A stretch of 64,000 bases of DNA from Clostridia bacterium (GTDB lineage Bacteria > Bacillota > Clostridia > Saccharofermentanales > Saccharofermentanaceae), in NCBI GenBank assembly GCA_016287245.1, contig JAEEWG010000002.1, positions 1 through 64,000 on the forward strand, in the 5' to 3' direction. This document shows, in pieces, positions 1 through 64,000 of the stretch. A model generated the notes under the pieces. The model made no database searches, had not been told where the DNA came from, and saw only the letters and a program-made list of their open reading frames with translations. Position numbers and translations under genes: made by a program. Each line of letters opens with the position of its first letter. Position 1 is the stretch's first letter.

Positions 1-328
1 CGAGATTCCACTCGTTATTCCAAGCAGATCCGGCGTTTTGGGCACATTGCTGTTGCCAGACAAGTTGTCGTTGGAGCATATCCAGTACCGCCGGAGCCAC
101 ACCGATGTATCTCTCATGACCATTCTTGGTCCGATCGAGGTGATAGTGTGCCCCTTTATGGTGAGAAGATCTCTTCAACTGCTTGTCTATCAAGATGATG
201 TTGTTCTCGAAATCCACACAATCCCAAGTCAGACCGAGCACTTCACCCTGTCGAAGACCGGCAAACAGGATAAAGGGAGTGCGTCGATGGCCATCTACTT
301 CTCCGTTTACTATGGCAGGCAGTGCCTG
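1..328 (-). pseudogene. tyrosine recombinase (phage integrase) remnant, catalytic part
   Basis: Read on the minus strand, 328 down to 2 is open and encodes part of a tyrosine recombinase catalytic domain. The box around the first catalytic arginine is clear (FILFAGLRQGEVLGLTWD), followed by the beta-sheet stretch ending in KNGHERYIGV. The frame runs off the left window edge. On its 5' side it meets TGA and TAA directly (329-334), with no plausible start. A second frame just upstream (about 338-400, residues ADFETLKG) looks like the broken continuation. I infer a frameshifted or truncated integrase. It is transcribed away from the RHS gene. It fits the integrative-element ends found near 11.0 and 13.0 kb, although it need not be the integrase of either element. 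Confidence 0.7.
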
Positions 329-370
329 TCATTAGCGCCTTTCAAGGTCTCAAAATCAGCGTTGGCATAG

Positions 371-635
371 TGCGTCGCCTGAACGGTTATTCATATATCA
401 GTGCGTCTTTGAACCGAAAATGCCTGAAACCAGAGTATTGTTTGTGCGTCGGTCGGTATTTATTGATGTTCAGAGTTGTCTGAGAAAAGCTAATGCAAGT
501 TTCTAATTTCCAGGCAGATAAAAGGCACCAACACATTTACTTCGATTTCAGAGCGTGATAATCTAATATTGTATGGGACATACATGGCAACTCGGAACGA
601 CATTAGAGTGAAAGAGTAACTGGAGGTATTGGGTT
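371..635. other. intergenic region upstream of the RHS gene
   Basis: This is a 265-bp stretch without a convincing gene. It must carry the promoter of the RHS gene. A GGAGG ribosome site lies at about 621-625, ten bases before the ATG at 636. No clear -35/-10 pair, terminator or repeat was recognised. Confidence 0.4.
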
Positions 636-3600
636 ATGGAATCTGAGAATCGCTCTCGTCGTGTTCGACTTATCAGCGTTATTCTGACGCTTGCCATTAT
701 TATCGGAGTGTTTCCGATTAGGAATGTCAAGGCCGACACCGGATCCACTAACGAAAATGATCTGGCGGTAACATACCACACTATCAGCGCGTGGGGTGGC
801 TTTACTCAGGTCGAGGTAACTGTTGAAAACAAAGGAAATACAGCGACAGATGGCTGGAGAATCGAATTCGAATACGATGATACGACCTCCATCTCCTCTA
901 TTTGGAATGCTATCGCGGCACCTTCCGACATTTCTTCACCCGAAAAGGTTACTGTGAGTAATGAGTCATACAACGGGGCTATTGTGCCCAATGGATCCAT
1001 CACGTTTGGTCTGATTGTACAGGGCGAAATGAATGAGATCCCGGATATACACGTTGTTCCGCAGCCTGAAACTCCTGTTGAAAACATCCAGAGTACATTA
1101 TTCCCTTATTCCATTTTCAGTCAGACAGACTTTGTGTTCCAAGGCTGGAAAAGCGCGATCTACGGAGATGTGTATACAGGAAACAATTTCGATTATCAGG
1201 GTTCTGAACTGAATCTCTACGGCGATCTGAATACTGTTGGTACCATTAACGCGAATGGATATCTCATTAATATCGGGAAAAGTAACGAAGGCGTGACACC
1301 AACAGTTGCGCCGGACTTTTCTGATGCGATTGAGGCACTTTCTGCCCGAATGACACCGGTAGATGCTTCCTCGTTTACATCGCAGGACCAGATTGTAGCA
1401 AATGGCTACTATTCTACCAATGGCGTTCTGACCATTTCCGGCACACAGTTTTCCGGCGATTGCGTGATCGTGGCAGATGGGGACATTACCTACAACGTGG
1501 ACGCTCTTTCCGGAGATGGCCGTGTTGTGCTTTATTCCAGGAATGGAAATATCACGATCAACGGCTCACAGATCACGATCAACGGGATCATCTATGCACC
1601 GAATGGAAGCGTGAACATCAATGCATACGATACGACCTTCAATGGAAGGATCATTGCAAATCGGTTCCAGTATAACGGTTCTATCTTCAATGCAACAGCC
1701 AGCGCAAGTGATCTTGAACTCCTTTACGAACTCCCCGTGATCCATATCACGGCAAATCCTACTCAGATAGAACTGGGTGAATCCGCAGTATTCACAATTG
1801 TCTGCGAAGATGAGGAGACTCCCTATGAGGTCAAGTTCCGTCTCAATGGTGAAGAAGTAGAAATCAGCGAAGACCTTGACTACACATTAACCCCGGACAA
1901 AGCCGGTGAGTATACGCTTGAGGCCTACGTCGAGCTCTCAACAGGCGAAGTCGTTCTCAATCAGGCAACTGTAGTAGTAACGATTCCAGCAACACCGACT
2001 CCTGTGGCTACAGATACACCCACACCGACAGAAGAACCTGTTCCTACTGTTACTGAAACACCGATACCCACCGAAACCCCAACTCCAACCGCAACCAGCA
2101 CCCCTGTTCCGACAGATACGCCTACGCCGGAGCCTACAAATACCTCCACTCCTGCACCTACGTCAACGCCTACATCTACCCCGACGAGCACACCTACCCC
2201 AATGGTAACTGTTACACCCTCGGCTACGCCTACTCCAACAGTAACAAGCTCGCCCACTCCGACAATCACTTCCAGCCCGACCAGTACGGCAACTCCCACA
2301 CCTACGAGTACGCCCACACCAACGAACACGCCAACACCTTTACCTACTTCTACGCCAATACCTACAGCTACACCTGTTGTGACTGCTACACCTTTCCCTG
2401 ACCCAACAGCGACGCCGGTACCAACAAGTACGCCTATCCCAACCCCGACTCTGACACCTGTTCCAGAAGATTCAGAGCTGTATTATGTGTTTTCGCAGGG
2501 CGATTCCCTTATCTGCGGATATCAGAATCCTTATCAACCAGATCAGTGGCGTCTATACGAAGTAGCAAGCATGACGGATACTTTGCTCAGATTGCATAAC
2601 AGTATCCTGTCAGACAATGCAAGAGCAATATTTCAGGGCGAGAGAAGCTTCAGCCCTGATTATTCGCTGTCCGGTCGTTTTACGGTCACAGTAGAAAGAT
2701 CCTCGAACCTTGAAGGACTTAACAATACTCTTGAGTTCTGTATTTATTCTGCCGATAACAGGTATTCTGAAGCCATAAGCATATGGTTAAATCCAAACAA
2801 CGGAAATATAAGTCTTATACAGGGCAGAGATAAAACGAATATCCTTGCAACTGGTAATTATGCCGCATTAATGAACAGGAATACATATAACGATATCTGG
2901 TACGACTATGACGGACAGACACATTTATTCAGTGTATATGCTGCCGAGTATTCCGTATTGGGCCATGTTACAAAACCTGAAGAACCGATTGTTTCCTGTG
3001 AGATAGATCTGTCAGATATATTTGCTGACAGTACCGGATTCAGCTGGATGATCGAATTGGATCACTGGTGGAATTCGACAGTGTTGGTACGCGGTGTAGA
3101 AATAGATCCGTATCCTGAAATACATACCAACGAGATAACACCTACTCCAACTCCAACTATAACGCCTGTATCTGAAGGTTTTAAATCTTTATCTCAGGGA
3201 AACAGTGAGTATGGTTATGAAGATCCTTTCGTAGAGGAAAACTGGAATTTTGTCGGAAGTTCACAATATGTAGATGGCGACAACATCGATCTTTTGAATC
3301 GTCAAAGCAATAGTAACTGCGGTTCTGCGTATCTCTCGTTTGCAGAAGATGCCGGGGAAGATTACGAGTTTTATACAAGATTCACTTTTTCCAGAGAAAA
3401 CGGGACTGAGAATGGGTTCGCATTTATTGTGGAGCCTGATAACGCTGAAGTCGGATTCTATGGAAGTAACGGTTATAACATGCACCAGAACAGCCTTATC
3501 GTGGAATTCGATTTTGATCCTCAGACTGACTATAGCAGGTTCAATGAATACGGAGACTTTGTTGAATATGATGAAAGCAATTCTCATGTAGGAATAATTA

Positions 3601-6600
3601 TCAATGGTAATGAAGTTCAACACTATGCAGTAGCAGATTATCCTGATATGAGAGAAACGGATAAGATAACCGATGCATGGATAGATTACGACGGAGAAAC
3701 ACTGCGTGTTTACGTATGTACGATAAATCAGTACGGACATATCTATAAGCATGAGAAACCTCTGATATCGCTCGATATAGACCTTGAAGAACTGTTTGAC
3801 GGAGAAACAAATCTTTATATGGGATTTGTATCCAAGGACGCAGACAAAGATACAGATCTTATACTTCACGGTTTTGAGATAGCACAAACTCCTTTTACAA
3901 CACTTCTTCCGTACGACTATCCTCTGGAAGAGCAGGACCGATATCAGATATTGTCCATGGGTGATGCAACATACGATTATATAAGACGCTATGACAGGAA
4001 CGATTGGACAACAACGGAATGCAGTCCGAGCATCAGAGAGAATGCGGTATCGCTTTCGGAACTCTTTGGCACGGACACAGCCGTTTATAGTAATAGGGTA
4101 AGTGAGTTTTCACAGGACTATTCATTCTCGGGCAGATTCACATATACCGTCAACTGCGGCCCCAATGACGGCAATTGTTCAAACATAACGTTTTTCAACC
4201 CTGATACGGGAAAAGAAAACGGCTCTTTTACCATACACATAGATATTCTGCCGAGCAGTAATCACTACTGGAAAGATCCATATGGACAGGGAGAATGGCA
4301 GTTCGGCACAGAACCTTCAAATTCTTCCATAGGCATCAGTCTTAATGGGGACATGATGCATGAATACTGCTACTCTGAATATCTTGGATTCAGAGAGTCC
4401 GGAAGTGTGCATGAGATATGGTTCGAATACGACGGACATGACAAGATATTGTATGTATATGTAGCGCCATACGATACAGAGGGTAATGTACAAAAACCGA
4501 ATACCCCAACCTTGATGCTTAATATCGATCTTGAAGAACTGTTTGGCGGAACACATCGGTTTGATATCGAATTAAGTGGAGACGGCGGATGGGATCCCGC
4601 AGAGTTTATCTATCGCGGCATAGAATTTGATCCGTATCCTGCAATACACGGAAGCCATGAAAGCGATATCGAGATACTCTCACCTGCAGACGAAGATGTA
4701 TTTACCATAGGTGAAGAGATTGATGTATTCGGACGGATAAACAGTATCGATGCCGATACATTAAGTATATTGCTCTTAAATGAGGAAGACGCAACTGTAT
4801 TCAGTGATGAAAGGGCACCTAACAGTTACTTCTCATCAATTACAACGATAGATACTGGCGAACTGACGACAGGAGATTACACGTTGTTTGTCTCAATCTC
4901 TTCCGAGGGCGAGGTTTTATCAAGCGAGTTAATTGAGATCACACTGATACCTGATCCAGTTATTGATGCAGATATTACAGGAAATACGCTTACCATTGAT
5001 GGTATGGATGTATTCGGGACGATTGATATAACAGAAGATTCGGAATACATACTCTATAGACATAACACAACGGATGATTTCTGGACCATTGTTTCTGAGG
5101 GAGAAGGAAATAAGAACGATGAGAGCATCGGTTTTATTGATTTCGATGATCTTCCTGATAGAAGTGTGTACTTAAGGCTTGTCATTACTCTTGAGAGCGG
5201 CAGAGTCATAACGGTGTACAAGACTTTCGAGTATGACAAAAATGCAATTCTATATCCGGATCAGCCGACTGCTAGCCCGACACCCACGGTAACACCGATA
5301 GAATATACTGACGAAGAACTGTTTGTAGATGTTGATAATGAACAGGAAGGCATGGAAGTATCCTTCGTAACTGATATTGTTGGCACGGTTTCCGGAACTC
5401 TTCTGGATCGATATACGTTTGAAGTGTATCCTGTGAATTCTGATGTGGCTGTTTATACAAGTACTGGAACTTCAGAAGTGATAGATGAAGCACTCGGAAC
5501 GCTGGATGCGACACTGCTCGTAAATGGTTACTATCTGGTCAAAGTGACGGCATATGCTTCTGACGGTTGTGGTCTCTATGACGAGGTCACAGTACTTGTC
5601 TGTGGAAACGCAAAGATCGGAAACTATTCTATATCGTTCAATGACCTTTCCACCGGCCTCAACAATTTTCCTCTCCAGATTTATAGAACGTATGATTCCA
5701 GGCGAAGAGACGAACTTGGAGATTTCGGATATGGCTGGGAAATGACAATTGGCGGCCCGAGAATATCCGTCTCAGGCGATCTTTCCTCTGGATGGGGATA
5801 TGAAAAACATACGACTGTCGCGGTTCCACTTAATTACTGGAAGCCCGAGCATGCTCATGAGATTTATATCGATTGGGGAAATGGGCACTCGGAGACATTC
5901 GAATTATCGCTTTCTCCTGAAAAATGGATTGACGCACCGATGGGAACAGTATCTGCATGTTTCATCAACAAGTCTGGGAAAAGCGATAAGCTGACGATTC
6001 TTGACAAATGTGAAGGCTTGTCCTATGAAAAACCTTCTAAAACAATTCTTGACAGTAGTTATTCTACCTGGAATCCTCAGAATTTCCTCCTTACAACCAG
6101 AGATGGTGTGAAGTATTACTTTAATCTGCATAGTGGTCTCTACAAGGTGGAAGATACATATGGACGGACTATCGAGATTACTGATGACGGTGTATTCTAT
6201 TCAGACGGATCCGGAATTGAGATAGTCCGGGACGAAGAAGGTAAGATCACCTCTATTTCTGATGGTACTCAAAGTGTATCGTACTCCTACGAGAATGGCG
6301 ATTTAACATCTTTAGTTGACCGCGCAAATAACACCACATCCTTCAGATACAAGACGGATCCGTCTCACTATCTGGAAGAGATTATCGATCCGCTGAATCA
6401 TCGTGTCGCAAAGAATATCTACGACGAGGATGGCCGCCTGATAAGTACGATTGACGCAGACGGAAACGAAATCAAGTTTGATCACGTCCTTGATAAAGAT
6501 CACAAGGTTGAGGTTGTGACAAATCGTTTAGGTTATTCAACCACATACGAATACGATGATTGGGGAAATGTCATTTCCGTTAAGGATGCTCTGGGAAGAA

Positions 6601-9600
6601 CAACTTATACGACGTACGACGAGAATCGCCATGTAGAATCCAAGACAGATGCAAAGGGAAGTACGACGTATTATGAGTATTCCGCTGATGGGGATCTGCT
6701 TTCTGTTACCGACAGTTTGGGACGAACCATGTCGTGTTCTTATACTCCAGATGGATTCATGACATCAGTAACCCAGTGTGATCTTGATATTCTTGGTATG
6801 TCATATGATCAACATGGGAATATCCTTAATGCGACAGATTCCTTGGGGAATACAGAAACCTTTGAATATTTCTCAGATGGCAATCTGAAGAGTGTTACGG
6901 ACAGTATAGGACTTCTATATAATTGCGTCTATGATGATTCCGGAAGAGTCAAACAGATGACAAATTCCGAGGGCCTTGTTATTGCTTTCAGGTATAACGA
7001 GCAGGATCTGATCTCTGAACGAACGGTTACAACTAACGGAAAATCTTTGACTACATCGTACGAATACGACCTTTATGGGAATGTCACCAAGAAAACATAT
7101 CCCGACAGGACTTATGAGATCTACACATATGATGCTGTCGGAAATATGACAAGCAGCATCGACTATCTAAACCGCAAAACTGAGTATTCGTACGACATAT
7201 ACGGAAATTGTACTCAAATTACCTATCCAGACAACACCACAGAGTCTTTTGAATATGACGCGGAGAATCAGCTTGTTCATGCAGAGGACAGACTCGGTAA
7301 TGGCGTCGATTTCAAGTATGACGGGGTTGGCAATGTTGTTGAGAAGAAGTACTCGACCGGGGCGATAATATCCTATGAGTACGATGCAAACAACCAACCG
7401 ATATATGTCACAAATAGCCTTGGTGGAGTAACTTCTTATAAGTATGATGCTATTGGCAGAAACACAGAGGTAAAGGATCCTTTCGGAAACACAACCACCT
7501 ATGACTATTCTGATCTTGGACTTATTTCTTCCGTTACAGATGCGAACGGGAATACATATTTCTTTGAGTACGATGATGGTGGAAACAGGACGAAAGTCAC
7601 TTACCCGGATGGAACATCGAATACCTGGTCGTACGACGTTCGTGGCAGATTAAAGACGTGCACGGATGCTGAGAACAACACAACATCGTACGATTATGAT
7701 GTTAAGGACAGACTTGTCAAGGTTACTGATCCGTCAGGAGCATCGTGGAATTATGAGTACGATAAGCTTGGTAATCTTACCAAGGTAACGGACAGCCTGG
7801 ATAACGAGACGGAGTATTCCTATGACGAATATGGAAGACTCGTTAAGACAACAAATGCCAAGGGCAACGAATCGACCGTTTCTTATAACACGGCTGGGCA
7901 GGTAATATCCAGCACTGATTTCGGAGGAAACGAAACCTTATATTCTTATGACGAACTCGGGAGAGTCTCTTCTGTGGAAGACGGAGAAGGAATAACTACC
8001 TATGTATACAACGGAAAAGGACAACTGATTCGAGTTGAGTCACGGGACGGAGATATTTCTTATTCGTATAACCAGCAGGGGTATCTTGCTTCTAAGACGG
8101 ATGAAAGAGGCAAGACAGTATACTACTATTACGACGAGAGCGGGTATCTTACTGATGTTTTCTGTTCCGAAGGTTCTGTTACTTATTCGTATGATAAAGC
8201 GGGTCGCCTAGCTAGCGTTACCGATGCGAATGGTAATACTACTTCGTACAGTTACGACGAAGTCGGAAATCTAAAAGGAACAGCATATCCGAACGGCATT
8301 ACAACCACTTATGAGTATAACGATAACAATCTTCTTGTCGGACAGGTATCAAAGAATGCTGCCGGAACAGTCATTGCGAGTTATGAATATACACTTGGAG
8401 AAAACGGTGAAAGACTGATCTGTCAGGAATTGAACAGAAAAGTGACCTACACCTATGACGATCTTCAGAGGTTGACGTCAGAGACGATTGAAAGTAACGG
8501 AACAACGTCTGTCACCACCTACTTCTACGACTCGAACTCGAATCGTACTGCAATGAACAAAGACGGAGTTGTTACGAACTACACATATAACGAACTGAAC
8601 CAGTTGGTTCAGGCTGGAACGGTTGTATATACCTATGACGATGCCGGTAATCTGGTTGCGCAGAGCGATAACGGTATGTTGATTGCTTCTTACGAGTATA
8701 ACTCCAGAAATCAAATGATCAAAGCGGTTGTGAATACTGTAGATGGTACGGTTACCGAGACATATGCGTACAATTATCTCGGCGATCGCATTTCCAAGAC
8801 CAGTAACGGAGTAACGACGTACTATACTCTTGACTATAGCTCAGGACTCTCACAAAACCTTGTCATTGAGAAAGGCGAAATATCTACTTTCTATGCCCGC
8901 GGATTTGAGTTGATATCCGGGGAAAGTGGAGCGGATACATATTATTACTTATACGATGGCGGTAATTCCGTGCGAGAAATTACGGATGCTAACGGAAATA
9001 TCTCGGACGAATACATTTTTGATGCGTTCGGGAATAGGATCGAGCATACTGGAGATTCTGATAACGCTTACGGGTTCCAAGGCGAACAACAAGATGAAAC
9101 CGGACTCTACTACCTAAGAGCAAGATATATGGATCCGACAACAGGTACCTTTACCAGCATGGATACCTATGGTGGTGGTCTTTCTGATCCGATGAGTCTG
9201 CACAAGTATCTATTTGCAAACAGCAATCCAGTTAAGTATTGCGATCCGAGCGGACTATCGAGTTCACTAGTTGAAATGATTACGGTACTTGGTTGCGTAA
9301 GCATTATAGTTTCAACTTTAGTATATACGGGAGATACTCTGATTAATGACCCTGAAATGAAAGCCCACTCTGCCCAGGGATTATTACAGTATGTTCTTCA
9401 AACACTTGTGAATGTTTTACTTGCCTTTTTGCTGATATATTTCTTTTATAAGATAGTTGCTGCAATAATTGCAGCTATTTCGAGCGATCCGGAAATCGTT
9501 GAAAAAACAGTCGAGTTTGTGCAGAAACCTCTTCAGAATCACCATTTTGCAACCAACAAAAACAAAAATTATGTTGGTCAATTCCAAAGTATTTTGGAGA

Positions 9601-9818
9601 AATATGGATTAGATCTTAATGGTTCTTGGAACATTGAAAAAATGAGTCATTTAGGAAGACATCCTAATAAGTATCATGATTGGGTTTTGGATATGATGAG
9701 AAGTATTGATTCTTTGGCTGACGGTGATACAGAGGCATTCCTTGAAATGTGGGACGAGTTGGTAAAAAAGTATATTATGGAACATCCAGAAAAGTTAACT
9801 AAAGCAGGATGGAATTAA
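636..9818 (+). CDS. secreted RHS/YD-repeat polymorphic toxin with AHH-type nuclease C-terminus
   Basis: A 3060-residue secreted protein. Approximate order: signal peptide 1-33; CBM2-like beta-sandwich 40-132; two beta-rich repetitive stretches 167-210 and 272-352; Ig-like domain 367-450; Thr/Pro linker 451-610; three related LamG/ConA-like modules 615-830, 849-1085 and 1104-1335; further beta domains to about 1660, with a short second Thr/Pro linker near 1550. Then come the RHS entry region from 1664, dozens of YD repeats (about 1845-2770) and the RHS core ([15 protein letters not shown], ending DPSGL near 2874). Two hydrophobic segments follow at 2877-2899 and 2922-2948. The last about 95 residues form the toxin tip: NHHFATNKN, then [11 protein letters not shown], the pattern of AHH nucleases of the HNH superfamily. 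Known biology: RHS shells encase and deliver a C-terminal toxin. That this one kills competitors is inference. The next gene is its likely immunity gene. Confidence 0.9.
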
Positions 9819-9838
9819 AGTTCTGAGAGGTGGTTATT

Positions 9839-10438
9839 ATGAACATTTACAAAATGAGTTGCGATGTAGATTATTACGAAAGAGTATTTAATGCGAGAAA
9901 ACAGAATATTTACGCATATAAATCAAATATCCCCGAAATAAGCAAAAAAGTAGGAAGAGACTGTTCACATCTAGATTTCTCACCTGGCTTGAATGAACTA
10001 CTGGAAGATGTCGTCTTTTTCTGCGAAACTGATAACTCCCTGCAATCATACAACTATTTGAATAATGTACATGGGTGGCCAATAGTCCACGAACGAGTTA
10101 AAGATCTATTGACGGAAGAACATATTCGAGGTGTTCTATTTTTCCCTCTCCGAATTATACATGACAAGTCAGGATTACCAGAACACGGATTCTATCTGCT
10201 ATACACATCGAATTTCATCGAAGCATATGATATGGAAAGAAGCATGTACAAATACCTTGAGAAATATAACGCGTATATGTTCTTCCCAATGAAAACGGTT
10301 TTTGTAGAATCTGAATGCTCCCAATATGATATATTTAGATGTGTTAAAGATCCAGTTCCTTTGTATGTGAGTCAACGCTTCTACGAGATTATTAAATCAG
10401 CTGGATATGAAGGTTTTAGTTTTCATAAAGTTCAATAG
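9839..10438 (+). CDS. probable immunity protein, Imm11/DUF1629-like
   Basis: A cytoplasmic protein of about 199 residues, starting 20 bases after the RHS toxin stop. The ATG at 9839 is preferred over the in-frame GTG at 9830 because AGAGGTGG (9825-9832) is well placed for it. The C-terminal pattern VSQRFYEIIKSAGYEGFSF matches the end of the DUF1629/Imm11 immunity family, which is known to sit next to RHS and other polymorphic toxins, including AHH nucleases. No signal peptide or membrane segment is seen, as expected for neutralising a toxin in the cytoplasm. The family assignment rests on pattern memory, not a search. Adjacency gives the immunity role good support. Confidence 0.7.
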   Translation: MNIYKMSCDVDYYERVFNARKQNIYAYKSNIPEISKKVGRDCSHLDFSPGLNELLEDVVFFCETDNSLQSYNYLNNVHGWPIVHERVKDLLTEEHIRGVLFFPLRIIHDKSGLPEHGFYLLYTSNFIEAYDMERSMYKYLEKYNAYMFFPMKTVFVESECSQYDIFRCVKDPVPLYVSQRFYEIIKSAGYEGFSFHKVQ

Positions 10439-10471
10439 GAATTATTCTTTATGGCAATGAGAGGAATGTCT

Positions 10472-10849
10472 ATGACTTCAACGGATAGTTGCTTTGAATG
10501 TCAATTCACAAACTACGTAAATGAATGTTTATTAACGATAACTCATTCAGATATTAAAGGACTAGTGTTTAATCTTTACGAGGATGACATCGGTTGTTTT
10601 TCCATGGAAATTGTAGGAACTTTATCTTTTGATGATTTGAATCTCCAATGGACAGATGATGAAATCGATAATTTTGGAACTAGAGAAGAACCGTTTGTAT
10701 GGCAAGATGAGAACTGGGAAAAAGCCCAAGAACGAGTTGTTTCCTCGCTTAGAAATATGATTTATAAAGCCGATCATAAAAGTATTTTATGGACTGTAGG
10801 AGGAATTGCCGTTGGTTTTGTAGATGGTAATTTAGAAACAGTCAGATAA
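10472..10849 (+). CDS. small acidic protein, possible second immunity protein
   Basis: Encodes about 125 residues (132 if translation begins at 10451), right after the immunity gene. The ATG at 10472 has AGAGGA six bases upstream. In-frame ATGs at 10451, 10457 and 10466 are alternatives, and 10451 has a weaker AGGA. The protein is small, acidic and single-domain, rich in Trp and Asp in the middle (QWTDDEIDNFG), and ends in GGIAVGFVDGNLETV, a style of ending common in immunity proteins. I cannot name the family. Two immunity-like genes behind one toxin may mean one is a leftover from an earlier toxin tip. Base composition is AT-rich, like the preceding gene and unlike the chromosomal genes to the right. 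Confidence 0.55.
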   Translation: MTSTDSCFECQFTNYVNECLLTITHSDIKGLVFNLYEDDIGCFSMEIVGTLSFDDLNLQWTDDEIDNFGTREEPFVWQDENWEKAQERVVSSLRNMIYKADHKSILWTVGGIAVGFVDGNLETVR

Positions 10850-10870
10850 GCAAAACATGTCGAAAGATTC

Positions 10871-10900
10871 TGACCACAGTTTTGACCACAATTGTGGTCA
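10871..10900. repeat. 12-bp-period TGACCACA repeats, left arm of attachment site 1
   Basis: TGACCACA occurs at 10871 and again at 10883. The second copy forms the perfect 18-bp palindrome TGACCACAATTGTGGTCA (10883-10900). The same motif pair with the same 12-bp period recurs on the other side of the tRNA-end core at 11087 and 11099, and in diverged form at 12842 and 12854. The layout resembles integrase arm-type or excisionase sites beside an att core. That role is inferred. Confidence 0.55.
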
Positions 10901-11002
10901 TCAATAATGGAATAGTTGGACTGACTGATGCCAAAAGAGGCGCTTTAACATACCAAAAGGGCCAATTTTTGTTGTAATTGGCGAGAAATTGCGGAATCAT
11001 CG

Positions 11003-11074
11003 TAATTCGACTCCCTCCTTCTCCGCCAAATCCTGAATGTCCCTGATTGGATGTTCAGGATTTTTCTTTTGTGT
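11003..11074 (+). other. attachment site 1: tRNA-Ser 3' end plus terminator
   Basis: The sequence to 11028 reads as the T-loop and acceptor strand of a tRNA-Ser, ending CCTTCTCCGCCA, but no 5' half (GGAGAAG) lies upstream. It is followed at once by a tRNA terminator. The 72-bp block recurs at 12974-13045, with the first 39 bases identical. Isolated tRNA 3' ends in direct repeat are the signature of integrative elements that insert into tRNA genes. The intact tRNA-Ser should lie left of this window. Confidence 0.7.
11029..11070 (+). terminator. rho-independent terminator of the tRNA-Ser remnant
   Basis: AATCCTGAA (11029-11037) pairs with TTCAGGATT (11054-11062) and is followed by a T-rich run. 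It directly follows the CCA of the tRNA 3' end and is duplicated in diverged form at 13000-13040. Confidence 0.65.
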
Positions 11075-11086
11075 GCAAATGTCGTT

Positions 11087-11110
11087 TGACCACAAATTTG
11101 ACCACAATTA
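11087..11110. repeat. 12-bp-period TGACCACA repeats right of attachment core 1
   Basis: TGACCACA at 11087 and 11099, again 12 bp apart, just right of the first tRNA-end core. On the minus strand the repeats read as CGQICGQ codons, a composition I associate with integrase C-termini that overlap their own arm sites. This may be the end of a deleted integrase of the second element. The integrase reading is inference. Confidence 0.45.
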
Positions 11111-11172
11111 CGGTAAAAGATAAATGTCAGTGAAGATGATATTGAATGCTGCAGAAAAGGTTTGATAGCTTC

Positions 11173-11212
11173 TGCCAAAACGCCGAAAAATATTGTGCCA
11201 AAACGCCGAAAA
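11173..11212. repeat. direct repeat of a 17-bp unit
   Basis: TGCCAAAACGCCGAAAA occurs at 11173-11189 and 11196-11212, 23 bp apart start to start. It lies downstream of the DUF4143 ATPase gene in the short element between the two attachment sites. Function unknown. Confidence 0.6.
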
Positions 11213-11264
11213 GAGTTGCAGCTTTCTTGTGATTACATATTCTTTCATTAGAGAGGTAGACGAT

Positions 11265-11348
11265 ATGAAAGATCATAAAGAACGAATAGTTGAACCTATC
11301 CTTTTATTATATTTCAAGACTGTTCTCATCCAAAAGAAAATCAAATAG
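11265..11348 (+). pseudogene. 27-codon ORF with good ribosome site, probable gene start remnant
   Basis: ATG at 11265 is preceded by GAGAGGTAGAC and gives MKDHKERIVEPILLLYF before running into the 3' end of the opposite-strand ATPase gene and stopping at 11348. The clean ribosome site on so short a frame suggests the 5' stub of a gene cut by insertion of the ATPase segment. A real small peptide cannot be excluded. Confidence 0.3.
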
Positions 11349-12560
11349 CCCCATAACCAGTATCCCGTCTTCGTTATACAATGGAGCAATAGCATCCTTG
11401 GTAATGATGATCTTCTTAAATCCATCCTGTGTCAGCAATAAAGATTTCTGTTCCTGTTCTTTCTTTGCATCATCAGGAAGTGCCAACGCCGACTGGATGT
11501 AATACCGCTTCGAACCTTTGTTACAGACAAAATCTATCTCGCGCTGTTTTCTTATCTTTTTTCCGGTTTTATCAACCTCGTTCGTTATCACAACGCCGAC
11601 ATCAATATTAAAGCCCCTGACAAGCAACTCATTAAAGATGATATTTTCCATCGCATGAGTTTCCTCAACCTGCCGGAAGTTCAATCTGGCATTGCGAAGT
11701 CCCAGATCCGTAAAGTAATATTTTAGCGGTGTATCAATATAACGCTTTCCTTTTATGTCATATCTGTATGCGCTGCTTAGCAGGAAAGAATCTTCAAAGT
11801 ATCCGATATACTTCTTAATCGTGTTCTGACTTATGGTTTTATTCTTTACGCTTTTAAAAGTATCGGACAGCTTGCTCGGATTTGTAAGAGAACCAATTGC
11901 CGATGAAAGAATATTTAAAAGCTCCTCCAGTTCCGACTTATTTCTAACATTATTCCTTCCAACGATGTCCGAAATATATGTTTCATCAAATAGATTTTTC
12001 AGAAAATTCACCTTTTGATCAGGAGTGGCAAATTCAAGAACCAAAGGGATTCCCCCATAAATCACATACTCTTTCCAACCCGTATCCTTATCCCCCGAAA
12101 AAACACTCATAAATTCACGGAAGGTAAGAGGGAACATATGGACTTCATCACCACGTCCACGGAACTCAGTTATGATATCCTTCGATAGAAACTTTGCATT
12201 ACTGCCGGTCACGTATACATCCACATTTTTCATGCGTGACAGACTGTTTAATACAGCCTCAAATTCTTTAAGCAGCTGCACCTCATCCAAAAGGACATAA
12301 TACATTTCCTTGTCTTTAATCTGTCCCTTAACATAAGGGAAGAAAACGTCCGGATTTCTGTATTCAATATTCTCATAAAGGTCAAACGCCATTTCAATTA
12401 TATGGTCATCGGGAACACCATCTGATTCAAGGTGATCCTTAAACAAGTTAAAAAGCAGATATGACTTGCCACATCTGCGGATTCCCGTGATCACTTTTAT
12501 CAGTTTGTTATGCTTTTTTGAAATCAGTTTATCAAGGTATACGTTTCTTTTTATTTCCAT
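11307..12560 (-). CDS. DUF4143/AAA_14 family ATPase (element cargo)
   Basis: A 417-residue P-loop ATPase of the AAA_14-DUF4143 type. The Walker A region reads ITGIRRCGKSYLL (about residues 25-37) and a Walker B-like YYVLLDEVQ lies near 90-98, followed by TGSNAKFLS, the sensor motif of this family. The C-terminal DUF4143 part carries the nuclease-like pattern with REIDFVCNKGSKRYYIQ. Such proteins are widespread as stand-alone accessory genes; their role is unsettled. It is the only gene between the two tRNA-end repeats, so it probably travelled as cargo. Palindromic repeats lie upstream (12587-12600 and 12664-12677). A second, distant relative sits at 14140. Confidence 0.85.
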   Translation of the reverse strand: MEIKRNVYLDKLISKKHNKLIKVITGIRRCGKSYLLFNLFKDHLESDGVPDDHIIEMAFDLYENIEYRNPDVFFPYVKGQIKDKEMYYVLLDEVQLLKEFEAVLNSLSRMKNVDVYVTGSNAKFLSKDIITEFRGRGDEVHMFPLTFREFMSVFSGDKDTGWKEYVIYGGIPLVLEFATPDQKVNFLKNLFDETYISDIVGRNNVRNKSELEELLNILSSAIGSLTNPSKLSDTFKSVKNKTISQNTIKKYIGYFEDSFLLSSAYRYDIKGKRYIDTPLKYYFTDLGLRNARLNFRQVEETHAMENIIFNELLVRGFNIDVGVVITNEVDKTGKKIRKQREIDFVCNKGSKRYYIQSALALPDDAKKEQEQKSLLLTQDGFKKIIITKDAIAPLYNEDGILVMGLFDFLLDENSLEI

Positions 12561-12586
12561 ATCAAAGCCCTTTTATTTTATACCGT

Positions 12587-12677
12587 TGCGGAATTCCGCA
12601 CTTTTCTTCAGTAGAATTATATTTCATCCGTTATGATAAATCAATGTATATATTTAATTTTTGTGCAGATTTCCGCA
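12587..12677. promoter_or_regulatory. paired palindromic repeats upstream of the DUF4143 gene
   Basis: TGCGGAATTCCGCA (12587-12600) is a perfect 14-bp palindrome 27 bp before the ATPase start. A diverged copy, TGCAGATTTCCGCA, lies at 12664-12677, and the similarity runs on for some 20 further bases (CTTCAG.AGAA). Two 35-bp direct repeats 77 bp apart, each centred on a palindrome, suggest an operator, possibly for autoregulation. This is inference. Confidence 0.5.
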
Positions 12678-12841
12678 TTTTTCTTCAGCAGAAATATTAA
12701 TGTGACAGAGGAAACCAATACGCGAGTAAAGGCTTTCAGGAGATGTTAAGGATCTACGGGATTAACGGGAGCATGAGCAGGCCGGGATCCCCGAGCCGTC
12801 TCAAAATTACCCTTTAGCCCTTGTTGACAGGAATGATAATC

Positions 12842-12865
12842 TGACGACAATTCTGATGACAATTA
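12842..12865. repeat. diverged 12-bp-period arm repeats of attachment site 2
   Basis: TGACGACA (12842) and TGATGACA (12854) are 12 bp apart and start exactly 132 bp before the second tRNA-end core. The spacing equals that of the TGACCACA pair before the first core (10871 to 11003). Equal geometry with diverged sequence implies a related but different element. Confidence 0.5.
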
Positions 12866-12973
12866 GGAATAGATTCGATGGAAAAAGTGGGCTGACCAAT
12901 ACAAAACTTTCTTGTTCCATGGTCTGAAAGTGCCTATTTTCAACATATTGTGCGGATTGGGAGTTTCTGTCTC

Positions 12974-13045
12974 TAATTCGACTCCCTCCTTCTCCGCCAA
13001 ATCCTGAATGTCTCCCAGTGGATGTTCAGGTTTTTTCTTTTGTGT
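12974..13045 (+). other. attachment site 2: tRNA-Ser 3' end plus terminator
   Basis: The second copy of the 72-bp block. The first 39 bases are identical to 11003-11041, a few mismatches follow in the terminator loop, then the sequence is nearly identical again to GTGT. CCA ends at 12999 and no tRNA 5' half lies upstream. This is the rightmost copy, so I take 13046 as the start of the resident chromosome. Confidence 0.7.
13000..13040 (+). terminator. terminator of the second tRNA-Ser remnant
   Basis: AATCCTGAA (13000-13008) pairs, with one mismatch, with TTCAGGTTT (13025-13033) and is followed by T-rich sequence. It is the counterpart of the terminator at 11029-11070. Confidence 0.6.
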
Positions 13046-13202
13046 TTAATGTAAAGCCGGTGCGACATGATCTTCTTGAAAAGCACTTTCTGATTGGTGT
13101 ACATGTAAATCTCCATATGACATAATGACATCACGGATCAGGAAGATCCGACTACACTGTTTCGGCCGACAGAATAATCTACAAAGATAAGGAGATTCCA
13201 GA

Positions 13203-13907
13203 ATGAGTTTAGGAAAGAATATTCAATATTTGCGTAAGATCAACAAGCTGAAGCAGGACCAGCTTGCAGAGAAGATGGGTGTCAGCAGACAGACCATTTC
13301 CCGGTGGGAGTCGGACGAAGTGACTCCGGAACTTCCCAAGCTGGTGGAGATGTGTTCTCTGTTTTCCTGTAATATGGATGAACTGGTCAGAGGAGATCTG
13401 ACTTCTAAAGGGGAGATCTATTCCGATGTCACGATCCGGAAAGTACCGGCTTTCCAGATGGCGAAGTATGCTGTTATCTCACAGAATCCGGAAGATGACG
13501 TGCTGAGTCATATGAGAAATTGGGCGGAAAAGAGCGGCCTTCTTGCTTCTGATTCGAATGCGAAGCTGATCGGATGGGATTTCCCGTTTGTATCCCAGGA
13601 GCAGGCCATGCGTTTCGGCATGCACGGGTATTCGGCGGCTTATGTTCTTCCTGATGGTTTCCGGACGAATTGCGAAGGCGTGGAATACTGCGATAACAGT
13701 GAAGCCGACTATGCGGTGATCACGGTAAAAGATCCGATGGTGCAGCCGTTCGAACGTATCCCTGTCGGATATAAGCATATCATGGAATACCTGGAAGCAA
13801 ATAGCATCAAGGGCAGGCAGGACGATAACGTTCTTGGCTGTTTCGAGTACGAATATGAGAAAGACGGAACAGGGTACATGGATATTTATATCTGTGTAGA
13901 TGTATAA
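13203..13907 (+). CDS. XRE-type HTH regulator with GyrI-like effector-binding domain
   Basis: A 234-residue cytoplasmic regulator. Residues 5-58 are a classic helix-turn-helix (LAEKMGVSRQTISRWESDEVTPE). From about 75 to the end is a GyrI/SOUL-like small-molecule binding domain that opens VTIRKVPAFQMAKY. The start is fixed by AAGGAGA seven bases before the ATG. XRE plus GyrI-like fusions are known as ligand-responsive repressors or activators; the ligand and targets here are unknown. A strong terminator follows, so it is likely monocistronic and perhaps autoregulated. Confidence 0.85.
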   Translation: MSLGKNIQYLRKINKLKQDQLAEKMGVSRQTISRWESDEVTPELPKLVEMCSLFSCNMDELVRGDLTSKGEIYSDVTIRKVPAFQMAKYAVISQNPEDDVLSHMRNWAEKSGLLASDSNAKLIGWDFPFVSQEQAMRFGMHGYSAAYVLPDGFRTNCEGVEYCDNSEADYAVITVKDPMVQPFERIPVGYKHIMEYLEANSIKGRQDDNVLGCFEYEYEKDGTGYMDIYICVDV

Positions 13908-13970
13908 AACTGAATTCGTGTGAGTTCGTCAGTCTTCAGAAGACAGTTATTTGCTGAACGTTGATATATG

Positions 13971-14004
13971 ACCCGTGATGTTTACCCCATCACGGGTTTT
14001 TTTG
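13971..14004 (+). terminator. rho-independent terminator after the XRE/GyrI-like gene
   Basis: ACCCGTGATG (13971-13980) pairs with CATCACGGGT (13988-13997), followed by seven Ts. It is a strong stem with a short loop, about 65 bases past the stop codon. Confidence 0.85.
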
Positions 14005-14041
14005 TTGCAGTTTTGCATGTGCGATATTAGTTATTTGCAGT

Positions 14042-14086
14042 TTAACGCAGTATATTTTGTGCTTATTTAAAAAAGTACTGCGTTAA
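14042..14086. promoter_or_regulatory. 11-bp inverted repeat in the promoter region of the second DUF4143 gene
   Basis: TTAACGCAGTA (14042-14052) and TACTGCGTTAA (14076-14086) are perfect inverted copies separated by 23 AT-rich bases. They lie 54 bp before the ATPase start. The position and symmetry suggest an operator. The first DUF4143 gene also has palindromes in its leader. Confidence 0.5.
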
Positions 14087-14139
14087 CATTGAAATAATAC
14101 AAGATTGGTGTTAATATTCTTTCAAGGGAGGGATAAGTT

Positions 14140-15369
14140 ATGAAGCTGTATCATAGAGAAAACTATCTTCGCAAGATCCGAGCCTTCTACCACGAAACAG
14201 ATCTGATCAAAGTCATCACAGGCGTAAGAAGATGTGGTAAATCCTGTCTTATGCAGACTATTGCAGAAGAACTTAGATCGTCAGGCATCAAAGAAGAGAA
14301 CATCGTTTATTTGAATCTGGATAAACGAGGATTCAAAAGCATAAAAACTGCAGATGAACTTGAATCTGTAATCGAAAGTCTTTGTACAGCTAAAGGCGCA
14401 AAGTATCTCTTTATTGATGAAATACAAAATGTCGTCGGATTCGAAGAAGTCATCAATGCGTTTCGGGAAGAAGATGACTATTCCATATTCATAACCGGCT
14501 CTAACTCCTATCTTCTTAGCGGCGAGCTTGTTACCAAACTAACGGGACGTTATCTGGAATTTGAGTTGTTTCCGCTGACTTTCGATGAATATGTTGGAAT
14601 GAAGCAGTTTCTAAAACTTCCTGTAGATGTCAGTACAGAAGTCGAATTTGATAAGTTTCTCATCGAAGGTGGATTTCCAAAGGCTTTAACTTATACTTCT
14701 CCTGAGGACAAAAGAGCCTATATAAATGGAATAGTAACGGAGATATTTGAGAAAGATATCAGAAAGAGGGTTAAGATACGCAATGTATCTGTATTCAATA
14801 TTGTTCAAAGGTATATTATTAACAATTTTGGCGCAACCACCAGTCTAACTAATATCTTGGAAGATCTACATAAAGCGGGAAGCGATATTACTCGAGAGAC
14901 ATTGAACAGATACATTCAGGTCATGATCGATGCAAAGATAATTCATAAATGCGAGAGGTTTGATCTTAAGTCTCGCAGGTCGATTTCCGGAGAACAGAAA
15001 TACTATCTGGCAGATCTTGGTTTCTACTTTGCCACGAATACCGACAACAGAATCAATTATGGTCCTGTACTGGAGAATATAACATATATCTACGCCAAGT
15101 CTAAAGGATACGATGTAAGTGTGGGCCGAATAGGAAAACTTGAATGTGATTTCATTATCCGAAAACAAATGATGCAGTATGCATACATTCAGGTTGCCAT
15201 GACGATCCTAAGCAGCATCGAGACAGAAAACAGGGAATACAGACCATTGGAATCCATACGGGACAACTATCCTAAATACGTTATTACCCGCGACAGTCTG
15301 ATACAGTTGAGAAACGGAATAACACATGTGAATATCAGTACACACATGAAAGACGGTAAGGAGTTTTGA
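14140..15369 (+). CDS. DUF4143/AAA_14 family ATPase
   Basis: A 409-residue ATPase of the same family as the one at 11307, but clearly diverged. Walker A is ITGVRRCGKSCLM (about residues 26-38), Walker B-like YLFIDEIQ follows near 90, then ITGSNSYLLSG. A winged-helix-like middle part and the C-terminal DUF4143 domain (GKLECDFIIRK) complete it. The start is fixed by AAGGGAGGG about eight bases before the ATG. The gene lies outside the tRNA-end repeats. It is followed 19 bp later by a membrane protein gene, so the two may be co-transcribed. Function unknown beyond the ATPase fold. Confidence 0.85.
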   Translation: MKLYHRENYLRKIRAFYHETDLIKVITGVRRCGKSCLMQTIAEELRSSGIKEENIVYLNLDKRGFKSIKTADELESVIESLCTAKGAKYLFIDEIQNVVGFEEVINAFREEDDYSIFITGSNSYLLSGELVTKLTGRYLEFELFPLTFDEYVGMKQFLKLPVDVSTEVEFDKFLIEGGFPKALTYTSPEDKRAYINGIVTEIFEKDIRKRVKIRNVSVFNIVQRYIINNFGATTSLTNILEDLHKAGSDITRETLNRYIQVMIDAKIIHKCERFDLKSRRSISGEQKYYLADLGFYFATNTDNRINYGPVLENITYIYAKSKGYDVSVGRIGKLECDFIIRKQMMQYAYIQVAMTILSSIETENREYRPLESIRDNYPKYVITRDSLIQLRNGITHVNISTHMKDGKEF

Positions 15370-15388
15370 TAAAACAAGGAGGACGGAA

Positions 15389-15970
15389 ATGAGCGTTAAG
15401 CAAATAGAAACGTTGATCATGATCGTGTTTATTGCTTTGTTTTTCCTCTATTTTTTCTGGCTTCGGGACTATCGGAAACGCTATGTGCGGCTCGCGATTT
15501 TTGAAGGGGTGAGTTCTTTTGTCGCGGTAGTGATGATGATCATATTCGACAAACTTCCCGAACAAAGTTTTATGGCCTGGAGTCTGTGCCGAGCCTTGTG
15601 CCTGATGATGGCAGTCGTCTTTTTCGTGATGATGGTGATTACGGTTATCTTGATCCTCTATCGGAAGAGTAAGGGGATCAAGGACGAGAACCCGAATGTA
15701 CGATCCAGATTCGACTATCCGTACTTAAGTCAACTGGTCGATGTGGAAGAAGAGAGAATACGGGCTTTTCACAAGAGGCTTCGGAGAAAGGGTATCCCCG
15801 ACCATATTGTTTTGATCGGGGTGACGCCTTACTGTGAGGAGTGTTTCAATCTGCTGAAACGTGACGACGGAAAATGGGAGGTCTTTTATGGAGAACGAGG
15901 TCAAAAGACGAATCCTCGTGTGTTTGACACGTTCGAAGAAGCCGGAGACGATCTGATCTCCAGGCTTTAA
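15389..15970 (+). CDS. membrane protein with C-terminal cytoplasmic domain, unknown function
   Basis: A 193-residue protein with three hydrophobic segments: about 8-25, 34-53 and 63-91, the last long. They are followed by a charged linker and a soluble C-terminal domain of about 80 residues (from RIRAFHKRL). The domain contains TPYCEECFNLL and WEVFYGERGQK, a Trp-Glu-Val-x-Tyr style ending seen in several small immunity-like domains. I do not recognise the family. The start is fixed by AAGGAGG. It follows the DUF4143 gene by 19 bp. Confidence 0.7.
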   Translation: MSVKQIETLIMIVFIALFFLYFFWLRDYRKRYVRLAIFEGVSSFVAVVMMIIFDKLPEQSFMAWSLCRALCLMMAVVFFVMMVITVILILYRKSKGIKDENPNVRSRFDYPYLSQLVDVEEERIRAFHKRLRRKGIPDHIVLIGVTPYCEECFNLLKRDDGKWEVFYGERGQKTNPRVFDTFEEAGDDLISRL

Positions 15971-16114
15971 TAAAGCGACTCTTATCTTTTTCGGAATAGC
16001 AGGTGTGCTGGCTGTCATCATGATCAAATCAAGCGGAACCGGGGACTTCTCGGGATGTGTGGAGAGCGGTTGTGTGATACAATCGAAGTATTATACGAGT
16101 GGGGGGATAGTTTC

Positions 16115-18076
16115 ATGGAAAAGCCATTCAAACCGTATATACCTGCTGACAAAGTCACGACGGAGATGACACCGGCATCGATCATTCTGGGTATCGTGCT
16201 TGCGGTTGTTTTCGGCGCAGCAAATGCGTATCTCGGACTGAAAGTCGGACTGACTGTTTCGGCTTCGATACCTGCAGCAGTAATCTCAATGACGATCATA
16301 AGGATCATCATGCGCAAAGATTCCATCTTGGAGAGCAACATGGTACAGACCATCGGTTCCGCCGGTGAGTCGCTGGCCGCGGGTGCGATCTTCACGATGC
16401 CGGCGCTTTTCATATGGGCAAAGGAAGGCGTTATGGACAAGCCTTCGCTGATCTCGATCACGGTGATCGCTCTGGTGGGCGGACTTCTGGGTGTGTTTTT
16501 CATGGTGCCTCTCCGCAGTGCCCTGATCGTTAAGGAGCACGGCGTGCTGCCGTATCCGGAAGGCACTGCCTGTGCAGAAGTACTGCTGGCCGGCGAGGAG
16601 GGCGGATCTTCTGCTAAGTCTGTGTTCATCGGCATGGCGCTGGGTGCTATCGTCAAGTTTTTCGCTGACGGACTTTGTGCTGTGAAGTCGGTAGTTACGT
16701 TTAAGATCTCTGCTCTGAAGACGGAGTTTTCTACGGAGATCTATCCGGCGCTGATCTCTGTCGGTTATATCTGCGGACCGAAGATCTCCGCATACATGTT
16801 TGCGGGCGGTCTTCTGGGCTGGTTCGTCCTGATCCCGGCGATCGTAACTTTCGGTACGGATATCGTTATGTATCCGGCGAGTGTCTCGGTCGCGGAACTT
16901 TATGCAGAAGGCGGCGCATCTGCCATCTGGGCAAGTTATATCAAATATATCGGAGCCGGTGCGGTTGCGGCGGCCGGTATTATCAGCCTGATCAAGACTT
17001 TCCCGACGATCGTGAAAGCGTTTACCGGTTCCATGAAGGGGATCTCGAAACGCGCGAAAGGAAAGGCCTCTGTGGATCGTACGAGTCAGGATCTGGACAT
17101 GCGTTTCGTACTTGTGTCGATTGCTGTTCTGATCATTCTGATCTGGATCCTTCCGGCGATCCCGGTCACGATCTTCGGCGCACTCCTTGTTGTCTTCTTC
17201 GGATTTTTCTTCAGTGCGGTCAGCTCGAGAATGGTCGGTCTTGTCGGAAGCTCGAATAACCCGGTTTCCGGCATGACGATTGCAACGGTACTGATCGCGA
17301 CTTTCTGCCTGAAACTTACCGGCGATGTCGGTGTGCATGGTATGCACGGTGCCATTGCGATCGGTTCGATCATCTGCATCGCGGCATGTATGGCCGGTGA
17401 TACTTCACAGGACCTCAAGACCGGTTACATCCTGGGTGCAACACCGAAGAAACAGCAGATCGGTGAGATCATGGGTACGATCGCCGCAGCGCTTGCCATC
17501 GGCGGTGTCATGATCCTTCTGGATTCTGCATTCGGTTTCGGCACAGATAAGCTGGCGGCTCCGCAGGCCACGATGATGAAGATGATCATCGAGGGCGTTA
17601 TGGACGGAAATCTCCCGTGGGCTTTGATCTTCATCGGTGTCTTTATTGCTATTGTCATCGAGTTCCTCGGTGTTTCTGCGCTTCCGGTCGCCATCGGTCT
17701 TTATCTCCCGCTGGAACTTTCCGCTCCGATCATGTTCGGTGGTCTTATCAAATGGATCGTGGACAAGAGAAACGGCAAGCAGAAGGATGAGTCCGGTAAG
17801 GGCATTCTCTTCTGTTCCGGCCTGATTGCCGGTGAAGGTATACTTGGAGTACTTCTTGCGATCCTGACGGTGACAAATGTCGCTGAAAAGATCGATGTAA
17901 GTTCCCATATTCCCACCGGAAATGTAACGTCGCTGATCGTGCTGATCGCTCTTGGTGCGATGGTTCTTCTCATGTCCGGAAAAAAGCCGGCGAAAGCTGT
18001 TGCAAAAGCGGGTGTAAAAGAGGAGAAACCGGCTTCGTCTGAGGCTTCTGAGGATAAGAAAGAGGACAAGAAGTAA
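16115..18076 (+). CDS. OPT family oligopeptide/metal-chelate transporter
   Basis: A 653-residue integral membrane protein of the OPT superfamily, with many transmembrane segments. Family-typical stretches are MTPASIILGIVLAVVFGAANAYLGLKVG near the N-terminus and a central PYPEGTACAEVL. OPT proteins import oligopeptides or metal-ligand complexes by secondary transport; the substrate here is unknown. An in-frame ATG exists 60 bases upstream at 16055, but the ATG at 16115 has GGGGGGAT about eight bases before it and starts the family's usual N-terminus. The C-terminus ends in a Lys/Glu-rich tail. A PqqD gene follows 20 bp later, suggesting a joint function. Confidence 0.9.
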   Translation: MEKPFKPYIPADKVTTEMTPASIILGIVLAVVFGAANAYLGLKVGLTVSASIPAAVISMTIIRIIMRKDSILESNMVQTIGSAGESLAAGAIFTMPALFIWAKEGVMDKPSLISITVIALVGGLLGVFFMVPLRSALIVKEHGVLPYPEGTACAEVLLAGEEGGSSAKSVFIGMALGAIVKFFADGLCAVKSVVTFKISALKTEFSTEIYPALISVGYICGPKISAYMFAGGLLGWFVLIPAIVTFGTDIVMYPASVSVAELYAEGGASAIWASYIKYIGAGAVAAAGIISLIKTFPTIVKAFTGSMKGISKRAKGKASVDRTSQDLDMRFVLVSIAVLIILIWILPAIPVTIFGALLVVFFGFFFSAVSSRMVGLVGSSNNPVSGMTIATVLIATFCLKLTGDVGVHGMHGAIAIGSIICIAACMAGDTSQDLKTGYILGATPKKQQIGEIMGTIAAALAIGGVMILLDSAFGFGTDKLAAPQATMMKMIIEGVMDGNLPWALIFIGVFIAIVIEFLGVSALPVAIGLYLPLELSAPIMFGGLIKWIVDKRNGKQKDESGKGILFCSGLIAGEGILGVLLAILTVTNVAEKIDVSSHIPTGNVTSLIVLIALGAMVLLMSGKKPAKAVAKAGVKEEKPASSEASEDKKEDKK

Positions 18077-18096
18077 GAAGGACAGGTAGGTACTGC

Positions 18097-18435
18097 ATGC
18101 CGAAAAAAGAGAATTTCCTGGATCGTATTTACGAGAAAATGCCGGGCGTTGCTTTTTCCACGTCGGAGGAAGGCGTGGTGACGGTGGATATGGAGAATAA
18201 AGGCTTCACGAACAGGATCGCGCAGCGCTTCTTCAAGCAGCCTTCTGTGTCGCATATCAAGCTTGAGGGCATGGGGAGTTTTATCTTCTTATCTATCGAC
18301 GGAAAAAGCACTGTATACGATATCGGACAACTTGTTTCGGAAAAATTCGGTGACGAGGCGGAGCCGCTTTACGAGAGATTGTGCGTATATGTCCGGCAGC
18401 TCGAGGAAGTGGGCTTTGTGAGGATGGTAGTATGA
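18097..18435 (+). CDS. PqqD-like protein
   Basis: A 112-residue stand-alone PqqD-type domain (winged-helix-like fold). The typical pattern is present: DGKSTVYDIGQLVSEKFGD followed by a C-terminal helix ending YVRQLEEVGFV. PqqD domains normally hold a precursor peptide for a radical SAM or other modifying enzyme. No such enzyme or obvious precursor gene is near. The gene lies 20 bp after the OPT transporter and before a small membrane protein, so its partner may be the transporter system itself. That link is inference. Confidence 0.8.
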   Translation: MPKKENFLDRIYEKMPGVAFSTSEEGVVTVDMENKGFTNRIAQRFFKQPSVSHIKLEGMGSFIFLSIDGKSTVYDIGQLVSEKFGDEAEPLYERLCVYVRQLEEVGFVRMVV

Positions 18436-18500
18436 AGTACGGTGAATCTGCATTCGATATTCTGTTCTCCGGAAAACCATAGAAAAGGACTCTGATAAAG

Positions 18501-18701
18501 ATGCTTGGCAAAGATGATAACAGGAACATATCCCGGATAAGACAAACGGTCACGAATATCGTGCTTGTGATCCTGGTTACCATCGGCATGTATATGACCA
18601 TGACCTATCTCTTTGCCGGGATCATTTCTGTTTCCTTCGGAATCGCGTGCCTGCTTTCGTTATTGAATAGTAAAGTGCATATAAAAGAAGAGGAGAATTG
18701 A
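18501..18701 (+). CDS. small two-helix membrane protein
   Basis: Encodes 66 residues: a charged N-terminus, then two adjacent hydrophobic segments (about 18-36 and 38-56) and a charged tail. AAAGGAC lies upstream at about 12 bases. It follows the PqqD gene by 65 bp in the same direction and may belong to the OPT-PqqD unit. Its stop overlaps the leader of the next gene. Family unknown. Confidence 0.6.
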   Translation: MLGKDDNRNISRIRQTVTNIVLVILVTIGMYMTMTYLFAGIISVSFGIACLLSLLNSKVHIKEEEN

Positions 18702-18703
18702 AT

Positions 18704-18781
18704 ATGAAACATTGCGGAACAGTGCTTTTAGAGACGGATCGGCTATTGCCTGGGAAGGAAGAATGGGAAGAAAAAGCATGA
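18704..18781 (+). pseudogene. GNAT acetyltransferase 5' remnant overlapping the NUDIX-APH start
   Basis: A 25-codon frame begins MKHCGTVLLETDRL, which is the usual opening of GNAT family acetyltransferases (often continuing ILRRF). Here it departs after two leucines and stops. It has its own ribosome site (GAGGAG) and its TGA overlaps the ATG at 18778 (ATGA). It is either a gene remnant left by deletion or now serves as a translated leader that couples ribosomes to the fusion gene. The GNAT similarity is read by eye. Confidence 0.45.
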
Positions 18782-20094
18782 AAATTCTGGAGATAGTCGG
18801 AGACAATTACTTCGGTAACTGGACGAAGAGCCGGACAGGGTGCCGTGCCGTGATCATTAGAGACGGAAAGATCCTTATGTCCTATGAGACGAAGACGGAT
18901 CAATGGATGCTCCCCGGCGGAGGCCTCGAAGAGGATGAGACCGAAGAAGAATGCGTGATTCGTGAAGTCTCGGAAGAGTGCGGTGTCGTGATCCGTCCCT
19001 CTTCCTGTGTGCTTGAACTCGACGAATACTACGAAGACTGTAAATGGCCCAATAAGTATTTTCTTGGTGAAATTACCGGTGAGACGGAGCGCCATCTGAC
19101 TGAAAGGGAGATCGAAGTGGGTATGGAGCCGAGGTGGATCCCTCTCGGGGAGATCCTTTCGATCTTTTCCACCCATGCGGAATATGACGGCAAGGACGAG
19201 ATGCGGAGAGGCATGTACTATCGTGAATACACGGCGCTCCGGGAGATCCTTCTTTCGGAGCTTCCGGATGCTATCAGGGAAAAAGTATCCGGCAAAGATT
19301 TCCGGATCGACGATCTGGGTAAGTCCGGATCGAAGATCTTTCTCTTCGATGACTGTGTCCTGAAGTGTGAGCCGCGCATTCTGGAGAACTGCCCGGACGC
19401 GGATCCGGCCGGCGTGAAAGCTGCGCCGTTTCTGAAGGATCAGGATAAGACCGTCGAGGTGATGCGGTATCTTAAAGGAAAGCTTCCGGTGCCGGAAGTC
19501 CTCGCTTACGAAAAAGATGAGAAATACAGGTATCTTCTGATGAGCAGGATCCCGGGAAAAGTGGCCTGCGATCCGTACTATATGGAACATCCTAAAGAGA
19601 TGATCCGGGTCCTTTCCGATGCTCTGAAACTTCTCTGGAGCGTCGATATTTCCGACTGTCCGAGAAAGCAGGATCTGGATGCGGTTCTAGATGAGGCGAA
19701 GTACCGGGTGGAACACGATCTGGTGGACCTGAGCGATGCGGAGCCGGAGACCTTCGGCGAAGGCGGGTTTAAAGATGCGGAAGAACTTCTTTCCTGGCTT
19801 ATGGAAAACAAGCCTTCCTACGAGCCTGTACTCACGCACGGGGATTTCTGCCTGCCGAATATCTTTATCAAGGACGGAAAACTCAGCGGATTCATCGATC
19901 TCGGCAATACCGGAACCGGCGATAGATGGATGGACATCGCTCTTTGCTACCGCAGCCTGAAGCATAACGCCGACGGGACATGGGGCGGAAAGGTCTATCC
20001 GGACATCCGGCCGGAAGTGCTTTTCGAGGAGCTCGGGATAACGCCGGACTGGGATCGGATCAACTACTATATCCTGCTGGATGAACTTTTCTGA
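18778..20094 (+). CDS. NUDIX hydrolase fused to APH(3')-type phosphotransferase
   Basis: About 438 residues from the ATG at 18778; the ATG at 18763 is an equally possible start. N-terminal NUDIX domain (about 10-140) with an intact box: GGGLEEDETEEECVIREVSEECG, residues about 45-68, matching GX5EX7REUXEEXGU. The C-terminal kinase-like domain (about 175-438) has HGDFCLPN (His near residue 354, the Brenner motif), then GFIDLGNTGTGDRWMD, and ends WDRINYYILLDELF, as in aminoglycoside 3'-phosphotransferases. The two activities known for these families are nucleoside-diphosphate-linked pyrophosphohydrolysis and ATP-dependent O-phosphorylation of aminoglycosides or similar small molecules. Whether it confers resistance is unknown. 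The fusion is clear in sequence: one frame with no internal stop. Confidence 0.85.
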   Translation: MKILEIVGDNYFGNWTKSRTGCRAVIIRDGKILMSYETKTDQWMLPGGGLEEDETEEECVIREVSEECGVVIRPSSCVLELDEYYEDCKWPNKYFLGEITGETERHLTEREIEVGMEPRWIPLGEILSIFSTHAEYDGKDEMRRGMYYREYTALREILLSELPDAIREKVSGKDFRIDDLGKSGSKIFLFDDCVLKCEPRILENCPDADPAGVKAAPFLKDQDKTVEVMRYLKGKLPVPEVLAYEKDEKYRYLLMSRIPGKVACDPYYMEHPKEMIRVLSDALKLLWSVDISDCPRKQDLDAVLDEAKYRVEHDLVDLSDAEPETFGEGGFKDAEELLSWLMENKPSYEPVLTHGDFCLPNIFIKDGKLSGFIDLGNTGTGDRWMDIALCYRSLKHNADGTWGGKVYPDIRPEVLFEELGITPDWDRINYYILLDELF

Positions 20095-20140
20095 TCCTGA
20101 TTTTGTGCAGAATATGGATACTTTCCGATAAGAATAGGAA

Positions 20141-20168
20141 TTGAATAATTCTCCCGATACGCTATAAT
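20141..20168 (+). promoter_or_regulatory. promoter of the AEC transporter gene
   Basis: TTGAAT (20141-20146) and TATAAT (20163-20168), with a 16-bp spacer, lie about 28 bp before the transporter ATG. This is a good sigma-A type match. Confidence 0.65.
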
Positions 20169-20195
20169 CTTCGAGTATTCAAAAGCGAGGATTAT

Positions 20196-21134
20196 ATGGT
20201 TGCATTTAAAGTCGCATTTATAAGCGTATTTGTCGCGCTGATGTATATGTTCCCGGGATACCTTCTGGGCAAAGCGAAGAAAACCGTGGCGGATCATCTT
20301 TCCACGATGTCGTCGGTGCTGATCTACGTGCTTTCGCCGTGCATGATCATCTCTTCTTTCTTCTCCATAGAGTTTTCCTGGGCGGCACTTCGCGATATGG
20401 GACTTTTCTTCCTCGTCTCATTTGCGGTCGAGGTCGCATTTCTCCTGTCGCTTTACCTGATCCTCCGGAAGAAATTCCACATCAACAAATACAGGATGCT
20501 GGCCATCGGTTCCGCACTCGGAAACTGCGGATTCTTCGGAATGCCGCTTATCCAGGCGCTGCTGCCGGATCATCCGGAGGTCGCCTGCTATTCGTCGGTC
20601 TATGTGATCTCGATGAATATCCTGGTCTTTACGGCGGCGGTCTATTGCCTGACGCTGGACAAAAAATACATCTCGATCCGTTCGGCGGTCATCAATCCGG
20701 CCGTGCTTTCGCTTGTTGCGGGGATACTTCTTTACATCGCGGGTGTGCAGAAATATTTTCCGGGAAAAGTAAGTGACGGGATCGTCCTTCTCGGGAAGAT
20801 GACGACGCCGGTATGCATGCTGATCCTCGGTATCCGCCTCTCGACGATCAGGTTCAGGGAGCTCTTCTCTGAGCCGTTCGTGTACATGATCTGTGCCGGA
20901 AAACTGCTGCTGTTCCCGCTGCTGTCTTTTGCGGTCGCATTCGTCCTTCCGGTGCCGTATGCCTTTAAGGCGAGCCTTTTTATCCTGGGCTCCGTACCCT
21001 GCGCGTCCGTTATTCTGAACATGGCCGAGATCCATGGAAAAGAGCAGAAAATGAGTGCGAACTGCATCCTTCTTTCCACGATCCTTTGCATCTTCACGAT
21101 CCCCGTGATGTCGCTTCTCCTGACTCTTCTCTAA
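20196..21134 (+). CDS. AEC family transporter
   Basis: A 312-residue integral membrane protein of the auxin efflux carrier (AEC) family, with about ten transmembrane segments in two halves. The typical GNCGFFGMPL motif of the first half is present (about residues 108-117), and the second half has TPVCMLILGIRLS. Family members in bacteria export or exchange organic acids such as malate or malonate; the substrate here is unknown. The start is supported by GCGAGGA seven bases upstream, and a consensus-like promoter lies just before it. It appears monocistronic. Confidence 0.85.
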   Translation: MVAFKVAFISVFVALMYMFPGYLLGKAKKTVADHLSTMSSVLIYVLSPCMIISSFFSIEFSWAALRDMGLFFLVSFAVEVAFLLSLYLILRKKFHINKYRMLAIGSALGNCGFFGMPLIQALLPDHPEVACYSSVYVISMNILVFTAAVYCLTLDKKYISIRSAVINPAVLSLVAGILLYIAGVQKYFPGKVSDGIVLLGKMTTPVCMLILGIRLSTIRFRELFSEPFVYMICAGKLLLFPLLSFAVAFVLPVPYAFKASLFILGSVPCASVILNMAEIHGKEQKMSANCILLSTILCIFTIPVMSLLLTLL

Positions 21135-21273
21135 AAGCACCTGTATCTTTTCAGATCCGTTTTTTCCCTGGGTCCCGTTATACTGTCGGGCTCTATTATT
21201 TTGGCATAGGGTTTGGTACTATTTTTTTATAGTTTCTTTTTCTTTGAACGGAAAAGAAAAAGGAGAAAAATCT

Positions 21274-21681
21274 ATGCTTTATTACAGAGTACACACGCAA
21301 GATATTGCATATCTTACCCAGCAGCCGAGAGGGATCTTCACGGCGGTCTGGAAGCTGGTGGAGGCCAAGCTCCTGACGGAAGAGGAAGAAAAAGAGTACT
21401 GGAAAAACAGAGTCTATTTCGAGGAGATCCTTCCGGTTCCGCCTTTTTATGAGCAGGGGAATCCGGATAATGCTACGACTTGGTTTAAGGACACGGAAGA
21501 AGGAAACGGGATCTGGCAGCAGATGGACTTCTATCGGAATATGTGCAGGAAATACGGCGTCAAACTCTATCGGACAGAGTGTACGGAACTACCGGGAGAA
21601 GTGATCTACGAAGATGCTTTTCAGATCGCCATAAAGAACACAAAAGAGGACATAAAAACGGTAACGACCGAGGTCCTGTAA
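21274..21681 (+). CDS. conserved hypothetical protein
   Basis: A 135-residue soluble protein beginning MLYYRVHTQDIAYL. The ATG at 21274 is preceded by AAAGGAGAAA, which is better than the in-frame ATG at 21244. It contains TWFKDTEEGN and a Cys-containing C-terminal half with ELPGEVIYEDAFQIAI. I have an impression of a conserved Firmicute family of unknown function but cannot name it. It precedes the methyltransferase gene by 59 bp in the same direction. Confidence 0.7.
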   Translation: MLYYRVHTQDIAYLTQQPRGIFTAVWKLVEAKLLTEEEEKEYWKNRVYFEEILPVPPFYEQGNPDNATTWFKDTEEGNGIWQQMDFYRNMCRKYGVKLYRTECTELPGEVIYEDAFQIAIKNTKEDIKTVTTEVL

Positions 21682-21740
21682 GAAACGCATGAAGGTGATC
21701 CTCCAAAAGAGCGTTTCTGAAAGACCGACGGAGGAAATAT

Positions 21741-22559
21741 ATGAAAGAGCAGAAAGAAATCATTCAGGAATATTATGACAGCCACCCGAAAAAGGAATGG
21801 GACCGGCTGCAGAAAGACCACCCATATGAGAAATATATCACCGTCCACATGATGGACCAGATGATCCCGGAAGGTGCCACGATCCTCGATATCGGAGGCG
21901 GCCCGGGGCATTATTCGGTGTACTATGCCAAGAAGGGACACGAGGTGACCCTTTTCGATCTAAGTCCGGAGAACATACGCTTCGCCAAGAAAAAGGCTTA
22001 TCAGTATGGCGTGCGTTTCACGGCGATGCAGGGCGACGCCATGGACCTGTCGCGCTTTTCCGATAACACTTTCGACGTCGTATTCCTCATGGGACCGATG
22101 TATCACCTTCTTAGCGAGAAGAACCGGATCCGGGCATTAACGGAAGCCAAGCGTGTCCTAAAGCCGGGCGGACTTCTTTTTACCAGCTTTATCCTGCTTT
22201 TCGGGGGCGTGGTATATGGCCTTCGGGACCTGCGGGAAAGCATCTGCCGGGAACATGAGAAGCCGGTCTATGAGGCCTGCGCAAGGGACGAGAGTCTGGC
22301 TTTAGACGCTTTTACCTATTCGTATATGACGACCATTCCCGACGCGAAGAAACTGATCGGAAAGATCCCGGGTCTTACGACGGTAAAGATATTCGGTCAG
22401 GAGAGTATCCTTGCGCCATATCGCCGTCTCCTGGCGGAGACTCCGAGAAAGATCCGGCTGGCCTGGTATGACTACGCGATCCGCTTCTGCGATAAAGAAG
22501 ATTTTCTGACACATACGGAACATCTGATGATCGTTTCGAGAAAAGAGGGAAAGAAATGA
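21741..22559 (+). CDS. class I SAM-dependent methyltransferase
   Basis: A 272-residue cytoplasmic enzyme with a Rossmann-type SAM-binding core. Motif I is ATILDIGGGPGHYSVYYA (about residues 48-65), with the acidic VTLFDLSPENI behind it. AMQGDAMDLSRF and FDVVFLMGPMYHL cover motifs II to IV. A middle insertion and a C-terminal substrate region follow. The substrate cannot be told from the sequence. The ATG at 21741 has GACGGAGGAAA upstream. The preceding hypothetical gene is probably co-transcribed. Confidence 0.85.
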   Translation: MKEQKEIIQEYYDSHPKKEWDRLQKDHPYEKYITVHMMDQMIPEGATILDIGGGPGHYSVYYAKKGHEVTLFDLSPENIRFAKKKAYQYGVRFTAMQGDAMDLSRFSDNTFDVVFLMGPMYHLLSEKNRIRALTEAKRVLKPGGLLFTSFILLFGGVVYGLRDLRESICREHEKPVYEACARDESLALDAFTYSYMTTIPDAKKLIGKIPGLTTVKIFGQESILAPYRRLLAETPRKIRLAWYDYAIRFCDKEDFLTHTEHLMIVSRKEGKK

Positions 22560-22636
22560 GGAAGCAGTTCATCGGTTTATGAGGATCCATCCGATGGCCC
22601 CGGTGGGGTGCCACAATAAAGTACTGAGGAGGTACT

Positions 22637-23614
22637 ATGATTAGATTTATTACTGATGAGAATGAAAAGAAATCGATTGCCCGTGCGATCCTGGAGGCCC
22701 TTCCGGAGTGGTTCGAAGTCGAGGAGAGCCGTGAGCAGTATATCCGTGAATGTGTGGACTGGCCCTTCTGGGCGGCATGCGAGGAAGAAAAACCTGTGGG
22801 GTTTCTCTGCCTGAAGCAGACGGGCGATGCCACGATGGAGCTGGCCGTGATGGGTGTCCTGAAGACCTGCCATAGAAAAGGCTACGGCCGCCGTCTCTTC
22901 GCCGCGGCGAAAGACTATGCGGTGCAGCAGGGATTTTCCTTCATCCAGGTCAAGACCGTGAAGGAGGGCATGTACGAGGATTACGACATCACGAATGCTT
23001 TCTATAAGAGCCTGGGCTTTAAGGAAATGGAAGTCATCGAGAGCGTCTGGGACGAGGCGAACCCGTGCCAGATCTACATCATGGGACTTAGAAGCGCCCT
23101 TCAGACGATCGCTGCAAGACACAGCTACCGAGGTGCTTTTGCCGACGAAAAAGTCCCGAAGGAAGACCTTAAAGCGATCGCATCTGCAGGGATCGACGCT
23201 CCGTCCGGATGCAACAAGCAGACTACGGATGTGGTGATCGTGGACGACAAAGAAGTGCTCGATCAAATCAAGGGAGTGCTGGATCCGCCGGTCGCACAGA
23301 CGGCGCCTGCCATGATCGTTGTCCTGACGCGACGGATCAATGCCTATCGCGACCGCTGTTTCGCGATCCAGGACTATTCGGCGGCCATCGAGAATATGCT
23401 TCTGGCCATCGTGGAACTGGGCTATCAGAGCTGCTGGTACGAGGGACACATCACGGACGAGGATAGGATCTGCGATAAGATCGGTGCGATCCTTCATGTG
23501 CCGGAGGAATACGACGTCGTCTGTATCCTTCCCGTGGGACGGGCACTTGACGATTTTCATGCGCCGAGTAAGAAGGCTTTCTCCGAGCGCGTGAAGTTTA
23601 ATAGCTGGTCATGA
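22637..23614 (+). CDS. GNAT acetyltransferase fused to a nitroreductase domain
   Basis: A 325-residue two-domain protein. Residues 1-150 form a GNAT N-acetyltransferase (AVMGVLKTCHRKGYGRRLF is the acetyl-CoA loop, and FYKSLGFKEME the end of the domain). Residues 155-310 are a nitroreductase-like FMN-dependent oxidoreductase: RHSYRGAFADEKVPKEDL, then GIDAPSGCNKQTT, IENMLLAIVELGYQSCWYEG and ILPVGRA. The frame is continuous, so this is a fusion and not two genes. The ribosome site GAGGAGG sits in the loop of a small hairpin (AGTAC/GTACT) right before the ATG. Substrates are unknown. Confidence 0.85.
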   Translation: MIRFITDENEKKSIARAILEALPEWFEVEESREQYIRECVDWPFWAACEEEKPVGFLCLKQTGDATMELAVMGVLKTCHRKGYGRRLFAAAKDYAVQQGFSFIQVKTVKEGMYEDYDITNAFYKSLGFKEMEVIESVWDEANPCQIYIMGLRSALQTIAARHSYRGAFADEKVPKEDLKAIASAGIDAPSGCNKQTTDVVIVDDKEVLDQIKGVLDPPVAQTAPAMIVVLTRRINAYRDRCFAIQDYSAAIENMLLAIVELGYQSCWYEGHITDEDRICDKIGAILHVPEEYDVVCILPVGRALDDFHAPSKKAFSERVKFNSWS

Positions 23615-23670
23615 CACTGGTTTTCTGCCTCTATTTGAAATGAACGGCATGAGCCGGTTTTTCTTTGACC

Positions 23671-24609
23671 TCAATCCTTTATGCCGCGGATCCGTAGTCC
23701 GTTTGCGAAGTATTTCTGTAAAAACGGGTAGAGGATGATGACGGGAAGGATCGTCAAAACACAGACGACAGCGGAGATAGATTGCGGTGTGATACCATTG
23801 ACTGCGGGATCTGACGGGCTATGAATATTCGTCGACGTAGGAGACGAGACAGTAGCGGTCATATACTTTACCAGTTCGTACTGAAGCGTGGAGAGCTTAT
23901 AGTCCATCCGGTTGTATAAAAGGGAGTCGAACCAGGAGTTCCAGTGCTGAACTGCAATGAAGAATGCGATCGTGGCATACATAGGTTTACAGATCGGACT
24001 CACTATGCTCCAGAATATTTTCAGATGCCCCGCCCCTTCGAGCTGGGCCGATTCCTCCAGCGAATCCGGGATGTTCTCCATATATGTTTTTATGACGAGG
24101 ACGTGAAAAGCACTTATCATGCAGGGAAGAATGTATACCCAGAAGCTGCTCAGTAAATGAAGATGTCTGAATATTACGATCATAGGGACCCATCCGGCGG
24201 TTGCATACATAGTGAAGATCCAGAACAGGGAAAGACCGGACTTAAAAAGGAATTTTTTCCGGCTGAGGATATAAGCAAGGAATGCATTGGCCAGGAGCCC
24301 AGCAGCAGTTCCCAGCGCCGTTCTCCCGATAGTAATAAGAGCCGCCTGCCTGATGTTGCTCCGATGGAAAAGAATTTCCACGTAGCTTTGGATCGTCGGT
24401 CTTTTGGGGATCAGAAAAGCTTTTCCGCTGTAGTACAGATCATACATGCCGCTAAATGATGCCGCGACAATATGAAGGACCGGATAGACAGACACGATCG
24501 AAAATAAAATGAAGAAAGTCCATGCGAATATGGCGAAGAGGCGTTCCCCTTTTGTCATCTTTTTTCTGCGTCTTATTTTCTTTCTGAAAACACGTTCAAC
24601 AGTTGCCAT
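23671..24609 (-). CDS. carbohydrate ABC transporter permease (LplC/CUT1 type), copy 1
   Basis: A 312-residue inner-membrane permease with six predicted segments, of the LplC/YtcP group of CUT1 sugar transporters. The cytoplasmic EAA loop appears as NIPDSLEESAQLEGAGHLKIFWSIVSPICKP (about residues 190-220). Such permeases need a second permease, a binding lipoprotein and an ATPase, and none is adjacent. It is the downstream member of a tandem pair with the gene at 24690. A central stretch is nearly identical in DNA while the ends differ. The pair may be an orphaned remnant of a larger operon or work with subunits encoded elsewhere. Confidence 0.85.
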   Translation of the reverse strand: MATVERVFRKKIRRRKKMTKGERLFAIFAWTFFILFSIVSVYPVLHIVAASFSGMYDLYYSGKAFLIPKRPTIQSYVEILFHRSNIRQAALITIGRTALGTAAGLLANAFLAYILSRKKFLFKSGLSLFWIFTMYATAGWVPMIVIFRHLHLLSSFWVYILPCMISAFHVLVIKTYMENIPDSLEESAQLEGAGHLKIFWSIVSPICKPMYATIAFFIAVQHWNSWFDSLLYNRMDYKLSTLQYELVKYMTATVSSPTSTNIHSPSDPAVNGITPQSISAVVCVLTILPVIILYPFLQKYFANGLRIRGIKD

Positions 24610-24689
24610 GACTTCCTCCTCCTCACATTTAAACGAATAAGACGGTTTTCGCTACGACCTCAATGATTCACGCTACTTTCGATCTTGCC

Positions 24690-25631
24690 TCAATCCTTCA
24701 CGCCGCGGATCCGAAGTCCGTTTATGAAGTGCTTCTGGAAAAACGGATAGAGGATGATGACAGGAAGCATCGTCAAAACACAGGCGGCGGGGATAAGCGC
24801 TTGAACTGCGGGTCTATGGACCTCCTCGATCACTACGGCATTCCTCGATATCGTGCCGGTCTGAGCCGAAAAAATAGAGGTCAGATACTTCATGATCTCG
24901 AACTGCAGAGTCGTGTATTTTTGCGCCATTCGATTGAATAAAAAGGCGTCGAACCAGGAGTTCCAGTGACTTACCGCAATGAAGAATGCGATCGCAGCAT
25001 ACACCGGTTTACAGATTGGGCTCACTATGCTCCAGAATATTTTCAGATGCCCTGCGCCTTCGAGCTGGGCCGATTCCTCGAGCGAATCCGGGATATTCTC
25101 CATATATGTTTTTATGACGAGGACATGAAAAGCACTGACCATGCCGGGGATGATGTATACCCAGAAGCTGTTCAGTAAATGAAGATGTCTGAATATTACG
25201 ACCATAGGGACCCATCCGGCGGTTGCATACATAGTGAAGATCCAGAACAGGGAAAGACCGGACTTAAAAAGGAATTTTTTCCGGCTGAGGATATAAGCAA
25301 GGAATGCATTGGCCAGGAGCGCCGTGATGGTTCCTAAGACCGTTCTTGCGGTAGTGACAAGGAACGCCTGAGGGACATTTATCCGGTTGAAAAGGAATTC
25401 CTTGTAGTTTTCGAGCGTCGGGCTTCCCGGAATCAGGTAGAGACCTCCACTGTGGGCCAGATCGTATTTGTCGCTAAAGGATAAAGCAATCATATGAAGG
25501 AGCGGATAGACGATCAGGAGCGAGACCAGTATGAAGAAACTCCAGGCAAATACAGAGAAGATGCGTTCCCCTTTGGTCATCTTTTTTCTGCGTCTGATCT
25601 TCTTTTTAGAAATTCGTTCGACAGTTGCCAT
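24690..25631 (-). CDS. carbohydrate ABC transporter permease (LplC/CUT1 type), copy 2
   Basis: A 313-residue paralogue of the preceding permease with the same architecture and the same charged start (IRRRKKMTKGER). The EAA loop NIPDSLEESAQLEGAGH is identical. It differs mainly in the first periplasmic loop and in the region before the last segment, parts likely to touch the partner subunit or substrate path. It lies 80 bp upstream of copy 1, so both are probably transcribed together from the region left of 25858. No binding protein or first permease is found in the neighbourhood. Confidence 0.85.
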   Translation of the reverse strand: MATVERISKKKIRRRKKMTKGERIFSVFAWSFFILVSLLIVYPLLHMIALSFSDKYDLAHSGGLYLIPGSPTLENYKEFLFNRINVPQAFLVTTARTVLGTITALLANAFLAYILSRKKFLFKSGLSLFWIFTMYATAGWVPMVVIFRHLHLLNSFWVYIIPGMVSAFHVLVIKTYMENIPDSLEESAQLEGAGHLKIFWSIVSPICKPVYAAIAFFIAVSHWNSWFDAFLFNRMAQKYTTLQFEIMKYLTSIFSAQTGTISRNAVVIEEVHRPAVQALIPAACVLTMLPVIILYPFFQKHFINGLRIRGVKD

Positions 25632-25858
25632 GACTTTCTCCTCCTCACATTACAGGATTCGATGCGAGTACCATCGCGTCGGCTTACTTTCCTTCTATCG
25701 ATCCTCCTCAAGATCTTTATCTATACTTTTTGTGATTTTAGATTAGCACGCCCGGAAGCCCTGTAAAAGCGGACAAACTCTAGCACTAATACTGTGAGAT
25801 TACACTAGCAGAGAGGGCAGCAGGGATAGTATAATCAAATGGATCGGGGGAATAGAAA

Positions 25859-27022
25859 ATGAAAAAACTTCTGGCAATTATCTTTTCCATATCACTGGTC
25901 CTGTCCGCTGTCTCCTGCAGTAAAAAGCCGGAGTCTGATACATCGTCTATTGTGACCGAAGATTCGAAAGTGACTTCTGCTTCAAAAGATCCTGAAATTA
26001 CGACGGATACTTCTGAAACACCGGAAGTGACTACTGAACCATCGTCCGATCCGGCTCCTTCCGAAACGGAAACGGGGACTGTGCCGGAAAGTACGACGAA
26101 AGACCCGATGTCCGGAGATAGCGATATCTCTGAATTATATGCGCTCATAAAAGATCTTACAGGCAAGCGGATCGCATATGCCGAGGCCCTGGTGCAGGAT
26201 TATTTCGAGAAGGGTTTTTATCATTCATACACAGCAATGGAGACCCAATACGGGGACGATCCGAACGGTAGAGATATATACTATTCCTACTGCTATATGC
26301 AAGGGGAAAAAGGAGACTTTCTTTTCAACCGTTTTATCTTTACGGCAAATGAGGAATACGGAAACGTGTATGAAGTGGAATTCGTAAACTCGAATTCACA
26401 GAATGATACTTCACTAAAGCCATCGGATTTTTCGCAGGAGGATATGCGAAATTATTATTCGAATCTTGAAAAAGAACTTACCGGATGCCTGGGGGATCCG
26501 GTCGATTCCCAACCGCTCGACGAGCAGGATCCCGGGAATCACGCGGCTGCCGTATATGATGTCGGTGGAGGATGCCTGCTCAGATTATCCTACGACTCTT
26601 CAAGAGACGATCGCGTAGTGATCAAGTTCTCTAATCCGAAGGAGATGTTGCATTTCCTTGAGCCCGGAGAGGGAATGGGTATGGATGGTACGGGAGAACT
26701 CTATTACAAAGAAGCAGAGCCGGGAGATATCGTTCAGGACGAGAAAACGGGCTACAGGTATGTAAAGAATCAGCTCCAGATCAGTTGTGTACTGGGGACA
26801 CCCAGAGCCAAAGAAAAAGTCGAGAAGATATGTCAGGAGTTAGATGCGGAGATCGTCGGAGTGATCGAGATGACCGGAGATTTCCAGATCGAGTTTCATC
26901 AGGATAAGACATATGATGAACTTCTCGATATCGCCAAAAAGCTTAAAGAGCAGTATTACTTTATAAGACGCGTCGACCTGAACCTGGCTATAGAAATGGG
27001 GATAGCCGATCAGGACGGATAA
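25859..27022 (+). CDS. lipoprotein of unknown function
   Basis: A 387-residue exported lipoprotein. The signal peptide ends in the lipobox LSAVSC (Cys at about residue 20), so the protein should be anchored on the outer face of the membrane. A Ser/Thr/Glu/Pro-rich linker follows (about 25-85), then a mixed alpha/beta globular region without a motif I recognise. It is divergent from the tandem permeases, but nothing ties it to sugar binding. The start has GGGGGAAT upstream. Confidence 0.8.
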   Translation: MKKLLAIIFSISLVLSAVSCSKKPESDTSSIVTEDSKVTSASKDPEITTDTSETPEVTTEPSSDPAPSETETGTVPESTTKDPMSGDSDISELYALIKDLTGKRIAYAEALVQDYFEKGFYHSYTAMETQYGDDPNGRDIYYSYCYMQGEKGDFLFNRFIFTANEEYGNVYEVEFVNSNSQNDTSLKPSDFSQEDMRNYYSNLEKELTGCLGDPVDSQPLDEQDPGNHAAAVYDVGGGCLLRLSYDSSRDDRVVIKFSNPKEMLHFLEPGEGMGMDGTGELYYKEAEPGDIVQDEKTGYRYVKNQLQISCVLGTPRAKEKVEKICQELDAEIVGVIEMTGDFQIEFHQDKTYDELLDIAKKLKEQYYFIRRVDLNLAIEMGIADQDG

Positions 27023-27077
27023 GCTGTCGGAGGCAGCCGTGCTTTTAAAGGAGTTCACGAACTTATACGTTTTGTTT

Positions 27078-28487
27078 TCATTTAGTTATTATTCTTTTAG
27101 CTTCTTCGGACTCTTCCATTTCGAGGACATCCTTCTTATCGACGACGGACTTACCGAACCATTTTTTCTTATACCAGTAATACATGACGATCAGGCCACG
27201 GATGCATTCATCTGTGGCCGTTCCTGCGTAGATGCCGGCCACACCGACACCCAGCGCGACACCGATGGTATAGCCCATCGTCAGTCCTAATCCCCAGTTA
27301 CAGAGGATACCCATGAGAAGCGGGAAGACATATGCACCTGCGGCCTTCAGGCTGCAGACGAAAGTCATGTTGAGGCATCGGCCCATCTCGATGAATACAT
27401 CTACGAACATGATCATCTGCCCCAGTGCGATGATGTTCTGGTTCGAGGTGAAGAGCCGGAGCGTGTACGGGCAGAGAACGGCATTGATCAAAGCCAGGGC
27501 GACGGTGATCGGCATCGATGTGCGCAGTGTCTTGAAAACACGCCTATAGGCCTGCTCCGATTTGCCGGCGCCGACCAGATGGCCGGTGATGATCTGTGTA
27601 GCCATCGCCGAGGCATTGGAGAAGATCATGGCAAAGGAGATGAGCGTGTTGCAGTAGGCTCTCGCATTGACCGCATCGTTTCCCATACCGTTGACGAAAG
27701 AAAGAAGCGTGGTCTGATAAAGGTTGTAGGTGAGGTTCTCGCCCGCGGTCGGAAGTCCGATCTTGATCATCTTCCCCAGGAGCTTTTTCGGGAAAGGACG
27801 CAGATAACGAAGCGAGAGCTTTCCGGTCTTCGTCAGAAGGAAGAAAGCGATGAGCGCGATCACGGCAATCAATCTGGCGACTACAGTCGAGATGGCCACG
27901 CCGGCTACGCCGATCTCCAGGAAAGCCAAAGGCCCGTAGAGGAAGAGGTAGTTGCCGCCGATGTTGAAAAGGTTGATGCCGAAAGTGACCCACATGCCGA
28001 TCTTGGTATGACCGTTACAGCGGAGGATCTGGAGCATGACGTTGCAGACGGCAGTCAGGAAGCCGCCGCCACCGACGATGTAGATGTAGATCATGGAGTA
28101 GGGGCGCATCTCGGGCGACACCTGGAGAAATTTCATGATCAGCGGATTTGCCGCACAGAAAGTGCCGCTCAGGATCACACCGACCACGAAGTTTACGGCG
28201 ACAGAGAGGGTATAGATCATGTTCATCTTATCGTATCTTTTGGCGCCGAGGTACTGTGCGACAACGACGCTCGTCGCTGTGGCGATCACGTTGAAGAGGA
28301 TGTTCATCATGAACATGATGGTGTTGGCGTTTCCGACAGCTCCGACGGCATACTCGTTATAGTGGCTCAGCATCAGCGTGTCCACATTGTTGAGCATCGT
28401 GTTGAGGAAAAGCTCCAAAAACATCGGTCCCGCCAGAACAAGAAGCGGGGTCGTCTCGTCTATGATAGTTGTCTTTTTATTACTCAA
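27078..28487 (-). CDS. MATE family efflux transporter
   Basis: A membrane protein of about 469 residues with roughly twelve transmembrane segments in two homologous halves. It begins TTPLLVLAGPMFLELFLNTMLNNVDTLML, the standard MATE opening. Members export drugs or metabolites with H+ or Na+. The longest frame begins at a TTG at 28517 without a ribosome site. A TTG at 28487 preceded by GGGACGG is the more likely start and puts the family N-terminus close to residue 1. It is divergent from the HerA-like gene. Confidence 0.85.
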   Translation of the reverse strand: MSNKKTTIIDETTPLLVLAGPMFLELFLNTMLNNVDTLMLSHYNEYAVGAVGNANTIMFMMNILFNVIATATSVVVAQYLGAKRYDKMNMIYTLSVAVNFVVGVILSGTFCAANPLIMKFLQVSPEMRPYSMIYIYIVGGGGFLTAVCNVMLQILRCNGHTKIGMWVTFGINLFNIGGNYLFLYGPLAFLEIGVAGVAISTVVARLIAVIALIAFFLLTKTGKLSLRYLRPFPKKLLGKMIKIGLPTAGENLTYNLYQTTLLSFVNGMGNDAVNARAYCNTLISFAMIFSNASAMATQIITGHLVGAGKSEQAYRRVFKTLRTSMPITVALALINAVLCPYTLRLFTSNQNIIALGQMIMFVDVFIEMGRCLNMTFVCSLKAAGAYVFPLLMGILCNWGLGLTMGYTIGVALGVGVAGIYAGTATDECIRGLIVMYYWYKKKWFGKSVVDKKDVLEMEESEEAKRIITK

Positions 28488-28713
28488 TTGCCGTCCCGTA
28501 TGCCATAACCTGCCCAAAATTGTCCTTATTTGCGAACAACAATACTACTACACATAAGAAACATATTATATCAAAAATCGGTACATTTCTTGTCTAAATC
28601 GTACATTTAATAAGTGGGTAGACGAGTGGTATAATAGCACATCGGAAGGCGGGCCGGTGAATGGTTTTCTCTTTGTTCACAAGTTGCTAATTTCAAAATC
28701 ATTCGGCCTATAG

Positions 28714-28719
28714 TATAAT
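28714..28719 (+). promoter_or_regulatory. -10 element upstream of the HerA-like gene
   Basis: TATAAT at 28714-28719 lies about 50 bp before the ATG at 28771. TTTCAA at 28691-28696, 17 bp upstream, is a weak -35. A second TATAAT stands at 28630-28635. The 283-bp divergent region otherwise shows no clear structure. Confidence 0.4.
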
Positions 28720-28770
28720 ATTATTTAGCGTTTTGGACGCGAAACATATAAACAGCATGGGAGACTTTAT

Positions 28771-30378
28771 ATGACTTTTGAATCGCTTTTTGAGGGGAAG
28801 AACCTTCAGGACTACTATCTGGGAACGGTTATTCAGGTTTACAGAAGCAATTGTATCGCACAGATCGAAAACTTCGCTTTGATGAATGACAGAAGTAGAT
28901 TAAGTACTTCATTCCTGCCCAACACGATCAACAACTTCGTCGTCGTTGACTCGACAGTGGGTGTTTTCCTGGGAGAGATCTTCGAGAATAAAGCTTCCAG
29001 AAAGACTCCTGCCGAGAAAGCCGGTGAGGGATCTGGCTCCCAGGAGATCTGCATCGATACGATCGCTCTTATGTCTCCGCAATCCCAGAAGTTCGAACTG
29101 GCAGGTTTTAAGACACTCGGTATCAACGATAAGGTCTATCTGGCAACCGACGAGATCTACGAGCTGTTCCTGCACTCTCTTGAGTTTTCCCGCGAAAAGG
29201 AAGAACCGCTTCCGCCATTTGCGACTTTCCTTAACAGATCCCAGGCGAATGTTTCGCTCAAGCCGAGCACCCTTTTTAACCGTCACGTAATGTGTATCGG
29301 TGCGACGAACAGTGGTAAGTCCACCACAGCGCTCGCGATCCTCGACAAGCTTATCTCCACACAGAGAAAAGCCCTGATCATCGATCCTACCGGTGAGTAC
29401 AGAGATGCTTTTACCAGCGACGAGATCACGAAACTGACCCTCGGTGTCGATACGACGATCTCCCCGAGCAAGATCAGAATGGAACAGTGGGAGAAACTTT
29501 TCGAGACGGAAAACAGCAGCCAGGGTGCGGTTCTTTCCGAGGCGATCACGTCTCTTCGCTACATGAAGAAGATCGGCGACGATTCCTACTACTTCAAGGT
29601 CGGTGCGAACATCGACGAAGTGCAGGAGAATCTCGCTTCCGTATCCAAGGATGATACCGACTTCAATATCGAGCTCCTTCCGGAACAGATCCAGGCGGAA
29701 TCCGTCTGCGAGCCGGACAGAGACAAAGATTATAACTTCAGATACCGTTACGACTCTCTGAAGGCGAACTCGAACGCTTCCTTCGTACAGAAGATCCAGT
29801 ATCAGATGACGAATACGCGATTCCTTACCTTCTTCTCGAATGACCCGAGCATGTATAACCTCCTCGACGTCATCGATGAGTTCGTACATCTCCCGGGCGT
29901 AAGCCTCTATATCGACACCTCGGAACTCGGTGCCGCAGAAGGTATCGGTGGCATGGTCATCGACCTCGTAAGTAATTTCGTTATGTCCGAGAAGAATGTC
30001 TGCCCGTTCGTATTCTTCATCGATGAGGTCCACAGATACGCCAAGTCCAGATTCTCCGAAAAGGAATTCCACGGCGGTCTGACCCTGATCGCAAGAGAAG
30101 GCCGTAGAAAGGGTGTATTCCTTTACCTGACCTCTCAGAACCCGAAGGACGTATCTCCGGTCCTCTTTGGTCAGATCGGTACACTCCTGATCCACAGACT
30201 CATGCTGAATGACGAGATCAAGGCCGTAGAGACGCACCTCGACGATTATGCGATCAAGCATGTCCGCAAACTCAATCAGGGCGAAGTGATCCTGTCGAGC
30301 GTTAACCTCCTGCACAATATGTTCATCCACGTCAATAAGAGTGAGAGAAAGCAGTACAACGATACTCCGCTCCTCTAA
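28771..30378 (+). CDS. HerA-like ATPase (DUF87 family)
   Basis: A 535-residue P-loop ATPase of the HerA/FtsK-related group. A beta-barrel-like N-terminal part (about 1-160) is followed by Walker A GATNSGKST (about 178-186), TGEYRDAF shortly after, Walker B FVFFIDEVHRYA (about 412-423) and the arginine-finger region LIAREGRRKG. HerA rings move DNA with a partner such as the nuclease NurA, and other members form defence pairs with SIR2 or DUF4297 proteins. None of these is adjacent. Instead a TerB-like gene follows after 18 bp. The real partner and role are therefore open. Confidence 0.85.
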   Translation: MTFESLFEGKNLQDYYLGTVIQVYRSNCIAQIENFALMNDRSRLSTSFLPNTINNFVVVDSTVGVFLGEIFENKASRKTPAEKAGEGSGSQEICIDTIALMSPQSQKFELAGFKTLGINDKVYLATDEIYELFLHSLEFSREKEEPLPPFATFLNRSQANVSLKPSTLFNRHVMCIGATNSGKSTTALAILDKLISTQRKALIIDPTGEYRDAFTSDEITKLTLGVDTTISPSKIRMEQWEKLFETENSSQGAVLSEAITSLRYMKKIGDDSYYFKVGANIDEVQENLASVSKDDTDFNIELLPEQIQAESVCEPDRDKDYNFRYRYDSLKANSNASFVQKIQYQMTNTRFLTFFSNDPSMYNLLDVIDEFVHLPGVSLYIDTSELGAAEGIGGMVIDLVSNFVMSEKNVCPFVFFIDEVHRYAKSRFSEKEFHGGLTLIAREGRRKGVFLYLTSQNPKDVSPVLFGQIGTLLIHRLMLNDEIKAVETHLDDYAIKHVRKLNQGEVILSSVNLLHNMFIHVNKSERKQYNDTPLL

Positions 30379-30396
30379 GACGGAAGGGACAAAAGA

Positions 30397-31053
30397 ATGT
30401 TTGGCAGTCATGTTTCACTTTTATTCAATCTTCTGAGGGATTCCCGCGTCGATTCCTGCCGCGACACCATGGCCGATTTCAATTCTCTTTACAAAAAGAG
30501 GAACGACTCGGTCGACGATGACCGTGTGGCCAGGCCGAACCTTCCCCCGGTGACAGATCCGTCTTACCTGGAACTGGCCCGTATTGCGCTTTGCTACTAT
30601 GTGGCAAAGGCCGACGGCGTTTCTCCGGAGGAGCAGGCGATCCTTGACGATATGTGCACCAGACTCATCGACGATCCGAATACCAATCCGGACTACCGGT
30701 ATGAGCTTAGGATGATCCTCGCCGACAAGGGAAAGAGCTTTTCCAACGTAAGAAGATATCTGAACCGCATCGACCCGAAGGAGCTGTCGCAGTTCAAAGC
30801 CGATGTCATCCGCATCGCCGAGACCACGAACGGCATCACGGAAAATGAGAAGAAGGCGCTCTCGGTCTTCTACGAATATATCGCCAGCCAGAACAGATCG
30901 CCGGTGGACGATGACGGGAATGAAAAAGCAGCCCGGACACGTATCGTTTCCTTAAAGTGTCAGAGCTGCGGTGCCAGTCTGGAGGTCGGAGCGGACCAGA
31001 CGCTGGCTTATTGTCCGTACTGCGGATCCAATCACCTTATCGATATAAAGTAA
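30397..31053 (+). CDS. TerB-like protein with C-terminal zinc ribbon
   Basis: A 218-residue soluble protein, 18 bp behind the HerA-like gene and almost surely in its operon (GGAAGGG before the ATG). Residues about 60-165 resemble a TerB/DjlA helical domain (IALCYYVAKADGVSPEEQAIL, then a second similar half). The C-terminus is a zinc ribbon: CQSC at about 188-191 and CPYC at about 206-209. TerB domains are known from tellurite and stress operons and as membrane-associated scaffolds. A pairing with a HerA-type ATPase suggests a two-part system. Its function is inference only. Confidence 0.7.
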   Translation: MFGSHVSLLFNLLRDSRVDSCRDTMADFNSLYKKRNDSVDDDRVARPNLPPVTDPSYLELARIALCYYVAKADGVSPEEQAILDDMCTRLIDDPNTNPDYRYELRMILADKGKSFSNVRRYLNRIDPKELSQFKADVIRIAETTNGITENEKKALSVFYEYIASQNRSPVDDDGNEKAARTRIVSLKCQSCGASLEVGADQTLAYCPYCGSNHLIDIK

Positions 31054-31084
31054 GGATCCATTTTTCCGGTTCTTTTCAAGAAGA

Positions 31085-33811
31085 TCACTCGGTCCGAAGC
31101 GCGGCGACAGGATCTTTTTTCGCTGCCTTTTTCGATGGGATAAAGCCGCCGATCAGCGTCAGGATGACGCTTAAGACGATGAGCGTGATGGCGCCTACGA
31201 TCGGAAGCTGGGCCTTCACATCGGAAACTCCGGCGACCGCCGCAATGATCATGTTACCGGGGATCAGCAGAAGCAGCGTGATGCCGATACCGAAGAGACC
31301 GGCCAGAAGTCCGATAATGAATGTCTCCGCATTAAATACCTGCGAAATGTTTCTTTTCGATGCGCCGATCGCACGGAGGATACCGATCTCCTTCGTTCTT
31401 TCCAGAACGGAGATGTAGGTGATGATGCCGATCATGATCGAGGAGACGACCAGGGATACGGCGACAAATGCAATCAGGACATAGGAGATCACGTTGACGA
31501 TCGTGGTGACGGACGAAAGAAGGAGCCCGATGTAGTCGGTATAGACGATCGAATCTTCTTCGGACGCGGTCTCGTTATACTTATCGATGCAGTCCGTGAT
31601 GCCTTCCTTACCTTCAAAACTGTCGGCGTAGATATTGATCGAGCTCGGTGTCTCGCGGTCCACATAGCCGAAGCTGGTCATATTCTCTTCAAAGGTCCCG
31701 ACAGAAATATACGTGTCGTAGATCGACAGCAGCTGCTGATCCGAATCTTCCTCGGAAGAGAGAAGGAATTTATCTAAAAGCGCGGCCAGATCATTATCTG
31801 TCATGTCGAGCATCTGCGTGTCGGTATCCGGATTTCCGGCGGAGTAGGCTTCGATGATCTGACGGAACATATCCGCTTTTTCCTTCGCGGAAAGCTTCGA
31901 CAGCCAGTTTCTCGCATCTTCGATCTTCTCGGCATCGTCGGAAGGCGAGAACTTCGCGCCGTTGAGGACACTGTTTTCCGGGCTGGCCAACTGGTCGTTG
32001 ACGAGTTCACTCTTTCCCGCGTAGTCAATGAGATATTCTGTGAGCGCCCGGGTGTATCCGATCGGATCAGAGATCAGCTCGATATCCGAGCTGTCCTTCA
32101 GGCGGATGATGCCGGTGACCTTCAGCGGGATCGCCTTTTCGAGCACAGCGGAGAACTCCTTATCGCCCTCTTCGACGGCATTGTAGAAGCCGCTCTCCTG
32201 CTTGATATAGGAATCGGTGGCGGGGATCAGGTAGAAGGTGTGATCCATAACATCTTCGTAGTTCAGTTTCTGCTCGGAAAACTCGACGGTCTCGGAATTA
32301 CGAAGTTTCTTTACGATCTGTCTGTACTCTTCTCTCGGAAGAAGACCCAGCTTATAGAGCGTGGTGGCATTGATCTCGCTGTTGGCATCCAGGGTGATGA
32401 GGATCTCATCGTAGGCATCCGGCCATTCACCTGCGACCAGCTCGTAGGTATCTTTGACCAACGGGCTGACGAGGGATCCGTCCGTCCCGGTGATGATCTC
32501 GGACATGTTCTCGACCGAAGGCGTATCCAGAAGACCTGCCATCATGCTTCCACCGCCGGAGCGGCGCTGTTCCTCCCGGAGCGTGCTGCCGTCGAGGTTA
32601 ATGAGCTGCCCTTCCGGATCGTAGGAGAATACGGTAAAAGGTACATAGTAGGAGTAGATGATACCGTTTTCACCCACATATTTATGGATCTCACTGTTTG
32701 GATCATCGAGATACTTTTTGAACTCGGTGAGGTTATTGTGCTTGATATTGAGGGACATCGTGGAGGCCATTTCAAACGTGGAGTTATCCACATACACTCC
32801 ATCGAGCCCGTGCTCGAGATCATCGCGCATGCCGTCGCTTCCATTTCTCATTTCCATGAGGGCGGCCAGATCCATGGCCTGTGCCTCGATCTGGATCGGA
32901 TACGATGTCATCGTATCTTTCTGCACTTTCTCGATGTACTTATTCACACCGTTACTGAGCGAGAGGATCAGGGCGATGCCGATGATGCCGATCGAGCCGG
33001 CAAAAGCGGTCAGGAACGTACGGCCTTTCTTGGTGCGGAGGTTATTAAAACTTAAGGAAAGCGCCGTCAGGAAGGACATCGATGCTTTTCCCATATTCTT
33101 ATGCTTCGGCTCCTCGAGAGCTCCTTCATCGACAGAAAAAGGATCGGAGTCGGAGATGATCCGGCCGTCGCGAAGCTTAACGATACGTGTCGCATATGTT
33201 TCCGCAAGTTCCGGGTTATGCGTGACCATAACGACCAGGCGGTCCGATGCGACTTTCTTCAGAAGTTCCATGACCTGAAGGCTCGTCTCGGTATCGAGCG
33301 CGCCGGTCGGTTCGTCGGCCAGAAGGATGCTCGGATCGTTGACGAGGGCACGGGCGATCGCGACGCGCTGCATCTGACCGCCGGACATCTGGTTCGGACG
33401 CTTGTGGAGCTGATCGCCGAGACCGACTTCCGTAAGCGCGGCCTTCGCTCTTTTCCTTCTTTCACTGCGGGAGACGCCGGAGATCGTAAGGGCGAGCTCG
33501 ACGTTGGCGAGGATCGACTGATGCGGGATCAGGTTATAGCTCTGGAACACGAAGCCGATCGTATGGTTACGATAGGAATCCCAGTCGCGGTGCTTATACT
33601 TTTTCGTGGAGATGCCGTTGATGATCAGGTCACCGCTGTCATAGCGGTCGAGGCCGCCGATGACATTAAGGAGCGTCGTTTTTCCCGAGCCGCTGGGGCC
33701 TAAGATCGCGACGAACTCGCTGTCTCGAAGATTCAGACTGACTTTATCCAGTGCTGTCTGATGAAGCTCACCTGTGATGTATTCTTTAGAGATTTCTTTG
33801 ATCTGAAGCAT
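31085..33811 (-). CDS. FtsX-type ABC transporter, ATPase and permease in one chain
   Basis: A 908-residue fusion of a LolD/MacB-type ATPase and an FtsX-type permease. ATPase domain about 1-225: Walker A GPSGSGKTT, Q-loop FVFQSYNLIP, signature MSGGQMQRVA, Walker B ILLADEPTGALD. The first transmembrane segment is near 262-285. A long extracytoplasmic region to about 775 follows, then three segments at the end (VISYVLIAFVAVSLVV onwards). This is the mechanotransmission class that acts in peptide or bacteriocin resistance, lipoprotein handling or signalling rather than bulk transport. No two-component pair is adjacent. Confidence 0.9.
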   Translation of the reverse strand: MLQIKEISKEYITGELHQTALDKVSLNLRDSEFVAILGPSGSGKTTLLNVIGGLDRYDSGDLIINGISTKKYKHRDWDSYRNHTIGFVFQSYNLIPHQSILANVELALTISGVSRSERRKRAKAALTEVGLGDQLHKRPNQMSGGQMQRVAIARALVNDPSILLADEPTGALDTETSLQVMELLKKVASDRLVVMVTHNPELAETYATRIVKLRDGRIISDSDPFSVDEGALEEPKHKNMGKASMSFLTALSLSFNNLRTKKGRTFLTAFAGSIGIIGIALILSLSNGVNKYIEKVQKDTMTSYPIQIEAQAMDLAALMEMRNGSDGMRDDLEHGLDGVYVDNSTFEMASTMSLNIKHNNLTEFKKYLDDPNSEIHKYVGENGIIYSYYVPFTVFSYDPEGQLINLDGSTLREEQRRSGGGSMMAGLLDTPSVENMSEIITGTDGSLVSPLVKDTYELVAGEWPDAYDEILITLDANSEINATTLYKLGLLPREEYRQIVKKLRNSETVEFSEQKLNYEDVMDHTFYLIPATDSYIKQESGFYNAVEEGDKEFSAVLEKAIPLKVTGIIRLKDSSDIELISDPIGYTRALTEYLIDYAGKSELVNDQLASPENSVLNGAKFSPSDDAEKIEDARNWLSKLSAKEKADMFRQIIEAYSAGNPDTDTQMLDMTDNDLAALLDKFLLSSEEDSDQQLLSIYDTYISVGTFEENMTSFGYVDRETPSSINIYADSFEGKEGITDCIDKYNETASEEDSIVYTDYIGLLLSSVTTIVNVISYVLIAFVAVSLVVSSIMIGIITYISVLERTKEIGILRAIGASKRNISQVFNAETFIIGLLAGLFGIGITLLLLIPGNMIIAAVAGVSDVKAQLPIVGAITLIVLSVILTLIGGFIPSKKAAKKDPVAALRTE

Positions 33812-34032
33812 CTTTTCGTCCTCTTTTTCTTAATCCTTTTTGAGACTCATAGTAGTAAAGTTCCACTTCACTCGTCAATAAAGAACGAAATGAATTAAAC
33901 AATTCTTAAACCTTTTACGGAGGGGGAAGGTGTTTTTTCGCGAAAACCTATTATCCGCGCAGTATAAAAAGCGCTTATAGAATGGTGAATAGTGTTAGTA
34001 TTAGATGTAATTTCCGTGGGGGGATACCGAAG

Positions 34033-35859
34033 ATGAAGAAGAAAGACAGTATGTTCAAACAACTCCGATATGCATTGAAACAGGTATGGGACGCCGACCG
34101 TCTCCTGCTCATTTTCACGATCTTCAAGAACTCCATCGAACAGATCTTTTACGTATTCTTCTTCGTATATCTCACAAAATACATCTTCAACTGCATCGAG
34201 AGAAATATCGAATACAGCAAGCTTTTCTGGTTTCTGATCTTTGCCTGTCTCGGGCACGTGTGCGTGCACTTCATCTGCGGATGGTATGAGACCTACAGGA
34301 AGATCAAGATGCCGGAAGTGTACCGTCACATCTTCCACCGCGTCATGGATATATCTGACACATTAAAGCTCTCGGACTACGAGTCTCCGGAATTTTACGA
34401 CCGATATGCCCGTGCGCTCGACCGCTGTGCCGAACAGGCGATCGACCTTTCGATCCAGACGGGCGTCTATGTAGGAAATGTCGGCGCGACGATCATGTCG
34501 CTCGTTATCGTCCTGATGGTCGACCCGGTTCTTCTGATCTTCATGGTCATCCCGATGGTGGTTAGCCTTTATTTCGGAAAGAAGAACGGCAAGTGCAACT
34601 ATGACAGAGAGAAGGCGATCACCCGTGACAAGCGCACCGCGGACTACGTCAAGCGTGTGTATTATGAGAAGAAATATGCCTCCGAGATCCGTCTTTTCGA
34701 TATCAACTCGATCATGCTCGACAAGCAGGAAAAGGCCGTCGAGAAGATGAGCGAGGTGTCCCTCAAGTACCGGATGAAATCGGCGTTTTACTCCTTCCTC
34801 ATGAAGGGCAGCTACTCCGTCCTGGCCGGCATCGCCGCCTATATCTACGTCGCCTTCCGCATCAAGCACGGACAGGTCTCCGATATATCAAGTTATGTCG
34901 CCATGATCACGGCGATGGCCTTTTCGACCGACCAGTTAAAGCACGCGGTCGAGAACCGTATCTACCTGAATAACGAGTCGAGGCTCTTTAAAAACCTTCA
35001 GGAATTCCTCGAGACCGACCGGGTAGAAGAAGAGAAGAAACCCGATATCGGTGAGATAGAGAGCATCGAGCTTTCGGACATCTCCTTTACCTATCCGGGT
35101 GCAAAAGAAAGCACGATCCGGAATGTGAGCCTTACCTGGAAGAAGGGCGAGAAGCTCGCGATCGTCGGATATAACGGTGCCGGCAAGACGACACTTATCA
35201 AGCTGATCATGGGCCTTTATCCGGTCACGGAAGGAAAGATCCTCGTTAATGGAAAAGATATCAATGAGATCGACGGCGACGCCTACAGGAAAAGATTCGG
35301 TACGGTGTTCCAGGATCTTCAGGTATTCGCGATGCCGCTGGTTGAAAATGTCCTGATGAGAAGACCCGATGGACAGGAAGATTATGAGAAGGCGGAAAAA
35401 GCCCTTACCGATGCGCAGTTTGATGTGAAGCATCCTGGACTTGTGAAGGGCCTCGATACCATCGTCAGCCGTGAATTCGACGAGACCGGATTCATCCCGT
35501 CCGGAGGCCAGGCGCAGAAGATCGCGATCGCAAGAGTTTTCGCGCAGAAGCCGGATATGGTCATCCTCGATGAACCGTCCTCGGCGCTCGATCCTCTCGC
35601 CGAATATAACATGTATAACAACATGATGCGCCTTTCGGAAGGCAGAGGTGTCATCTTCATCTCGCACCGCCTGTCGTCGGCGAGAATGGCGGATCAGATC
35701 TTCATGATGAAGAATGGTTCGGTGGTCGAGCACGGTACCCACGAAGAACTGATGGAGAATAAGAAGCACTACCACGAAATGTTCATGCTGCAGGCCGAGA
35801 ACTATCAGGACAGCCTGCCGGAAGAAATGCTGAAGGGAGCGGAGGCATTCTATGAGTAA
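34033..35859 (+). CDS. ABC exporter half-transporter, subunit A
   Basis: About 608 residues from the ATG at 34033, which has GTGGGGGGAT upstream. The frame opens earlier at 33982 without a ribosome site. A six-segment exporter membrane domain (about 20-320) is followed by the nucleotide-binding domain: Walker A GYNGAGKTTL, signature SGGQAQKIAIA, Walker B MVILDEPSSALDP and H-loop FISHRLSS. It overlaps the next gene by 8 bp, which marks a heterodimeric exporter. The substrate (drug, lipid or peptide) is not evident, and there is no peptidase domain. Confidence 0.88.
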   Translation: MKKKDSMFKQLRYALKQVWDADRLLLIFTIFKNSIEQIFYVFFFVYLTKYIFNCIERNIEYSKLFWFLIFACLGHVCVHFICGWYETYRKIKMPEVYRHIFHRVMDISDTLKLSDYESPEFYDRYARALDRCAEQAIDLSIQTGVYVGNVGATIMSLVIVLMVDPVLLIFMVIPMVVSLYFGKKNGKCNYDREKAITRDKRTADYVKRVYYEKKYASEIRLFDINSIMLDKQEKAVEKMSEVSLKYRMKSAFYSFLMKGSYSVLAGIAAYIYVAFRIKHGQVSDISSYVAMITAMAFSTDQLKHAVENRIYLNNESRLFKNLQEFLETDRVEEEKKPDIGEIESIELSDISFTYPGAKESTIRNVSLTWKKGEKLAIVGYNGAGKTTLIKLIMGLYPVTEGKILVNGKDINEIDGDAYRKRFGTVFQDLQVFAMPLVENVLMRRPDGQEDYEKAEKALTDAQFDVKHPGLVKGLDTIVSREFDETGFIPSGGQAQKIAIARVFAQKPDMVILDEPSSALDPLAEYNMYNNMMRLSEGRGVIFISHRLSSARMADQIFMMKNGSVVEHGTHEELMENKKHYHEMFMLQAENYQDSLPEEMLKGAEAFYE

Positions 35860-37690
35860 AGTAGATCCAAGAAGAAAAGATAAGGAAAAAGGCGAGAAGA
35901 TCACCATCCGCCAGATGATCGGAAATGTCGCGTATCTTCTCCGGTATGCGGCAAAATGCGACAACCCCCTGATCCTGAGGATCATGATCCTCAATATCCT
36001 CCTGCTTTCGGGCATGGCGGCCAACGATACTTTCATCCTGAAGATGATCATCAACGGACTTACAGGCGATATGGAATTTAACAGCATCATGGTGCTGCTT
36101 CTGATCTCGCTCCTTCTCGTCGTGGTCCTCGAATGGATCCATCAGCTCCTTAACGAATGGGCGAAAGCCAAGCTCATCCCTCTTAGCGGACAGATCCAGA
36201 GAGACCTTGCCGAGAAGAACAGCCTCAAAGACCTCATCTTCTACGATGATCCGGAAAACTACGATACCTATGCGGTCGTATCCCAGCATGCGGACGAACT
36301 CATCGCGAACGCGGTCACAGTCGTCAGTAAGATCATCGGCGGATCCGTGGCCCTTTTCGTCGCCTCGGCCATGATCCTCACCATCGATCCGGTCCTGGCG
36401 CTTTTCCCGATTGCGGGATTCATCGTCAACCTCCTGACGCGTTTTAAGATAGAAAAGATCAATTACACCTGGTGGGTGGAGTATCGAAAGAAGCTTCGTA
36501 AAGCCGACTACAGCAAGCGTGTCTTCTACCAGCCGGAGTTCGCCAAAGAGTGCAAACTGACCGATGTAAGAGAGCCTCTTCGTCTTCAGTTCGACGAGGC
36601 GCTCGATGAGGCGGCGGAAGAAGGAAGGATCTACGGACCTCCGCTGACCTGGGTCTCGCTCGTGAACTGGATCTCCGTCTTCACGATCTTCTCGTTCTTC
36701 GCGATCCCGGCCTATCTCGGTTATCTCGCCCTGGTCGTTAAATCGATCGCGCTCGGCGAAGTCGCTTCGGGTAATAACGCGGCAAACTATGTAAGAAGGA
36801 ACCTCAACGAGATCAACTACTGTCTCGTCGATTTTCAGGAGATCGGCATGTACGGCGACAAGCTCATCAAGCTTCTCGAGTATAAGCCGAATATCGAAGT
36901 CGCGGACGGCCTCGTACCGGAAAAAGGATCGGAACCGCTGGAGCTGTCCCACGTTTCTTTCCGTTATCCGAATACGGAAAAAGATACGCTCTCGGATATC
37001 TCGATGCAGATCCATCCGGGCGAGAAGATCGCGATCGTAGGAGAAAACGGTGCCGGTAAAACGACGTTCGTCAAGCTCCTGATGCGCCTCTACGATGTCA
37101 GCTCCGGAAGCATCTCCTATGGCGGACATGACATCCGGGAGTACAACACAAAACAGTACAGGAAGAAGATCTCCGCGGTCTTTCAGGACTATAACATCTA
37201 TGCCGCTTCTTTAGCCGAGAATGTCCTTCTTAGAAAGGCGGAAAAAGAAGATGAAGAGGATGTGATCGCTGCACTTAAAAAAGCCGATTTCGGAAGAAAA
37301 CTGGATGCTCTTCCGGAGGGAATCAATACCCCGCTGACCCGTGAATTTGACGAAGCCGGCGTAAACCTTTCGGGGGGTGAAGGCCAGAAGATCGCGATCT
37401 CCCGAGTCTTCCTCCGAAATGAGGATCGGGCGGTCTCGATCCTAGACGAACCGTCTTCCGCACTCGACCCGGTATCGGAGTATAAGCTCAACAAGAACCT
37501 GATCGAAAATGCAGGCGACGATACGGTCATCTTCATCTCGCACCGACTCTCGACGACCCGCATGGCCGACAGAATATATCTTTTCGAGCACGGGAAGATC
37601 ATCGAGCAGGGAACACATGATGAGCTCATGTCGAAAAACGGCCGTTACAGAGAGATGTTCGACCGCCAGGCGCACAACTATCTGGTGTGA
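35852..37690 (+). CDS. ABC exporter half-transporter, subunit B
   Basis: 612 residues; the ATG lies inside the last codons of subunit A. Same architecture: membrane domain about 25-330, then Walker A GENGAGKTTF, signature LSGGEGQKIAIS, Walker B AVSILDEPSSALDP and FISHRLSTTR. Both subunits keep the glutamate after Walker B, so two canonical ATP sites are possible. Many heterodimers have one degenerate site. The 3' end meets the Na/Pi gene convergently with only 30 bp between. Confidence 0.88.
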   Translation: MSKVDPRRKDKEKGEKITIRQMIGNVAYLLRYAAKCDNPLILRIMILNILLLSGMAANDTFILKMIINGLTGDMEFNSIMVLLLISLLLVVVLEWIHQLLNEWAKAKLIPLSGQIQRDLAEKNSLKDLIFYDDPENYDTYAVVSQHADELIANAVTVVSKIIGGSVALFVASAMILTIDPVLALFPIAGFIVNLLTRFKIEKINYTWWVEYRKKLRKADYSKRVFYQPEFAKECKLTDVREPLRLQFDEALDEAAEEGRIYGPPLTWVSLVNWISVFTIFSFFAIPAYLGYLALVVKSIALGEVASGNNAANYVRRNLNEINYCLVDFQEIGMYGDKLIKLLEYKPNIEVADGLVPEKGSEPLELSHVSFRYPNTEKDTLSDISMQIHPGEKIAIVGENGAGKTTFVKLLMRLYDVSSGSISYGGHDIREYNTKQYRKKISAVFQDYNIYAASLAENVLLRKAEKEDEEDVIAALKKADFGRKLDALPEGINTPLTREFDEAGVNLSGGEGQKIAISRVFLRNEDRAVSILDEPSSALDPVSEYKLNKNLIENAGDDTVIFISHRLSTTRMADRIYLFEHGKIIEQGTHDELMSKNGRYREMFDRQAHNYLV

Positions 37691-37720
37691 CCGTTAAAGT
37701 AACGGGAACAGATCTTTTCC

Positions 37721-39478
37721 TTACGCCTTATCAAAAGAGAACTGCTCGAGGAATTCGTCGTAATGTTTCTGATACTCCGGAGTCTGCTTTTCCTTGATTT
37801 TGCCGAGATATTCGTGCGTATCAAAGGAACCGGCCTCGAGTTCGATGATGGCGACGGCGATGTTGGAGCAGTGATCCGAAACGCGTTCGAAGTTGGTGGA
37901 AAGGTCATTGAAAACAAATCCCTGGGTAATGGTGCACTGGCCTTTCTGCAGACGGTCCACGTGGCGCAGCTTCATCTTGTCGCAGAGCTCGTCGATGACC
38001 TCTTCTAAAGGCTCGACACGCGAAGCCATATCCAGATCCCCGTTTACGAAAGCCGTGGTCATCAGACGCAGGATCTCTTTGACTGCACTGATCATTACGG
38101 TCAACTCATTGACTGCTTCGTCCGAGAAATGGATCTGTTTCTGGTGGATCTCCTGGAAGCTCTGTGCGATATTTCTGGCGTGATCGGAGATGCGTTCAAA
38201 GTCCGACAGCGTATGCAGATAAAGAGAAGCGATACGTCCCTGGGATTCCGTCAGTTCCTGTCCCGTGAGTCTTACGAGATAGGAGCCGAGTGCGTCTTCG
38301 TATCTGTCGCCGACATTTTCCAGTTCACATACCTGATAGAAGGTGGATTCATTGTAATGGTTGAAAAGACCTGCGGAAGTGAGGATGGCTTCCTCCGTTC
38401 TCTTGGCCATGTCGCAGATCGTCAGACGGATCTGTTCGATCGCAAGTGCGGGGTGAGCGAGGAATCGTTCTTCCAGACGGACCGCTTCCTTATTCTCATC
38501 CGGTTTTTCACGGACGAAAAGCGAGGCGACGGCTTCGAGTACGTCTGTGAAAGGAGCCAGCACGCAGAGGATCGCCAGACGCAGGATCGTGTTGGTCAGC
38601 GCCAGTGACATCGGGTTCACGATGGTATTTAAGAAAGAGAAATGGAAGACACCATCTGCGATATAGAAGATGGATGCACATGCCATGACACCCATGAAAG
38701 AGGCGACCAGATAACTTACCGCCGTGCGCTTGCCGGCCGTGCTCGCACCGAGTGCGGAAAGAAGGACCGGAAGGGAGGCACCGATGGCAATACCCATCAG
38801 GAGCGGAAGGGAAGACCCGAGCGTCATGACGCCGGTGAAAGAAAGGGCCTGCACGATACCGACGGCCGCGGAAGCGGACTGAAGGATGGCAGAGAATAAA
38901 AGTCCGGTCAGGATACCGAGGAGCGGGAAGGTCATTGAGGTGAGCATATCCGTGAACCAGGGCTGCTTGCCGAGGCTGCTGACGGACCCGCTCATGGAGC
39001 TCATGCCGACCATGAGGACGGCAAAACCGAGCATGATCTCACCAACGTGGCGCCGGGACTGGTTCTTGCTGAACATACGGAAGAGAATACCGGTCACGGC
39101 GATGATGCCGGTAAGTGTTGTTGTGGAAAAGATGCTGCTGATGCCTTTGGCACCATCCATATAGCTTAAGCATACGACCCAGCCGGTGATACTGGTTCCG
39201 AGGATCGCGCCGAGGATAACATTGATCGCCTGGCGGACTTTCATCATCTTCGAGTTAACGAAACCGACGACCATTACGGAAGTGGCCGAAGAGGACTGGA
39301 TCACCGCAGTGACCCCTGCGCCAAGAAGGATCGCCTTAAGAGGCGTTCCCGTGAGACGGAAAAGGATCGGTTCCAATTTATTACCGGAAACACGTTTCAG
39401 ACCGTCACCCATGAGCGACATACCGAAAAGGAATAGTGCAACACCAGTAAACAGACTGGCGATTTCAGATACAGACAT
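37721..39478 (-). CDS. Na/Pi cotransporter family protein with PhoU-like domain
   Basis: A 585-residue NptA-type sodium-phosphate cotransporter. The N-terminal half has the repeated QSSSATS and QSASAAV motifs (first near residue 61) in about eight membrane segments. The C-terminal part (about 345-585) is a PhoU-like helical domain (NVGDRYEDALGSYLVRL). It imports phosphate with sodium; the PhoU part is thought to sense or restrain uptake. It is divergent from a PhoB/PhoR-type pair across a region with phased Pho-box-like repeats, so phosphate control is likely. Confidence 0.88.
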   Translation of the reverse strand: MSVSEIASLFTGVALFLFGMSLMGDGLKRVSGNKLEPILFRLTGTPLKAILLGAGVTAVIQSSSATSVMVVGFVNSKMMKVRQAINVILGAILGTSITGWVVCLSYMDGAKGISSIFSTTTLTGIIAVTGILFRMFSKNQSRRHVGEIMLGFAVLMVGMSSMSGSVSSLGKQPWFTDMLTSMTFPLLGILTGLLFSAILQSASAAVGIVQALSFTGVMTLGSSLPLLMGIAIGASLPVLLSALGASTAGKRTAVSYLVASFMGVMACASIFYIADGVFHFSFLNTIVNPMSLALTNTILRLAILCVLAPFTDVLEAVASLFVREKPDENKEAVRLEERFLAHPALAIEQIRLTICDMAKRTEEAILTSAGLFNHYNESTFYQVCELENVGDRYEDALGSYLVRLTGQELTESQGRIASLYLHTLSDFERISDHARNIAQSFQEIHQKQIHFSDEAVNELTVMISAVKEILRLMTTAFVNGDLDMASRVEPLEEVIDELCDKMKLRHVDRLQKGQCTITQGFVFNDLSTNFERVSDHCSNIAVAIIELEAGSFDTHEYLGKIKEKQTPEYQKHYDEFLEQFSFDKA

Positions 39479-39538
39479 ACACTCACCTCCACTATATATA
39501 ATCTACAGGGCGGACGTAAAATCTACTACCGACCTGAC

Positions 39539-39593
39539 GTTAAATATACGTTAAATCCAGGTTAAATACTACTTTCTCTTCCGGGTATATGAT
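39539..39593 (+). promoter_or_regulatory. Pho-box-like triple repeat and -10 between Na/Pi and PhoB genes
   Basis: GTTAAAT occurs at 39539, 39550 and 39561, exactly 11 bp apart, the phasing of PhoB/PhoP family binding sites. TATGAT at 39588-39593 follows the last repeat by about 20 bp, as expected if the repeats cover the -35 of the response-regulator promoter. A related GTAAAAT lies at 39516. The region could serve both divergent genes. Confidence 0.6.
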
Positions 39594-39618
39594 AAGATGA
39601 CCTCGAGAGGTGAGATAT

Positions 39619-40290
39619 GTGATCTATCTTCTGGAAGATGATGAAAGTATTAGAAAACTGGTCGTCTACGCGCTGAAAAGTCAGGGCTATGATACAGACG
39701 GTTTTGAGAACCAGGAACAGTTCTGGACGGCGATGGACCGACAGATCCCGGAACTGGTCCTTTTGGACATCATGCTCCCGGGAGACGATGGCATCACGAT
39801 CTTAAAGCGTATCCGCGCCGATGCGAAGACGGAAGACATTCCGGTGATCATGCTGACGGCGAAGAACACAGAGTACGACAGAGTCGTCGGACTGGACGCA
39901 GGTGCGGACGATTATATTTCCAAACCATTCGGCATCATGGAATTGGCTGCCCGGGTGCGTGCCGTTCTCAGAAGAAAGACCAAGGGACAGGCACTTTCCG
40001 AGTATACGGTAGGTCCTCTTTACATCTGTCCGGAAAGACACGAGACCCGTGTGGATGGTGAGGACATCACGCTGACATACAAAGAATTCATGCTTCTTCG
40101 ACTCCTTGTAGAAAATTTAGGTATCGTTATGAGCCGTGAAGTACTGCTCGACAGGATCTGGGGATTGGGTTCGGAAAAAGAAAACCGGACGCTCGATGTC
40201 CATATTCGGACTCTTCGTTCCAAACTCGGATCTGCAGGGCGGCTGATCCAGACTGTCCGAGGGATCGGGTATCGGCTTTTGGAGGAATGA
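39619..40290 (+). CDS. phoB: PhoB/PhoP-type response regulator
   Basis: An OmpR/PhoB-class regulator of about 223 residues. The receiver domain has LLEDDES at the start, the phospho-acceptor Asp in LVLLDIMLPGDDG (near residue 50) and the Lys in ISKPFG. The C-terminal winged helix (about 125-220) ends RTLRSKLGSAGRLIQTVRGIGYRL. A GTG at 39619 with AGAGGTGA upstream is the preferred start; the GTG at 39610 lies inside that ribosome site. The kinase gene follows after 3 bp. The phosphate role is inferred from the Na/Pi neighbour and the phased repeats. Confidence 0.85.
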   Translation: MIYLLEDDESIRKLVVYALKSQGYDTDGFENQEQFWTAMDRQIPELVLLDIMLPGDDGITILKRIRADAKTEDIPVIMLTAKNTEYDRVVGLDAGADDYISKPFGIMELAARVRAVLRRKTKGQALSEYTVGPLYICPERHETRVDGEDITLTYKEFMLLRLLVENLGIVMSREVLLDRIWGLGSEKENRTLDVHIRTLRSKLGSAGRLIQTVRGIGYRLLEE

Positions 40291-40293
40291 TCT

Positions 40294-41610
40294 ATGACGA
40301 AAACGATTTTTGTGAACACATTTCTGGTAGGTATTTCTGTACTGATCTTATGCGGAGTCCTTTTCTTCGGGATCCGGTATACTCAGATCAAAGACGAGAC
40401 GTATGTGGAGCTTCAGCAGGAAGCGGCCTATGCCGAACAGGGTCTTCTTTTGAATGGTGTTTCCTATCTGGAAAAACTCGATGATGCCAACTGCATCACG
40501 TGGATCGATGCCCAAGGCGAAGTCATCTACGACGGCCAGTACCCTCTTCAGAGCTCCAATGAGAAAGACTGTCCGGAAGTCTCTGATGCACTGGCCAATG
40601 GAGAAGGACGGGGAATACGGACCTCCGAAAACAGCGGAGAGACGACCATGTACTATGCCAGAAGATGTGCCGATGGTACGGTTCTTCGCCTGAGCCGTCC
40701 GCTCAGTGCTGTCAGGGACGCATTCCTCGCTGTCCGTCCGGTCTTCTGGGTGCTGGTCCTCGTGCTCGTAATATCGGGTATCCTTTCTTTTCGTATAGCA
40801 AAACAGATCGTGAATCCGATCAATGGGATCGATCTGGATCATCCGGAGGCTGGAAAATATCCGGAGCTGGCGCCTCTGATCGAGAAGATCCAGGAGCAGA
40901 AGATCACGATCCAGGAAGAGGTCGCATCGAGAGAACAGATGCGAAGAGAATTCACCGCGAATGTTTCTCATGAACTGAAGACCCCGCTGACATCGATCTC
41001 CGGATTTGCCGAACTGATCTCGGAAGGGGTGGCGACCGGAGATAAAGCGCAGGAATTCTCCAAAGATATCTATAAGGAATCGCAGCGTCTCATCGCGCTG
41101 ATCGACGATATCATCAAGCTGTCGCGCCTCGATGAGGGAGCCGTCGAACCGGAATGGGAAGATGTCGATCTTTACGATCTTTCCGCGGAAGTTTTAGATG
41201 GTCTTAGACCTGTGGCGGACAAGCAGGGGATCAAGCTCCATCTGACAGGAAGCCCGACCACCATATCCGGTATTTCCGGTCTTCTGAACGAGATGATCTA
41301 TAACCTCTGCGATAATGCGATCAAGTATAATACCCCGGGCGGAAGCGTAACCGTGGATGTTTCCAAAAAGGATGACGAGGTCTATCTCTCCGTTGCGGAT
41401 ACAGGGATCGGAATTCCGCAGGATCACCAGAAACGGGTATTCGAGCGGTTCTACCGCGTGGATAAGAGCCATTCCAAGGAGATCGGAGGCACGGGCCTCG
41501 GTCTTTCGATCGTAAAGCATGGCGCCCAGCATCACGGCGCGAAGGTAAAGCTCGAAAGTGAACCCGGACTGGGTACGAAGATCACTCTCATCTTTAAAAA
41601 GCACGCCTAA
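40294..41610 (+). CDS. phoR: PhoR-type sensor histidine kinase
   Basis: A 438-residue membrane kinase. TM1 is about 7-28, a short extracytoplasmic part follows, and TM2 is about 148-168. No HAMP domain is obvious, only a short linker. H-box FTANVSHELKTPLTSI (His near residue 226), N-box NLCDNAIKYN, G1 VADTGIGIP and G2 GGTGLGLSIVK are intact. It forms an operon with the response regulator (3 bp gap, GGAGG ribosome site). The predicted stimulus is phosphate status, by context. Confidence 0.85.
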   Translation: MTKTIFVNTFLVGISVLILCGVLFFGIRYTQIKDETYVELQQEAAYAEQGLLLNGVSYLEKLDDANCITWIDAQGEVIYDGQYPLQSSNEKDCPEVSDALANGEGRGIRTSENSGETTMYYARRCADGTVLRLSRPLSAVRDAFLAVRPVFWVLVLVLVISGILSFRIAKQIVNPINGIDLDHPEAGKYPELAPLIEKIQEQKITIQEEVASREQMRREFTANVSHELKTPLTSISGFAELISEGVATGDKAQEFSKDIYKESQRLIALIDDIIKLSRLDEGAVEPEWEDVDLYDLSAEVLDGLRPVADKQGIKLHLTGSPTTISGISGLLNEMIYNLCDNAIKYNTPGGSVTVDVSKKDDEVYLSVADTGIGIPQDHQKRVFERFYRVDKSHSKEIGGTGLGLSIVKHGAQHHGAKVKLESEPGLGTKITLIFKKHA

Positions 41611-41666
41611 ATGTGAACGAAGTTGACAAAATTTCTCGTCATTGTGGAGAAAATGTGAACAAATTG

Positions 41667-41695
41667 TTGACATCTCATCAATTGCCATTTACACT
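41667..41695 (+). promoter_or_regulatory. promoter of the secreted beta-helix gene
   Basis: TTGACA (41667-41672), a 17-bp spacer and TACACT (41690-41695) lie 31 bp before the ATG at 41727. A motif GTGAAC followed by TTGACA also occurs 42-44 bp upstream (41613 and 41623), so the leader holds a degenerate direct repeat. Confidence 0.6.
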
Positions 41696-41726
41696 AAATG
41701 CGTAATGGGGATGAGAAAGGTTCATT

Positions 41727-44618
41727 ATGAGAAATGTCGCTTTGAGACGCACACTCAAAGGAGCAGTGAGTTTTCTTCTTGCTGCAGTTGCGTGTGTGTC
41801 GGTTATCTCCGGAGTTTCCCTCTCTAAGAAGATCAATGCCAGCGCCAACGTATGTACCGTGACTTTTGATGCAAATGGTGGCATCAAAGGTGCGACGTGG
41901 ACAGATGTTGCGTACGTTCCTTATGGAACTGTCTGGAACTGGTGGCTGAATGAAGATTTCATCACACCTGCTCCCGGCAAAGTGTATGATGGTGTTGAGA
42001 TCGACGGAAAGAAATATGCTCCGGGTGCTTCTTACACAATCACGAAAGACATCACTGCCAAAGCACTCTGGAAGAGCACCGCGGCCGCCGCTCCTGTCAC
42101 AAAGCCGGGCACGGTCACGAACCTGAAGGCTGCAAACGCCGGCAAGAACAGGGTAAAGCTTACCTGGGACGCAGTCTCCGGTGCGGAAGGTTACCTCGTT
42201 TACGGCCAGAAGAACGGCACTTACGGTTATGTGGGCATGACCACACAGGGAACCACTTTCACAGATACCAAGGCTCTTGATTCGGAGTACAACTTCTACT
42301 GGGTATTCGCCTATGTAAAGACCACCGACGGCAAGATGCTCGCAGGCAACTGTGAAAAGTATGTGTATGCCAAGGGCGTATGTCCGGCAGTTCCCGATCT
42401 TAAGGCATCCTCCCAGGTCGGAAGCGTAAAGCTTTCCTGGTCTGCCTGCGTCGGTGCCGATGGATATCTCGTTTACGGTATCCGTCCGGGTCAGGAATAC
42501 AGCTATATCGGCATGACCACACAGGGTACCACATATACGGATACCAAGGCTTCCACATCTGACTGGACATTCTACTGGGTATTCGCGTACCACAAGGATG
42601 CCAGCGGCAAGATGCTCGTCGGCGGAACGGCCAAGTATGTATACGGCAGAGCCCAGAAGCAGACGACCGGCCAGTATCTCACATACAAGCAGTATGGTGC
42701 GAAGGGTGACGGAAAGACGGACGATTATGCTGCCATCGTTGCGACCCACGAAGCGGCCAACAAGATGGGTCTTCCGGTAAAGGCTGATCCGGGTGCCGTC
42801 TATTACATCGGCCACATGGATCCGAAGAACCCGAAGGGTGCTCTGATCATGACAGATACGGACTGGGGCGATGCCAAGTTCATCATCGACGACCAGAAGA
42901 TGCCGCTTGATAAGACAAACGATTCCGGCAAGAAGTATTCTTCCGAAGGCTCATGTTTCCTCTTCACCGTAGAGCCGAGCAAGGCAAGAGAGAAGAAGTG
43001 GCTCAACCCGACTCTGTACTGGAGAAAGACCAGCACCGGATATACCTACGTCAAGGCGGAGAATAAGAAGGACGGAGATATCAAGATCTACCTGGGTCTC
43101 GATCCGAATCTTTCCAAGTATAAAGAGTATGACGGAACCGGCGCTTCCAATGATCCGGTAACGGCTTCCACCATGAAGAACAAGACATTCAGCAAGAGCA
43201 CCACAAAGCTTCAGGGAACCTTCAACGAGAAAGCTCTCTATGTTCTTGAGACAGAGTCTGTTCTCAGATGGGGCAGACACGGTTCCGCGACAGCTTCCGG
43301 TGAAAGACGTGCACAGCGTGAGATCGTCATCGTCAATAAGGACGGTTCGATCGACAGCGCCACACCTCTTCAGTGGGACTGGAAAGAGATCAGCATGATC
43401 TACAAGTACTATATCGATGAGACACTTCTCACGGTAAAGGGCGGTACTTTTGAAACAAAGGCAAACATCCTGAACTCACAGCAGTATGTCAACAGAGGTA
43501 TCAATGTTGTCCGCTCCAATGTTCTCGTATCGGGCGTGAAGCACTATCTGACCGGTGAGGACAAGCAGTTCAACAACAACAGTAAGGTAGTCAACAGCGA
43601 GACCGGTGAGGTCACGTATCTGCCGAGACTGGGTGCTCCGTATCAGGGCTTCTTCCGTCTGGATCACTGCACAGACGTCACCCTGAAGGACTGCGTATTC
43701 AGCAACCACCTCCGTGTCTTCAACTACGGAGACAATACACACTCTACCGCTCCGTATGATTTCTATGCAGAGTATGCAGCTGATATCACTCTCGATCACT
43801 GCACATGCGCTGCTGACGGAAAAGATCTTACCGGTCCTGCCGATTCGACAGGTATCATGGATAAGAGCAGATGGGGCACAACAGGTACCAACTACTGCAA
43901 GAACATCACGGTGCAGAATGGTTCCAAACTGAGCAGGATCGACGCGCACATGGGTACATATAACCTGACCGTCAAGGATTCCACTCTCGGCTGCTATGGT
44001 GTAGCTGCCGTTGGTTTCGGAACGATGCGCCTCGAGAGAGTCACCTCTTATGCGAATTACTTCATCAGCCTGAGAAGAGACTACGGTTCTGCATGGTATG
44101 GCGATGTCGTGATCAAGGACTGCGTATGGAATATCGGTAAGAACTATACTCCTCAGCTGATCCTCGCGATCTACGATCCGCAGTATCTCTACGGTTATGA
44201 CACGATCACGCAGAACGGCAAGACCTATTACTGCCAGCTGCCGACGAAGATCACGATCGATGGATTCACACTCGATGCAAGTAGTCTTGCTGGCGGCGGA
44301 GACGGCGGAGAAGTCCTCTACGGAAACGCAAGAAGAGGCTTCGAGATCTACACGGCAGTCGTATCTGACGGCTCAAATGAGATCACGCAGGCATTCCTGA
44401 ATAATACGACGAAGTACAAGTATCCGATCAAGGTGACAGAAGAGATCATCGTTAAGAACTTCAAGGTCATCAAGCACAAGAACTTCGCAGACGCTACCTA
44501 CAAGGTCAAAGTCTCGATCAGAAATGCAGAGTGCACGGATATCAAGGACGAGTACTTCTTCAGCACAACGAAGTTCAACTACAACCAGAACTCTACGACG
44601 TACGAGGTCGCAAAATAA
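41727..44618 (+). CDS. large secreted protein: FN3 modules and pectate-lyase-like beta-helix
   Basis: A 963-residue exported protein. The signal peptide is about 1-37. A Listeria-Bacteroides-type repeat follows (CTVTFDANGG, about 43-110), then two FN3-like modules (about 127-218 and 219-312, both with GYLVYG and TTQGTT.TDTKA). From residue 315 to the end is a right-handed beta-helix that starts with YGAKGDGKTDDYAAI, the signature of the pectate-lyase-3 superfamily. The family includes polysaccharide lyases, hydrolases and epimerases; the catalytic residues and target glycan cannot be assigned by eye. There is no sortase motif or membrane tail, so it is likely secreted or held through the repeat modules. 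A strong terminator follows. Confidence 0.85.
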   Translation: MRNVALRRTLKGAVSFLLAAVACVSVISGVSLSKKINASANVCTVTFDANGGIKGATWTDVAYVPYGTVWNWWLNEDFITPAPGKVYDGVEIDGKKYAPGASYTITKDITAKALWKSTAAAAPVTKPGTVTNLKAANAGKNRVKLTWDAVSGAEGYLVYGQKNGTYGYVGMTTQGTTFTDTKALDSEYNFYWVFAYVKTTDGKMLAGNCEKYVYAKGVCPAVPDLKASSQVGSVKLSWSACVGADGYLVYGIRPGQEYSYIGMTTQGTTYTDTKASTSDWTFYWVFAYHKDASGKMLVGGTAKYVYGRAQKQTTGQYLTYKQYGAKGDGKTDDYAAIVATHEAANKMGLPVKADPGAVYYIGHMDPKNPKGALIMTDTDWGDAKFIIDDQKMPLDKTNDSGKKYSSEGSCFLFTVEPSKAREKKWLNPTLYWRKTSTGYTYVKAENKKDGDIKIYLGLDPNLSKYKEYDGTGASNDPVTASTMKNKTFSKSTTKLQGTFNEKALYVLETESVLRWGRHGSATASGERRAQREIVIVNKDGSIDSATPLQWDWKEISMIYKYYIDETLLTVKGGTFETKANILNSQQYVNRGINVVRSNVLVSGVKHYLTGEDKQFNNNSKVVNSETGEVTYLPRLGAPYQGFFRLDHCTDVTLKDCVFSNHLRVFNYGDNTHSTAPYDFYAEYAADITLDHCTCAADGKDLTGPADSTGIMDKSRWGTTGTNYCKNITVQNGSKLSRIDAHMGTYNLTVKDSTLGCYGVAAVGFGTMRLERVTSYANYFISLRRDYGSAWYGDVVIKDCVWNIGKNYTPQLILAIYDPQYLYGYDTITQNGKTYYCQLPTKITIDGFTLDASSLAGGGDGGEVLYGNARRGFEIYTAVVSDGSNEITQAFLNNTTKYKYPIKVTEEIIVKNFKVIKHKNFADATYKVKVSIRNAECTDIKDEYFFSTTKFNYNQNSTTYEVAK

Positions 44619-44648
44619 AAAATCGCTATCATCTATCGAATAGCCTCG

Positions 44649-44692
44649 GAGGGCCTCAAAGTGAAACGACACTTTGAGGTCCTCTTCATTTT
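44649..44692 (+). terminator. rho-independent terminator after the beta-helix gene
   Basis: A 15-bp stem (GAGGGCCTCAAAGTG at 44649-44663, partner at 44670-44684, one G-U pair) with a 6-base loop, followed by TTCATTTT. It lies 31 bp past the stop. Confidence 0.85.
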
Positions 44693-44768
44693 GGCTTGTT
44701 AAGAAACTCGCCGAAATTCGAATTTGCTATTCTGATCTGTCACTCAAAAACTCACTGAAATCATCGCC

Positions 44769-45012
44769 TGCCGTATGAAATTCAAATATGAAAATCTATA
44801 CGTCAGTTTCGTATATGTATTGCCGTATAAAATCAAGATTTGAAAAATCATACGGCAAATTGGGTGACAAATTGCCGTATATAATTAGAAAAGTCACTTT
44901 TGTACGGCAAATGACAGAAAATCTGCCGTACAGAATTCAAAAATCCAAATCTATACGGCAGCAAGACAAAATCACTGCCGTATGAAATCGCATTTTGAAA
45001 AAATTTACGGCA
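44769..45012. repeat. array of five tandem 37-nt inverted-repeat units
   Basis: TGCCGTA and TACGGCA are paired with exactly 23 bases between them in five units: 44769-44805, 44821-44857, 44873-44909, 44924-44960 and 44976-45012. The right arm of the first has one change (TACGTCA). The period is 52, 52, 51 and 52 bp. The base pair outside the arms is T-A in units 2 and 3 and C-G in units 1, 4 and 5, so changes are compensated. The central 23 bases are AT-rich and loosely alike (TGAAAAATC, GAATTCAAA). Linkers between units 2-3, 3-4 and 4-5 share a GACA motif. It lies between a terminator and a kinase gene; no coding sequence is seen. Confidence 0.85.
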
Positions 45013-45176
45013 GACGGATGAGTTCTTGCCGCGACTCTCTTGGGGTTGCTTTGAGAAGGTATCCCAACACTACTGGGAAGTCTTGATAAGACCTGTCCTT
45101 TCATGTACTATGAATAAGAATTGTAAGGTGTTTGGGGTTTTTGCAAGGTACGTATTTCAGGGGGTGTGAAATCTTC

Positions 45177-47549
45177 GTGGCGTCGAGGAACAAGCTTTCC
45201 ACCAAGATCATACTCATGGTAGAGGGGATCCTCCTGATCTCCAGTATCCTCTTTTGCACCGTTTCCGTGTATCGTGCCCGCGTCGGAATCCGAAAAGCCA
45301 TCCAGCAGAGAATGCTCGATATCGCCAACTGCGCATCGGGTTCTGTAAATGGAGACATGCTCAAAAACCTTTCCGAAGATACCGTCGGCAGTGCCGAGTA
45401 TAATGAAATCTATAGCACCCTGGCAGTCTTCCGCGATAATGTCGAACTCGAATATGTATACAGCATCAGGGAAGCAGGGGATAAGCACTTCATCTTCACG
45501 ATGGACCTCGACCTTGTAAGTCCGGCAAGCTATGGTGATACGGTCGAATATACCGAGGCGCTGGCCAGTGCCGGAAGAGGCAAGGCGGCTGTCGATGAGG
45601 TCCCTTATACAGACCAGTGGGGGAAGTTCTACAGTGCCTACAGTCCGGTCTTTGATTCCACCGGAAATGTCGCCGGCATCGTCGCGGTGGACTTCTCTGT
45701 CGAGTGGTTCGACGGACAGCTTTCCGAACAGACGAGATCCACGGTCGTAAGTTATGTGATCATCCTGATCGTCTCTCTCCTTTTGGCCGCCGTTCTTTCT
45801 CTTTTCACCGTGCGTCCTTTCGTACGGATGCAAAGTGAGCTTCTCGAGGAAAAAGTACGTGCCGAGAGCGCCAATCATGCCAAGAGCGACTTTCTGGCGA
45901 ACATGTCTCATGAGATAAGAACTCCGATCAACGCGGTCCTCGGCATGAATGAGATGATCCTTAGAGAGAGCAGAAAGTCGAAGGATCTTCCTGACGGGGA
46001 TACGGAGGCGGCAAAAGAATCGCTCCGGAACATCACCGTCTATGCAGGCGATGTGGAAAATGCCGGCCATAACCTTCTGGCGATCGTTAACGACATCCTC
46101 GATTTTTCCAAGATCGAAGCCGGCCGGCTGGACCTAGTGGAGGCGCCGTATCAGCTGAGCTCACTACTCAATAACATTAGTAACATGATGCTCTTCAAGG
46201 CACATGATAAGAAACTGGATTTCATCGTCGATGTGGACCAGACGCTCCCGGACGAGCTCTGCGGAGATGAGGTGCGCGTGCGCCAGATCCTGACGAACCT
46301 TCTTAACAACGCGGTCAAATATACCGAGAAGGGCTCGGTCAGCCTGATGGTTCGAGGAGAGAGGAAAGAGGACGGTACATTTATCCTGAAGGCATCCGTC
46401 AGCGATACGGGTATCGGCATCCGTCCGGAGGATAAAGAGAAACTCTTCACCAAGTTCGAGCGACTCGAGATGGATCGAAACAGCACGGTCGAAGGAACGG
46501 GATTAGGACTTGTCATCACCAAGCGTCTTCTGGACATGATGAACGGTACGATCTATGTCAAGAGTGATTACGGAAGAGGTTCGGTCTTTACCGTGACGAT
46601 CCCGCAGAAGATCTTAGAGGATGTGCCGGTGGGAGATTTCCAGAAGCGGTTCGAGACGAGTGTCCTTGAGGCCAGAAACTATAAAGAATCCTTCCGAGCA
46701 CCGCAGGCCCGTATCCTCATCGTGGACGATACGAGGATCAACCTGACGGTCGCCGTAAATCTTCTTAAGAATACGCAGATGCAGATCGACACGGCGACAA
46801 GCGGAGCCGAGGCGGTGGACTTTTCGGAGAAGAACGCGTACGACCTGATCCTTATGGACCAGCGCATGCCGGAAATGGAAGGCACGGAGGCATTGAAGAG
46901 GATTCGTGCCAGCGCATCCGGAGCAAGCCGGAATGCACCGGTCATCTGTCTGACGGCAGATGCCGTGGTCGGCGCGAAGGAGCGGTACTTATCGGAAGGG
47001 TTCTCGGATTATCTGACGAAGCCGATCGACAGTTATTCCCTGGAGAAGATGTTGATGAAATACCTTCCGAAAGATAAAGTTGAGAGCGTAAAAGAAGATA
47101 CCGAGGAAGTTTCTTCTGAAAAAGATCCGGAAGAGGCCGACTTCGCTATCCTGAAGAAAGCGGGTATCGAGACACGTACGGGACTTCTGTACTGCCAGAA
47201 CGATGAGGAATTCTACCGGTCGCTCCTCGCGGAATATGCGCACGGGGAAGCCGAAAAGACCGAGAGCCTGAAGAAGAGTTTCGAGGAAGAAAACTGGCAC
47301 GATTATGCGATCTATGTGCATGCCTTAAAGAGCACATCAAAGATGATTGGCGCCTCGGCACTTTCGAGCAGGGCCGCAAGACTGGAGTCGGCGGCAAACG
47401 AAGGGGACAGCGGGACGATCCGTGCGGAGCACGATGCCATGTTAAGAGAATACAAAGCAGTAGCCGAGGCGATCCTTTCGATCAGCCCGGATTCCGGTCC
47501 GGAGGATGAGGAAAGCGACATTTTCGAATTCCTCCCGGATCCTGACTGA
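45177..47549 (+). CDS. hybrid sensor histidine kinase with receiver and HPt domains
   Basis: About 790 residues from a GTG at 45177. The frame stays open from a TTG at 45132, and the ribosome site GGGGG is rather distant, so the start is uncertain. TM1 is about 11-30, an extracytoplasmic sensor about 35-185, TM2 about 190-210. The kinase core has the H-box FLANMSHEIRTPINAVLGMN (His near 245) and G-boxes SDTGIGI and GTGLGL. A receiver follows (LILMDQRMPEME, Asp near 561), and the C-terminal HPt has VHALKSTSKMIGA (His near 715). All relay residues are present, so a full His-Asp-His phosphorelay is possible. The final regulator is not adjacent. It is the gene directly downstream of the hairpin array. 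Confidence 0.85.
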   Translation: MASRNKLSTKIILMVEGILLISSILFCTVSVYRARVGIRKAIQQRMLDIANCASGSVNGDMLKNLSEDTVGSAEYNEIYSTLAVFRDNVELEYVYSIREAGDKHFIFTMDLDLVSPASYGDTVEYTEALASAGRGKAAVDEVPYTDQWGKFYSAYSPVFDSTGNVAGIVAVDFSVEWFDGQLSEQTRSTVVSYVIILIVSLLLAAVLSLFTVRPFVRMQSELLEEKVRAESANHAKSDFLANMSHEIRTPINAVLGMNEMILRESRKSKDLPDGDTEAAKESLRNITVYAGDVENAGHNLLAIVNDILDFSKIEAGRLDLVEAPYQLSSLLNNISNMMLFKAHDKKLDFIVDVDQTLPDELCGDEVRVRQILTNLLNNAVKYTEKGSVSLMVRGERKEDGTFILKASVSDTGIGIRPEDKEKLFTKFERLEMDRNSTVEGTGLGLVITKRLLDMMNGTIYVKSDYGRGSVFTVTIPQKILEDVPVGDFQKRFETSVLEARNYKESFRAPQARILIVDDTRINLTVAVNLLKNTQMQIDTATSGAEAVDFSEKNAYDLILMDQRMPEMEGTEALKRIRASASGASRNAPVICLTADAVVGAKERYLSEGFSDYLTKPIDSYSLEKMLMKYLPKDKVESVKEDTEEVSSEKDPEEADFAILKKAGIETRTGLLYCQNDEEFYRSLLAEYAHGEAEKTESLKKSFEEENWHDYAIYVHALKSTSKMIGASALSSRAARLESAANEGDSGTIRAEHDAMLREYKAVAEAILSISPDSGPEDEESDIFEFLPDPD

Positions 47550-47625
47550 GTATATATGGGGAAGACAGAGGATAGGACGTATAAAAGACATCTTGTAAAC
47601 AGTAGAGTAGATTGGAGAGACAACT

Positions 47626-48534
47626 ATGGCAGGAAAATGTCCGTCCTGTGGAGGACCACTTGTAGATGAACCCGGAAATGATGTGTATGTATGCACCGTA
47701 TGCGGAGATCTATTTTCCCGGGATAAACTGGTAAATGACGGGATCGTCCCGAAGTATGAAGTATTTGATGAAAAAGTCGTACCTGACAGGCCGGTGGTAG
47801 ATCTTCCGAAGAAGCGTATAAACCCCCAAGACGATGAGATCGATTATACCCTTTCGAGGCTTCGCCGCATTCAATGGATCGTGATGATCGCCCTGTGGCT
47901 TTTGATCCTCGGCATCGGGCTTTCTCTTTTCTACAGCTACAGACACAAGGCGGATGTGATGGAATCGAAAGAGAATCCGCTGGAAGGCACTCTCATAAGT
48001 AACGGCAAGAACCTCCTGACAGAGGAGTATCTGAAAGAAGAATATAAGATCTACTATGCGCAGGAGAATTATTTGCAGAGATCTCTGGCGATACTGCTTC
48101 TTACGGTCGTTGGTGTGTTTACTGTATACATCATCATGGCGGCGCTCGGAAGTATCGTCCGTGCCAGGGTGACCGGAAAGCCGCTGAATAAAGCATCCTT
48201 TTATAAATCTCTTGCTGTGCTGATCTTCCTCGATCTGGTTTTCCTTGTATTCGCTATCTGGGGAATGCGGGGAAATGGCCCATCCCCCGAAAAGGCGAGC
48301 TACAGTGTCTACAAAATGGAATACCTGGGGAAGTATAGTCACAAGTCCGGGAAGACGAAGACATACGTGATCACATACATGAAAAACGATGAACTGCAGG
48401 AAAAGCATGTCAGCTCTTCTACCTATGATCTATATCCGAAAGACACCTGTACGCTCTATGTCGCAGTCGCCCAAAAAGGAGCCTCAAAAGTAGAGTTCCA
48501 TACTTACCGGGAAGACGCATATATGCTGCCGTAA
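47626..48534 (+). CDS. zinc-ribbon membrane protein, unknown function
   Basis: 302 residues. An N-terminal zinc ribbon (CPSC at 5-8, CTVC near 28-31) is followed by a polar linker, three hydrophobic segments (about 87-105, 147-170, 190-210) and a C-terminal domain of about 80 residues that looks like a DUF3592-type module (KMEYLGKYSHKSGKTKTYVITY). The start has GGAGAGAC upstream. It lies 76 bp after the hybrid kinase; co-transcription is possible but not shown. Confidence 0.7.
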   Translation: MAGKCPSCGGPLVDEPGNDVYVCTVCGDLFSRDKLVNDGIVPKYEVFDEKVVPDRPVVDLPKKRINPQDDEIDYTLSRLRRIQWIVMIALWLLILGIGLSLFYSYRHKADVMESKENPLEGTLISNGKNLLTEEYLKEEYKIYYAQENYLQRSLAILLLTVVGVFTVYIIMAALGSIVRARVTGKPLNKASFYKSLAVLIFLDLVFLVFAIWGMRGNGPSPEKASYSVYKMEYLGKYSHKSGKTKTYVITYMKNDELQEKHVSSSTYDLYPKDTCTLYVAVAQKGASKVEFHTYREDAYMLP

Positions 48535-48710
48535 CCGCGTGGACTGCCCCGGCCAGTTCGGGCGCCGCCCGCCTTTCCAGGAAAACTCGCCGTCCTTTCT
48601 TCGAAAACCGCTATTTATGGCGATGCGAATAATTAAGTATTTATGATAAAATCCTCCATGATGACCGTTCTAGTAGTAAAATCGAGTCGTGATATTCTTG
48701 CGAGGTTTTT

Positions 48711-50309
48711 ATGATAAGTGTTACTCAGCGAAAACGAATACTGCTTTATGTATCGGTCTTTGTCGCAATCTTCGTATATAACATTGTTAATACATTTATT
48801 CCCGGGAACACATATGACGTCATTTCCTTTGCATATATGGGTTTTGCGCTAGTCTGGTATCTGTCCATTAGGGAAAGAGTCGTCAACCGGAGCATCCGGA
48901 ATTTCTTCCTTATAGGCACTTCCGCGATCATTCTCCTCTTTATTCTCCGGGTCTGTAAGTGGAACTATTTCGGGATGTTCACCAGGCCCAACGAGTACCT
49001 CTGGTACCTGTTCTATTTTACGATCCTGGCGCTCCCGCTCGTGTCGCTCCTCATCGCGCTGCGTATCGGCGTATATAAGAGAAGGAAAACCCGGATCGTA
49101 TCTGCTGTCTTCGGCAGCATCGGCGCGCTCCTTTTCCTGATCGTCATCACCAACTCGCTTCATAACTTCGTATTTAAGATCAAGGATCTCGATCCGGATC
49201 ACATGAAATACAGTTTCGGTTACGCCTACTACATGGTCGTACTGTTTTCCCTGACCTGCATCATCACGGCCTTCGTGATCCTTCTGCGCCGCTGCAGCCT
49301 CTCCGCGAGCCGCCGTCTGGCGTTTATCCCGGTGATCGTCCTGATCCTCGGCATCACCATGATTGCCGTTTACTATGTAAAAGGCGGTGCCCCGAAGCTC
49401 TTTGGCGCCAAGCTTTATAACATCCAGGAAGCCTTTGAATTCCTGTTCATCGCCTTCTGGGAAAGCTGCATCCAGATCGGCCTGATCCCGACCAATTCAG
49501 ACTACGATACGATCTTCCAGGCTTCAGGCCTTGATGCCTACATCGCAGATGAGAGCGGCCATATTGTGTACCGCACCGCCGATTTTTCTCCCCGTGAAAA
49601 AGATCCGGACATCCGCGTGACTGAGCAGCAGATCCGGGGAGGCAAGGTCGTCTGGCAGGACGATCTATCGAAGATCAACGAGACCAAAGCGACCCTTACG
49701 GAAGTAACGAAAGAACTGGCCGATGAGAATGAGCTTCTGGAGATGGAGCACGAGACGAACAGTAAAAAAGAAGAGATGGATTCGCTCATGAATCTCTACG
49801 ATGAGCTCTACGATTCCGTCCGCCCGGAGATCTCCTCACTTCGGAGGATCTTAAGCTCCATCCGCCGGGGGTCTCCGGAAGAAGCGCTTCTGATCCGAAA
49901 AGCTACCGTACTCGGCGCATTTATCAAGCGCAGAGCGAACTTTTCGATCCTTGCGCACAATTCTCCGGAGATCAACATCAACGAGCTCGAGTATGCTCTT
50001 CGTGAATCCATGTACTATGTGGATCTAACGAAGACGAAATGCAGTCTGATCATGAACGGAAAGGGCACGGTGTCCTCAGAGTTCCTGATCCGGATGTACG
50101 AGGTGTTCCATGCCGTTTCCACAGAGCTTCTCGATGAGAAGTGCAGCATCATGGTCAACGTCGGAAAGACCGTCGGTTTTTCCATGAGGATCATGACGGA
50201 TAAACTTCTGGATCCGTCCTTTGCCGAAAAACTGAGAGAACGCTTCAAGGAAGGAATGGAAGTTTCTTTCGACGAGGATGAGGGGGTGACATATATCGTA
50301 TGCGCCTGA
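48711..50309 (+). CDS. seven-TM sensor protein, kinase-like but lacking catalytic boxes
   Basis: 532 residues. Seven to eight hydrophobic segments cover about 1-265 in the arrangement of histidine-kinase 7TM input domains. Next come a PAS-like stretch (GLDAYIADESGHIVYRTADF, about 275-300), a long charged coiled-coil-like helix (about 325-365) and a C-terminal region with no recognisable N, G1 or G2 boxes. It overlaps the true kinase gene by 10 bp. It probably serves as a membrane co-sensor or non-catalytic partner of that kinase. That role is inference. Confidence 0.7.
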   Translation: MISVTQRKRILLYVSVFVAIFVYNIVNTFIPGNTYDVISFAYMGFALVWYLSIRERVVNRSIRNFFLIGTSAIILLFILRVCKWNYFGMFTRPNEYLWYLFYFTILALPLVSLLIALRIGVYKRRKTRIVSAVFGSIGALLFLIVITNSLHNFVFKIKDLDPDHMKYSFGYAYYMVVLFSLTCIITAFVILLRRCSLSASRRLAFIPVIVLILGITMIAVYYVKGGAPKLFGAKLYNIQEAFEFLFIAFWESCIQIGLIPTNSDYDTIFQASGLDAYIADESGHIVYRTADFSPREKDPDIRVTEQQIRGGKVVWQDDLSKINETKATLTEVTKELADENELLEMEHETNSKKEEMDSLMNLYDELYDSVRPEISSLRRILSSIRRGSPEEALLIRKATVLGAFIKRRANFSILAHNSPEININELEYALRESMYYVDLTKTKCSLIMNGKGTVSSEFLIRMYEVFHAVSTELLDEKCSIMVNVGKTVGFSMRIMTDKLLDPSFAEKLRERFKEGMEVSFDEDEGVTYIVCA

Positions 50310-51640
50310 TCGTCATGCTCGTAGAAAGACCCCCGATCGATGCCAACGCCTACCGCTCTATCCTCTATATCCGCGGATTCGGTTTCCTTCTGGCCCTGAT
50401 CCTTCTTCTGGGATATGTCGGCAATTTATTTGCCGCCATCAAGAGAAAGCGCGGCGCGCGCCGAATCGCCTTCAACATCCTCTCCATCCTGATCCTTTTT
50501 GTGATCAACGCCCTGGCAAATGAGAGCATCTACACCTATGTGTATGGCGGAAATGCCTTCCTGGACCGCTTCTCAAGAAATACGTGGTTTCCGGTGGCGG
50601 TCGCAGTTATTGCAGTTATCCTGATCCTTCTTACAGTCCTACTGGTCCTGCAGATCTTAAGATCCATCCGCGAGAGGAGAAAGCAGATCCAGTCGAGCTC
50701 GGTCAAGGAATCCGTCGACAAGCTCGTCTCCGGCGTCTGCTACTACCATACGAACGGACGTATCCGTCTTCACAACGAGAGCATGGAGAAAATTTGGAAG
50801 AGCCTTTCGAAGAAGGATCTGATCGACGGAAGACTTCTCTGGGAGACGGTTTCCGAGGGAAAAGCTCCGTACGGGAACTGTATCAGCAAAGGCCCGTCTC
50901 CGATCTATCTTCTTCCGGATGGAAGCACGAGGAGCTTCCGGAGGAATAAAGTAGAAACAGACGGCATGAAGCTCTTCGAGATCCTCGCGGCGGATGTGAC
51001 GGAAGAGTATTCGCTCGTAAATGAGCTGGAGGAAAAGAAGGAGAGACTGAGTCACAAGAATAACCGTCTCAAGGTACTTGGCGATCGGATCGATGCATTA
51101 AACATCGAAAAGGAGATCCTGGATTCGAAGATCCGTCTCCACGATGACTGGGGCCACGCCCTGATCACGGCCAAGGCATATATCGATGAGCCGGATGAAG
51201 AGAAGAAGAAAGACTTCCTCAATCTTTGGGAGAGGACCATCTCCTACGTGGAGGAGAACGAGGTCTCTTCTGCCAAAGATGCCTACGACGATATCTTCCG
51301 CAGCAGCCGGGCTCTCGGACTTTCGATCGATATCGATGAGGAGCTTCCTTCCGATTATGAGAGCAGGAACATTCTGATCCATGCGATCGCGGTCTGTGTC
51401 GGTAACATGGTAAAACATGCAGGCGGCAAAAAACTTCGGATCGATACAGAGAAAAAAGACGGATCCTGCATCTATACATTCACAAACGACGGGCAGGCGC
51501 CAGCTGCGTCAGTAGTAGAAAAAGGCGGCCTTAAGAACCTTAGAAAAAGAGTCGAATCGTCAGGCGGGCAGATGCGCATAGACAGCACACCGCGCTTCGC
51601 ACTGCATATTGAATTGGGGGAGAAGAAAAATGGCACATAA
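50300..51640 (+). CDS. sensor histidine kinase of the NarX/LytS-like type
   Basis: 446 residues. Two to three membrane segments lie in the first 115 residues, followed by a PAS-like part and a dimerisation helix with LHDDWGHALITAKAYIDE (His near residue 277). The C-terminal ATPase has VGNMVKHAGG as N-box, TNDG as G1 and GGLKNLRKRVESSGG as G2, typical of kinases that pair with LuxR-type regulators. It overlaps both neighbours (10 bp upstream, 11 bp downstream), giving a tightly coupled three-gene operon. Confidence 0.8.
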   Translation: MRLIVMLVERPPIDANAYRSILYIRGFGFLLALILLLGYVGNLFAAIKRKRGARRIAFNILSILILFVINALANESIYTYVYGGNAFLDRFSRNTWFPVAVAVIAVILILLTVLLVLQILRSIRERRKQIQSSSVKESVDKLVSGVCYYHTNGRIRLHNESMEKIWKSLSKKDLIDGRLLWETVSEGKAPYGNCISKGPSPIYLLPDGSTRSFRRNKVETDGMKLFEILAADVTEEYSLVNELEEKKERLSHKNNRLKVLGDRIDALNIEKEILDSKIRLHDDWGHALITAKAYIDEPDEEKKKDFLNLWERTISYVEENEVSSAKDAYDDIFRSSRALGLSIDIDEELPSDYESRNILIHAIAVCVGNMVKHAGGKKLRIDTEKKDGSCIYTFTNDGQAPAASVVEKGGLKNLRKRVESSGGQMRIDSTPRFALHIELGEKKNGT

Positions 51641-52253
51641 TATTCTTATCGTTGATGATCAGAAAATGCAGCGCATCGCGCTGGCGACAAGTCTTTCGGA
51701 AAACCCGGACTTCCATATCGTCGATTCGATCGGAACGGCGGAGATGGCGATCAACTTCGCCGAAAGTAAGGCCATCGATCTTATCATCATGGACATCGTC
51801 ATGACCGCCGGGATCAACGGGATCGAAGCGGCCGCCCGGATCAAGCGGGACCATCCGCAGATCAAGATCATCCTGGTCACGAGCATGCCGGAGGTGTCGT
51901 ATATCGAGAAGGCAAAAGAAGCCGGAGCGGAAGGTATGTGGTACAAGGAATATGAGGTCCTGCCGCTTCAGAAAGTGATCGAGAAAGTCCTTTCAGGAGA
52001 GGTGGTCTATCCTGAAGCGACGCCTGTCCTTACGATCGGGGATGCATCGAGTACGGACTTTACCGCAAGAGAGCTGGATGTCCTTCGCAAAGTCGTGTAT
52101 GGCTATACGGATCAGGAGATCGCCGACGCGCTGAACATGAGCCGCTGGACAGTCCGTTCCCACGTTAAGAGCCTGATGCAGAAGACGGGTTTTAAGAACC
52201 GTGTGGAACTGGCAGTCAATGTCCGTTCGTCCGGATTAGTGATCGACGAGTAA
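51630..52253 (+). CDS. NarL/LuxR-type response regulator
   Basis: 207 residues from the ATG at 51630 (GGGGGAGA upstream; a frame from 51609 is less likely). The receiver has LIVDDQKM, the phospho-acceptor Asp in LIIMDIVM (near residue 53) and TSMPEV. The C-terminal LuxR-type helix-turn-helix is FTARELDVLRKVVYGYTDQEIADALNMSRWTVRSHVKSL. It is the output of the kinase encoded directly upstream; targets are unknown. The kinase gene overlaps it by 11 bp. Confidence 0.87.
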   Translation: MAHNILIVDDQKMQRIALATSLSENPDFHIVDSIGTAEMAINFAESKAIDLIIMDIVMTAGINGIEAAARIKRDHPQIKIILVTSMPEVSYIEKAKEAGAEGMWYKEYEVLPLQKVIEKVLSGEVVYPEATPVLTIGDASSTDFTARELDVLRKVVYGYTDQEIADALNMSRWTVRSHVKSLMQKTGFKNRVELAVNVRSSGLVIDE

Positions 52254-52283
52254 AATATTGATACTATTCGGCATTTTTTTGCT

Positions 52284-52335
52284 TTTTCTCACTTCCTGAA
52301 GATGATACGATATGAGTAGTTCATAAGTGAGAAAA
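52284..52335 (+). promoter_or_regulatory. inverted repeat covering the ribosome site of the alcohol dehydrogenase
   Basis: TTTTCTCACTT (52284-52294) and AAGTGAGAAAA (52325-52335) are perfect inverted 11-mers 30 bases apart. The right arm abuts and partly covers the AAAAGGAG ribosome site of the gene at 52350. It may act as an operator at DNA level or mask the ribosome site in the mRNA. Confidence 0.5.
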
Positions 52336-52349
52336 GGAGTGTGCCGCTA

Positions 52350-53528
52350 ATGTTTGATTTTAATTACTATACCCCGACGAAAGTCGTTTTCGGAAAGAAC
52401 ACGGAAACTAAGGTCGCTGATCTCATTAAGGAATTCGGCGGAACGAAGGTACTGATCCACTATGGCGGAGGAAGTGTCGTAAGATCTGGTCTTCTGAAGC
52501 GTGTCACGGATTCTCTGGATGAGGCAGGTATCAGCTATGTCACATTAGGCGGCGCTGTTCCAAACCCGCACCTTAGCTTAGTGTACGAAGGTATCGAACT
52601 GTGCAAAAAAGAAAACGTGGACTTCCTTTTAGGTGTCGGAGGCGGAAGTGCGATCGACTCTGCGAAGGCCATTGGCTATGGTGTGGCGAATGAAGGCGAT
52701 GTCTGGGATTTTTACGACTATAAGAGACAGGCGAAAGGATGCCTCCCGCTGGGAGTTATCCTGACCATCGCGGCCACAGGCAGCGAGATGAGCGATTCTT
52801 CTGTCATCACGAAGGAAGAGGGCCTCGTGAAGCGCGGCTACAGCAGTGACTACAGCCGTCCGAAATTTGCCATCATGAACCCGGAACTGACCATGACCCT
52901 TCCGGATTACCAGACCGCCTGCGGATGCACGGACATCATGATGCACACCATGGAGAGATATTTCACACAGGGCGGAAATATGGAGATCACGGATGCACTG
53001 GCAGAAGGACTTCTCCGTACTGTGAAGAAGAATGCCGTGATCCTCCGCGACGATCCGAAGAACTACGATGCCAGAGCAGAAGTCATGTGGGCCGGTTCTC
53101 TTGCCCATAATGGTCTGACCGGATGTGGCAACGACGGAGGTGACTGGATGACCCATAAGCTCGAGCATGAGCTCGGCGGCCTGTACGATGTTGCCCACGG
53201 TGCCGGTCTAGCGGCTGTCTGGGGAAGCTGGGCAAGATATGTCTATAAAGATATCCTCCCGCGCTTTAAGAAATTCGCCATCAACGTCATGGATGTAAAA
53301 GAAGAAGGCACAGACGAGGAGATCGCTCTTAAAGGCATCGAGGCGATGGAGGACTTCTACAGAAGTATCAATATGCCGACGAACCTTCGTGAGCTCGGTG
53401 TGACTGCGACAGAAGAAGATCTCGTCCTGATGGCGAAAAAGTGTGCCATCGGTGTCGGCGGACAGATGGGTTCCGCGAAGGTGCTCGATGAGGAAGCGAT
53501 GCTTTCGATCTACAGAGCAAGCATGTAA
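52350..53528 (+). CDS. iron-containing alcohol dehydrogenase (butanol dehydrogenase type)
   Basis: A 392-residue group III NAD(P)-dependent dehydrogenase. The nucleotide site is GVGGGSAIDSAKAIGYG (about 93-109). Metal ligands are expected in TDIMMHTMERYF and in DWMTHKLEHELGGLYDVAHGAGLAAVW (His-rich, about 260-290). The ATG at 52350 with AGGAG upstream is preferred to the GTG at 52341. It likely interconverts aldehydes and alcohols in fermentation, in the BdhA/YugJ branch. The gene is monocistronic, with a terminator behind it and an inverted repeat over its ribosome site. Confidence 0.88.
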   Translation: MFDFNYYTPTKVVFGKNTETKVADLIKEFGGTKVLIHYGGGSVVRSGLLKRVTDSLDEAGISYVTLGGAVPNPHLSLVYEGIELCKKENVDFLLGVGGGSAIDSAKAIGYGVANEGDVWDFYDYKRQAKGCLPLGVILTIAATGSEMSDSSVITKEEGLVKRGYSSDYSRPKFAIMNPELTMTLPDYQTACGCTDIMMHTMERYFTQGGNMEITDALAEGLLRTVKKNAVILRDDPKNYDARAEVMWAGSLAHNGLTGCGNDGGDWMTHKLEHELGGLYDVAHGAGLAAVWGSWARYVYKDILPRFKKFAINVMDVKEEGTDEEIALKGIEAMEDFYRSINMPTNLRELGVTATEEDLVLMAKKCAIGVGGQMGSAKVLDEEAMLSIYRASM

Positions 53529-53555
53529 AGAGAAAAATGAAAAAGACATATGCAT

Positions 53556-53599
53556 GAAAAATGCTGCCCCGGGGTCCTCTCCCGAAGGCAGCATTTTTA
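53556..53599 (+). terminator. terminator after the alcohol dehydrogenase gene
   Basis: AAAATGCTGCC pairs with GGCAGCATTTTT across a GC-rich loop, and the T run ends near 53599. The stem starts with an A run, so it may work in both directions, serving also the anti-sigma gene arriving from the right. Confidence 0.8.
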
Positions 53600-53658
53600 T
53601 ATCCTGTTTCCCGAACCTATGGGAAGATAAGAAGGATCACTTCCCTTCTTTACCCGGC

Positions 53659-54315
53659 TTAATTGACACTGATCTGAAGGTTTGGTTCATCATTCGAACG
53701 GATTCCTTCATTTTCGAGGGCTTTTCTCTCCCACTCGTGTGTCGGATTTTCTGACGAACAGTTTCCTTCTGATGAGATGATCATGCAATCCTTCGGTTCA
53801 CCATCTTCTACCGGGAACTTGGTGCATTCAAACCATCCGAGGTCTCCCGGCGTTCCGCCTACATAGAACACGCACGAGGACCCGTCACCGTTGTCAACTT
53901 CATAACGGTAATAGTCGGAATCACTGCACTTATCTGTAATGTCCGTCATATTGCCGTCAACGACGAGGTAGATCCGGCCGTCCTCTTCCTTCACATCTAT
54001 TTCACGGGAAGCAACGTTTTCTTCAAACTCTATATGGAGGCTTTCAAAGAGGTCCCCTTCGTTTCTGCCTTCCGCCTTCTCCACCGTGATGGTCATACCC
54101 TGCTTGGTATGGAACACCTTTCTTCCGAGTTCCATAGCCGCATTTACGATGGCTGTTCTCGTTACCGGTACCGCCATCAGAAGTGCGATCGCTGCGGCCA
54201 CACCGGCGACGGCGATCGTCCATCTCGGACGGGTCACCTTTTTCCTCTCCAGCATCCCGCGGATCTCTTCCTTTTTGCTTTCGTCCATGACGATCTTATC
54301 AAATGTGTCTTTCAT
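53659..54315 (-). CDS. membrane-bound anti-sigma-factor-like protein
   Basis: 218 residues: a cytoplasmic N-terminus of about 30 residues, a single transmembrane segment (about 32-52, TIAVAGVAAAIALLMAVP) and an acidic extracytoplasmic domain. Its ATG overlaps the stop of the ECF sigma gene (ATGA), the usual layout of a sigma/anti-sigma pair. The N-terminal segment is short and has no zinc-binding HXXXCXXC motif, so it is not a ZAS-type anti-sigma. The function is inferred from position and topology. Confidence 0.65.
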   Translation of the reverse strand: MKDTFDKIVMDESKKEEIRGMLERKKVTRPRWTIAVAGVAAAIALLMAVPVTRTAIVNAAMELGRKVFHTKQGMTITVEKAEGRNEGDLFESLHIEFEENVASREIDVKEEDGRIYLVVDGNMTDITDKCSDSDYYRYEVDNGDGSSCVFYVGGTPGDLGWFECTKFPVEDGEPKDCMIISSEGNCSSENPTHEWERKALENEGIRSNDEPNLQISVN

Positions 54316-54791
54316 GACTCTTCCTCCAATCTGATCTTCAGTTGCTCTTTGCCTCTCTTGATCCGCATGCCCACGGCCGATTCCGAGATCTTCAGGATCC
54401 GGCTGATCTCCTTATAGGAATACCCTTCATAGTAGTAAAGATAGATCGGCGACCGGTAAGTGGGATCGAGGCGCATCAGCTCATCGAAGACTTCCTTGTT
54501 CTTTTCCGTAAACCCGTCGAACGTAAGAAGCTGCCATTCATTCGATTCGAGGTCTACACTCGTCTTTCTGGCGGATGACCTAAGAAGGTCCTTGCACTTA
54601 TTGGCCGTCATGGTCATAAGGAAGGCCTTCTCGTATTTCCGGTCGAAAAGGATCGGTCTGCTTAAAAGTCTCAGGAAGACGTCCGACACAACATCCTCCG
54701 CATCGTGTTTTGATGCCACATAAGAAACAGCAAAGCGATAAAGATCATCCGCATAGGTATCAAAAAGTCTGACAACTTCTTCGTTTTTCAA
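54312..54791 (-). CDS. ECF-type RNA polymerase sigma factor
   Basis: About 159 residues from a TTG at 54791. GGAGGAAA lies six bases upstream, and translation from it starts KNEEVVRLFDTYADDLYRFA, the normal sigma region 2 opening. The longer frame from 54848 lacks a ribosome site. Region 2 includes HDAEDVVSDVFLRLL. Region 4 includes YLYYYEGYSYKEISRILKISESAVGMRIKRGKEQL. It is paired with the anti-sigma-like gene downstream and may autoregulate; no promoter was assigned. Confidence 0.85.
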   Translation of the reverse strand: MKNEEVVRLFDTYADDLYRFAVSYVASKHDAEDVVSDVFLRLLSRPILFDRKYEKAFLMTMTANKCKDLLRSSARKTSVDLESNEWQLLTFDGFTEKNKEVFDELMRLDPTYRSPIYLYYYEGYSYKEISRILKISESAVGMRIKRGKEQLKIRLEEES

Positions 54792-54959
54792 GTTCTTTCC
54801 TCCGGGGGTCTCGATTGAGATCTCACTGATTAAACGAATCAGCGTCATGATTTCTCACATTCTCCGTGAAAATATTTTACAGCAGAATTCATCTTCGAAA
54901 TACGATACAATGGACAGAAGAGATGCTTTTGATGAAAAAAGCACACGGGGAGGCAGAAG

Positions 54960-55919
54960 ATGATTGTTCCGAATGCGGATGTAAAAGCGAAGAACCGCCG
55001 TTTCTACGATGAAAAAGTCGCGCCCATGATCCAAAGCCGGTTCGGGCAGTACGCATGCCGGATCGCCGTAGGACTTTCCGGAGAAGGCTCGGACTGCTTC
55101 GGCTTTGATGACGAGATCTCCCGTGACCACGATTTCGGGACCGGCTGCTGCCTTTGGATAAAAACAGAAGATCTCGATAACTTTGGAAAGGATCTGGACC
55201 AGGCCTATACGGAGCTTGTGGCCGAGAAGGAGAGATCCTTCTATACCGAAAGATTAATGGAGCGCCGTGGTGTCATGACGATCCATGACTTTTATTCGAA
55301 TATCCTTCAGATCGACTGTAATACGGATGCCTGCGAGATGACCGAGAAGCAGTGGCTCTCCCTCGACCATTCGTGTCTGGCCACCGCCGTCAACGGCGAG
55401 GTCTATCGGGACGATCTCGGGGAGTTTACCGCCTTCCGTAATCTTCTTTTAAACTACTATCCGGACCGGGTGTGGCGCATCCGCATCGCCGAGAAGATGC
55501 ATATCTATTCCGCATCACTTCAGGTCAACTACGCGCGCTGCATGACGCGTGGCGATACGGTTGCCGCGCAGATCTGTAAGGTCAAGGGCATGGAAGCCGC
55601 GATGGAGCTTTTCTTCCTTCTAAAAAGGATCTATCCGCCGTACCATAAGTGGACCTATAGAGCGCTTCAGAAGTTAGATGAAAAAGGTGAGTTCTCGGCA
55701 AGGATCCGTGAACTTTCGGACACTCCCTGTAATCTTGAGGCCTGGGAGGATACCAGGTATCACCCGAATCGCCAGAACTTCAAGGACCGCATCGTCTCCC
55801 TTTCGGAAGACATCGGATATGACCTCGCGGAGATGCTGAAATTAAGTGGTTTTACGAAGCGTATGAATCCATATCTTGAGGCGGATATCAAGAGAATACT
55901 TCACCCTGATATGGTATAA
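54960..55919 (+). CDS. DUF4037 family protein, nucleotidyltransferase-like
   Basis: A 319-residue soluble protein. The N-terminal part has GLSGEGSDCFGFDDEISRDHDFG, a DUF4037 hallmark that resembles a nucleotidyltransferase active site (GS followed by spaced acidic residues). A helical C-terminal DUF4037 domain follows (RNLLLNYYPDRVWRIRIAEKM). Substrate and function are unknown in general. The start has GGGGAGGCAG upstream. It is transcribed alone, divergent from the sigma gene. Confidence 0.8.
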   Translation: MIVPNADVKAKNRRFYDEKVAPMIQSRFGQYACRIAVGLSGEGSDCFGFDDEISRDHDFGTGCCLWIKTEDLDNFGKDLDQAYTELVAEKERSFYTERLMERRGVMTIHDFYSNILQIDCNTDACEMTEKQWLSLDHSCLATAVNGEVYRDDLGEFTAFRNLLLNYYPDRVWRIRIAEKMHIYSASLQVNYARCMTRGDTVAAQICKVKGMEAAMELFFLLKRIYPPYHKWTYRALQKLDEKGEFSARIRELSDTPCNLEAWEDTRYHPNRQNFKDRIVSLSEDIGYDLAEMLKLSGFTKRMNPYLEADIKRILHPDMV

Positions 55920-55977
55920 TGAGCAACAAAGAAAGCGGGCGGAAAGTCTGCCCGGATTTAAGACGTAGAGGTGTATT

Positions 55978-56382
55978 ATGAAGATCTGTCCCAAGTGCAA
56001 TGCGCAGAACGGAAACACAGCTCCTGTATGTAAACACTGCGGAGCGAACCTCAATGAGACGCCGGATGTCGAGATCTCTTCGGAGCCAGAAGAGAAGACT
56101 CCATATAATCTGAATCTGTCGATCCTGTTTCTGGCTTTATCCTTTGCGGTATCCACGATCAAGATGCTGTTTAAAGATGCGGAGACGGAAGTGGTATTCC
56201 CTGCCGCCTATTTCATCTGCGTCGGACTCGGCATCGTTTTTCTGATTGCCGGACTTTTCTGCATTCGCGGTCTTCTGAAAGCAAAACCGGTCCCCGGCAA
56301 AGGCATCTTCGTCATCATGTTGGCGATCGTCGTTATTACACTTCTTATCTTCGATGTTACTATGATCACCGATTACATCTAA
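55978..56382 (+). CDS. zinc-ribbon membrane protein, small
   Basis: 134 residues. The N-terminal zinc ribbon (CPKC at 4-7, CKHC near 18-21) is followed by a short acidic linker and three hydrophobic segments (about 43-61, 72-92 and 101-130). The type is common in Firmicutes with no known function. It ends 16 bp before sbcD in the same direction and may be in its operon. AGAGGTGT precedes the ATG. Confidence 0.7.
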   Translation: MKICPKCNAQNGNTAPVCKHCGANLNETPDVEISSEPEEKTPYNLNLSILFLALSFAVSTIKMLFKDAETEVVFPAAYFICVGLGIVFLIAGLFCIRGLLKAKPVPGKGIFVIMLAIVVITLLIFDVTMITDYI

Positions 56383-56398
56383 GCGGGAGCAATACTAT

Positions 56399-57625
56399 AT
56401 GCGGATATACCACATCGCGGATCTTCACTTCGGAAAACTCGTCCATGGCCGCTCCATGATCGAGGATCAGAAGTTCTGGGTCGAAGAGTTCCTGAAAAAA
56501 TGCGATGAGGGGCATCCCGATGCTGTCCTGATCTGCGGCGATGTCTATGACCGGGCCAATCCGACCGGCGATGCGACCGATCTTCTTTCTTATTTTCTAA
56601 CGGAGCTGAACAGAAGAAATATCGCTGTTTTCATGATCGCCGGCAACCACGACAGCGGTCAGAAACTTCGCTTTGCCAGTGAGCTTCTGAAAAACGAGAA
56701 TATCCATATCTCCGGTGTGGCCAAAAAAGAACTTTATCACTTCACGATGGAAGATCCGGACGGCCCCGTAACTTTCTGGCTCCTTCCGTATATTTTCCCG
56801 GAAGTCGTGTCTCATCTTCTGGAAGACGACAGTATCCGTTCCTATTCCGAAGCGGTCCAGAAGATCATGAAGGCGCAGAAGATCGATACATCGGTACGAA
56901 ATGTCCTTCTTTGCCACCAGAATGTCGTCTCGGAGGGAAAAGGCGCCGAGCCCGGCGGTTCCGAATCTGTTGTCGGCGGTGTCGGACCTGTGGAAGCAAA
57001 TGTCTTCGATGATTTTGACTACGTGGCATTAGGCCACATCCATTCCGGTCTTTCCGTGGGAAAAGATACGGTCCGCTATGCCGGTACCCCTCTTTGCTAC
57101 CATTTCGATGAGACGAAGTTTGAGAAGAATAAGGGACTCGTGGAAGTGCTCCTTCCGAAAAAAGGCGAGGAACTCTCCGTCCACTCCATCCCGATCAAGC
57201 CGCTTCACAAGATGCGCTATATCGAAGGAACGAAAGAGGAAGTTTACGGAAGAGTCAGTGCCGAAGTCCTTCAGAATGAATATGTAGGTATCACCATCAC
57301 GGACCGCCGCATTGATCCGCAGATCGCAGGCTATCTTTCCGCCCTGATCGAGGAAAGAAACGGCACCCTTTTTACCCTCCAGTCTTCTTTTGATCCGACC
57401 GCATCTTCCGGCAAGACGGCTACCACCGCATCTGTCGAGGAAAAGCCGGTCGAGGATCTCTTTTCCGAGTTTTATACCGAGCAGCTCGGCGGCACTCCGC
57501 CGGACGATCAGGAGTATCAGCTCCTGTCCTTTATCGGAGATCTGGTCCGAAACCACGATTCTTCTGAAAAAGATCCCGAGAAGATCTTAGCCGAACTTCT
57601 GAAGATCACGGGAGGTGACGCATGA
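56399..57625 (+). CDS. sbcD: exonuclease SbcCD subunit D (SbcD/Mre11)
   Basis: A 408-residue metallophosphoesterase nuclease. Motifs: ADLHFGK, GDVYDRANP, AGNHDSG and ALGHIHSG, which supply the di-metal ligands of Mre11/SbcD enzymes. A C-terminal capping part follows. With SbcC it forms the ATP-driven nuclease that opens hairpins and protein-blocked DNA ends. Its stop overlaps the SbcC start by 4 bp (ATGA), so the two are translationally coupled. Confidence 0.93.
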   Translation: MRIYHIADLHFGKLVHGRSMIEDQKFWVEEFLKKCDEGHPDAVLICGDVYDRANPTGDATDLLSYFLTELNRRNIAVFMIAGNHDSGQKLRFASELLKNENIHISGVAKKELYHFTMEDPDGPVTFWLLPYIFPEVVSHLLEDDSIRSYSEAVQKIMKAQKIDTSVRNVLLCHQNVVSEGKGAEPGGSESVVGGVGPVEANVFDDFDYVALGHIHSGLSVGKDTVRYAGTPLCYHFDETKFEKNKGLVEVLLPKKGEELSVHSIPIKPLHKMRYIEGTKEEVYGRVSAEVLQNEYVGITITDRRIDPQIAGYLSALIEERNGTLFTLQSSFDPTASSGKTATTASVEEKPVEDLFSEFYTEQLGGTPPDDQEYQLLSFIGDLVRNHDSSEKDPEKILAELLKITGGDA

Positions 57626-60600
57626 GACCTTTACGTTTGCGCATGAAGGCATTCATCTCCTATAAGAATGAAACGACCGTGGATTTCACGAAAATGACGG
57701 ACGGCCTCTTCCTCATCAAGGGCGGTACCGGCGCCGGTAAGACCACAATCTTCGACGGCATCATGTTCGCCCTCTTCGGACGTTCCGGAGGATCGGAGAG
57801 AAATAATCAGACGAAGGAAAGCTTCCACAGTAATCTGGTGCCGAAGAGCGAAGATACCGAAGTCGAGCTTACCTTCCTTCAGGATGGAAAAGAATATAGA
57901 GTCGTAAGGAAGATCCATTTTAGAAAAAGCAGGACCGGCGACGAATATACCCTCGCACCGGTTTCCGCCACGCTCTACTTGCCGGACGGCGGCCTTCCGA
58001 TCTCCGCAAATGTCACCGAGAAGATCGAAGAGATCATCGGCCTTAATGACTCCCAGTTCGAGCGGATCATCATGCTCGCCCAGGGCGAGTTTGAGAAATT
58101 CCTTCTGGCCGACAGTAAAGATAAATACGATATCCTCCAGAAGATCTTCGATAACTCCATCTATACGCGCTATGCCGATGCGATCAGCGGCACCATGAAG
58201 CTTCTTTCCGACAGAAGAAAAGATGCCATGACCGCGATCGAAAACCAGATGGTCAATTCCTTCCTCATGCCGGAAGATCTGGAAGAAGGATCGAAATACC
58301 ACTACGGTTCTCCCGAGCTTTTGACTGCCTTAGAAGAACTGGTCAAAGAAGACGAAAAGAAGATCAAGGCACTTGATGAGGATCTTCTGAAAAAGCAGAA
58401 AGTGGCCGATGATCTTAACAGAAAGCACGCCGCTGCCGAAACGAATAACGGCCTTCTTGACGAACTGGACGAGAAGAAGAAAAGACGTCAGGAACTCCTT
58501 CTGGAAAAAGAGGAGATGGCCGATCTTTCTTCCCGATACGAAAGTGTCCTGCTCGTATTCAACAAGATCCTCCCGCTTCTGAATCAGAAGGATCAGAAAG
58601 AAAATGATCTGAAGGAGACCGAAGGATCGATCAAGATCCTTTCTTCCGAGATCGAAAAAACCGAGAAGGAAGCGAAGGCCCGAAAAGAGCAGTGCGAGAA
58701 GGATCAGTCTTCCCAGAAAGAAGCCGACCAGTTCAAAGAGCAGGCCGCCTCAAAGACCGCCCTTCTTCCGAAGTACGATGAGTTAAATGAGCTCCTGGAC
58801 CGTATCTCCATGCGTCAGAAAAAACTGGAAGAGGATAAAGAGACACTTAAGAAAAAAGAGACCGAGCTTGAATCTCTCATTAAGTCCATAACGGAAGAAA
58901 ACGAAGAGATCGGCAAGCTTCAGAATGTCGAGTCCGAAAGAGCACAGAAAGAGAATCTTTTTGAGCAGAGCAGAATGAAGAAGGACGAACTTACTTCGCT
59001 CCAAACTTCTCTGGAAGCCATCGCAAAAGAAGAGAAAGATCTTCAGAAAAAGAGCGAGGGCTACATGGCTCTCGAAGAAGCTGCGAAGCAGGAAAAGAAG
59101 ATCTACGATAGTAAATACGATCTTTTCATCAGTAACCAGTCTGCCGTGATCGCCGGAAAGACCAGCGAGGATCTCGAAAAACTCGGCGAGGTGGACTGCC
59201 CAGTCTGCGGCACGCACCTCATAAAAGGGCAGAAGATCCACTTTGCGAAAGCCGAAGGCGAGATCGTCACGCAGGACGACGTAAATGAAGCGAAAGCCGC
59301 CTTCGAAAAAGCGGAAGCAAAGAGAGCGGAAAGGAATAAAGAGATCTTAGCGCAGAAGTCTGCCGTAGAGACGAAAAAGGAAGAACTTCTAAAAAGTGCC
59401 AAGGTCCTTCTGAAAGAAGAGATCTCCTGGGAAGATCTCTCCGCCCAATCTTTCCTTTCGAAGAAGATCGAAGAGGCTGACGCTCAGATCCGAAAGCTTT
59501 CGGAAGAAGCAGCAAGCTTAAAGAAGAAATGCGATCGTCTGAAGGAACTCTCTGACAGCCTCAGGAAGAATACCGAGAAGAACACGAAACTTGTCGGGGA
59601 AGTCGGATCCCTTACTACCGGAATCGATAAGGAAGAAAAAGAATTCTCCGGCTGGAAGAAAGATGTCGAGAAGATAAAGAAGGGTCTCGAGTTCGGTTCT
59701 AAAAAAGAAGCGGAAGCGAATATCCTGGACCTGGAGAAAAAGGCGCAGGTCCTTCTGGATCTGATCAGTAAGAATAAAGCCGCGCTCGAAGAGGCAGAGA
59801 AGACTCTTTCTGCTCTCCATGCCTCTCATAAGGAAAAGACCGCCCAGCAGCAGAAGCTGCAAAAAGAGATCGAAGACACCGGAAACGCTCTCCTTAAGCT
59901 TCTTAAGGAGAATAAGATCGGTTCCGAAGAAGATGCGAAGAAGCGCCTGGACGGGATCGAAGATCCGGAAGAGTGGCTCAAGGAAACAAACGATACTCTC
60001 ATCGCCTACGATAACGAAGTGAAGAATACGAATGAGCGGATCGCCGTCCTTACGAAGCAGACAGAGAAACTGACCCGTGTCGATATAGATGCCCTTGCGG
60101 AAGAATTAACTGCGGCCCTTGAAAGCCGCGATCAGGCGCAGACTCTGCTGTCGGATATGAAGGCGCCTTTTGAGAACCATAAGCAGACCTGTGAGCTGGT
60201 AAAGAAAAAGAAGACAGATCTTGCGGATACCGAGAAAGCCTGGGTCATGATCGAGAAGCTCTCCCGCATCGCTATGGGATCGAATGCCGAGGGCGGTAAG
60301 ATGAACTTTGCCCGATATGTCATGGGCAGCCACTTCAAGGAAGTCCTTGAGATGGCCAATCTCCGTCTCGATAAGATGACCGGCGGAAAATACCAGTTCA
60401 ACCATAAGACCACGGCCGACTATAGAAATGCGCAGGCCGGTCTCGATGTGGAAGTTTACGATCAGATCGAGGATGCCACGATCTCGAAGCAGAGCCTGTC
60501 GGGTGGCGAGAAGTTCCTCGTCTCCATGTGCCTGGCGCTGGGGCTTTCGGATGTGACGCAGAACCGTTCCGGAGGAAAAGCACTCGATACGCTCTTTATC

Positions 60601-60807
60601 GATGAGGGCTTCGGTTCCCTCGATGATGAATACCTCGATATGGCTATGAATGTTCTTAACAGCCTGACGGATAACAACAACCGCCTGGTCGGCATTATCT
60701 CCCACATCGACACGCTCGATGAATGCATCCACCAGAAGATCTGCGTGAGAAAGGGTGCAAAGCATACAGGAAGCATAGTCGATTACGAAGGAATATACGA
60801 GAAGTAA
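57622..60807 (+). CDS. sbcC: exonuclease SbcCD subunit C (SbcC/Rad50)
   Basis: A 1061-residue SMC-like ATPase, close to the family's usual size. Walker A GGTGAGKTTIFDGI is near residues 35-48. Two long charged coiled-coils flank the zinc hook CPVC (about 526-529). The C-terminal half-domain has the signature LSGGEKFLVSMCLALGLSD and Walker B TLFIDEGFGSLD. It bridges and holds DNA ends for SbcD. The 4-bp overlap with sbcD fixes the start. A HAD phosphatase gene follows after 13 bp. Confidence 0.93.
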   Translation: MRPLRLRMKAFISYKNETTVDFTKMTDGLFLIKGGTGAGKTTIFDGIMFALFGRSGGSERNNQTKESFHSNLVPKSEDTEVELTFLQDGKEYRVVRKIHFRKSRTGDEYTLAPVSATLYLPDGGLPISANVTEKIEEIIGLNDSQFERIIMLAQGEFEKFLLADSKDKYDILQKIFDNSIYTRYADAISGTMKLLSDRRKDAMTAIENQMVNSFLMPEDLEEGSKYHYGSPELLTALEELVKEDEKKIKALDEDLLKKQKVADDLNRKHAAAETNNGLLDELDEKKKRRQELLLEKEEMADLSSRYESVLLVFNKILPLLNQKDQKENDLKETEGSIKILSSEIEKTEKEAKARKEQCEKDQSSQKEADQFKEQAASKTALLPKYDELNELLDRISMRQKKLEEDKETLKKKETELESLIKSITEENEEIGKLQNVESERAQKENLFEQSRMKKDELTSLQTSLEAIAKEEKDLQKKSEGYMALEEAAKQEKKIYDSKYDLFISNQSAVIAGKTSEDLEKLGEVDCPVCGTHLIKGQKIHFAKAEGEIVTQDDVNEAKAAFEKAEAKRAERNKEILAQKSAVETKKEELLKSAKVLLKEEISWEDLSAQSFLSKKIEEADAQIRKLSEEAASLKKKCDRLKELSDSLRKNTEKNTKLVGEVGSLTTGIDKEEKEFSGWKKDVEKIKKGLEFGSKKEAEANILDLEKKAQVLLDLISKNKAALEEAEKTLSALHASHKEKTAQQQKLQKEIEDTGNALLKLLKENKIGSEEDAKKRLDGIEDPEEWLKETNDTLIAYDNEVKNTNERIAVLTKQTEKLTRVDIDALAEELTAALESRDQAQTLLSDMKAPFENHKQTCELVKKKKTDLADTEKAWVMIEKLSRIAMGSNAEGGKMNFARYVMGSHFKEVLEMANLRLDKMTGGKYQFNHKTTADYRNAQAGLDVEVYDQIEDATISKQSLSGGEKFLVSMCLALGLSDVTQNRSGGKALDTLFIDEGFGSLDDEYLDMAMNVLNSLTDNNNRLVGIISHIDTLDECIHQKICVRKGAKHTGSIVDYEGIYEK

Positions 60808-60820
60808 GGAAAGGAAAAGA

Positions 60821-61474
60821 ATGGAGAGAATCAGCAACTATAAGTACCTCTTCTTTGACCTGGATGGCACATTGACGCAGTCAGAGTTCGGCATTATCGA
60901 TTCTGTGCTCTATGCCTTAAATAACCTGGGGATCGAGGAGTCCGACAGAGAAAAACTAAAGAAGTTCATCGGCCCTCCGCTCTTTGATTCGTTTTCGAAT
61001 TACTATCACATGGATCAGCAGAAGGCGGATGAGGCCGTGCGTCTCTACCGCGAGATCTATGAAGTGAAAGGCGTCTATAACCAGCCGCTCTACGAGGGCA
61101 TTAAGGATGTTCTCGAAAGACTTACGAAGGACGGATTCACGCTTTTTGTTGTGACCTCCAAGCCCACGGAAATGGCGGAGATCGTCCTAAAGCACGACGG
61201 CATCCGTGAATTCTTCAAAGAGGTCATTGGTCCCTCCCGAAAAGAACGGCATTATGATAAGGAGTGTCTCATTCGAAAAGCACTGTCCCTTCTGGGTGAG
61301 TATTCCGAAACGGCTCCACTTTCTCTCATGATCGGCGACCGCCACTACGATATCGAAGGCGCGGTAAGAGCCGGCATCGATTCCATGGGTGTCCTTTATG
61401 GCTACGGCTCAAGAGAAGAACTGGAAGGTGCCGGTGCGACCTATATCGTGGAAACTCCGGAGGAGATCTTCTGA
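60821..61474 (+). CDS. HAD-superfamily phosphatase (phosphoglycolate-phosphatase-like)
   Basis: A 217-residue HAD hydrolase. Motif I FFDLDGTLTQSE (nucleophile Asp near 14), a small helical cap about 20-85, motif II VVTSKP, the motif III Lys around KERHYDKECLI and motif IV MIGDRHYDIEGA. This is the PGP/Gph-like branch that cleaves phosphate from small metabolites; the substrate is not certain. It lies 13 bp after sbcC with GGAAAGGAAA as ribosome site and is probably co-transcribed. Its 3' end is 3 bp from the convergent dikinase gene. Confidence 0.85.
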   Translation: MERISNYKYLFFDLDGTLTQSEFGIIDSVLYALNNLGIEESDREKLKKFIGPPLFDSFSNYYHMDQQKADEAVRLYREIYEVKGVYNQPLYEGIKDVLERLTKDGFTLFVVTSKPTEMAEIVLKHDGIREFFKEVIGPSRKERHYDKECLIRKALSLLGEYSETAPLSLMIGDRHYDIEGAVRAGIDSMGVLYGYGSREELEGAGATYIVETPEEIF

Positions 61475-61477
61475 GTC

Positions 61478-63898
61478 TTAGCTCTCTATTTTGGTAACTG
61501 TTCCGGCGGCTCCGTCCACGACGACGGTGTCGCCGGTTTTTAGTACTGTCGTTGCATTCCCGCATCCCACTACTGCAGGGATGCCGAATTCACGTGCCAC
61601 GATCGCCGCATGCGACAGCGGTGCCCCGATATCCGTCACGATGGCCGACACCCGCGGGAACACCAGGGTCCATCCGATATTTGTAGATACCGTCACGAGG
61701 ATATCTCCCTGCTCGATTTGATCGATATCCGCAACATCTGTGATCACACGAACGGTCCCCGTGACCTTGCCTGCCGCGCCCGGAAATCCCTTGACGTCGG
61801 AAGATACCGCCGCGCTCGCACCACCGACGCCCACAGTTCCGTCTGCGCCCTTCGCGCCCATCGCAGCCGCCCGTTCCGCTTCGGCCGTCTCATCGAGATA
61901 GACGTCGCTTCTTCGATTTGGATCTTCCATCCAGGCTTTCGGATCAAAGCGTCCGACGATCAGCATCGGGAACGACGGCTGTGTCAGATAACGCGAATAA
62001 GTTTCCTTGCGCTTGCTGATCCGATCACGGACAGGAAGATCCTTTCCTTCCGTAAGAGCAAATGCTTCGTCGATAGTGAGCATGAAGAGGTCGTCTTCCA
62101 GACCATTGACGATACCGATCCTTCGCAGATATTCTCTAAAGACACTGAAGATCCAGACGCCTTTGCTCCGGAGATCCTCGCGGAAAAGATTCGCCTGAGC
62201 GAATTTCCTGATCTTCTTATCGATCCATTTCTTCTTTGATGGATACGTAGTCTTAAACTCGGAAAGTGCCTCTTCAAAGGCTTTCTCCTGTGCCTCTCTC
62301 ATGGCATGCAGATCCATGCCGCTTGCCTTATGCTGCTCCAATCTCTCATCAAGGAAAGACGGATCTTCGTACGGACGGGGAGAAGCCAGTTCCATCTCAT
62401 CGACCGAGCGGTGCCCGCAGGTACGGATATACTCGTCCTTGCTGATTCGACCATTGAGGACATCTTCGAGAAGGAGGAGAGGCTTCATGCAGTCGAGGGT
62501 GCCGACACAGCCTCCGCACAAGCGGTTGGACATTTCCTCTCCCGCGACCTTCGTGATCTTCTTTCTGGTCCCGAACAGCGGCGCCAACGACGTTCCGCTC
62601 GCTCCCATGATGGCCGATAACCCATCGTTGAGTTTCGGAAGAAGATTCCTGTCCCAGTATTCCTTCAGTGCAGGATTACTGTCGAGCCCACGGATCTCGG
62701 TCATGAGTGTGCGGCAGATCGAAGGAAGCTCCTCGACCATCTTCTTCTTTTCTTTCTTACTGAGCTTAGACTTATTCTTCGGGAAGACGATCTTCTTGAT
62801 GTGCTTCCAGAAATCTCTCTTACTGAAAGGAGAAAGAGGGACCGACACGCCGGCAGGGATCGTCCCGACCAGGTCCGTGATGGCATTGACCGCCTTCTTC
62901 TCCGAGACCCCGAAGCTCACAAGCCCCGAGCAGATGACGGAGATATTCATGTAGGGCTGTCCGTCGATATTATCGAGCCAGTCCGGGAATCCCAGTAGTT
63001 CATTGATCTTCTCTAAAGCACTGAACGTCATGGGCGTGACCGGTTTTTGGAAGATCTCGCCGACGTTGGTCCTTGTCAGCATCTTATATCCCGAGCGTGT
63101 TCCGTTGACCGAATATGTCTCCATATCCAGCCGCCGAAGTGTCGTGATCGGCCGGGCCTGGAGGATATATACCTTTCCGCCGGATACTGCCCACTCGATA
63201 TCCATCGGGACACCATAGGCTTTTCGGATCTTCCTGCAGTAGTTGCCGAGCTCTTTAGCATAGCGCTTGAATTCTGAGGGCCCCGAGTAGCTGTACTTGA
63301 TGGCTCCGATCCGAAACTCCGATGCATTCTCGGATCCGGAGACGAGTTTTTCGCCTTCTCCCTCTACATAGTTTCCGACCATATAATCATCTTTCCCGGA
63401 GATGACATCGGAGGTGAAGACCACGCCTGCGTATTTCGGGGAGACGAATTTCTGGATGACGACCGCGATCTTTGCTCCCTCAGAATCAGAATCTCCAGAA
63501 GGCTGAACCTCTCCCGCCATGTGTCCGGTATATTCTTCCACCCGAGCGCTTCTGGCCGACGCCGCTACCTCTGTAACAGCGTTACAAATGCCTTCCACCC
63601 GGACATTTGTGAGGGTTTCGTACTGTCCGGCAAACGAGGCTTCGCTCCCGTCCTCGCAGAGGGCAGAGGAGCGGACAGCATAGGTATTTCGAGGGCTCAG
63701 GCGGGTGACCAGCTCGGACACTTCGGCCAGGGCTTCCTCTCTGACATCTCCATTTTCAAATGCATCGGCGATGAGGACATAGCCTTTCGGGACCGGAAGT
63801 TTCAGTTCCCGGATCAGGCGGGCAAGGGATCCAGCCTTTCCACCGGTTCGGGGAAGTATCTCAGAGGGGATTTTGTTTAGCGGATAGAGATATGCCAT
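61478..63898 (-). CDS. PEP-synthase-related dikinase, rifampin-phosphotransferase-like
   Basis: An 806-residue enzyme with an N-terminal ATP-grasp (PPDK_N-type) domain about 10-260 (GGKAGSLARLIRELKLPVPKGYVL, then PITTLRR). A central domain opens RTNVGEIFQKPVTPMTFS, like the substrate domain of rifampin phosphotransferases. The C-terminal swivelling domain carries the catalytic His (near 763) in APLSHAAIVAREFGIPAVVG. Pyruvate-water dikinases share the outer domains, but the domain order with a short central part fits the Rph-type. The substrate is unknown; an antibiotic is possible. The upstream gene ends 10 bp before the start. Confidence 0.8.
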   Translation of the reverse strand: MAYLYPLNKIPSEILPRTGGKAGSLARLIRELKLPVPKGYVLIADAFENGDVREEALAEVSELVTRLSPRNTYAVRSSALCEDGSEASFAGQYETLTNVRVEGICNAVTEVAASARSARVEEYTGHMAGEVQPSGDSDSEGAKIAVVIQKFVSPKYAGVVFTSDVISGKDDYMVGNYVEGEGEKLVSGSENASEFRIGAIKYSYSGPSEFKRYAKELGNYCRKIRKAYGVPMDIEWAVSGGKVYILQARPITTLRRLDMETYSVNGTRSGYKMLTRTNVGEIFQKPVTPMTFSALEKINELLGFPDWLDNIDGQPYMNISVICSGLVSFGVSEKKAVNAITDLVGTIPAGVSVPLSPFSKRDFWKHIKKIVFPKNKSKLSKKEKKKMVEELPSICRTLMTEIRGLDSNPALKEYWDRNLLPKLNDGLSAIMGASGTSLAPLFGTRKKITKVAGEEMSNRLCGGCVGTLDCMKPLLLLEDVLNGRISKDEYIRTCGHRSVDEMELASPRPYEDPSFLDERLEQHKASGMDLHAMREAQEKAFEEALSEFKTTYPSKKKWIDKKIRKFAQANLFREDLRSKGVWIFSVFREYLRRIGIVNGLEDDLFMLTIDEAFALTEGKDLPVRDRISKRKETYSRYLTQPSFPMLIVGRFDPKAWMEDPNRRSDVYLDETAEAERAAAMGAKGADGTVGVGGASAAVSSDVKGFPGAAGKVTGTVRVITDVADIDQIEQGDILVTVSTNIGWTLVFPRVSAIVTDIGAPLSHAAIVAREFGIPAVVGCGNATTVLKTGDTVVVDGAAGTVTKIES

Positions 63899-63908
63899 GT
63901 GCCCCTCC

Positions 63909-64000
63909 TCATTCTGCCAGCAAAAGATCGACGCGCATGTCGATATATTTCTGAAGGACCTTCTCGTCCGTGAGATCGATCCCGAAATCCTTCCGGATAT
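63909..64000 (-). CDS. C-terminal end of a gene upstream of the dikinase (partial)
   Basis: The last 29 codons of a minus-strand gene that continues beyond the window, ending KVLQKYIDMRVDLLLAE. The stop lies 10 bp before the dikinase ATG, with GAGGAGGGG between, so the two are in one operon. The ending resembles those of some TetR-family regulators, but too little is visible to assign it. Confidence 0.55.
   Translation of the reverse strand, partial: IRKDFGIDLTDEKVLQKYIDMRVDLLLAE

What the first reader, a model, noticed from the sequence alone, without database searches (positions are those of the whole stretch)
44769..45012. Five tandem 37-nt inverted-repeat units in helical register with covarying arms
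Each unit is TGCCGTA, 23 bases, TACGGCA, always 37 nt, repeated at 52, 52, 51 and 52 bp, almost exactly five helical turns. The bases just outside the arms change together (T-A in two units, C-G in three), so pairing is being kept. Alternatively, right arm and next left arm form tighter hairpins with 13-15-base loops that contain a GACA motif. No gene, CRISPR or known element explains it. It lies in the leader of a hybrid kinase, downstream of a terminator. It could be a multi-hairpin RNA, a cooperative protein-binding array on one DNA face, or a tandem-duplicated mobile hairpin. Fixed length favours a structural role.
Basis: partly seen in the sequence, partly recalled or inferred. Interest (0 to 1): 0.78.

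Follow-up and report, generated by a model that had tools for sequence, protein, structure and literature searches.

The report
Nuclease-linked, helically phased repeat array
The five hairpin-like units are one nuclease-less copy of a dispersed DNA element, six pairs of short recognition words on one face of the helix, and relatives of this element sit next to a gene for an undescribed nuclease whose sequence changes together with the word, which points to an unrecognised two-part mobile DNA system in gut Clostridia.

Summary
The array is real: five TGCCGTA-N23-TACGGCA units, 37 nt each, spaced 52/52/51/52. It is not local. The same genome has about 14 arrays with this word and a sister species has 15, nearly always with exactly six units; the window copy lost one. 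The claimed covariation fails: in 105 distinct units, 31 arm changes are one-sided and none compensatory, while arms stay 96% identical against 52% for interiors. Selection is on short words in duplex DNA, not on a hairpin. An unbiased scan of related genomes found many arrays of the same build with different words. Their periods fall at 43, 50-55, 60-64 or 70-74 bp, steps of about one helical turn. Next to these arrays lies a gene family with an invariant PD-(D/E)XK-like motif: 39 of 53 gene copies have an array within 520 bp, against 3.5% of ordinary genes, and closely related nucleases share the word. The window array is best read as a nuclease-less satellite of the TGCCGTA nuclease on contig C4 of its own genome. 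This resembles REP/RAYT in logic but fails its membership tests. Binding, cleavage and the copying mechanism are inferred, not shown.

The parts
44769..44805 (.). Unit 1, TGCCGTA-N23-TACGTCA (one changed base in the right arm). Compared with the six-unit ortholog, the missing unit lay just after this one.
44821..44857 (.). Unit 2, TGCCGTA-N23-TACGGCA
44873..44909 (.). Unit 3, TGCCGTA-N23-TACGGCA
44924..44960 (.). Unit 4, TGCCGTA-N23-TACGGCA
44976..45012 (.). Unit 5, TGCCGTA-N23-TACGGCA
44793..44806 (.). Approximate point where one 52-bp unit plus spacer is missing: two copies of AAATCTATACGGCAG that flank one unit in the sister genome are merged here.
   Evidence: side-by-side sequences of G000 and G009
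44649..44684 (+). Terminator-like hairpin of the upstream gene. Not part of the repeat, but typical of where such arrays sit.
   Evidence: inverted repeat I3
41727..44618 (+). Upstream gene, 963 aa secreted right-handed-repeat-type protein by eye; only a weak GH85_C match in Pfam. Flanking gene, not part of the system.
45177..47549 (+). Downstream hybrid histidine kinase (HisKA, HATPase_c, Response_reg, Hpt). Flanking gene, not part of the system; start codon uncertain (45132 or 45177).

Best explanation
The window array is a non-autonomous copy of a two-part genetic element. Part one is an array of about 12 half-sites (here TGCCGTA) in alternating orientation, set near 3 and 2 helical turns apart so that all face one side of the DNA. 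Part two is a 250-300 aa nuclease with an invariant PD-(D/E)XK-like motif, encoded next to one copy of the array; for TGCCGTA this is G000:C4:300-1091 and its ortholog G009:C35:77807-78595. Shown here: the geometry, the constraint on word sequence, the physical linkage of nuclease and array, the shared words of closely related nucleases, the dispersal of nuclease-less arrays, and empty sites. Inferred: the nuclease (perhaps through its N-terminal half) binds the word as an ordered row of dimers, and its cutting, followed by repair, copies array-containing segments to sites downstream of genes, often at terminators. The window copy would then be a satellite that lost one unit by deletion between 15-bp repeats.
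For: Genome-wide family: 41 exact units in G000, 0 in the backwards control, with orthologs in G009. Six units in nearly all intact copies. Arms 96% identical within arrays against 52% for interiors; 31 one-sided arm changes, 0 compensatory. Arms differ at 4 of 502 positions between orthologs, against 26 of 827 for unit interiors, leaving out the pair L008/L074 with unequal unit numbers. Different words in relatives: GATAAGATC in G013, found by an unbiased scan of 400 kb. Quantised periods and half-site spacings near 30 and 22 bp. Nuclease family in 23 of 23 genus genomes; 39 of 53 genes have an array within 520 bp, mostly just after the stop codon, against 26 of 739 ordinary genes. At 75% or more protein identity the words match in 10 of 10 pairs, below 50% almost never; Mantel p = 0.001. 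Candidate catalytic residues invariant in 30 members; PADLOC C-terminal PDC-S68 nuclease domain, E down to 9e-28. Empty sites in G000 for arrays present in G009.
Against: No binding, cleavage or transposition was observed. No clear target-site duplication at the empty sites; only L071 and L072 have clean junctions, and both show imperfect direct repeats of terminator sequence. 14 of 53 nuclease genes have no array detected within 520 bp (some lie at contig ends). The word correlation is strong only among close relatives, so shared descent of linked DNA could give part of it without direct recognition. The single-sequence structure prediction failed (mean pLDDT 46.9), so the nuclease fold rests on motif and profile matches.
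Confidence: 0.72

Rival explanations
1. A BIME-like host element: the arrays are chromosome-organising or supercoiling-related sites between convergent genes, bound by an unrelated host protein; the nuclease gene is only a frequent neighbour.
For: 11 of 17 TGCCGTA loci with both flanks known lie between convergent genes, against 79 of 645 gene pairs overall (12%). Arrays stay in place between species with constrained arms.
Against: Words differ between species and even within one genome (G098, G013), unusual for a general host factor. The nuclease association (74% against 3.5%) and word sharing are hard to explain.
Confidence: 0.13
2. The nuclease-array pair is an anti-phage defence or autoregulated toxin-like unit: the array next to the gene is an operator or decoy that holds the nuclease, and the dispersed arrays are further decoys.
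For: The nuclease domain is related to the C-terminal domain of candidate defence proteins PDC-S68/S69. Arrays lie next to the gene, sometimes upstream.
Against: Most adjacent arrays are downstream of the gene, not at its promoter. Dispersal into terminators is not expected of an operator. No partner gene is evident.
Confidence: 0.1
3. A transcribed multi-hairpin RNA whose helices are selected.
For: RNA folding energies are far below dinucleotide shuffles (z about -7 to -14).
Against: The energy follows from the inverted repeats alone and is similar on both strands. No compensatory changes in 105 units, no covariation, no Rfam match.
Confidence: 0.03
4. An ordinary decayed minisatellite.
For: Some 61-62 bp arrays are nearly homogeneous tandem repeats (L147, L150).
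Against: Interiors are 52% identical while arms are 96% identical; six units at many loci; different words with the same quantised spacing.
Confidence: 0.02

Closest known systems
REP/REPIN/BIME elements with RAYT (TnpA-REP) transposases (PMC2817692, PMC3116915)
   Same: Palindromic, extragenic, dispersed repeats whose sequence differs between species and follows a trans-acting, gene-linked DNA enzyme; non-autonomous copies outnumber the enzyme gene; often between convergent genes; targets for IS insertion.
   Different: Enzyme is a PD-(D/E)XK-like nuclease, not a Y1/HUH transposase. No GTAG or CGTC tag. The unit is a pair of half-sites around a free 23-nt interior, usually six units, with helical spacing. 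About 15 arrays per genome, not hundreds of single hairpins.
BIME-2 arrays that bind DNA gyrase and IHF (reviewed in PMC2817692 and PMC1525189)
   Same: Tandem arrays of alternately oriented palindromic sequence at gene ends.
   Different: No REP consensus. Spacing quantised to helical turns, and arm words differ between close species.
REP-targeting insertion sequences, including IS256-family ISRm5 (PMC1525189)
   Same: An IS256-family element (Transposase_mut) repeatedly lands inside these arrays.
   Different: It is a parasite of the arrays here, not their mover: its ends and 9-bp duplications differ.
PDC-S68/S69 and HEAT_CxxC_PDDEXK candidate defence nucleases (PADLOC)
   Same: C-terminal nuclease domain is homologous.
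   Different: Here it is a small stand-alone protein of 250-300 aa with a different N-terminal half, linked to a DNA array.
CRISPR arrays
   Same: Regular spacing and a nearby nuclease gene.
   Different: Short inverted words instead of long identical direct repeats; no Cas gene seen in the nearby genes examined; number of units nearly fixed.

Membership tests
REP/BIME with RAYT | Y1 (RAYT) transposase in the repeat-bearing genome | tested here: not met
   PF01797 found in 4 of 23 genus genomes; absent from array-bearing G000, G013 and G020
REP/BIME with RAYT | GTAG- or CGTC-tagged 20-40 nt self-complementary hairpin | tested here: not met
   No such tag in the unit consensus; pairing beyond the 7-bp arms is not kept
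REP/BIME with RAYT | Dispersed, extragenic, species-specific repeats, often at convergent gene ends | tested here: met
MITE of a DDE transposon | Terminal inverted repeats shared with a transposase gene and a fixed target-site duplication | tested here: not met
   No clear duplication at the two clean empty-site junctions, L071 and L072; the only IS examined (IS256 type) has different ends and inserts into the arrays
CRISPR | Long identical direct repeats with unique spacers and Cas genes | tested here: not met
   The constant part is a 7-bp inverted word. Cas genes were not searched for genome-wide
Structured non-coding RNA | Compensatory base-pair changes | tested here: not met
   0 compensatory and 31 one-sided changes; Rfam negative
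PD-(D/E)XK nuclease superfamily (linked protein) | Conserved acidic and lysine active-site residues | tested here: met
   E161, D192, E207 and K224 invariant in 30 members; PADLOC PDC-S68 C-terminal domain. Assignment as active site is by motif
PD-(D/E)XK nuclease superfamily (linked protein) | Restriction-endonuclease-like fold | tested here: inconclusive
   Single-sequence AlphaFold model too poor; no homolog among solved structures by sequence
Helically phased DNA-binding array | Half-sites at whole helical turns | tested here: met
   Half-site spacings near 30 and 22 bp; periods 43, 50-55, 60-64, 70-74
Helically phased DNA-binding array | A protein binds it | not testable with these tools
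   Needs a binding experiment

The most novel reading that the evidence does not exclude
An undescribed class of bacterial mobile DNA: a small PD-(D/E)XK nuclease that recognises a short word repeated as a one-sided, helically phased array, changes its word as it diverges, and spreads nuclease-less satellite arrays through the host genome, evolved independently of REP/RAYT.
Probability: 0.55. Interest if true: 0.93.

Novelty: categorically new. Interest (0 to 1): 0.86.

Why it matters
If right, REP/RAYT is not the only case in which bacteria keep a tethered DNA enzyme with a dispersed cloud of its recognition sites: the same logic would have arisen with a different enzyme and a different DNA architecture. 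The word changes between close species while the spacing is kept, so dozens of natural nuclease-word pairs are available to learn how such a nuclease reads DNA. The system also accounts for repeats found at broken contig ends in these genomes.

Tried and rejected
Rfam on the window, phage and plasmid DNA and virus contigs: no match. RNA structure: rejected by the absence of compensatory change. RAYT: absent from most array-bearing genomes. IS256 as mover: rejected, it inserts into arrays with its own 9-bp duplications. A scan of all species genomes with the TGCCGTA pattern found it only in MAGs RGIG7838 and RGIG7868, apart from isolated single matches. Two region requests failed on a length limit. 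Single-sequence structure model too poor to search with. PDB profile search gave only coiled-coil noise. A relative of the nuclease in viral contigs was not found. Human-gut contig MT839528 carries a full-length 26% relative but no clear array. Literature searches found no description of this pairing, but only open-access papers were searchable.

Full report
What was checked. The five units are present at the stated coordinates and spacing and do not arise by chance: 0 matches in dinucleotide shuffles against 4 exact units. No Rfam family matches the window. The array lies after a terminator-like hairpin (44649-44684) and before a hybrid histidine kinase.

It is a genome-wide family. The window's own genome (G000) has 41 exact units and none in the backwards control, in about 14 places. 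A sister species (G009, identical in contig lengths to MAG RGIG7838 from water-buffalo reticulum) has 15 arrays, and G020 (RGIG7868) one short array; none of the other 20 genus genomes has one. Nearly all intact arrays have exactly six units with spacers of about 15, 14, 15, 14, 15 nt and unit-specific interiors in a fixed order. The ortholog of the window array in G009 has six units; the window copy has lost one unit, as expected from deletion between two copies of a 15-bp sequence. So 'five' is a local accident.

Selection is on words, not on pairing. Within arrays, arms are 96% identical and interiors 52%. In 105 distinct units there are 31 one-sided arm changes and no compensatory one. Interior pairs and the outer flanking bases show no clear covariation (outer pair p = 0.68). 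Between orthologous arrays of the two species, leaving out the pair with unequal unit numbers (L008/L074), arms differ at 4 of 502 positions and the rest of the unit at 26 of 827. Both strands fold far below shuffles because of the inverted repeats themselves. This argues for a protein that reads a short word in duplex DNA.

Relatives use other words but keep the build. An unbiased scan of 400 kb of G013, which lacks TGCCGTA arrays, found four arrays of GATAAGATC-N22-GATCTTATC, each of six units at exactly 53 bp. This word occurs in at least seven places in G013, once in G003, and in no other genus genome. Scans of about 2 Mb, allowing any period from 26 to 150 bp, found non-coding arrays only near 51-54 and 61-63 bp, apart from one pair at 37 bp. 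Arrays beside nuclease genes add 43 and 70-74 bp, with one value of 58 and nothing at 44-49, 56-57 or 65-69. In the 52-53 bp class, half-site centres alternate by about 30 and 22 bp, near 3 and 2 turns, and exceptions differ by about a turn. A second genus (G098) has the same build. Several arrays with different words occupy the same orthologous gene ends in different species.

A gene family accompanies the arrays. Looking at neighbours of arrays in several species showed a protein with an invariant R-S-K-S-E ... DF ... EH.G ... K pattern. It has no Pfam or NCBIfam match, but its C-terminal half matches the nuclease domain of PADLOC candidate defence proteins PDC-S68/S69. It is present in all 23 genus genomes, 1 to 10 copies each. 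Of 53 distinct gene copies, 39 have an array of at least four alternating arms within 520 bp, most often 4-80 bp after the stop codon. The same test on 739 predicted genes from stretches mostly not chosen for arrays gives 26 (3.5%), and several of those are the same real arrays counted from both sides. Some genes were fetched because of array-bearing loci, so 74% is not a blind estimate; but most copies were fetched only through the protein search, and the effect is far larger than that bias could give.

Word and nuclease change together. All 10 pairs of nucleases with at least 75% identity share the word; 15% do at 50-75%, and 1-3% below that. The correlation is modest but significant (Mantel rho 0.22, p = 0.001; 0.24 for the N-terminal half). 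For TGCCGTA, the nuclease lies beside one array in G000 (C4:300-1091) and G009 (C35:77807-78595); the other arrays, including the window's, have no nuclease nearby. In G013 a nuclease lies beside one GATAAGATC array (C18:379054-379821) and not beside the others. This is the pattern of one enzyme with satellites.

Mobility. Five G009 arrays have array-free sites in G000. Two have clean junctions: L072 and L071 sit in the loop of a GGCGCTGTCTCA terminator hairpin that is intact in G000. No simple target-site duplication is visible. A few terminators with this stem occur in G000, and most are array sites or empty sites of G009 arrays. 11 of 17 TGCCGTA loci lie between convergent genes, against 12% of gene pairs.

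What is inferred. That the nuclease binds the word, that twelve half-sites on one face load an ordered row of nuclease, and that cutting and repair copy the array. The alternatives (host nucleoid element, defence or autoregulation, RNA, minisatellite) are listed with their tests.

Comparison with the known. The nearest relative in logic is REP/RAYT (PMC2817692, PMC3116915). Membership fails on the transposase and the sequence tag. REPs also attract insertion sequences, among them the IS256-family ISRm5 (PMC1525189); likewise, four of seven right ends of an IS256-family element in G000 lie inside TGCCGTA arrays, which make up roughly 0.15% of the genome. I found no report of a PD-(D/E)XK nuclease paired with such arrays; only open-access literature could be searched.

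Limits. The nuclease fold rests on motif and profile evidence because the structure model was poor.

Noticed in passing
G000 C15/C38, C4/C43, C7/C18, C30 (L006/L011, L003/L013, L096/L007, L010); G009 L077: An IS256-family element (Transposase_mut, 9-bp duplications such as CGTATGAAA and GAAAATCCA) has repeatedly inserted inside or beside the arrays; its ends (TCCGTATAA) resemble the array word.
   Followed up: partly
G000:C34:42098, C2:45886, C45:4152, C9:6372, C38:340: A dispersed terminator stem GGCGCTGTCTCA...TGAGACAGCGCC marks many array sites and empty sites.
   Followed up: partly
L098 (G009:C29:24000-25200) and L144 (G000:C1:84001-104000): A second array family with word CATGGG/CCCATG: one array beside a nuclease gene in G000 (C1:87126-87911), another without nuclease beside a single TGCCGTA unit in G009.
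   Followed up: partly
L097 (G000:C44:22800-23770): Another palindromic sequence with arms GGGCCGTAAAATC/AGATTTACGGCCT interrupted by the IS256-family element.
   Followed up: no
L147, L149, L150, L152, L157, L158, L160: A divergent nuclease subfamily (MIAAKLYKLA...) between an ftsX-like permease gene and a pyrophosphatase-like gene, each with its own 61-62 bp array.
   Followed up: partly
MT839528.1 (L258), 3060-3797: A human-gut contig labelled Bacteriophage sp. encodes a full-length 26% relative of the nuclease, followed by irregular GTTGC/GCAAC repeats.
   Followed up: partly
window 2295-2339: Short 18-bp tandem repeat, 2.5 copies, the only array reported by Tandem Repeats Finder in the window.
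   Followed up: no
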